From assembly GCA_002737665.1 (NCBI GenBank), contig NSIF01000015.1:1-36510 (forward strand): 36,510 nt of DNA, given 5' to 3'. This document shows, in pieces, positions 1 to 36,510 of this stretch. A program made the position numbers and the translations under genes. Every line of letters begins with the position of its first letter. The first letter of the stretch is position 1. Source of the DNA: Flavobacteriales bacterium (lineage in GTDB: Bacteria > Bacteroidota > Bacteroidia > Palsa-965). The notes beneath the pieces were generated by a model. That model was not told the DNA's origin. It saw only the letters and a program-made list of their open reading frames with translations, and did not search any database.

Positions 1-795
1 AATTGGAATTCATTTTCTATATCGCCAAATTCGCAATTTGCGTATGTAATTGATTGGAATGGAAACGGAAGAATCGCTCGCTTAGATCTTCATGCTATGA
101 ATTGGGTGCAAACTTACCAAGGCAGTCAGCTTTATATTTGGTCACATGGTTCCAATATTAGTCCAGATGGAAATACTTTATATGTCTGCCCAACGGTTGG
201 AAATTTTATTTATAAAATTGACATTAGCACACCACAACTGCCAAGCGACAATCATATAATCATAAATGGAGATGGTTTTGAAACTACTGTTGCTCATACA
301 GAAGACCCGCACGAATTAACATTCAGCCCTGACGGAACAAAATATTTTGTGACTTGCTCTTGGTCAAATACAGTTCGTGTTATGGATGCAACAACTGATC
401 AGTTGATAGCAACAATTCCTGTTGGGGGCACACCGCAAGAAATGTCAGTTTCACAAGACCCTAATACACCTTACATATATGTTACTTGTATGGAAGATAC
501 CGTAACTTACCAAGGAAATCGCGGATCTGTTTCAGTGCTCAATTGGCAAACAAATACTTTTGTTTGTTCAGTAAATACAGGATGGCAACCTCACGGCATT
601 GCAGTAAACGATGATAAAAAAACTGTTTTAGTATCGCACAGAAACATTATGTTGGGGGGGCCAGCTCCACATCATAGTACAAGCTGTGTTGGAAGAAACG
701 GCTATTTTACATTGATAGATATGAACACCAATCAGCTTGTTCCAAGTAGTAAGACAGAATTGACAGTAGATCCATACAGTGCAATTTACCGATGA
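1..795 (+). CDS. YVTN-type beta-propeller protein, 5'-truncated by window edge
   Basis: The reading frame is open from base 1, so the true start lies upstream; about 264 codons are visible. The protein shows blades of the 40-residue YVTN/YncE beta-propeller family: 'SPDGTKYFVTCSWSNTVRV' followed by 'TIPVGGTPQEMSVS', and later a 'VNTGWQPHGIAVNDDKKTV' blade. Such propellers are secreted or surface proteins that bind ligands or partners; no catalytic role can be read from the sequence. The tail ends in LVPSSKTELTVDPYSAIYR with no T9SS sorting domain at the C-terminus. A diverged copy of this same tail lies at about 2421-2489. The internal ATG at 97 is not the real start because coding similarity continues upstream of it. 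The family call is firm; the biological role is unknown. Confidence 0.8.
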   Translation, partial: NWNSFSISPNSQFAYVIDWNGNGRIARLDLHAMNWVQTYQGSQLYIWSHGSNISPDGNTLYVCPTVGNFIYKIDISTPQLPSDNHIIINGDGFETTVAHTEDPHELTFSPDGTKYFVTCSWSNTVRVMDATTDQLIATIPVGGTPQEMSVSQDPNTPYIYVTCMEDTVTYQGNRGSVSVLNWQTNTFVCSVNTGWQPHGIAVNDDKKTVLVSHRNIMLGGPAPHHSTSCVGRNGYFTLIDMNTNQLVPSSKTELTVDPYSAIYR

Positions 796-847
796 AAAAT
801 AGGAAGAAAAATTGTGAAACATAGGAAGTGAATAGTCTACTCATGTG

Positions 848-876
848 TTTGCTTTGGATCGTTTTTACTATCTTTA
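848..876 (+). promoter_or_regulatory. possible Bacteroidota promoter for the M23 peptidase gene
   Basis: TTTG at 848-851, 17 bases, then TATCTTTA at 869-876, a near match to the TTTG / TAnnTTTG pattern of Bacteroidota housekeeping promoters. It sits 20 bases before the ATG at 896, which supports that ATG over the upstream GTG at 845. Confidence 0.35.
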
Positions 877-895
877 TATCTTAAATTTTTATCCT

Positions 896-2305
896 ATGAA
901 GAAACACTGCATTTTATTCTGCTTTCTACTTTTTTCATTTCATGGGTTTTCGCAACAGCACTCTGAAGGAACTTTACAAAACTACGACCCCGGTCATACC
1001 GAATGCCTTTCTGATTCATTTCGTCAGGTCATAAAAGCAGAAATAAATTCAACCATTTTGTCATTAAGGAATCAGAACATTATTCCACCGCATTATTCTT
1101 CTACTCCTGTTCAATTCGATTGGCCTTTGCGTTTGCGTCCAGGCTTGGTAGATTACGGATATCATTCCATTTCAGGTGGGGTCGATCATAATCCGGCTTA
1201 CCCAAATCAATTATTGGATTATAATTGCGGGGCTCTTACCTACGATACCCCAAGCGGATACAATCATGCTGGAACCGATTTTTTTCTTTGGCCCTTTGAT
1301 TGGAATAAAATGGATAGTGGTGATGTAGAAATTGTTGCTGCGGCAGCAGGAACAATCACGTATAAGTCGGACGGAAATTTTGATCGAAGCTGCGGGACAA
1401 ATAATAATTATTGGAACTCAGTGACCGTGCAGCATGCGGATGGATCGGAGGTTTGGTACGGACACATGAAGAAATTTTCACTCACCACAAAAAATGTGGG
1501 GCAAACAGTTGCGATGGGTGAATACTTAGGAAAAGTGGGGAGCTCAGGAAATTCAACCGGACCACATTTACATTTGGAAGTGTATGATTCATTGTTTAAC
1601 CTCATTGATCCTTTTCAAGGCGCATGCAATAGTTTTAATTCAAATTCCTGGTGGATCTCGCAACGTCCGTATATAGATGCGGGCATCAATCATACAGCAA
1701 CAAATTTCAAACCGCCTCAATGGCAGAACTGCCCTTTAGAGCACATTAAAAATGAACGCGATTATTACACCAATACCGATACTATTTATTTAATTAATTA
1801 CATGCGTTTTCTATCTACAGGTGATTCTTCAACCATTACTATTTACCGTCCCGATAATTCAGTTTGGGGTAATTGGGTTTGGAATACTACCTGGCCAAAC
1901 TATACTGCTGCATGGGTATATTGGTGGATGATACCCGGAGCTTCGGAACCGAGTGGGCAATGGAAATTTGAAACTATTTATAAGAATCAAACTTACTTTC
2001 ATTATTTCTGGTTAGGTCCGGCAGGAATTCAGAATGCCTCGACTTCACTCAACATGACATCGGTTGTGTATCCGAATCCAACTACAGGCGAATTTACGAT
2101 CGGTCTGGTGGATCAAACCATCAATTTCTCGAATGAGAAAGTGGAATTGAAAATTACCGATGTGCTTGGAAATATTATTTTGGAAAAGATTCTTACAAAT
2201 AATAAAACAGAAATTAAGTTGCCAGAAATTTCTTCCGGAACATATTTTTATGTCATTTCAAATGCAGAAACAAAAATTGCGATCGGAAAATTTACCGTTA
2301 AATAG
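896..2305 (+). CDS. Secreted M23 (LytM-type) metallopeptidase with T9SS sorting domain
   Basis: Predicted zinc endopeptidase of family M23, which usually cuts peptidoglycan cross-bridges or peptides; here it is probably exported and anchored or released through T9SS. The frame is open back to a GTG at 845, but the ATG at 896 gives a clean signal peptide (MKKHCILFCFLLFSFHGFSQ) and a 469-residue protein, so it is chosen. Counting from that Met, the zinc and catalytic set is intact: HAGTD (H124, D128), YGH (H190) and HLH (H224, H226) in the context GNSTGPHLHLEVYD. The last 80 or so residues form a type-A sorting domain beginning VYPNPTTGEF and ending GKFTVK. Its true substrate (own cell wall, prey or competitor) cannot be read from the sequence. 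Confidence 0.88.
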   Translation: MKKHCILFCFLLFSFHGFSQQHSEGTLQNYDPGHTECLSDSFRQVIKAEINSTILSLRNQNIIPPHYSSTPVQFDWPLRLRPGLVDYGYHSISGGVDHNPAYPNQLLDYNCGALTYDTPSGYNHAGTDFFLWPFDWNKMDSGDVEIVAAAAGTITYKSDGNFDRSCGTNNNYWNSVTVQHADGSEVWYGHMKKFSLTTKNVGQTVAMGEYLGKVGSSGNSTGPHLHLEVYDSLFNLIDPFQGACNSFNSNSWWISQRPYIDAGINHTATNFKPPQWQNCPLEHIKNERDYYTNTDTIYLINYMRFLSTGDSSTITIYRPDNSVWGNWVWNTTWPNYTAAWVYWWMIPGASEPSGQWKFETIYKNQTYFHYFWLGPAGIQNASTSLNMTSVVYPNPTTGEFTIGLVDQTINFSNEKVELKITDVLGNIILEKILTNNKTEIKLPEISSGTYFYVISNAETKIAIGKFTVK

Positions 2306-2420
2306 ACCATCCTCAAAAATCAACACACCTTACTCAATACTAATTGAGGAAAACAAAAGAGTAAGTTGCGGGGAAATACCAGGATTGAAATTGATAGCTG
2401 CTTGCAAAAAATTGATGAAA

Positions 2421-2489
2421 AACAATAAACTTGTTCCAAGCAATAAGTCAGAATTCACCATAAATCCTAACAGGGTAATCTATAGATAA
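2421..2489 (+). pseudogene. 3' remnant of a second YVTN-propeller gene
   Basis: In frame with the stop at 2487-2489, the last 22 residues (NNKLVPSNKSEFTINPNRVIYR) match the final 22 residues of the propeller gene ending at 795 at 12 of 22 positions, including LVPS and the terminal IYR. Upstream of about 2421 the frame carries no recognisable propeller blade and runs into the 3' end of the M23 gene in another frame, so this is a gene tail rather than a gene. Its stop overlaps the ATG of the next gene (TAATG). The 115 bases between the M23 stop and this tail show nothing else recognisable. Confidence 0.55.
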
Positions 2490-2895
2490 TGACAGAAAAG
2501 AAACATGCTCTTATTATTTTTGACGGAATTTGTAACCTATGTAACAATTGGGTAAATTTTATAATTCGTAACGATAAAAAAGATTATTTTCGTTTTACTA
2601 CACTACAATCAGAAAATGAAAAAAAAAAAATCTAGCAAATTATAATATTCATCAATATAATTTTGATAGTGTTTTTTTAATAGAAAACAACAAAATCTAC
2701 ATTCAATCCACGGCCGCCTTACGAATTACTAAAAAACTAGGTGGCCTATGGCCGCTAATGTATCTGTTTATAATAATACCCCCTTTTATCAGAAATAAAA
2801 TTTACCAAATCATAGCCAAAAATCGTTACAAATGGTGGGGAAAAAGGGATTCCTGCACGGTTCCTGATGGAGCAAACCTAGAAAAGTTTTTATAA
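2489..2895 (+). pseudogene. DCC-family (DUF393) thiol-disulfide oxidoreductase-like protein, frameshifted
   Basis: Translation from the ATG at 2489 gives 48 residues containing the family signature DGICNLCNNWVNFIIRNDKK, where DGxCxxC is the DCC/thioredoxin-like redox motif, and then stops at 2633-2635 just after a run of 12 A (2619-2630). In another frame, from 2632 to the stop at 2893-2895, there are 87 more family-typical residues: FDSVFLIENNKIYIQSTAALR, KKLGGLWPL, IAKNRYKWWGKRDSC. One extra A would join the two parts into a protein of about 135 residues, the usual length. So the gene is either disrupted, misread at the homopolymer, or rescued by slippage. The family assignment is secure from both halves; whether the gene is alive is open. 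Confidence 0.8.
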
Positions 2896-2994
2896 CTATT
2901 AGCCTGTAATTTGATGACCAATCTTAATTTTCAAATGAAAAAATAATAATTTAAACGCTCAATTTTTAACGAATCAATTGAAATTACCTAAGTT

Positions 2995-3003
2995 TATTTT
3001 TGC
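2995..3003 (+). promoter_or_regulatory. Bacteroidota -7 element upstream of the M16 peptidase gene
   Basis: TATTTTTGC fits TAnnTTTG exactly and lies 14 bases before the ATG at 3018. No good TTTG -33 partner is seen at the usual spacing. Confidence 0.45.
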
Positions 3004-3017
3004 CTAATAAATAAAAC

Positions 3018-5888
3018 ATGAAAAATTTAATCCCGATATTCCTATTCATAGGAATTAACGCATTTGCACAAAATGAATCATTAACAGTTAAGAAAATAGT
3101 TCTTGACAATGGTTTTACTGTATTATTAAACCAAGATCCAAACGCGAAAGACGTTTACGGAGCTGTAGTTGTAAAAGCGGGAAGTAAAAATGACCCTGCC
3201 GATGCAACCGGAATGGCTCATTATTTAGAACATTTATTATTCAAAGGAACTACGAATTTTGGAACAACAGATTACGTGAAGGAAAAACCATATATGGATT
3301 CGATCATTTTTTATTATGACCTATTGGGTAAAACGAAAGACGAAGCTGCAAGAACTAATATTCAACAATTAATTAATTTACAAAGCATTGAACAAGCGAA
3401 ATACGGAAAGCCAACAGAATTTGATAAATTAATTAAAAGTATAGGAGGAACAAACCTGAATGCATTTACAGCAAATGACATGACCGTTTACCATAATGAA
3501 TTCCCTGGAAACCAAATAGACAAATGGCTAGAATTGTATTCAAACAGATTTCAAAATCCAGTTTTTAGATCTTTCCAATCTGAATTAGAAGTTGTTTACG
3601 AAGAAAAAAACAGAGGAATGGACAGTCCCTTTCAAAAAGTAATTGAAGAATTACACGAGCAATTATTTAAAACACATCCCTATGGAACCCAAAGTACAAT
3701 AGGAACAACAGAACATTTGAAAAATCCATCCTTAACTAAAATGTATGCTTATTTCAATACCTATTATGTTGCGAACAACATGGCATTGGTGCTATCAGGT
3801 AATTTTGACATGGAAAAAACAATTCCGATTATCATTGAAAAGTTTTCTAAACTTAGGTCAGCGCCAGTACCTACATTTCCTAATTATGCAAGTAGTAAAT
3901 TTGATAAAAAAGAATTAATTGAAGTAAAATACACACCTATTAAAGTTGGGCTACTTGGTTATAAAACCTTTGCAAAAGGAAACAAAGATGAAATAGCTTT
4001 TGACATCTGTTCAAGTTTATTGCAAAACGAATCCGAAACAGGATTTTTAAATAAATTAGTTTTGAATGGAGACATAATGCAATCCGGTAAATTTCCTTTA
4101 CCGTATAACGATGACGGTGCGCTCATCCTATATTACATTCCAAAATTAGTTGGACAATCATTTACAGAAGCAGAAACATTGATTCTAAATGCAATTGAGA
4201 AAATTAAAAAAGGAGATTTTACAGACAATGATTTAACAATCATAAAACAAGAGATTTCAAGACAAAGACAACAAGGATTGGAAAGTGTTGAAAACAGAGT
4301 CATGAATTTAGCGCAAATTTTCAGCGAAGGTTCTACTTGGGAAGACTATTTAAGTCAAGTAAAAGAAATTGAAAAAATAACGAAAGAAGATATTGTCAGA
4401 GTTGCCAACACATACTTTATTGAAAACTATTTAGTCTACCGTTCTTCAATGGGATTTCCAAAGAAAGAAACAATGCAAAAGCCAGGCTATAAAGCTGTAA
4501 TTGCAAAACAGACTAAAGATTCTGAATACGCTAAAAAATTCATTGAATCAATAACGCCAAATGATTCCCCAAGAATTCTAGATTACAGCAATGATGCTAA
4601 ATTGATACAAATAAACCCAAGCACTAAATTGTATATAACAACGAACCCTACAAATGATATTTTTTCATTAAACATTGAGCGAATGATCGGAAAGGATTCG
4701 ATTAAAAATTTAGACATCGCCAGTTACTTGTTTAATCAATTTTATACAAAAAGTTTCTCAAGAGATCAATTAAAAGAACAATTTGCATTGTTAGGAATAA
4801 CGTATTACGCTTATGTGCTAGATTCCAGATTCAATGTATTTTTTACAGGACTAGAAAACAATTTAGAAAAAGGGCTACCCTTAATGAAAGCATTGATGTA
4901 TGAGCCTTTGGTTGATGAAAAATCGATAGAAAGTATAAAAGAACAAATGTTATCTCAAAGAAAATCAGAAGAGAAAGAGCCAAGTGAAATGGGTAGAATG
5001 CTTTTAAATTATGCTCGCTTTGGGAAAGACTCTGAAAACCTAAGACGCTTATCAAGCAAACAAATAAAAGCATTGAAAAGCCAAGATGTGCTGACAGAAT
5101 ACAAAAAAATATATGCTTATAATACCAATATTCATTTTGTAGGAAAAACACCCGCTGACAAAATAGAACTAATGCTATTTACAGTTTTTCCTAAAGAAAA
5201 TACAACTAGAAAAGTAGAATTAGCAGATAAGAAAACAAAAGCAATTACAAAAAATATTATTTATTTAATTAACGACGAAAATGCAGTTCAAAGTCAAGTT
5301 TACTTTTTGATCAATACACCCAATTTTTCTGGAAACACAGCTGACAAAGTAAATGCTGAAGCTTTCAATCAATATTTGAGTGAAGGGTTTTCTGGCATAC
5401 TCATGCAAGAAATCAGAGAATATAGATCTTTGGCTTATGCAACAGGGGGCGCATTCATTAACCCAATTGGGAAAAATAACCCAGGTGTTTTTTATGCCTA
5501 TGTTGGATGTCAAGCTGATAAAACAAATGATGCCGTTGCCGTATTGGATAGTATTGTGAAGCACATGCCCTTGAAACCTGATAGAATTGACATGATTAAA
5601 TCTGGAATGATTAATTCAATATCATCTAACTTCCCTGACTTCAGAAATATTTCAAGTTCAATCGAAAGTGGAAAACAATTAGGAAATTTACAATCTCCAC
5701 TGGTAGAAGAATATAAATTATATAAAACTTTAACGTTTGACGATATTATTAAATTTTACGAACCAAACATTCAAAATCAGCCAAGAATTATTACAATTTA
5801 TGGTGACTTAAAGAAAATGAATAAAAAGAAGTTGGCTAATTACGGTGAAATTGTCGAATTAAAATTGAAAGATATCAAAACGAAATAA
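3018..5888 (+). CDS. M16 family zinc peptidase, two-lobed, exported
   Basis: A 956-residue insulinase/pitrilysin-type peptidase. It begins with a signal peptide (MKNLIPIFLFIGINAFAQ), so it probably works in the periplasm or at the outer membrane. The inverted zinc motif HxxEH is intact at H68-YL-E71-H72, inside ATGMAHYLEHLLFKG. A downstream Glu pair in EVVYEEKNRGMD (E195/E196) is the probable third ligand. Between them is an extra helical stretch of about 45 residues compared with pitrilysin, known in Bacteroidota M16 proteins. The second half (from about residue 520) is the inactive lobe and has no HxxEH. Such enzymes degrade peptides. The gene is transcribed alone, with its own promoter and a convergent neighbour (mdh). 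Confidence 0.92.
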   Translation: MKNLIPIFLFIGINAFAQNESLTVKKIVLDNGFTVLLNQDPNAKDVYGAVVVKAGSKNDPADATGMAHYLEHLLFKGTTNFGTTDYVKEKPYMDSIIFYYDLLGKTKDEAARTNIQQLINLQSIEQAKYGKPTEFDKLIKSIGGTNLNAFTANDMTVYHNEFPGNQIDKWLELYSNRFQNPVFRSFQSELEVVYEEKNRGMDSPFQKVIEELHEQLFKTHPYGTQSTIGTTEHLKNPSLTKMYAYFNTYYVANNMALVLSGNFDMEKTIPIIIEKFSKLRSAPVPTFPNYASSKFDKKELIEVKYTPIKVGLLGYKTFAKGNKDEIAFDICSSLLQNESETGFLNKLVLNGDIMQSGKFPLPYNDDGALILYYIPKLVGQSFTEAETLILNAIEKIKKGDFTDNDLTIIKQEISRQRQQGLESVENRVMNLAQIFSEGSTWEDYLSQVKEIEKITKEDIVRVANTYFIENYLVYRSSMGFPKKETMQKPGYKAVIAKQTKDSEYAKKFIESITPNDSPRILDYSNDAKLIQINPSTKLYITTNPTNDIFSLNIERMIGKDSIKNLDIASYLFNQFYTKSFSRDQLKEQFALLGITYYAYVLDSRFNVFFTGLENNLEKGLPLMKALMYEPLVDEKSIESIKEQMLSQRKSEEKEPSEMGRMLLNYARFGKDSENLRRLSSKQIKALKSQDVLTEYKKIYAYNTNIHFVGKTPADKIELMLFTVFPKENTTRKVELADKKTKAITKNIIYLINDENAVQSQVYFLINTPNFSGNTADKVNAEAFNQYLSEGFSGILMQEIREYRSLAYATGGAFINPIGKNNPGVFYAYVGCQADKTNDAVAVLDSIVKHMPLKPDRIDMIKSGMINSISSNFPDFRNISSSIESGKQLGNLQSPLVEEYKLYKTLTFDDIIKFYEPNIQNQPRIITIYGDLKKMNKKKLANYGEIVELKLKDIKTK

Positions 5889-5958
5889 GCAATAAAACAT
5901 CAACCATTTAGCGCTGTAAAGAATTAAATTCTTTCGAAATAAGCAACTATTTTTTTGG

Positions 5959-5979
5959 ACGAAAATTATTTTCGTTTTT
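5959..5979 (+). terminator. weak hairpin after the M16 gene
   Basis: ACGAAAAT (5959-5966), T, ATTTTCGT (5968-5975), then a T run; realistically a 6-bp stem with a 5-base loop. It lies between two convergent genes (M16 and mdh). The stem is AT-rich, so confidence is modest. A longer inverted repeat, TTCTTTCGA (5929-5937) with TCGAAAGAA (5997-6005), encloses it. Confidence 0.4.
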
Positions 5980-6010
5980 AAATATTAATAAAAAACTCGA
6001 AAGAAATAAA

Positions 6011-6949
6011 TTAGCTGTTTTTCTTCATGGTATCCAAAACAGTCATAACCTCTTTAACTGCAACGGCAGAATCGTTGAGTAATTTTTTCTCTTCTGCATT
6101 TAGTTGTAATTCAATTATCCGCTCAATTCCATTCTTACCTAAAATCACTGGAACTCCGAGATAAATATCTTTCATACCATATTCTCCTTTTAGCAATGCA
6201 CAAACAGGGAATATTCTTTTTTGGTCTCTAACAATTGCTTCTACCATTTGGGCAGCAGCAGCACCAGGGGCGTACCAAGCTGATGTACCTAGCAAATTCA
6301 CAATTTCGCCGCCACCTTTTTTAGTACGATCAATAATTCCATCCAATTTTTCTTTTGAAATCAACTCCGTAACTGGTATGCCACCAACAGTAGTGTAACG
6401 CGGTAGTGGAACCATTGTATCTCCATGCCCACCCATCAAAACTGCCTGAATATCTTTTGGTGAACAATTTAATTCTTCTGCAAGGAAAGCTCGGTAACGA
6501 GCAGTGTCTAAAATACCTGCCATACCAAAAACACGACTCGAATCAATTTTAGCAGTTAGGTATGCGCAATACGTCATTACATCTAACGGATTTGAAACAA
6601 TGATAATAATAGCGTTGGGTGAGTGTTGGATGATATTTTCAGTAACCGATTTTACAATAGCAGCATTCGTTGAAATTAAATCATCACGACTCATTCCTGG
6701 TTTGCGAGGAAGACCAGATGTAATGACCACTACATCAGAATTTGCTGTTTTCGAATAGTCGCCTGTCGAACCTATTAACCGCGTATCAGAAAGATTGATG
6801 GGAGATGTTTGCCAAATGTCAAGTGCTTTCCCTTCAGCAAAATTTGGTTTTATATCTACTAGAACTAATTCGTTACAAAGTTCTTTACGTGCAATTACAT
6901 CGGCACAAGTTGCGCCAACATTTCCAGCTCCTACTACTGTTACTTTCAT
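6011..6949 (-). CDS. mdh: Malate dehydrogenase
   Basis: A 312-residue NAD-dependent malate dehydrogenase of the LDH-like type, interconverting malate and oxaloacetate in the TCA cycle, cytoplasmic. The N-terminus MKVTVVGAGNVGATCADVIA carries GxGxxG (G7, G9, G12) and an Asp at 32 that selects NAD. The substrate arginines are R82 and R88 in LPRKPGMSRDDL; R82 is the mark of malate rather than lactate specificity. N120 lies in VSNPLDVM, D148/R151 in GILDTARYR, and the catalytic histidine is H175 in MGGHGDTMVPL. Length and motifs are complete. The gene is convergent with the M16 gene and divergent from the large SprB-repeat gene. Confidence 0.97.
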   Translation of the reverse strand: MKVTVVGAGNVGATCADVIARKELCNELVLVDIKPNFAEGKALDIWQTSPINLSDTRLIGSTGDYSKTANSDVVVITSGLPRKPGMSRDDLISTNAAIVKSVTENIIQHSPNAIIIIVSNPLDVMTYCAYLTAKIDSSRVFGMAGILDTARYRAFLAEELNCSPKDIQAVLMGGHGDTMVPLPRYTTVGGIPVTELISKEKLDGIIDRTKKGGGEIVNLLGTSAWYAPGAAAAQMVEAIVRDQKRIFPVCALLKGEYGMKDIYLGVPVILGKNGIERIIELQLNAEEKKLLNDSAVAVKEVMTVLDTMKKNS

Positions 6950-6999
6950 GTTTTTTATTTATTATTTATTAAAAATTAGATGCTTTTAAGAATCGAGTT

Positions 7000-7030
7000 C
7001 AAAAATATAAATTGCAGGGCATCAAACAAA
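7000..7030 (-). promoter_or_regulatory. promoter of mdh
   Basis: On the minus strand TTTG (7027-7030), 19 bases, then TATTTTTG (7000-7007): a full match to the Bacteroidota -33/-7 pattern, leaving a leader of roughly 45 bases before the mdh ATG. Confidence 0.6.
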
Positions 7031-7160
7031 CATATTTCAAATTTTTCTTTCTATTCTTTTCAACTATTTATAAAAATCCAATTCTGAGAATTTATTAACA
7101 TAAACTAAAGATTCCACTAAAATTAGTTTGGAATAACATTATTTAAGCAAGATTCAACTA

Positions 7161-7190
7161 TTTGAAGATTTTTGATAGAACTATTTTTGC
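7161..7190 (+). promoter_or_regulatory. promoter of the giant SprB-repeat gene
   Basis: TTTG at 7161-7164, 17 bases, TATTTTTGC at 7182-7190: an ideal Bacteroidota promoter 44 bases before the ATG at 7235. A second TATTTTTGA at 7208-7216 is an alternative -7 element. The 285-base divergent spacer holds this and the mdh promoter and nothing else I can recognise. Confidence 0.65.
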
Positions 7191-7234
7191 ATACAGCTAA
7201 TTTATCGTATTTTTGATAATTATAAAATTCATCA

Positions 7235-10200
7235 ATGCGCAAGAAAATTACATCCTATTTTGTTTTTTTTATTGTCCTTTCAGTTTGCCCCTTTTTAGCA
7301 ATTGGTCAGCCTACAACAGTATGCCCTAATAATGCAGGTGTAGACCAAACGCTTTGTGCACCAAACTGCGCCACACTAACAGGGACTTTTGTGAATGTCT
7401 ACGCAACAAATACTTATGCCATTTCTACAATACCATATGCTCCCGATCCCTACAATGTAGGGACCTCCGTTTTTTTACAGGATGACCAATGGTCACAAAT
7501 AATTAATCTCCCTTTTTCGTTTTGTTTTTATGGAAATAATTATACGACTTGTATGATTGGTTCAAATGGAATGCTGTCATTTAGTGTAAACGGTGCGGGG
7601 GGATATTGCCAATGGCCTATTGGAGCACCAGTACCAACTAATCAAAATCCTATGAACACGGTAATGGGACCTTGGCAAGATTTATATCCACCTGCAGGTG
7701 GAACAATAAAATACACAACCTACGGAACAACACCATGCAGAAGATTCGTTGTCAGCTGGTACCAACTACCTATGTATGCTTGCACATCTACATTGTGTAC
7801 CCAACAAATTACAATATACGAAACCACAAATATTATTGATAATTTTATTCAAACGAAACCCACTTGTGGTTGGAATAGTGGCAGAGCAATTGAGGCTATT
7901 CACAATATAAATGGCACAGCCGCAATGGTTGTTGCTGGAAGGAATTCCCCAACAATTTGGACAACAACAAACGATGGGAAAAGATATTCACCAACTGGAA
8001 CAAGCACATGTACGCTTGCTTGGTACCAAGGAGTAAATTTACTCTCAAGTTCTGCTTCAGTAGTGGTGTGCCCAACAACTACTACCACTTACACATTTCA
8101 AGCAATTTATACAAATTGTAACAATGTACCAGTAACCTTAAGCGACCAAGTTGTTGTCAATGTAAACAGCCTACCGACAACAGCAGGTCCCGATCAAAAT
8201 ATCTGTATTGGTGCATGCGTCAATCTTACAGGGGTAGCTGCTGGAGCTACAAGCTTCGCTTGGACTACATTACCCGGAAATACAAATGTTGGAAATACAG
8301 CAACCATCAATGTTTGCCCTGTAACAACAACAACCTATGTTGTCACATCCGTAGGACCGACTTGCACAGGTGCCGACACGGTAACTATTAACGTTACAGC
8401 AGCAATTATCTTAAGTGCATCACAAACTAATATCAATTGTTTTGGCCAATGTATTGGCTCTGCAACTGTTGTTGCTACAGGAGGTAATGGTACTTTTACT
8501 TATTTATGGACTCCCTCGGGTGGAACCGCAGCTACAGCATCTAATCTCTGTGCGGGAACATATACTTGTACGGTAACGTCGGGGCCTGCAAATTGTACTG
8601 CAACACAAACTTTTACCATTACCCAACCTCTAGCATTTACTGCAACACAAACGCAAGTAAATATTTTGTGTAGTAACGCCTGCACTGGAACAGCAACAGT
8701 TATACCTTCGGGCGGCGTGGGACCTTACTCCTACTTGTGGAGTCCTTCAGGTGGAACTAATGCCAGTGCAACGCTGCTCTGCGCAGGTACATATACGTGT
8801 ACAATTACAGATGCAAACAATTGTGTATTGACAAAAATTTTTACATTTATTAATCCAATAATTATTACTGCAACACAATCCCAAATAAACTTAATGTGTA
8901 ACGCTATCTGCAACGGCAGTGCTACAGTTGTTGCAGCAGGGGGAACTGGAATTTACACTTACTCCTGGTCGCCTTCAGGCGGAAATAATGCAACAGCAAC
9001 AAACTTGTGTGCTGGAAACTATACCTGTACAATTACAGACTCCAACGGTTGTTCAAGAACCCAATCATTTATTATAACACAACCACCAGCACTTACTGCA
9101 ACACAATCACAAATAAATTTAATTTGCAACGCCGTCTGCAACGGCAGTGCTTCCGTCGTGGTTTCAGGAGGCACAGGACCTTACACATATGCATGGACAC
9201 CTTCGGGGGGAAACGCTGCGGCGGCCTCTAATTTGTGTGCAGGGAATTACACCTGCATAATTACTGATGCTAATAATTGTGCTTTAATAAAAACCTTTAT
9301 TATTACGCAACCGCCTGCATTAACGGCAACGCAAACACAAATTAATATAACATGTAATTCTAATTGTAATGGAAGCGCAACGGCAATCGTTTCAGGAGGA
9401 ACAGGTCCTTATACCTATACTTGGGCACCCTCAGGAGGAAACACAGCTACGGCATCGAGCTTGTGTGCTGGAACTTATACATGCACCATCACAGATGCTA
9501 ATAGTTGCTCTATAACACAATCATTTAATATTACACAACCAAATACTCTTGTAGCAACCCAATCGCAAATCAATTTAACATGCAACGCTGTTTGTAGTGG
9601 AAGTGCTACTGTTGTCGCTACTGGGGGAACAGGAGTTTATACCTATGCGTGGGCACCTTCAGGTGGAAACGCAGCCACGGCGTCAAATTTATGTGCAGGA
9701 ACTTATACTTGTACAATTACAGATGCAAATAATTGCTTTACCACACAATCATTTATCATAACACAACCTCCCGTATTAACCGCTACCCAATTGCATATTA
9801 ATTTAATTTGTAATTCAATTTGCAATGGAATTGCAACCGTATTTGCTTCAGGGGGAACAGGGATTTATACTTATGCCTGGTCGCCATCAGGAGGAAATGC
9901 AGCCACAGCATCTAATTTATGTATGGGAACATACACCTGCACAATTACGGATGCCAATAATTGTTCTATAACACAATCATTCAATATCACACAACCTCCC
10001 GTTTTAACCGCCACTCAATCGCATGTCAATTTAATTTGTAATTCAATTTGTAATGGGACTGCAACCGTATTCGCCAGTGGAGGGACAGGAATTTATACTT
10101 ATGCGTGGTTACCTTCGGGAGGAAACGCTGCAACAGCTGCGAATTTGTGTGCCGGAACATATACTTGTACCATTACCGACGCTAATAACTGCTCTTTAAC

Positions 10201-12400
10201 TCAATCTTTTAACATTACACAGCCACCCGCTTTAACCGCTACCCAATCGCAAGTCAATTTACTTTGTAACGCTGTTTGCATAGGAACAGCAACTGTAGTT
10301 GTAAGCGGTGGAACTGGAATATACAACTATACTTGGACACCTTCTGGAGGAAATGCTGCAACTGCTATCAATTTATGTATCGGAACATATACTTGCACCA
10401 TTACAGATGCCAACAATTGTTCCCTAACACAAACATTTAATATCACACAACCTTCTTCACTAACAGCTACACAATCACAACTAAATGTGACGTGTAATTC
10501 AGTTTGTAACGCAAGCGCAACGGTCAATGCTTCAGGAGGCACAGGGGTTTATACTTATTTATGGGCACCTTCAGGTGGTAACACAGCCAATGCAACAAAT
10601 CTATGTTCAGGAACATATACTTGTACCATTACAGATGCAAGCAATTGTTCAATAACACAATCTTTTAACATTACACAGCCATCCGTTCTAACTGCCGCTC
10701 AAACCCAAGTAAATTTAATTTGCAACGCAATCTGTAATGGAAGTGCTACCGTTGCCGCTATTGGAGGCACAGGAGTTTATACTTACAATTGGATGCCGTC
10801 GGGAGGCAACAACGCAACAGCAATAAATTTATGTGCCGGAACATACACGTGCACCATCACAGATGCTAACAGTTGTTCTATAACACAATCATTCAACATT
10901 ACCCAACCTTCCGTTTTAACTGCTACACAATCACAGGTTGATTTACTTTGCAATTCAATTTGCAATGGAAGTGCATCCGTTATCGCTAGCGGAGGAACAG
11001 GCGTTTATTCATATACCTGGGCTCCATCAGGAGGAAATACGGCAACAGCCACAAATTTATGTGTTGGGACATATACTTGCACGATTACAGATGCTAACAA
11101 CTGTACAATAACTCAATCGTTTAACATTACACAGCCGCCTGCACTAACGGCTACAGCAACACAAGTAAATGTAACCTGCAATGCGCTGTGCAATGCGAGC
11201 GCTACTGTATTGGCTATTGGAGGTACGGGGATTTGCAGTTACGCTTGGTCTCCAGCTGGAGGGAATACTGCAACAGCTTCTAATTTATGTGCTGGCAATT
11301 ACACTTGTACAATTACAGATGCCAACAATTGTTTTATTACACAACCATTTATTATTACACAACCAACCTTACTCACAATTACCGCAAGCGCACTACCCTC
11401 TTTTTCCTGCACTGGCGATACGGTTCAATTAAGCGCTAACGCAGTTGGTGGAACACCCAACCTAAATGTTGTTTGGATGCCTGGAACATTGATTGGCTCA
11501 TCACAAAATATTATACCTACAACCTCTTCCACCTATACAGCAACAGTTACAGATGCTAACGGTTGCATCGCGTCCACAACAATAAGTGTTTCCGTATATC
11601 CGACTCCAACACCGCAACTTACCGCTAGTGTAACTTCGGGTTGTTCGCCTGTTTGCGTCAACTTCAGCGATTCTTCATTCATTGCCCCTCCTTCAATAAT
11701 TAATTCATGGTTTTGGGATTTTGGAGATGGAAACACATCTACTTTACAAAATCCATCTCATTGCTATAATACAGCAGGAATCTACACAGTGTACCTAGAG
11801 GTGAAATCTGCAAATGGCTGTATAAATTCAGTCACCTTTACAAACTATATAAATGTTTTTCAAATTCCTGTAGCTGACTTCACAGCTTCGCCACAACCCA
11901 CAACAATACTTGAACCTACAATTTATTTTACCGATAACTCCGCAGGTGCAGCTTTTTGGAGTTGGAGTTTTGGCGATTTGAACAACTCAACTGCTACAAT
12001 TCAAAACCCGTCATTTTTATATCCAATTGAAAATTGCTACGACGTTACACTATCAGTTCAAAGCATTAATGGATGCACGGACTCCGCCTCAATGGAAGTG
12101 TGTATAAGACCAGACGCTATTTTATACTTACCAAATGCATTTACTCCTAACCAAGATGGTTTAAACGAACTATTTCTTCCTTCCTATATCGGCATTGATC
12201 CAGATCGATTTGAAATGTGGATTTTTGACAGGTGGGGAAATCTAATTTATTTTACAGACGACCTGTTGAGAGGATGGGACGGACGCGTTCAAGGTAAACC
12301 AGAAATTTGTCCCATAGGAACTTATGTTTGGAAAATAAATTGCAGGGGTTTACAAGACCAATATTTTCAAAAAATAGGTCGTGTTTCTCTTATAAAATAA
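7235..12400 (+). CDS. Giant Cys-rich SprB-repeat surface protein with gliding-motility-type C-terminal domain
   Basis: 1721 residues. Signal peptide at 1-25 (MRKKITSYFVFFIVLSVCPF, cleavage near LAIGQ). Residues about 26-265 form a Cys-rich head, including GSNGMLSF, MGPWQDLYPPAGGTIKY and RRFVVSWYQLPMYACTSTLC, shared with the gene at 14324. One Ig-like module follows (about 310-392). Residues 393-1379 are 13 consecutive SprB-type repeats of 75-76 residues, each ending in TITDANNC...ITQP or a close variant. Then come one more Ig-like module, two PKD-like domains (WFWDFGDGNTS; FWSWSFGDLNNS), and from about 1629 the type-B T9SS sorting domain (YLPNAFTPNQDGLNELF ... FDRWGNLIY ... GWDGRVQG). By family it is a cell-surface filament or adhesin exported by T9SS, like SprB of gliding relatives. 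Whether it serves motility, adhesion or a matrix is inference. Confidence 0.92.
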   Translation: MRKKITSYFVFFIVLSVCPFLAIGQPTTVCPNNAGVDQTLCAPNCATLTGTFVNVYATNTYAISTIPYAPDPYNVGTSVFLQDDQWSQIINLPFSFCFYGNNYTTCMIGSNGMLSFSVNGAGGYCQWPIGAPVPTNQNPMNTVMGPWQDLYPPAGGTIKYTTYGTTPCRRFVVSWYQLPMYACTSTLCTQQITIYETTNIIDNFIQTKPTCGWNSGRAIEAIHNINGTAAMVVAGRNSPTIWTTTNDGKRYSPTGTSTCTLAWYQGVNLLSSSASVVVCPTTTTTYTFQAIYTNCNNVPVTLSDQVVVNVNSLPTTAGPDQNICIGACVNLTGVAAGATSFAWTTLPGNTNVGNTATINVCPVTTTTYVVTSVGPTCTGADTVTINVTAAIILSASQTNINCFGQCIGSATVVATGGNGTFTYLWTPSGGTAATASNLCAGTYTCTVTSGPANCTATQTFTITQPLAFTATQTQVNILCSNACTGTATVIPSGGVGPYSYLWSPSGGTNASATLLCAGTYTCTITDANNCVLTKIFTFINPIIITATQSQINLMCNAICNGSATVVAAGGTGIYTYSWSPSGGNNATATNLCAGNYTCTITDSNGCSRTQSFIITQPPALTATQSQINLICNAVCNGSASVVVSGGTGPYTYAWTPSGGNAAAASNLCAGNYTCIITDANNCALIKTFIITQPPALTATQTQINITCNSNCNGSATAIVSGGTGPYTYTWAPSGGNTATASSLCAGTYTCTITDANSCSITQSFNITQPNTLVATQSQINLTCNAVCSGSATVVATGGTGVYTYAWAPSGGNAATASNLCAGTYTCTITDANNCFTTQSFIITQPPVLTATQLHINLICNSICNGIATVFASGGTGIYTYAWSPSGGNAATASNLCMGTYTCTITDANNCSITQSFNITQPPVLTATQSHVNLICNSICNGTATVFASGGTGIYTYAWLPSGGNAATAANLCAGTYTCTITDANNCSLTQSFNITQPPALTATQSQVNLLCNAVCIGTATVVVSGGTGIYNYTWTPSGGNAATAINLCIGTYTCTITDANNCSLTQTFNITQPSSLTATQSQLNVTCNSVCNASATVNASGGTGVYTYLWAPSGGNTANATNLCSGTYTCTITDASNCSITQSFNITQPSVLTAAQTQVNLICNAICNGSATVAAIGGTGVYTYNWMPSGGNNATAINLCAGTYTCTITDANSCSITQSFNITQPSVLTATQSQVDLLCNSICNGSASVIASGGTGVYSYTWAPSGGNTATATNLCVGTYTCTITDANNCTITQSFNITQPPALTATATQVNVTCNALCNASATVLAIGGTGICSYAWSPAGGNTATASNLCAGNYTCTITDANNCFITQPFIITQPTLLTITASALPSFSCTGDTVQLSANAVGGTPNLNVVWMPGTLIGSSQNIIPTTSSTYTATVTDANGCIASTTISVSVYPTPTPQLTASVTSGCSPVCVNFSDSSFIAPPSIINSWFWDFGDGNTSTLQNPSHCYNTAGIYTVYLEVKSANGCINSVTFTNYINVFQIPVADFTASPQPTTILEPTIYFTDNSAGAAFWSWSFGDLNNSTATIQNPSFLYPIENCYDVTLSVQSINGCTDSASMEVCIRPDAILYLPNAFTPNQDGLNELFLPSYIGIDPDRFEMWIFDRWGNLIYFTDDLLRGWDGRVQGKPEICPIGTYVWKINCRGLQDQYFQKIGRVSLIK
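8411..11371 (+). repeat. 13 tandem 225-228 bp units coding SprB-type repeats
   Basis: Unit starts fall at 8411 (75 codons), then every 228 bases: 8636, 8864, 9092, 9320, 9548, 9776, 10004, 10232, 10460, 10688, 10916 and 11144, ending at 11371. The consensus protein unit runs LTATQSQINLICNAICNGSA, then TV-x3-GGTGxYTYxWxPSGGNxATA, then NLCAGTYTCTITDANNC, then SxTQSFNITQP. Units keep exact length and protein sequence but differ at many third codon positions, so the array is old and under protein-level selection rather than a fresh slippage product. Confidence 0.95.
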
Positions 12401-12424
12401 ATAAACTTTCCAACAAAATCAAAT

Positions 12425-12432
12425 TATATTTG
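12425..12432 (+). promoter_or_regulatory. possible -7 element for the SBBP-repeat gene
   Basis: TATATTTG fits TAnnTTTG and lies 27 bases before the ATG at 12460, within the 59-base gap after the giant gene. No clear -33 element is seen, so read-through from the giant gene is equally possible. Confidence 0.35.
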
Positions 12433-12459
12433 AACAGACTTTAACAGCTATAAAATTTT

Positions 12460-14118
12460 ATGATAACTCGATTATTTTTTGCAATTTCTTTTCTCTTGAT
12501 GACAATTTACGCAACCGCTCAACCTGCAATTGCATGGGAAAGAAGATACAACGGTACTCCAGATTTATCAGACGAGGCTGTTTCAATTGCAGTAGATGCT
12601 GCTGGAAATTCTTATGTAACAGGTTCTGCATTTGCACCCAATGGTACTCTTGATATTGTAACAATCAAGTACAGCCCTGGCGGTCAACAAATGTGGTTAG
12701 AAAGTTACAACGGAACAGGAAACGGAAATGACCAAGGCGCTGAACTTGTTCTTGACAATGCAGGAAATGTATATGTAACTGGCTACAGTAATAATCTCAA
12801 TTCTTTCAATGATGTTACAACAATAAAATACAATAATAGCGGCGTTTTACAATGGGTTTCCTTTCACAATGGATCCTCTAACAATTACGACCAAGGGAAT
12901 GCGCTTCAGGTGGATGCAAATGGAAATGTCTATGTAGTTGGATATGAAACTACTTCGAACTATACCTATGATTTTGTAACAATAAAATACAATTCCTTAG
13001 GCATTCAACAATGGCTGCAAACTTATAATGGACCAGGAAATTTTAATGATGAGGGAAAGGATATTGGTATAGATGCAAATGGAAATGTGTACGTTACAGG
13101 ATACTCGGACACGCTTGTCAATACACAACCGAACGAAGATATAGTTCTATTAAAATACAACAATTCTGGTGCATTTCAGTGGAGAAAAGTTTACGATGGT
13201 CCTGGCCATAGTTATGAATGGTCAAAAAAACTTACTATTGACAGAAATAACAACATCCTCGTCGTTGGTTATGGATGGACAGCATCGGCCAACGGAAATG
13301 ACTACATTATTCTTAAATGGAGTCCTTCAGGAAACTTCCAGTGGATCAGATCCTACAATTACGGAACCAATACATTTGAAAACCCAGCCGATATTATTAC
13401 AGATTCACTAAACAATGTAATTGTAACCGGACAAGGAATTACCTCATCCTCGTCGGCAACAAATGATTATTTAACTGTAAAATACAATTCGTCTGGCACC
13501 TTTCAATGGGCGAGCAGATACAATGGGCCTGCAAATAATGATGACCGGGGTACGGCATTGGCACTTGATGACTCTTTGAATATTTTCGTAACCGGATTTA
13601 GTAAAGGAACGGGCACATTATATGATTGTGCGACTGTAAAATATGACCCTTCTGGAAATCAAATTTATGCCTTACGTTACAATAATGCGAATGCAAATAA
13701 GGATGACATGGGCAATGCTATAGCTGTAAGAAATGGAGACATTTATGTAACTGGGAAAAGCGCAAATTTATCGAATGATGATTACATCACCCTTAGGTAT
13801 AGCTATTCGGCTGTAGGTATAGCTGAAAATGGGTTTGAAATTGAAAATCTACTCTATATTTATCCAAACCCTTCAAAAGGTGAAAATATATCTGTTTTAT
13901 TTCCTGAAAACCTAAGTTTAAAAGACGCTAACTGCAGTATAAATATTACAAATGCTCAGGGACAAATTATACGAACTGAAAACTATAAAATAACACTGCC
14001 ACCGGATACAAAAAATACAATTTCTATCCCTATTTCCGATTTGAAATCAGGTCTTTATTTATTAAATATTAGTGCTAATGAACTGTTTGTAGGAAGTTCA
14101 AAATTTGTGATAGAGTAA
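12460..14118 (+). CDS. SBBP-repeat beta-propeller protein with T9SS sorting domain
   Basis: 552 residues. A signal peptide (MITRLFFAISFLLMTIYATAQ) is followed by about eight SBBP-type propeller repeats of 50-55 residues, each with a core such as DAAGNSYVTGSAF, DNAGNVYVTGYSN, DANGNVYVVGYET or DANGNVYVTGYSD. The blades also share a VTIKYNSxGxxQW strand. From about residue 464 a type-A T9SS sorting domain follows (IYPNPSKGENISVLFPENLS ... LKSGLYLLNIS ... FVIE). The protein is therefore predicted to be secreted or surface-attached. SBBP propellers have no fixed biochemical role; ligand binding is the usual guess. It sits between two SprB/PKD giants and may be co-expressed with the upstream one. 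Confidence 0.9.
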   Translation: MITRLFFAISFLLMTIYATAQPAIAWERRYNGTPDLSDEAVSIAVDAAGNSYVTGSAFAPNGTLDIVTIKYSPGGQQMWLESYNGTGNGNDQGAELVLDNAGNVYVTGYSNNLNSFNDVTTIKYNNSGVLQWVSFHNGSSNNYDQGNALQVDANGNVYVVGYETTSNYTYDFVTIKYNSLGIQQWLQTYNGPGNFNDEGKDIGIDANGNVYVTGYSDTLVNTQPNEDIVLLKYNNSGAFQWRKVYDGPGHSYEWSKKLTIDRNNNILVVGYGWTASANGNDYIILKWSPSGNFQWIRSYNYGTNTFENPADIITDSLNNVIVTGQGITSSSSATNDYLTVKYNSSGTFQWASRYNGPANNDDRGTALALDDSLNIFVTGFSKGTGTLYDCATVKYDPSGNQIYALRYNNANANKDDMGNAIAVRNGDIYVTGKSANLSNDDYITLRYSYSAVGIAENGFEIENLLYIYPNPSKGENISVLFPENLSLKDANCSINITNAQGQIIRTENYKITLPPDTKNTISIPISDLKSGLYLLNISANELFVGSSKFVIE

Positions 14119-14281
14119 AGATCAAAATACACTCCTTCAAATCCCCATTTTCATTGCTTGAGACTAAATCCTCATTCAAGATGAAACCCATTTGTGGAAA
14201 CTCCCGTTTAATAGTTGTAAAAGAGCTTAAAACCCCATCAACATAATATTAAGAAAACATTAAATTTTGCATTTTTTTTGC

Positions 14282-14289
14282 TAAATTTG
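14282..14289 (+). promoter_or_regulatory. -7 element for the 1115-residue modular protein gene
   Basis: TAAATTTG fits TAnnTTTG, 34 bases before the ATG at 14324. A TTTG at 14267-14270 is closer than the usual 17-20 bases. The 205-base gap after the SBBP gene makes a separate promoter likely, and nothing else is recognisable in the gap. Confidence 0.45.
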
Positions 14290-14323
14290 AATAAAAAAAT
14301 GGGATATCCTTCAAAATTCAATT

Positions 14324-17300
14324 ATGAAATATAATTTACACGTTTTACTTTTTGTTTTTTCATTGTCTTTCTCATTTTTGGCAATTGGTCAATCACCAAC
14401 AGTTTGCCCAATAAATGCAGGGGCAGATCAAACAATATGTGTACCTAACTGTGCAACCCTTACAGGAACATTTGTTCCTACTAATCAAACGAATACATAT
14501 TTACTTTCAACTATTCCATACGCGCCAGATCCTTTCAATGTCGGATCTAGCTTGTTTTTAAGTGATGACCAGTGGTCACAAGTAATTCCGCTCCCATTTA
14601 CATTCTGTTTTTATGGAAATCCATATAACTCCTGCTTGATTGGCTCAAACGGGATGGTATCGTTTTCTCTCACAGGCGCAGGAGGATATTGCCAATGGCC
14701 TATTAGCACACCTGTACCAAGTGGTGCAAATCCAATGAACACCATAATGGGGCCTTGGCAAGATTTATATCCCCCAGCAGGAGGAACAATAAAATACTCT
14801 ACTTATGGCACAGCACCGTGCAGAAGGTTCGTAGTGAGTTGGAACCAGTTGCCCATGTACGCATGTACTAGCACTTTGTGTACCCAACAAGTTACTATTT
14901 ATGAAACTACAAACATCATTGATAATTATATTCAAACAAAACCTACGTGTGGTTGGAACGGCGGAAGAGCTATTGAGGCAATTCACAATATAAATGGAAC
15001 ACTTGCCACTGTTGTACCTGGTAGAAACTCACCATCAGTTTGGACAACAATAAATGACGGAAAACGATACACTCCCAATGGTGCAAGCACATGCGTAGTG
15101 GGTTGGTATTTGGGACCTGTTCTCATAACAAATAATGCAACAACCGTTGTTTGCCCAACCGCAACCACAACCTATACTTTTCAAGCAACTTATACCAATT
15201 GTAACTCAACAACTGTAATTGTTTCAGACCCAATGACAGTAAACGTCAGTGCCTTGGTAACATCTGCTGGGGTTAATCAAAATATTTGTGTTGGAGGTTG
15301 TGCAAATTTAAACTGTGTCGCTGTTGGCGCAACGAGTTACAGCTGGGTTAGTATTCCTGGAAACATAAACGTTGGAAATACAGCTGCCATAACTGTGTGT
15401 CCACTTGTAACAACAACTTATGTAGTAACAGCAAACAGTAATTCTTGCGCTGGATTGGACACTGTTGTTGTAAACGTTACTGCAATGACTACTGCATCAG
15501 CTGGTGCAGACGATTCTATTTGTTCAGGCGCCTGCGCAACTTTACAAGGAAGTGGTGGCGTATCCTATGTTTGGGCTCCCGCAGCTTCCATTGTTGGCTC
15601 TTCAACTATTGCAAATCCACAAGCTTGTCCCTTAACGACTACCACCTTTACAGTTACCGTTACAGATGCAAACGGATGTATTGGAACTGACCAAGTGACC
15701 GTTTTTGTTGCGCCTTCGTTGTTGTCTTTAAACATAACCCCTACTAGCGCAACTTGTTTTGGATATTGTAATGGATCGGCAACGTCCTCACCTGTAGGCG
15801 GCTTCCCCCCTTACAATTATTTGTGGTCAAATGCACAAACGACAGCAACAGGAACTAATTTGTGTGCTGGCCAAATTACCTTAACTGTAACAGATGCTAT
15901 TGGTTGTACGTCCACAGCATCTGTAATCTTAACACAACCTACAGCAATTGCAATTAATGCTACTTTAATAACAACAGCAAACTGTGGACAAAACGACGGA
16001 ACTGTAACCATTGCAATTGCAGGCGGAACTCCAGGTCCAGGATACACAATTCTATGGCCTTCTAGCGGAAACAATGGATTAACCGAAATGAATTTACCTC
16101 CGGGGCAAGTTTGTGTTTATGTCTATGATGCAAACGGTTGTGGTGACACGCTTTGTATGACCGTTCCCAATACACCTGGCGCAACTGTGAATGTCAATAA
16201 TTTTACAAATGTAACTTGTAACGGTGCCTGCGATGGAACTGCAACAGCTATAGCAATTGGAGGCACGGGGCCCTATAGTTATAGTTGGAACACTGCGCCT
16301 CCTCAGCTAACTATTACTGCAACAAATCTTTGTCCAGGAAATTATTTAGTTACGATGATTGATGCTAATGGATGTTCTGATACAACTAACGTGTTAATTA
16401 TTGAACCTCCTGTATTAACGAATTTGGCTAGTGGAACAATTACAATTTGTATTGGACAAACTGCTAATTTATCCTCAGTAGCATCAGGCGGAACTCCTAT
16501 TTATAATTATAGCTGGACAGACGGAATAACAAATTGGTCCACTGCAAATATTGCAGTAAGTCCTATTGTAACAACGACCTATACTGTTTCTCTGACCGAT
16601 GCAAATGGCTGTGTCGCGATTAACCAAACCATTACCGTAACTGTTAATCCACCATTAAATGTGGTAGCCATGGCTGGTATTTCAGTCTGCGCAAATTCTA
16701 ATGTTAATATCACCGCATTAGCTAACGGTGGAAACGGAAACATAACCTACACCTGGCAACCTGGAAATCTTATCGGTGCAAGTATTAATACCCCAATTGC
16801 AGTAAGCACAACTTATACTGTTACAGCGACCGATGGTTGCGGTACTCCATCATCTTCTGACACCGTTACTGTTATGGTAAATCCATTACCAATAGTAACT
16901 ATTGTTGCTGCAACAGCAACTTCAGGTTGTCAACCGCTTTGCGTAACATTTACAAACAATACACCAAACACCAATTCAATTGCATGGACATTTGGAAATA
17001 ACTTAGGCAACTCAATTTCTCCAAATCCTACATTTTGTTTCTCCACATTTGGAATTTACGATGTAAGTGCTACTGTAACTGATAATTTAGGTTGCGTCGG
17101 TACAACTACATTGACAAATTACATTACTGTTTGGCCATTGCCGAATGCTCTCTTTTCTGCTACACCACAACCAGCAACTGTATTGGATAATTGGATAACT
17201 TTTACTGATTTATCATCAGGGGCAAATGCATGGGCTTGGAGTTTTGGTGCCGATTTATATGCTTCGATATTACAAAATCCGATGTATGCATTCCAAGATT

Positions 17301-17671
17301 CAGGAGTGTTTGCAGTGCAGTTATTAGTAACCAATCAATATGGTTGTCAAGACAGTATTACAATGCCAATTCTCATTAAACCAGACTACGCGCTTTACAT
17401 CCCAAATGCTTTTACACCGAACGGAGATAACATTAACGATTTGTTTTTCCCTTTAGGAATGGGTGTAAGTTTAGATAAATATATGTTGCACATTTTTGAC
17501 CGATGGGGCAATATAATTTTCAACACCGATAATACAACTGTTGGATGGGATGGAACTGTACAAGGTACTGGCCGACTTTGTCAACTAGATACTTATGTAT
17601 ATAAAATTACTGCGATGGATCCTGATGGTGCACTAAAAGTTTACATCGGACAAATTAATTTAATACGATAG
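14324..17671 (+). CDS. Modular Cys-rich surface protein (SprB-like, Ig-like and PKD domains) with gliding-motility-type C-terminus
   Basis: 1115 residues. A signal peptide ends near LAIGQ. The head (about 25-265) is a close paralogue of that in the 7235 gene: GSNGMVSF, MGPWQDLYPPAGGTIKY, RRFVVSWNQLPMYACTSTLC and AIEAIHNINGT are nearly unchanged. Next are two Ig-like Cys modules (SAGVNQNICVGGC; SAGADDSICSGAC) and three SprB-like modules (about 466-541, 542-619, 620-696), the middle one absent from the 17681 paralogue. Then come two more Ig-like modules, two PKD-like domains and, from about 1023, the type-B T9SS sorting domain (YIPNAFTPNGDNINDLFFP ... FDRWGNIIFN ... GWDGTVQG). It is predicted to be a T9SS-exported surface or adhesion protein. 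It is followed after 9 bases by its paralogue, so the two are probably one transcript. Confidence 0.9.
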   Translation: MKYNLHVLLFVFSLSFSFLAIGQSPTVCPINAGADQTICVPNCATLTGTFVPTNQTNTYLLSTIPYAPDPFNVGSSLFLSDDQWSQVIPLPFTFCFYGNPYNSCLIGSNGMVSFSLTGAGGYCQWPISTPVPSGANPMNTIMGPWQDLYPPAGGTIKYSTYGTAPCRRFVVSWNQLPMYACTSTLCTQQVTIYETTNIIDNYIQTKPTCGWNGGRAIEAIHNINGTLATVVPGRNSPSVWTTINDGKRYTPNGASTCVVGWYLGPVLITNNATTVVCPTATTTYTFQATYTNCNSTTVIVSDPMTVNVSALVTSAGVNQNICVGGCANLNCVAVGATSYSWVSIPGNINVGNTAAITVCPLVTTTYVVTANSNSCAGLDTVVVNVTAMTTASAGADDSICSGACATLQGSGGVSYVWAPAASIVGSSTIANPQACPLTTTTFTVTVTDANGCIGTDQVTVFVAPSLLSLNITPTSATCFGYCNGSATSSPVGGFPPYNYLWSNAQTTATGTNLCAGQITLTVTDAIGCTSTASVILTQPTAIAINATLITTANCGQNDGTVTIAIAGGTPGPGYTILWPSSGNNGLTEMNLPPGQVCVYVYDANGCGDTLCMTVPNTPGATVNVNNFTNVTCNGACDGTATAIAIGGTGPYSYSWNTAPPQLTITATNLCPGNYLVTMIDANGCSDTTNVLIIEPPVLTNLASGTITICIGQTANLSSVASGGTPIYNYSWTDGITNWSTANIAVSPIVTTTYTVSLTDANGCVAINQTITVTVNPPLNVVAMAGISVCANSNVNITALANGGNGNITYTWQPGNLIGASINTPIAVSTTYTVTATDGCGTPSSSDTVTVMVNPLPIVTIVAATATSGCQPLCVTFTNNTPNTNSIAWTFGNNLGNSISPNPTFCFSTFGIYDVSATVTDNLGCVGTTTLTNYITVWPLPNALFSATPQPATVLDNWITFTDLSSGANAWAWSFGADLYASILQNPMYAFQDSGVFAVQLLVTNQYGCQDSITMPILIKPDYALYIPNAFTPNGDNINDLFFPLGMGVSLDKYMLHIFDRWGNIIFNTDNTTVGWDGTVQGTGRLCQLDTYVYKITAMDPDGALKVYIGQINLIR
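16413..17671 (+). repeat. long direct repeat, copy 1 (homogenised 3' half)
   Basis: This stretch aligns without gaps to 19713-20971 at a constant offset of 3,300 bases. By eye, 16441-17160 differs from 19741-20460 at about 23 of 720 positions. Identity drops after about 17130 and before about 16413. Confidence 0.9.
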
Positions 17672-17731
17672 TAAACAATAATGTATACAAATCTGACATT
17701 TTTAAAACATCCGTTTTATATCATGCGAAGG

Positions 17732-20700
17732 ATGAAAACTTTTCATTTTGTGTTTATTGTACTATTGAGCTATTTTCTTTCGAGTACTAATGCCTTTGGT
17801 CAATCAACTACAATAAATTTCAATTATACAGGAAGCGCACAAATTTGGGTTGTACCCAATTGTGTTTATAATATTACGGTAGTTGTAAAGGGAGCAAAAG
17901 GTGGTGGCTCAGCAGGCGGCCTCGGCGCAAACGTTACTGCTATTTTAGCGGTAACTCCAGGACAAATTTTACAAATAAATGTTGGTGGAACCGGTACAGT
18001 GCCTGCTCCTGGATGGAATGGAGGTGGTAACGGAACAACTGCCAATCCTGGTTATTCTGGTGGTTTCGGCGGTGGAGGAGCTTCAGATATTAGAGTTGCA
18101 CCAAATGCATTAGCCAACAGACTTATAGTAGGTGCTGGCGGTGGTGGAACTGGTGGTGGAAATACAAATGGAATTGGCGGGTCTGGCGGTTGCGCGAATG
18201 GGGTAAACGGATCTTCTCCATTTGGACAAGGAGGCGGTGGAGGAACTCAATTTTCAGGAGGAACTCCTGGACCACCTTGGATTCCAAGTGGTAGCCCAGG
18301 AACTGCAGGTTCATTGGGATTAGGAGGCAATGGAGGTAGTGACCCTTGTTACAACAGAGGCCCAGGCGCTGGTGGTGGTGGTGGAAAATATGGTGGTGGC
18401 GGTGGGGGAAGCGATTGTTTTGGTTCAGGACCATTAGGCGGCGGTGGTGGTGGTGGTGGATCTAGTCTTATTCCTACGGGTGGCACTTGTTTACAAGGCA
18501 ATAATAATGGACTCGGTTTTGTGAGTATTACGTACCTTTTAACCAGCCCCCCAACAATTGCAACTAATACTGGGCCATATTGCGCAGGACAAACCATACA
18601 ATTGAATTCCGCAAATGGGGGTAACTTATATAATTGGACTGGTCCAAATAGTTACGTTCAAAACAATACTCAAAACCCAACTTTACCTTCTGCCACTCCT
18701 GCACAAAGTGGAATTTATACTGTTACAGTAACCTATCCAGGTGGTTGTGTGTCAACTGCAACTACTTCTGTAATCGTCAATCCACTTCCTGTTACTTCAG
18801 CAGGTCCAAACCTAAATATTTGCCTTGGCAATTGCACTAATTTAACTTGTGTTGTTGCTAATCCTACGAGTTATTCATGGGTAAGTATTCCTGGAAATAT
18901 TAACGTTGGTAATTCCTCAACAATAAATGTTTGCCCAATAGTTACAACCACCTATGTGGTAACTGCAACCGCACTTGCTTGTTCCAATAGTGATACAATT
19001 GTTGTAATCGTAACTTCAATGACAACCGCAGCGGCTGGGGTAGATGATTCAGTATGTGCTGGTGCGTGCACAACCTTACAAGGAAGTGGAGGTGTTTCAT
19101 ATTCATGGGCACCAGCAGTTGCAATTGTAGGTTCTTCAACTATTGCTAACCCGCAAGCTTGCCCAATAGTTACTACCATTTACACCGTAACGGTCACAGA
19201 TGCAAATGGCTGTATTGGCACAGATCAAGTAACTGTTTTTGTGGCACCTTCGCTGTTGTCTTTAAACATAACTACTATTGACCCAACTTGTTTTGGATAT
19301 TGCAATGGATCAGCAACAGCTGCTGCTGCAGGTGGCTTTCCTCCCTACACCTATTTGTGGTCAAATGCACAAACAACACCAACTGGAACAAATTTATGTG
19401 CTGGTCCTCTCAGCTTAACAATAACGGATGCCATAGGATGCACTTCCACAGTAGCCTTAATTATAACACAACCAGCTACTGCAACGATAAGCATAATCAA
19501 TTCTATAAACACAACCTGCAATGGAATTTGCGATGGTTCAGCCACGGCATTAGCTGCGGGCGGAACGGGTCCTTATAGTTATAGTTGGAACACCACGCCT
19601 GCTCAGCTAACTATTAATGCGACAAATCTTTGTGCTGGAAATTATATAATCACAATGATTGATTCAAATGGATGTGTCGATACAAGTATGATTGCAATAA
19701 CTCAACCTGCTCTATTAACGAATTTGGCGAGTGGAACAACTACAATTTGTATTGGACAAACTGCTAATTTATCCTCAGTAGCATCAGGCGGAACTCCTAT
19801 TTACAATTATAGCTGGACAGACGGAATTACAAATTGGTCCACTGCAAATATTGCAGTTAGTCCTATTGTAACAACGACCTATACTGTTTCTCTGACCGAT
19901 GCAAATGGCTGTGTCGCGATTAACCAAACCATTACCGTAACTGTTAATCCCCCATTAAATGTGGTAGCCATGGCCGGTATTTCAGTCTGCGCAAATTCTA
20001 ATATTAATATCACAGCATTAGCTAACGGTGGAAACGGAAACATAACCTACACCTGGCAACCTGGAAATCTTATCGGTGCAAGTATTAATATCCCAATTGC
20101 AGTAAGCACAACTTATACTGTTACAGTAACAGATGGTTGTGGTACTCCATCATCTTCTGACACCGTTACTGTTATGGTAAATCCATTGCCAATAGTAACT
20201 ATTGTTGCTGCAACAGCAACTTCAGGATGTCAACCGCTTTGCGTAACATTTACAAACAATACACCAAACACTAATTCAATTGCTTGGACATTTGGAAATA
20301 ACTTAGGCAACTCAACTTCTCCAAATCCTACATTTTGTTTCTCCACATTTGGAATTTACGATGTAAGTGCTACTGTAACTGATAATTTAGGTTGCGTTGG
20401 TACAACAACATTGACAAATTACATTACAATTTGGCCATTGCCCAATGCGCTCTTTTCTGCTTCACCACAACCAACAACTATATTGGAAAATTCGGTAACA
20501 TTTACTGATCTTTCAACAGGAGCAAATGCATGGGCATGGAGTTTTGGTTCTGATTTATATGCATCGGCAATACAGAACCCAGTGTATGCATTCCAAGATA
20601 CAGGAGTGTTTGCAGTGCAATTACTAGTAACAAACCAATATGGTTGTCAAGATAGTATTACAATGCCAATTGAAATTAAACTAGATTACGCTCTTTATAT

Positions 20701-20971
20701 ACCAAATGCTTTTACTCCTAACGGCGATTACATTAACGATGTATTTTTCCCTTTAGGAATGGGTGTGAGTCTAGAAAAATTTAAGTTTTACATATTTGAC
20801 CGTTGGGGCAATATAATTTTCAACACCGATAATACAACTGTTGGATGGGATGGAACGGTGCAAGGAACTGGTCAGCTTTGTCAACTAGATACTTATGTAT
20901 ATAAAATAACTGCGATGGATCCTGATGGCGCATTAAAAGTTTACATCGGAGAAATTAATCTAATACGATAA
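17732..20971 (+). CDS. Modular surface protein with glycine-rich head and gliding-motility-type C-terminus
   Basis: The frame is open from an ATG at 17681, but the ATG at 17732 gives a proper signal peptide (MKTFHFVFIVLLSYFLSSTN, then AFGQS) and is preferred (1079 residues); ATG 17723 is also possible. The head is a glycine-rich domain of the PF12810 type: FNYTGSAQIWVVPNC and ITVVVKGAKGGG, then about 150 residues with many Gly runs (about 18050-18470). It contains no trace of the head seen in the 14324 protein. After it come Ig-like Cys modules, two SprB-like modules, two Ig-like and two PKD-like domains, and the same type-B T9SS sorting domain ending VYIGEINLIR. The 3' half is almost identical DNA to the upstream paralogue. 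Predicted T9SS cargo; what it binds is unknown. Confidence 0.88.
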   Translation: MKTFHFVFIVLLSYFLSSTNAFGQSTTINFNYTGSAQIWVVPNCVYNITVVVKGAKGGGSAGGLGANVTAILAVTPGQILQINVGGTGTVPAPGWNGGGNGTTANPGYSGGFGGGGASDIRVAPNALANRLIVGAGGGGTGGGNTNGIGGSGGCANGVNGSSPFGQGGGGGTQFSGGTPGPPWIPSGSPGTAGSLGLGGNGGSDPCYNRGPGAGGGGGKYGGGGGGSDCFGSGPLGGGGGGGGSSLIPTGGTCLQGNNNGLGFVSITYLLTSPPTIATNTGPYCAGQTIQLNSANGGNLYNWTGPNSYVQNNTQNPTLPSATPAQSGIYTVTVTYPGGCVSTATTSVIVNPLPVTSAGPNLNICLGNCTNLTCVVANPTSYSWVSIPGNINVGNSSTINVCPIVTTTYVVTATALACSNSDTIVVIVTSMTTAAAGVDDSVCAGACTTLQGSGGVSYSWAPAVAIVGSSTIANPQACPIVTTIYTVTVTDANGCIGTDQVTVFVAPSLLSLNITTIDPTCFGYCNGSATAAAAGGFPPYTYLWSNAQTTPTGTNLCAGPLSLTITDAIGCTSTVALIITQPATATISIINSINTTCNGICDGSATALAAGGTGPYSYSWNTTPAQLTINATNLCAGNYIITMIDSNGCVDTSMIAITQPALLTNLASGTTTICIGQTANLSSVASGGTPIYNYSWTDGITNWSTANIAVSPIVTTTYTVSLTDANGCVAINQTITVTVNPPLNVVAMAGISVCANSNINITALANGGNGNITYTWQPGNLIGASINIPIAVSTTYTVTVTDGCGTPSSSDTVTVMVNPLPIVTIVAATATSGCQPLCVTFTNNTPNTNSIAWTFGNNLGNSTSPNPTFCFSTFGIYDVSATVTDNLGCVGTTTLTNYITIWPLPNALFSASPQPTTILENSVTFTDLSTGANAWAWSFGSDLYASAIQNPVYAFQDTGVFAVQLLVTNQYGCQDSITMPIEIKLDYALYIPNAFTPNGDYINDVFFPLGMGVSLEKFKFYIFDRWGNIIFNTDNTTVGWDGTVQGTGQLCQLDTYVYKITAMDPDGALKVYIGEINLIR
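19713..20971 (+). repeat. long direct repeat, copy 2 (homogenised 3' half)
   Basis: Partner of 16413-17671. It codes for the Ig-like, PKD-like and sorting domains of the second paralogue. Confidence 0.9.
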
Positions 20972-21013
20972 CTAAATCTAGTTTTCTGAATTAGTGAAAC
21001 ATTAATAAAAAAT

Positions 21014-21044
21014 AAAAAGCCGTTTCTTGAAGAAACGGCTTTTT
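21014..21044 (+). terminator. strong bidirectional rho-independent terminator
   Basis: AAAAAGCCGTTTC (21014-21026), loop TTGAA, GAAACGGCTTTTT (21032-21044): a perfect 13-bp stem with a T run on either strand. It lies between the convergent surface-protein cluster and gyrB and should end both transcripts. Confidence 0.93.
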
Positions 21045-21067
21045 ATTTTTTATTAAAACTATTAGCA

Positions 21068-23032
<1,965 letters not shown>

Positions 23033-23063
23033 TTAGCTAAATTTTACTGTTTTTTTATGCTCT

Positions 23064-23071
23064 CAAATGTA
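23064..23071 (-). promoter_or_regulatory. possible -7 element of gyrB
   Basis: TACATTTG on the minus strand fits TAnnTTTG, about 35 bases before the gyrB ATG. No clear -33 partner. The rest of the 290-base AT-rich gap up to the barrel gene shows nothing I can identify. Confidence 0.4.
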
Positions 23072-23319
23072 GTAAAATTAAACGTGTAAAATTGATAAAA
23101 TCATTGACAAAAACAAGGTTTTATTAACATTGTGCTCAAAAAATAATAAGACTTAATTTGAGTATGATTTAACACCAAATATATTTTGTTTTTTAGCTCC
23201 TTTATTTATGATAAAAAAATGCCTTTCTAATTAAAAAATTGACACTTTGTAAAAATTCTAAATAGCAATTTAGCGTAATTACAAATTCAAAACAAATTTT
23301 AAGATAAGGAAACGCTGAA

Positions 23320-24972
23320 CTAGAAGGTGTAGGTTAGACCTCCAAGTAAATTAAACTTTTGCGTTGGATACGCATACCATCTCTGGTAACGCTGGGCAGC
23401 GAGGTTGTTTAAATTCAAAAACGCTGAAAGAAATTTTGTGTAGCGATACTCTAAACCTAAATTTACGTCAACAAGCCCTTTCATATTTTTAATAACAACT
23501 TCATTGTTTTCCCACACTTTTGCATATTGCCCATTCAGATAATAAACCTCAGCATGAGCTATAATTTTATCCTTCAAATTATATTTTCCAAGTAAACTCA
23601 AGCGCAATGTTGGGGTATGCCAAGGTTTAGCTTCATTCGCCATGGTAAACTGATTAAAATCTCCTGTTGCTGTGACATGAATCTTTTCAAAATGATACCA
23701 ACTGATTTGGCAGTGAATATTTACAACATTAACATTGTCATAAACAATAGAAAACTTATTTCCCAATGAATCCTCGCTTAAAGTACTATTCAAAAAGAAT
23801 GGTGCGTCTACTAAATCAACTCTTGAAAAATGTGCGTCGTAGGCAATCTCAGAACTCAAACTCCCTCGTAAGCCTGCCATCAACTCGTATTTCCGCTGCG
23901 TATTTCTCAATGCAAAACTACTTGCAGACAAAAGAAATGGATTGTCTAATGTCAAAGTTCTAAAACTATTGCGTTGCAAACCACCCTTCAATGAAATATA
24001 AGGAATGATGATGTGATTTAAAATATTATAACTGAAGTTTGCCTGTGGAAAGAAATAGGTTTCTGTTAACTCATCAATATTTACATTTAAATTAACTCCA
24101 ATTGCTGCTTGAAATTTTTTACCGTTTGCGCTAAACATCGGTTGTAGTTTAAAAATTGTGTTTACAACCGTGTCGTTTTCAGATGAATTTCTATTGTAAT
24201 CCAAACTCAGCAAAGCGTCAATCCGCTCAGTACGTATAAAACGACCTGCATTCACATTCAAAAGAATATTGTCCTCATTTGTTTTAAAATGATCCGTTAG
24301 GTAATAATACCGAAGATTAACTTGGTGATTAACCGCAGAGGAATCGGTATAATGACTTAGTAAATTAGCATTTGCCGAAAAATAATTGAACGTTTGCTTA
24401 GCAGATGGTTTATCAATTTGAATTGATTCAAGCGTGCTGCCATAATTATAAATTGCATCGCGGTCATATCCAAAATTTCCCAAAAGAGTATGGCGTTTGA
24501 AAAAATATTTACCAAATACATCTAAATTTTGTTGGGAGAAGCCTCCAAATCCCGCAACTTGGTCGGGACCACTACCAGCAGAAAAATGTTTTGAATGTAC
24601 ACCCCAAGCGCTTGACTTTGAACGCAAACTACCAAGATCAAATTCTCCCATTAATGTGGAATAATTCCCAACACCAAAACGAGCATAGGTACGAAACAAC
24701 TTTGTCAATGGGTCTGAACCAATTTTTGCAGCAGTTATTTTATCAACTTTGACACTTGTATTGAAACGCTTAGGTTGTAAATTATACTTAAAAGAAGGCG
24801 CTGAAAGAAGTGTGTCTTTTGTTGTTGCAGGATCGATTATTTTTTCAACATGTTCAAGTGTCACAGAAGATGCATCCCCAATAGCATAAATAGTTTCGGT
24901 GGTTTGCGCTGTCAACTCAGCACCTAAAGCAATCCACAAAATTGAATTTAAAATTAAAAATATCTTTTTCAT
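23320..24972 (-). CDS. Outer-membrane beta-barrel protein, TonB-receptor-like without plug
   Basis: 550 residues. A signal peptide (MKKIFLILNSILWIALGAEL, then TAQ) precedes about 70 residues of linker, then alternating beta-strand sequence to the end, with the aromatic C-terminus LLGGLTYTF typical of outer-membrane barrels. Strand pairs such as YARFGVGNYSTLMGEFDLG, VNLRYYYLTDHFKT and VDVNLGLEYRYTKFLSAFLN resemble the barrel part of TonB-dependent receptors. There is no visible plug domain or TonB box, and the length is short for a receptor. The ATG overlaps the TGA of the upstream TPR gene (ATGA), so the two are translationally coupled and probably work together at the envelope. The specific function is not known to me. 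Confidence 0.75.
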   Translation of the reverse strand: MKKIFLILNSILWIALGAELTAQTTETIYAIGDASSVTLEHVEKIIDPATTKDTLLSAPSFKYNLQPKRFNTSVKVDKITAAKIGSDPLTKLFRTYARFGVGNYSTLMGEFDLGSLRSKSSAWGVHSKHFSAGSGPDQVAGFGGFSQQNLDVFGKYFFKRHTLLGNFGYDRDAIYNYGSTLESIQIDKPSAKQTFNYFSANANLLSHYTDSSAVNHQVNLRYYYLTDHFKTNEDNILLNVNAGRFIRTERIDALLSLDYNRNSSENDTVVNTIFKLQPMFSANGKKFQAAIGVNLNVNIDELTETYFFPQANFSYNILNHIIIPYISLKGGLQRNSFRTLTLDNPFLLSASSFALRNTQRKYELMAGLRGSLSSEIAYDAHFSRVDLVDAPFFLNSTLSEDSLGNKFSIVYDNVNVVNIHCQISWYHFEKIHVTATGDFNQFTMANEAKPWHTPTLRLSLLGKYNLKDKIIAHAEVYYLNGQYAKVWENNEVVIKNMKGLVDVNLGLEYRYTKFLSAFLNLNNLAAQRYQRWYAYPTQKFNLLGGLTYTF

Positions 24973-27900
24973 TGAACGCCCCCCTTGTTTATCGGCTCAA
25001 TTTCATAGCCATTTTTGTCATTCAGGTTGTCAATTGGAATAATCAAATCCTCCTCTTTTCTCAACAACCGGTGTTGCTGCGCTGCTTCAATTAAATTTAA
25101 TTTTTCCTTCGCTAGCTGAATCAATTCTTGCAAATCACCATTGTCAACATAATTCTGTAAAACATATTTTGCTTGGAAAGTATCCTTCATCGCTAAATAA
25201 TTATCAGCAAGTAATAACCAACCTCTCCCACTCCACAAAGAGAATCCAGCATAATCATTGATTTCTTTAAGCAATGCTTTTTCTGTGGCCTTGTATTCTT
25301 TGTTGTTGTATTTTATTAAACATAAACTGTAACGTGATTCCGCAGCGTACTCCGTATTCGGTACGGCTTTTTCAGTATCCTTAAATTGCTTTTCTGCTTC
25401 TCCCCTATCATTTCTATTCAGCGCTGCTTTGCCAAGCAGGTAATGTGCTTGACCATAAATTTCATTGGTCAAACGAAGAATAGTAACAACCTTCCCTGCA
25501 TATATTGATGCAGAATCCATGTCCTTTCTAAAAATAAAGCTTCGCATCAAATTTACTCTTGCATTATTCTGAACATCTGTATTGGCTATTTCATTTTCGA
25601 TACGCAAATACATGATTGATGCGTTCCGGTAATCAGCTTGCTTATAGTAAATAAAAGCTGATTGTGTCAAACACCTCTCGACATATTTTGTTTGACCTTT
25701 ACTGAGCACCGCAACATAACTTTCTAAAGCCCCGGGCAAATCATTGTTTTTAAAAGAACATTCCGCACGCATATAATTTATATCTGTAATGTAAATACCC
25801 ATTGGGAATTTCTGAATGTATTTATTTAATTGTACTAAAGCATCGGCTGATTTTCCAACACTATAAGCCCGCTGTGCAACAACGTACAAAGTACTGTCGG
25901 CGACAGATTGGGATTCGGAATAACCTACCATACTGGCATAATTCTCCCACTGCTCTAATTGACCTTTCTCTAAATAGAGTTCTTTGATTCCGATTAAAAG
26001 ATTTTTAAAATCATCTGTGCCTTTTCCTTTTACCATTTCGACGGCCTTCTTGTATTGAATTAGTGCATTATCAGGGTCATTTTTTGCTCTATATATCAAT
26101 CCCATATTTTGCAAACAAGAAATAGCGTACTTCCCTTTTTGATTACTCGCGTACAAACTACTATAAGCTTCAAATGCTTGATCATATAAACGTAAATCGT
26201 GCAGGGTTCGCGCCTCTTCAAATCTTGAACTCGCAAGAAAATTTGAATTTGGATAATTCTCTCGCAATTTTTTCAACAAATCTGCTTTTTCTTTTTTCTT
26301 CCCTTGAATCCCAAGCGCCATTGCCTGCTGGTACATGGCATAATCTTTAAAGTGTGAATCTTTTGTTTTAACAACAATTGCTTTCTCATAAAATTCCGCA
26401 GAGTTTAAAAAATCTTTCAATCTAAAATAGCCGTCGCCCAAGCGTAAGTTTGCATCAAAAATTTTTTCATTGGTGTCGTCTGCGGTTTTATTGACAAGGT
26501 ATTTCCTAAAAGCGAGCATGGAACTTTCCCATTTTTTTTGTTGAAAATAACAATACCCAATGTTGTAATCGGCGGTATTGTAATTAGGTAATGTCGTTGC
26601 ACCAGGTATTATCTGAAATAATAAAAATTCTGAAATTGAATTCTGATAACAAGTAGAATCGCTTGCTGCTTTCCCATACCATGTTTCCGCCTTCCAATAA
26701 TGTGCTTGCGCATTTAATTCACTATTTACTGGAAAAATAACTGCTTTATCAAAACAGATTAGCGCATTATCATAATTTTTATTTTTATACAATTCAATCC
26801 CTCGATTATAAGCTACTTTCTGATAAGCAGGTTGCATCGGAGGACTAATTGTTTTTAACTTCTCAATAGCAGCAAGAGCTTCTTTGTAATTTTTTGAACT
26901 GAGGTAAACATTTGTCAATAAAGTATAGGCCTCATCATGTCGAGGTGTATGTGGGAACTCCCTGAGGTACTCATTTAACGCCACAATTGCCTCGTTAAAA
27001 GGAGAAAAGTCCAATTCATAACTAAGCCGCGCAGAATTGAACAAAGCATCTTCCCTAATCACGGGATCAAAATTCATTTTAGACGCTTTCACAAATGCGT
27101 TGCGAGATTGTAACTTATTATCTGTTTTTAAATAACAATCAGCCAAATGATACCACGAATTCTGAGAAATTGCATCGGAAGAGTCTGCAATTGCCTGTTG
27201 AAAATATTCTTTTGCGGCATTGCAACTGTCAACTTTATAATGTGCATAGCCAAGTTCATAGGCGTCGTCGCGTGAAAACGTATTTGTCTTATTATAATGT
27301 TTTTCAAGAAACGGAATTGCTTCCTTATAACGAGCAGTACGGTAATAAGAAGCTCCTATTAGCTGTGCAATTTCAGAAGCACGCTTTGCAGAATCAAGCA
27401 ATGGTGGCGCATATGCTATTACATCTTCATACCTTGCCTGTAAAAAATATATTTGAGCAATATAATAAGGGACAATTGGCCCAAAAGTTTCGTTTGTGCC
27501 TAACTTCAAGAACCCTTGAACTGCCGTTTCGTAACTTTCTTGTAGATATGAAATATGCGAATAATAATATGTAGCAGGTGCAGAATATTTTACATCGAGC
27601 TCCTTAATTTCATAAAAATCTGTCTTCGCAGTATCAATATGACCTAACTCATAATGCGCATAACCACGTTTGAAATAATACTCCGCCAGCTCCTCCGTTT
27701 TTAAATCATAAATTTCAACTTGCCTAAACCAATCTATTGTTAATCCGTATTTTTTTTTCCGGTAATTGTAACGCCCAAGTTGAAACTTTACCTTTCGGCA
27801 TTGGGGCGATTCTGGATAGTCTGCAAGGAATTGCTTGAGTCTTATTTCTGCGTCTTTGTGAAATAATTCCAATGCACACAAGGATGAGTAATAAGCCGCA

Positions 27901-28136
27901 TCAACAACAAACAAATCATTTTTATTTGCTGCAGTTGCAATAATTTTATCAAATTCATCCTGTGCAAGAACATATTTTTGTTTTTCGAAAAGATCCACAG
28001 CAGAACGGTAAATGACATCAGTAGAGCGATAAACCTGAGTCTGCTGGGCTGAAACAAAGCCTGGTAGAAATAGTACGAAGAAAAGAATATAATAAACACT
28101 CGATTTCATTCCCAATAGCTTTGCTTTTAATAGCAT
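24969..28136 (-). CDS. Large exported TPR-repeat protein
   Basis: Up to 1055 residues. The better start is the internal Met at 28109 (MKSSVYYILFFVLFLPGFVS, then AQQ), which gives a normal signal peptide and 1046 residues. The whole mature protein is tetratricopeptide helices with hallmarks such as FKRGYAHYELGHIDTAKTDF, YELGYAHYKVDSCNAAKEYF, ADYNIGYCYFQQKKWESSML and RFEEARTLHDLRLYDQAFEA, similar in style to BamD/YbgF-type periplasmic scaffolds. There is no enzymatic domain. Its stop overlaps the start of the outer-membrane barrel gene, so the pair likely forms one envelope complex. The C-terminus (EDLIIPIDNLNDKNGYEIEP) is non-TPR and could contact the barrel; that is inference. Confidence 0.82.
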   Translation of the reverse strand: MLLKAKLLGMKSSVYYILFFVLFLPGFVSAQQTQVYRSTDVIYRSAVDLFEKQKYVLAQDEFDKIIATAANKNDLFVVDAAYYSSLCALELFHKDAEIRLKQFLADYPESPQCRKVKFQLGRYNYRKKKYGLTIDWFRQVEIYDLKTEELAEYYFKRGYAHYELGHIDTAKTDFYEIKELDVKYSAPATYYYSHISYLQESYETAVQGFLKLGTNETFGPIVPYYIAQIYFLQARYEDVIAYAPPLLDSAKRASEIAQLIGASYYRTARYKEAIPFLEKHYNKTNTFSRDDAYELGYAHYKVDSCNAAKEYFQQAIADSSDAISQNSWYHLADCYLKTDNKLQSRNAFVKASKMNFDPVIREDALFNSARLSYELDFSPFNEAIVALNEYLREFPHTPRHDEAYTLLTNVYLSSKNYKEALAAIEKLKTISPPMQPAYQKVAYNRGIELYKNKNYDNALICFDKAVIFPVNSELNAQAHYWKAETWYGKAASDSTCYQNSISEFLLFQIIPGATTLPNYNTADYNIGYCYFQQKKWESSMLAFRKYLVNKTADDTNEKIFDANLRLGDGYFRLKDFLNSAEFYEKAIVVKTKDSHFKDYAMYQQAMALGIQGKKKEKADLLKKLRENYPNSNFLASSRFEEARTLHDLRLYDQAFEAYSSLYASNQKGKYAISCLQNMGLIYRAKNDPDNALIQYKKAVEMVKGKGTDDFKNLLIGIKELYLEKGQLEQWENYASMVGYSESQSVADSTLYVVAQRAYSVGKSADALVQLNKYIQKFPMGIYITDINYMRAECSFKNNDLPGALESYVAVLSKGQTKYVERCLTQSAFIYYKQADYRNASIMYLRIENEIANTDVQNNARVNLMRSFIFRKDMDSASIYAGKVVTILRLTNEIYGQAHYLLGKAALNRNDRGEAEKQFKDTEKAVPNTEYAAESRYSLCLIKYNNKEYKATEKALLKEINDYAGFSLWSGRGWLLLADNYLAMKDTFQAKYVLQNYVDNGDLQELIQLAKEKLNLIEAAQQHRLLRKEEDLIIPIDNLNDKNGYEIEPINKGGVQ

Positions 28137-28314
28137 CTAAAATTAACTTTTCCCTTCAATAAATAAATGCAATTAAAACTTAGTTATTAACGAACTTATG
28201 TTGACATTATTATATGGCAAAATGAGCCAATACACTTAAGTCTTATTGACAATAAACAGTTTTATTACAGGTTCGCTAATCAATCAAAAACGCTTATCAA
28301 TTCAGTTTTTTCTT

Positions 28315-28323
28315 TAAGTTTGC
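28315..28323 (+). promoter_or_regulatory. -7 element of ftsE
   Basis: TAAGTTTGC fits TAnnTTTG exactly, 15 bases before the ATG at 28339; a TTTG -33 element is not evident. The 202-base divergent spacer to the TPR gene holds nothing else recognisable. Confidence 0.5.
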
Positions 28324-28338
28324 AGTCATATCTAATCT

Positions 28339-29028
28339 ATGGCCGCAGATTCCATTATTCAACTTGAAAATGTTTCTATTTTCCAGAAACATAATATGGT
28401 ATTAACCGATGTGAATTTTAACATCAACAAAGGTGAATTTGTTTACCTATTAGGAAAAACCGGAAGTGGTAAAAGTTCATTAATGAAAACACTATATGCT
28501 GACATCCCGCTTATGAAAGGGGATGCTCATTTTGCGGGGTACGATTTAAACACCATAAAGCGTAAAGAAATCCCTTTCCTTCGCAGAAAAATTGGAATCG
28601 TATTCCAAGATTTCCAACTCTTGTATGACAGAACTGTGGCAGAGAATCTTTTTTTTGTAATGGAGGCGACTCAATGGAAAGTTAAAAAGGAAATGTTGAA
28701 TCGTGCAACAGAAGTACTAGATAAAGTTGGCTTGGCAACCAAAAGTCATAAAATGCCCCATGAACTTTCAGGTGGCGAGCAACAACGAGTTTCCATAGCA
28801 CGTGCCTTACTAAATAATCCTGAAGTAATTCTTGCAGATGAACCAACAGGAAACCTCGATCCTGAAACCTCTGAAGGAATTATTGCTTTGTTAATGGAGA
28901 TTAGTAAAAATGGAGCCGCTGTAATTATTGCTACGCACGACATGCATGTGGTGAACAGTTTCCCATCAAGAATTTTAAGATGCGAGAATGGTGGTGTAGT
29001 AGATTCCGCTGCGCTTACTTTTGTTTAA
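28339..29028 (+). CDS. ftsE: FtsE-type ABC transporter ATP-binding protein
   Basis: 229 residues, a single ABC ATPase domain with every motif intact: Walker A GKTGSGKS (39-46), Q-loop Q90 in FQDFQLL, signature [16 protein letters not shown] from 143, Walker [13 protein letters not shown] with E168, and the switch H200 in ATHD. It is closest in style to FtsE, which with the membrane protein FtsX controls septal peptidoglycan hydrolases; the related LolD/MacB group is the alternative. No ftsX lies next to it. The next gene is convergent and shares its TTAA stop bases. The ABC ATPase call is certain; ftsE itself is likely. Confidence 0.85.
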
Positions 29029-30137
29029 ATTAAATCGAGAATTTTTTCAGCGTTCTTCCGATTTGAAAACCGATCCAATAAAATTAATTTTCTTTTTTGA
29101 ATTGAGTCATTGCTAAAATCTTCCTCAACTATTTTTTGTAATGAAGACTTCATTGCTGCTGCAGTTTCTCCAATGATACACAACGATTCAAGACCAGTAG
29201 ATGCAACCATAGGGGGATTTACCAAACAGTGCCTTCCTAGAAATAAAGCAGCGAGCAATTTCAGTTTTATACCAGTTGCCTGAAATGTAGGAAGGACGTT
29301 CACTTGAGCTTCGGAAATTAATTTCTCAATTTCTGATGTAGAAATATTGGATTTCAGCGTGATATTATTTTTGGAACTTACGGCTTTCCGCAACTCAAAG
29401 GATGGATTATTTCCTGCTATAATCAAGGGGATTTCCAAATCATTAAAAACTTCGTTCACCAAAAACAGGGCTGCTTGATTATTCTCTCCTACTTCAAGGT
29501 TTCCATGGTAGAGAGCCGTTTTTCCTAAACCTGTTTTTGCCTCAACAGTTGTATAGGGGTGAAAAGCGGGCACATGGTAAACATTATTGTATTTGGAAGA
29601 TAGCAAACCTGTATCCAAGGGTGAAATTGCAAGAATGCTACTCGCTAAAGAAAGCTGCTGTTCAAATCGTTCTAACTTTCCTACCTCGCGCAGAAAATAC
29701 ATTCGCTTTATAAATTTTTTCTCCGCAGCAGCAAGCCCTTGGTAATAATGGTGTTCTATATTATGAGAACGAACAATTTTTATTCGCTTCGATAATTTGT
29801 CAGAATTTAGGAAAGCACAGCAATGCAAACCCTCAAAAAGTATGGGAACATCATCTTTACAAAGATTGGCTATTAATTTTTCTGAACGACGAGAGCCAAC
29901 AATAAACGGTGTTTTAGAAAATAAGAGACTGCTCCGCTTGGTCCGTTCATAATAAGTAACTGATTTGCAAATCTCGTTCAGATCATTCGATTCTTCTCTG
30001 CCATATTTAAAACAATGAAGATGAATCTGAACTCCCAAATCATTCAATGCTTTTATTTTATAAAACACATCAATTACTCCTCCATAACTTGGGGGAGAAG
30101 GGACATCAAAAGCTACAATATGAAGGGCTTTAGGCAA
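29025..30137 (-). CDS. GT4-type glycosyltransferase
   Basis: 370 residues, cytoplasmic, without a signal peptide. The N-terminal Rossmann lobe starts MPKALHIVAFDVPSPPSYGG with the acceptor-side GG loop. The middle has the IKIVRSHNIEHHYYQGLA segment typical of GT-B enzymes that build polysaccharides or lipid-linked sugars. The C-lobe has TALYHGNLEVGENNQAALFL, IIAGNNPSFEL and VNVLPTFQATGIKLKLLAAL, the donor-binding region, where TGIKLK replaces the more usual E-x7-E form. It follows the second glycosyltransferase by 54 bases on the same strand, so the two are likely co-transcribed. The sugar and acceptor cannot be told from sequence. Confidence 0.8.
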   Translation of the reverse strand: MPKALHIVAFDVPSPPSYGGVIDVFYKIKALNDLGVQIHLHCFKYGREESNDLNEICKSVTYYERTKRSSLLFSKTPFIVGSRRSEKLIANLCKDDVPILFEGLHCCAFLNSDKLSKRIKIVRSHNIEHHYYQGLAAAEKKFIKRMYFLREVGKLERFEQQLSLASSILAISPLDTGLLSSKYNNVYHVPAFHPYTTVEAKTGLGKTALYHGNLEVGENNQAALFLVNEVFNDLEIPLIIAGNNPSFELRKAVSSKNNITLKSNISTSEIEKLISEAQVNVLPTFQATGIKLKLLAALFLGRHCLVNPPMVASTGLESLCIIGETAAAMKSSLQKIVEEDFSNDSIQKRKLILLDRFSNRKNAEKILDLI

Positions 30138-30191
30138 AAAAATTACGAATGAGTTGAAACGTGATAAAAATTCTTTGCGTAAAGATACAAA

Positions 30192-31319
30192 TTACAGAAA
30201 TTGTGAATAAACTTTCTTTATTACTAATTCTTCCTTTTCCCAATTCAATTCAGCAGCGGCCTTTGCCGTATTTCCCTTCCATGTTAAGAATTCAGGACTC
30301 GTCAACATATCACGAATGTTTTTTGCTATTGTTTCTGGATTATGGTCTTCTGTAACTTTTCCTACGTTGTAATCTTCAATAATTTTTTTTACCTCGATTA
30401 GATTCGAAGTTAAAACAGGAATTCCAGCATGTATATAGTCGAATATTTTATTTGGTAAACTTAAACGATAATTAATGTTTGTGTCTTTATCTAGAGTCAG
30501 CCCTATGTCAGCAAGCTTTGTCCAAGCAGCTAATTCATCGGGAGGAAGTTTATCGATGAAAATAATTTTGGAGGATAAATTTCCCTTAATCACCATTTGT
30601 TTTAATTGTAAGATAACATCGCCGCCACCAATAATTAATAAAATTGCGTTATCAATAAACGCCATGGATGCAACGGCCTCCTCAGCACCCCGATCCACAT
30701 TTATACCGGCGCCTTGTAACAATATGATTTTTTTATCCACAGGAAGTTGAACCTTTTCTCTAGTGAGCTCGAAAACATCCTTTTTTTTTAACAAAGGAAT
30801 ATTTCTAACCACATGGGGGCGAATTCCATATTCCTTTTCATACCAACTAGCAATTGAGGCATTGACAGTAAATACAAACTTTAACTGAGGAAATATTTTT
30901 CTTTCTAAGTGTTTCCACATTCCTTGTTTAAATTTTCTACCAACAAGCTCTGGCACTTCAGTAAATATTTCATGGGCATCATACACAAGTATTTTTTTTC
31001 GCCATTTCGAAATTAAATAATTTGGCCATAGTGTGTCAAGATCATTGGAAACGTAAATGTCGGCTTTGTTTTTTAGCAGAAAAAAGAATAATCTCAATTG
31101 AAAAAAAAAGTAAAAACAAATTCCTTTTTCAAAAAATAAATTCATGCGATAAGTAGTGTATGCCCTACTTTCAAGCGGCAAACTGCTATGCATTGTACGC
31201 CCAACTAAATGAACATCAAAACCCATGTTATGCAAAGTCATACAAGTCTTATGCACCCGTTGGTCAGTAACGAGGTCATTAATAACAGAGACAACAGCTT
31301 TTTTCAAGGGAAATATCAT
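30192..31319 (-). CDS. GT4 family glycosyltransferase
   Basis: 375 residues, GT-B fold. The N-lobe begins KKAVVSVINDLVTDQRVHKT and GFDVHLVGR, a form common in Bacteroidota group-1 transferases. VYDAHEIFTEVPELVGR follows, with the typical DAHE. The C-lobe shows KIILLQGAGINVDRGAEEAV, ILLIIGGGDV and the donor motif SLPNKIFDYIHAGIPVLTSN. A hydrophobic stretch near residues 65-80 (CFYFFFQLRLFFFLLK) may touch the membrane. It is the first gene of a two-gene run with the other glycosyltransferase and probably helps build a surface polysaccharide or glycolipid. Confidence 0.87.
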   Translation of the reverse strand: MIFPLKKAVVSVINDLVTDQRVHKTCMTLHNMGFDVHLVGRTMHSSLPLESRAYTTYRMNLFFEKGICFYFFFQLRLFFFLLKNKADIYVSNDLDTLWPNYLISKWRKKILVYDAHEIFTEVPELVGRKFKQGMWKHLERKIFPQLKFVFTVNASIASWYEKEYGIRPHVVRNIPLLKKKDVFELTREKVQLPVDKKIILLQGAGINVDRGAEEAVASMAFIDNAILLIIGGGDVILQLKQMVIKGNLSSKIIFIDKLPPDELAAWTKLADIGLTLDKDTNINYRLSLPNKIFDYIHAGIPVLTSNLIEVKKIIEDYNVGKVTEDHNPETIAKNIRDMLTSPEFLTWKGNTAKAAAELNWEKEELVIKKVYSQFL

Positions 31320-31353
31320 TGGTGAACAATCCTAATGCTATATGCTAATTTTA

Positions 31354-31361
31354 CAAATATA
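31354..31361 (-). promoter_or_regulatory. possible -7 element of the glycosyltransferase pair
   Basis: TATATTTG on the minus strand fits TAnnTTTG, 34 bases before the ATG at 31319; no TTTG -33 partner is seen. Confidence 0.4.
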
Positions 31362-31413
31362 CTAAATACGATATGTGATTGTTGTTAATGTGAGTCATTT
31401 ACCTTTCAAGTAG

Positions 31414-31443
31414 TAATTAAATCGCAAATCGTACTTACTTTTG
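31414..31443 (+). promoter_or_regulatory. promoter abutting the murB start (possible leaderless mRNA)
   Basis: TTTC (31414-31417), 18 bases, then TACTTTTG (31436-31443), a full -7 match ending only 4 bases before the murB ATG at 31448. Transcription would start at or next to the ATG. Confidence 0.5.
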
Positions 31444-31447
31444 AATA

Positions 31448-32458
31448 ATGATTGTTCAGGAGCATGTTTCCTTAAAGTCCATCAACACCTTCGGCATGAA
31501 TGTTTCTGCTCGATGGTATGTGGCTATTCAATCGAAAACTGATTTACAAGAGTTATTTGCAGATAAAAAAATAGTTGCTAACCATTTTATTTTAGGTGGT
31601 GGCAGTAACATTCTTTTCACGAAAAATATTAATGGTTTCGTTGTACGAAATGAATTAAAAGGAATTGAAGTTTTAAAAGAAGATGCTGATTACGTTTATG
31701 TAAAATCTGGTTCGGGCGAAGTGTGGCATGAGTTTGTATTAGATTGCATTCGTACAGATAGAGCTGGAGTAGAAAACTTATCCTTGATTCCTGGAAGTGT
31801 GGGGGCTGGCCCAATGCAAAACATTGGTGCATACGGCGTGGAACTGAAAGATGTATTTCACGAATTAGAAGCGTTTCACTTAGCGGACGGAACAACAAAA
31901 AACTTTTCAGCAGAAGAATGCAAATTCGGATACCGTGAAAGTGTTTTCAAGCATGAATTAAAAAATCAATTTTTCATTACGTCAGTGACCTTTCGCTTGA
32001 GAAAAAAACCTGTTTTAAACACTAGTTATGGTGCTATTGAAAATGAATTAAAATCTTTAGGCATAACGAAAATCTCAATTGCTGCAATTTCACAAGCTGT
32101 AATAAATATTCGGAGCAGCAAACTTCCAGATCCAAAGCTGATCGGTAATGCAGGTAGTTTTTTTAAAAACCCGGTGGTCTCAGCAGAAAAAATTACCCAA
32201 TTAAAAAAAGATTTTCCTGAATTAGTAACTTATCCTTCAGGGCTCGATTTCAAAATTGCAGCCGGATGGTTGATTGAAAAATGTGATTGGAAGGGAAAAC
32301 GTTTTGGTGATGCAGGAGTACATAAAAACCAGGCGCTCGTACTTGTAAATTACGCCAATGCAACTGGCATGGAGATATTCGATTTATCTACAAAGGTCAT
32401 GGAATCAGTACAAAATAAATTTGGGATCATACTGGAACGTGAAGTGAATATCCTTTGA
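31448..32458 (+). CDS. murB: UDP-N-acetylmuramate dehydrogenase (UDP-N-acetylenolpyruvoylglucosamine reductase)
   Basis: 336 residues, an FAD enzyme that reduces UDP-GlcNAc-enolpyruvate to UDP-MurNAc in cytoplasmic peptidoglycan synthesis. The N-terminus SLKSINTFGMNVSARWYVAI and LGGGSNILF form the FAD-binding part, and IPGSVGAGPMQNIGAYGVE is the family signature. YRESVFK carries a catalytic arginine region, GNAGSFFKNPV the catalytic serine, and the C-terminal LEREVNIL the last catalytic glutamate. Length fits the type I (E. coli-like) form. The start is fixed because the N-terminal SLKxxNTFG block begins only a few residues in. The next gene is convergent. Confidence 0.95.
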   Translation: MIVQEHVSLKSINTFGMNVSARWYVAIQSKTDLQELFADKKIVANHFILGGGSNILFTKNINGFVVRNELKGIEVLKEDADYVYVKSGSGEVWHEFVLDCIRTDRAGVENLSLIPGSVGAGPMQNIGAYGVELKDVFHELEAFHLADGTTKNFSAEECKFGYRESVFKHELKNQFFITSVTFRLRKKPVLNTSYGAIENELKSLGITKISIAAISQAVINIRSSKLPDPKLIGNAGSFFKNPVVSAEKITQLKKDFPELVTYPSGLDFKIAAGWLIEKCDWKGKRFGDAGVHKNQALVLVNYANATGMEIFDLSTKVMESVQNKFGIILEREVNIL

Positions 32459-32512
32459 AAAATAATTTAGCGATTCCTAAAATTTTATTTTTTCGAAAAT
32501 CAATTAAACTTT

Positions 32513-33043
32513 TTACAGCGAGTTTTTCGAATTGATTGTTTTTTTAAGATTCTCAAGTGCGCCCAGCATTCCTAAATCATCAGGCGTTAGAATGAATTTA
32601 TTACCTGAAATGGTTTGGATGAAAAGTCTGTTTTCTCGTTGGGTTGCAAACAACGTAACATGCCCAATTTTTGAGGAGTAAAATTTACCAAAATACCCGA
32701 AAAGGCCGCCCACTCCAAATGTTCTTATTAAACCTGACATTTCTTGTTGGGAAAGTATCCGCAGCTCTGCAATTTCGTTAACAGGAATTACTTTAACTCC
32801 AGCAGGCCGATGGATTATTAAATTAACTGCATCGATTTCATAAATTTTAGGAGCATATAAATAACACCCAAGAAAAACTACAATAAAAAACAAAAGTGTT
32901 CCAGATGCAATTACATTTTCAGACACTTCGCTTGTTGGAGCAATAATAATTTTTATTGAATTAAATCCTAATACTAAAAACAATAGTAAAGTTGCAATCG
33001 TTATTACTTTTACCAATGTATCGCGCGATGCTTTATAAATCAT
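32513..33043 (-). CDS. Small membrane protein with bacterial PH-like domain
   Basis: 176 residues. There are two transmembrane helices near the N-terminus (about 12-31, VITIATLLLFLVLGFNSIKI; about 44-63, VIASGTLLFFIVVFLGCYLY). A beta-rich cytoplasmic domain follows (KIYEIDAVNLIIHRP ... VIPVNEIAELRIL ... RLFIQTISGNKFILTP, then a C-terminal helix), which is the layout of bacterial PH-domain (bPH) membrane proteins. There is no catalytic motif. It lies 52 bases downstream of aroA on the same strand and may be co-transcribed with aroB and aroA, though no functional link is evident. The domain assignment is by pattern only. Confidence 0.6.
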   Translation of the reverse strand: MIYKASRDTLVKVITIATLLLFLVLGFNSIKIIIAPTSEVSENVIASGTLLFFIVVFLGCYLYAPKIYEIDAVNLIIHRPAGVKVIPVNEIAELRILSQQEMSGLIRTFGVGGLFGYFGKFYSSKIGHVTLFATQRENRLFIQTISGNKFILTPDDLGMLGALENLKKTINSKNSL

Positions 33044-33095
33044 GTAATTGACAATTAAATATCATTTTCATTTCTTCTCGTAAATTTTATATTTA

Positions 33096-34334
33096 TTAGA
33101 GAGCAAATTTATTTACTTCTTCCCAAAAGCAAGGATATGATTTTTTTACAACATCTGGATTTTCGATAATAATATTCGGAAACAATAACGCTAAAGATGT
33201 AAATGCCATAGCCATTCGATGATCGTTAAATGTATCAATAGCTATTTCAGAATCTACCTCGCCGTCAAACGACTTTATTTCTAATATTCCACCTTCACCT
33301 ATTTCACATTGAACACCAATTTTTTTAAGTTCTGAATTTAATGATACGATACGATCCGTTTCCTTCAACCGTAAGGTATTTAATCCAGAAAGTAATACCG
33401 GTACCTTCAAAGCAGCGGCTGTCACAGCTACCGTTTGAACAATGTCAGGACAATCTACAAAATCAAATGCAAATGCTTTTGGACGATAGCCATTTTTAGT
33501 TAAGCGTACGCCATGTTCTTCAAATGTTGTTGTTACACCAAGAAATGGAAATAACAACGCGCAAACAGAATCAGCTTGTAAACTGTCCTTTTTTAATCCT
33601 GGCAGAAAAATATCGGCCTCATCAGCAAGTGCTACCATTGAATACCAATAAGACGCTGAGCTCCAATCCGCCTCGACATAAAATTGTTTTTCAGGTTGGT
33701 CGATTATATATTTTTGATTGCTAACCGACAATCGATCCCCATCCCAGATTGGGAAAACACCAAAACGTTCCATGATTCGAATCGTCATATTGACATAAGG
33801 CCTACTCACTACCTTACCTATAAAATTAATCACCAATCCGTTATGCAAAGTTGGTGCAATTAATAAAAGTGCAGAAATAAATTGGGAACTCACACTCCCA
33901 TTAACTTCGATTTCACCGCCTTGCAAAATTCCTCCAAATATTTTAAGAGGAGGGAATTCATTTTTGCCAGAAAATTCAATATCAGCGCCAATATCATTTA
34001 ATGCTTTTACAAGAATTCCTATTGGTCGTTCCTGCATACGATCTGTGCCGGTCAAATGGTAAACGCCCGGAACAGTGGCAAGGTAAGCAGTCAAAAAACG
34101 CATTGAAGTGCCAGCCGAACCAACATCATATGTATTCCCATTCTCATGCTCTTTCAATTCTAAAATAATTCTACCCAAAACAGTAGTATCCTCGGCATCC
34201 GAAATATCTGGTATCCAATAATCCGTACCAGTAATCGCACGAATCATAAGTAAACGGTTACATTCACTTTTAGAAAGAGGGAGCTTTACTTCTCCTTTTA
34301 AAATTTTTGAAATATGTAATGGCGAATTTGTCAT
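33096..34334 (-). CDS. aroA: 3-phosphoshikimate 1-carboxyvinyltransferase (EPSP synthase)
   Basis: 412 residues, the sixth step of the shikimate pathway: shikimate-3-phosphate plus PEP to EPSP. Motifs in order are the substrate loop LPLSKSECNRLL (K22, R27), the PEP loop GSAGTSMRF (72-80) where the usual N of NAGT is S, RMQERPI (from R99), GSVSSQFISALLL for shikimate phosphate, RLKETDRIVSLN, and FNDHRMAMAF near the end. All key charged residues are present and the length is slightly short but normal for Bacteroidota. It follows aroB by 16 bases, so the two form an aromatic amino acid operon. Confidence 0.95.
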   Translation of the reverse strand: MTNSPLHISKILKGEVKLPLSKSECNRLLMIRAITGTDYWIPDISDAEDTTVLGRIILELKEHENGNTYDVGSAGTSMRFLTAYLATVPGVYHLTGTDRMQERPIGILVKALNDIGADIEFSGKNEFPPLKIFGGILQGGEIEVNGSVSSQFISALLLIAPTLHNGLVINFIGKVVSRPYVNMTIRIMERFGVFPIWDGDRLSVSNQKYIIDQPEKQFYVEADWSSASYWYSMVALADEADIFLPGLKKDSLQADSVCALLFPFLGVTTTFEEHGVRLTKNGYRPKAFAFDFVDCPDIVQTVAVTAAALKVPVLLSGLNTLRLKETDRIVSLNSELKKIGVQCEIGEGGILEIKSFDGEVDSEIAIDTFNDHRMAMAFTSLALLFPNIIIENPDVVKKSYPCFWEEVNKFAL

Positions 34335-34350
34335 TAGTTTGAATAAATTG

Positions 34351-35445
34351 TCATTGAGCTATACTTCTGTAATAATTTAACGCTTCAATAATATCTGCCG
34401 CTACAACACTTTTATTTATAACTGGCTTACCAATTGCTTCTAGTAAAGTAAAGTAAATAACACCGCTGTCATTTTTTTTATCGCGTCGCATGAGTTCTAT
34501 TAACCGATGGTCAGCGACACTATCCAATTGAATATGGCCATAGATATTCAGCAACGTTCGAGCAATTTCATCTAATTCATTTTTTGCTAATCCTACTAAT
34601 TGATTCGAAAGCCATGCCTCGCAAATCATTCCTGCAACAACGGCCTCACCATGCAAAAGCGTTACTTCGCCTGCTTCCAAAAAATAACTTTCCATCGCGT
34701 GACCAATGGTATGTCCAAAATTCAACGCTTTTCGTCTGCCTGCTTCAAATGGATCTCCCTGCACAATTTCAGATTTAATTCGAATTGAAGTAAGAATGAC
34801 TTCATTCCAAGAAACATCATCAGCAATATTTATGGTTTTTAATTTTTCCCAATATGAAAGTTCTGCAATTAATCCGTGTTTCAATGCTTCAGCAAATCCC
34901 GAAAGCATTTCTCTTCGAGGAAGTGTACGAAGAAAACTTGAAAAAATAAATACTTCTTTAGGGTTTTCAAAAACACCAACTTCATTTTTTAATCCATCGA
35001 GGTCAACACCTGTTTTACCACCAATAGCTGCATCAATTTGTGCCAACAAAGTAGTCGGTATATTTACAAATGCAATTCCTCTTTTATAAGTCGATGCAAT
35101 AAATCCACCGATATCGGTAATCACGCCACCACCCAAATTAATCAAAAGAGAATGCCGATCGGCGCCAAGTTCCCCTAAAGCACGCCAAACATTTAGACAC
35201 ACTTCAATCGTTTTATTTTTTTCACCACTTTCCAATTCAATAATTTCTGCACTCGAAAGTTTTTGAACTCGTGAAACAAGTATGGGAAGACAATCTTTCA
35301 ACGAATTCTCGTCTACAAGAATAAAAATATTTGAAAAATTATTCTTTTTTAAAAATACACTCAACTTATCGAGCGATTCGTCGCCAATTTGTATGGAATA
35401 ATTTGTAGTTGAGATCGTATTAAGAGCAGCTAACATAGGTATCAA
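34351..35445 (-). CDS. aroB: 3-dehydroquinate synthase
   Basis: 364 residues; it turns DAHP into 3-dehydroquinate using NAD and a divalent metal, the second shikimate step. The NAD site has NLGGGVITDIGGFIASTYKR and VNIPTTLLAQIDAAIGGKTG. The metal ligands are E186 (SGFAEALKHGLI), a histidine of NFGHTIGHAME (H249) and H265 (LLHGEAVVAGM). Met4 is an alternative start (MLAALNTISTTNYSIQIG); the difference is three residues. It is first in the run aroB-aroA-PH membrane protein. No matching promoter motif was found in the 172 bases before it. Confidence 0.95.
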   Translation of the reverse strand: MIPMLAALNTISTTNYSIQIGDESLDKLSVFLKKNNFSNIFILVDENSLKDCLPILVSRVQKLSSAEIIELESGEKNKTIEVCLNVWRALGELGADRHSLLINLGGGVITDIGGFIASTYKRGIAFVNIPTTLLAQIDAAIGGKTGVDLDGLKNEVGVFENPKEVFIFSSFLRTLPRREMLSGFAEALKHGLIAELSYWEKLKTINIADDVSWNEVILTSIRIKSEIVQGDPFEAGRRKALNFGHTIGHAMESYFLEAGEVTLLHGEAVVAGMICEAWLSNQLVGLAKNELDEIARTLLNIYGHIQLDSVADHRLIELMRRDKKNDSGVIYFTLLEAIGKPVINKSVVAADIIEALNYYRSIAQ

Positions 35446-35593
35446 AGATGAGAAATTGGATTATAGAATACAAGCAAAATAAAGCTATTAAATTGAACCA
35501 ATAAATCTTTCATTGCCATCATTTGTGATTTTATTTTAAAGTAATAATACAAGTTTTTTTGATTTGAAAATCTTCTCATGCATCCTAAAATCG

Positions 35594-35602
35594 TATTTTT
35601 GC
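35594..35602 (+). promoter_or_regulatory. -7 element of the proline dehydrogenase gene
   Basis: TATTTTTGC matches TAnnTTTG exactly, 15 bases before the ATG at 35618. TTTG at 35563-35566 is farther upstream than usual. Confidence 0.5.
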
Positions 35603-35617
35603 ATTAATTAGGAATCT

Positions 35618-36510
35618 ATGGTCTCATTTGACAATACTGAAATTGCTTTTTCCGGAAAAACAGACGGAGATTTACGTCGTTCCCTATGGCTTTTTCGACT
35701 CATTGGTAGTCCTGTATTTGTAAAAATAGGAAAGGGCTTAACAATGCTTGCTGTTAAACTTCGACTTCCAATAAATGGAATTATAAAAGCTACTATTTTC
35801 AAACAATTTGTTGGGGGGGAAAACATAGAAGAATGTAACCGCACCGTTGATGTGCTAGGTCATTATCACATTGGCACCATTCTCGACTACTCTGTGGAGG
35901 GGAAAGATTCGGAAGAAGATTTTGATCGCTGCGCAGCAGAAACAATTGCAACCATCGAGCGTGCACAAAACGATATTCGAATTCCTTTTTGTGTTTTTAA
36001 AGTAACAGGTCTTGCCAGGTTGGATTTACTTAAAAAAATTTCTTCAGAAGAAATCATTTCTTTGGAAGAGCAAGCAGAACTCCGTCGCATAAACAAACGT
36101 GTGGAAAATATTTGCCATGCTGCTCACGTTCAAAAAAAACCGATTTTTATTGATGCAGAAGAAAGTTGGATTCAAAAAGCAATTGATGAATTAGCGAATT
36201 CAATGATGTCAAAATTTAATACGCAAGAAGTAATTATTTACAATACTTTTCAACTTTACAGAAAAGACCGACTTGCTTTTTTAAAAAGTTCATTAGCGTT
36301 AGCAAAAAAAGAAAACTATATCCTCGGAGCAAAATTAGTTCGTGGAGCATATATGGAAAAGGAAAGAGCACGAGCACTAAAACTGAATTACCCTTCACCT
36401 ATTCATGAAAACAAAGCAGACACCGATCGAGATTACGACAATGCGCTACTTTTTTGCGTGGAACATATTGATAAAATTGCGATGTGCGCAGGAACGCATA
36501 ACGAAAGTAG
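35618..36510 (+). CDS. Proline dehydrogenase, 3'-truncated by window edge
   Basis: The frame is open from ATG 35618 to the last base (297 codons visible). FAD-dependent oxidation of proline to pyrroline-5-carboxylate, the first step of proline catabolism. The visible part shows the PRODH barrel: VDVLGHYHIGTILDYSVEG, FCVFKVTGL (strand with the active-site Lys), PIFIDAEESWIQKAIDELAN, VIIYNTFQLYRKDRLAFLK, GAKLVRGAYMEKERARAL and, at the edge, AGTHNES. It is a stand-alone PRODH as far as visible: it lacks the N-terminal DNA-binding domain of PutA, and whether a P5C dehydrogenase follows lies outside the window. Confidence 0.92.
   Translation, partial: MVSFDNTEIAFSGKTDGDLRRSLWLFRLIGSPVFVKIGKGLTMLAVKLRLPINGIIKATIFKQFVGGENIEECNRTVDVLGHYHIGTILDYSVEGKDSEEDFDRCAAETIATIERAQNDIRIPFCVFKVTGLARLDLLKKISSEEIISLEEQAELRRINKRVENICHAAHVQKKPIFIDAEESWIQKAIDELANSMMSKFNTQEVIIYNTFQLYRKDRLAFLKSSLALAKKENYILGAKLVRGAYMEKERARALKLNYPSPIHENKADTDRDYDNALLFCVEHIDKIAMCAGTHNES

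Follow-up and report, generated by a model that had tools for sequence, protein, structure and literature searches.

How do two neighbouring genes for modular surface proteins come to have unrelated heads, strongly diverged upstream modules and, further 3′, a stretch in which they are almost the same? This question is raised by P1 and P2, which lie side by side in the window analysed here, the whole of a 36,510-nucleotide contig (C7) from the draft genome of a single Flavobacteriales strain (1.65 Mb in 60 contigs, 66.6% complete). The relevant features are the following.

7235–12400, + strand: P3, a type B protein with SprB repeats; its head is the sister of the P1 head
14324–17671, + strand: P1, a secreted modular protein of 1115 aa; it carries SprB modules, PKD modules and a type B sorting domain of the T9SS (CHU_C)
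15257–15958, + strand: P1 modules with a counterpart at 18791–19489 in P2 (offset 3534; old divergence, dS 1.0–1.5)
15960–16183, + strand: module of about 78 aa in P1, placed by alignment and offset change, edges approximate
16274–17095, + strand: tract of recent homogenisation, P1 copy, delimited by BIC segmentation (visible core 16437 to about 17157)
17096–17668, + strand: older, partly homogenised 3′ part of P1, with the last PKD and the type B sorting domain
17681–20971, + strand: P2, a secreted modular protein, 1096 aa counted from the first ATG, with P1-type modules and a type B tail
17732–18770, + strand: foreign, glycine-rich head of P2 (ALK_LTK_GRD, by domain scan)
19574–20395, + strand: tract of recent homogenisation, P2 copy (offset 3300)
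20396–20968, + strand: P2 counterpart of the older 3′ part (offset 3300)
21007–21051: hairpin with T runs 3′ of P2, strand not assigned (read on the + strand by eye)

Both proteins end in a C-terminal type B sorting domain (TIGR04131/PF13585; 53.1 bits in P1 and 52.4 bits in P2, cut-off 35), and each contains two stretches of SprB repeats. Judged by eye, 17732 is a more likely start for P2 than the first ATG at 17681. The module of about 78 aa is found in P1 and in its full-length orthologues and is missing from P2, which explains why the offset between the two genes changes from 3534 to 3300. We considered and rejected a classification of either protein as the gliding adhesin SprB: the repeats are present, but there is no adjoining sprF, since none of the seven matches to PF11751 (PorP/SprF family) in this genome falls on contig C7.

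As an earlier note on this DNA had described, the 3′ parts of the genes (16413–17671 and 19713–20971) align at offset 3300 without a gap, differing at 88 of 1259 positions (93.0% identity). The extent of 1.26 kb given there was nevertheless too short, as the full gap-free match covers 1440 bp at 91%; homology ends at the stop codon. Within the core at 16437–17156 we counted 24 differences in 720 bases, against the 23 or so estimated before, and the longest exact run common to both genes is 92 bp. Sliding 60-bp windows, a check that the note itself had proposed, placed the highest identity in the core with lower values on both flanks: 78–87% in 16260–16439, 92–100% in 16440–17159, 83–90% in 17160–17579 and 91–95% in 17580–17671. 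A fall in identity toward the sorting domain had also been claimed. A dip does follow the core, but it lies before the domain, and identity over the last ~90 bp rises again. The description of the upstream modules as more diverged and the heads as unrelated held in full, with 15300–15959 of P1 matching P2 at offset 3534 and ~60–87% identity, and dS at 1.0–1.5.

Silent sites allow these segments to be compared in depth. Moving from 5′ to 3′ along the pair, the upstream modules give a P1–P2 dS (Nei-Gojobori) of 1.49 and 1.00. The value falls to 0.76 immediately ahead of the core and to 0.10 within it (18.0 differences over 187.8 silent sites), then climbs to 0.42 behind the core and stands at 0.29 over the final 50 codons. 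For the core of P1 against its orthologues in relatives, dS is 1.84 in G002 and beyond the range of the correction, that is saturated, in G001 and G003. Because dS between the pair is 0.10 exactly where dS to the orthologues is at or near saturation, the core is a tract of true recency and not a slowly evolving region. When the P1–P2 distance is divided by the distance to orthologues, the core ratio is 0.053 (95% interval 0.033–0.075). Upstream the ratio is 0.49, immediately ahead of the core 0.45 and immediately behind it 0.265; a fourth ratio used for comparison is 0.133. The proposal of local homogenisation between tandem paralogues is borne out by these ratios.

In bootstraps over all positions the core ratio reached the upstream, preceding or following ratio in 0/1000 replicates each, and with third positions alone it reached the following ratio in 1/1000. 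Silent differences in the core and in the following segment (18/188 against 26/83) differ with a Fisher p of 2e-5; set against the last 150 bp, the core stands out weakly (Fisher p 0.025; 154/1000 replicates at third positions). Among 466 silent polymorphic codons, BIC preferred three segments (514.6) to two (520.8) or one (596.1), with 64/163 codons identical in 15257–16273, 158/175 in 16274–17095 and 91/128 in 17096–17668. These boundaries lie close to where the last SprB module stops (aa 657) and where the PKD at aa 863–929 stops, which may be a coincidence. When the same codons were shuffled, the observed fragment score was reached in 0/20000 permutations at mismatch penalties of 1, 2, 3 and 5, which excludes chance as the source of the tract. 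For the 3300-offset part alone the corresponding counts were 0, 1, 0 and 0 of 20000. The GENECONV-like check that had been suggested was significant where mismatches were allowed at a penalty; in its strict form, a mismatch-free run, it was reached by 53/20000 shuffles over the whole match but was not significant within the 3300-offset tail (1388/20000).

Relatives show on which side of this pair the novelty lies. A full-length P1 orthologue in the same gene order is present in three genomes of the genus (G001, G002, G003) and in one of another genus (G011), the order being LDH (L037, L038, L039), an SprB-type gene, an SBBP gene, P1 and gyrB (L036, L037, L039, L073). A P1-type core was not found at E 1e-50 in G004, which is 72% complete, or in G006. 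P2 was not found in any relative searched. A search with the P2 modules across seven genomes of the genus matched only P1-type genes, once each in G001, G002 and G003, with no matches at E 1e-40 in the other three relatives. Where P2 would be, relatives hold collagen-repeat or similar genes, collagen repeats being present in both that were scanned (G002, G003). Related genes of 755–1025 aa occupy this place at L036:9149–14654, L037:14883–17390 and L038:14810–17323. In G005 a deletion has left the P1 tail alone, fused to the SprB-type gene in a different reading frame (L039:8600–8900); there the SprB-type gene ends abruptly within its own sorting domain, and the SBBP gene and the P1 head are gone.

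P1 and P2 came out as sisters in each of the five segment trees, with support of 100 except for 67–75 in the short part before the core, indicating that the duplication postdates the divergence from the sampled relatives. The pair groups together in converted and unconverted segments alike, and the relatives lack P2, so conversion and plain duplication would both give grouping by genome here. It is the uneven depth across segments, and not tree grouping, that is the evidence for conversion. The lesson extends to other loci: when a duplicate is lineage-specific, genome-wise grouping alone is no proof of gene conversion.

P2 is a chimera, in which a glycine-rich head is joined to a lineage-specific copy of the P1 modules and type B tail, and its segments are of different age. 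Apart from itself, the P2 head finds matches of at most 52% identity, in relatives within the genus. In those relatives, all seven scanned proteins with ALK_LTK_GRD-type heads (the complete-frame proteins with a glycine-rich head from 13 loci examined) end in a type A domain, PF18962.

The explanation that we favour, and regard as probable, is a lineage-specific chimeric copy followed by local gene conversion between P1 and P2. After the split from every sampled relative, everything in P1 from the first module onward, stop codon included, would have been copied beside P1 and joined to the glycine-rich head of a different T9SS family, giving rise to P2. Later, at least one non-reciprocal exchange, in either direction, would have overwritten ~0.7–0.8 kb in one gene, in the interval that is bounded in both genes by the last SprB module and the last PKD. 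The simplest mechanism would be gene conversion through ordinary homologous recombination, the two direct repeats lying 3.3 kb from each other. Conversion as the mechanism and the number of rounds are both inferred from the profile, and diverged alleles imported from an unsampled strain onto the flanks of the core would leave the same pattern. Since the 3′ end is of intermediate age, it may have been exchanged earlier or stem from another event. The likeness of the core could have been kept by chance or by selection. Exchange had been called ongoing, an impression that 24 differences, a dS of 0.10 and the lack of any exact run above 92 bp do not sustain; the last transfer was not very recent.

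The most serious competitor is a recent duplication: the 3′ part of P2 would be a young copy of P1 along its whole length, and diverged alleles of another strain or species would afterwards have displaced the stretches flanking the core in one of the two genes. Allelic exchange of this kind is reported in PMC5266723 for T9SS surface proteins of Porphyromonas gingivalis, and the flanks are less diverged between P1 and P2 than from every sampled relative, as might be expected of a close unsampled donor. However, each flank would need an import of its own, with the imports stopping around one and the same internal stretch, and no outside donor was found in 12 family genomes (core query) or 7 genus genomes (P2-module query). 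A DNA search of the strain's own genome returned five matches, of which only the two copies in the window were strong. We consider this account unlikely.

Two other accounts are far less probable. A mixing of reads from both genes or from two strains during assembly is worth considering in an incomplete draft of 60 contigs, but exact shared runs do not exceed 92 bp, differences are spread across the core, both frames are open, and graded ages are unlike a collapse, making an artefact of this sort very improbable. A single duplication with uneven rates, the core merely being under stronger constraint, can point to a dN/dS of ~0.1, which does mark the core as constrained. Silent divergence drops tenfold there too, however, and P1 and P2 are as diverged from their orthologues in the core (0.64) as upstream (0.66). 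We rejected uneven constraint for the core because silent sites drop likewise, and we find it scarcely credible; the comparison with the upstream part refutes it, that with the last 150 bp being a weaker test.

Returning to the chimeric copy with conversion, its arrangement suggests how P2 might be used. P2 would present its glycine-rich head on the surface through the type B sorting route of P1. It is probably transcribed from the P1 promoter, as no terminator-like site or comparable hairpin is listed on the + strand in the gap between the genes; by eye, a hairpin stands 3′ of the P1 orthologues in L037, L038 and L073. PMC9143113 describes binding of the PorP-like protein SprF by the last 368 aa of Flavobacterium johnsoniae SprB, and the homogenised part together with the sorting domain (aa 650–1115 of P1) covers the length of that segment. 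With seven PorP/SprF matches in the genome and none on contig C7, P1 and P2 may possibly share one PorP-like partner. It is an unlikely proposition that Bacteroidota use tail copying to transfer surface domains between T9SS routes, from type A to type B, with homogenisation kept by selection so that both proteins fit one partner. A head can change its sorting class by gaining the tail of another gene, and the locus illustrates, segment by segment, how Bacteroidota build up their large repertoires of T9SS surface proteins, with modules copied between neighbours.

Remodelling of P1 and P2 is clear but ordinary, and of a known kind. The gingipain and haemagglutinin adhesins of P. gingivalis are type A cargo. 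Their adhesin domains are a likeness from the same phylum, also on the T9SS; those comparisons are between strains, whereas P1 and P2 are type B and adjacent in one genome. Domain rearrangement and gene conversion are discussed for T9SS surface proteins of P. gingivalis in PMC5266723. Similarly, Leptospira ligA and ligB, as outlined in PMC7821625, are tandem surface genes with one near-identical and one unique part, for which gene conversion is invoked. Their shared part is 5′ and their unique part 3′, whereas P1 and P2 share an internal 3′ part and differ in their heads, and the near-identical stretch is longer in Leptospira and includes the upstream region (PMC7821625). They also belong to another phylum and use another secretion route. 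In Helicobacter pylori, BabA and BabB are outer-membrane Hop proteins with antigenic variation, whereas no switching is seen for P1 and P2. Intragenomic recombination between the paralogous adhesin genes babA and babB is described in PMC3444412. A limited search of titles and abstracts found no publication on gene conversion between type B T9SS genes.

Tail sharing of this kind did not emerge as a rule in the genus. In 32 loci, which were picked for their richness in such genes and are not a random sample, only 1/36 pairs of type B genes lying in one locus matched at ≥80% over ≥120 bp (one pair is counted twice, L065 overlapping L037), and we therefore rejected tail homogenisation as a general feature. 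Among all same-strand ORF pairs within a locus (31 loci), 11/564 had a match of ≥75% over ≥100 bp, one of them using an ORF that overlaps another. Only P1–P2 reached 85%, followed by L083 at 75–82%, L036 at 80% over 122 bp and L040 at 78%. In G006, L083:6260–17453 holds four related genes in a tandem array, and three or more of them have glycine-rich heads. Silent divergence between its members is patchy, mostly 0.22–0.60, and certain pairs have their minimum at the 3′ end. The array is a possible second case of conversion, which we did not call because orthologues are lacking.

Nor do heads simply evolve apart above a common stalk. The earlier note had read the pair as the same stalk carrying separately evolving heads; as a rule this fails on the 1/36 count above and on the heads themselves. 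In DNA and protein trees of nine sequences, the heads of P1 (14324–15760) and P3 (7235–8660) are sisters to the exclusion of the P1-orthologue heads, with support of 99 in both, which indicates that heads too have been copied inside the locus. P1 accordingly has its head in common with one neighbour, P3, and its tail with the other, P2. Silent divergence between the P1 and P3 heads is 0.59–0.70 per window, so that this copying event is old. In G002, the head of the P1 orthologue clusters with another head encoded at a different site of the same genome (G002:C7:108656), with support of 88 and 75 (L036:5677–6633 and L027:1477–2385).
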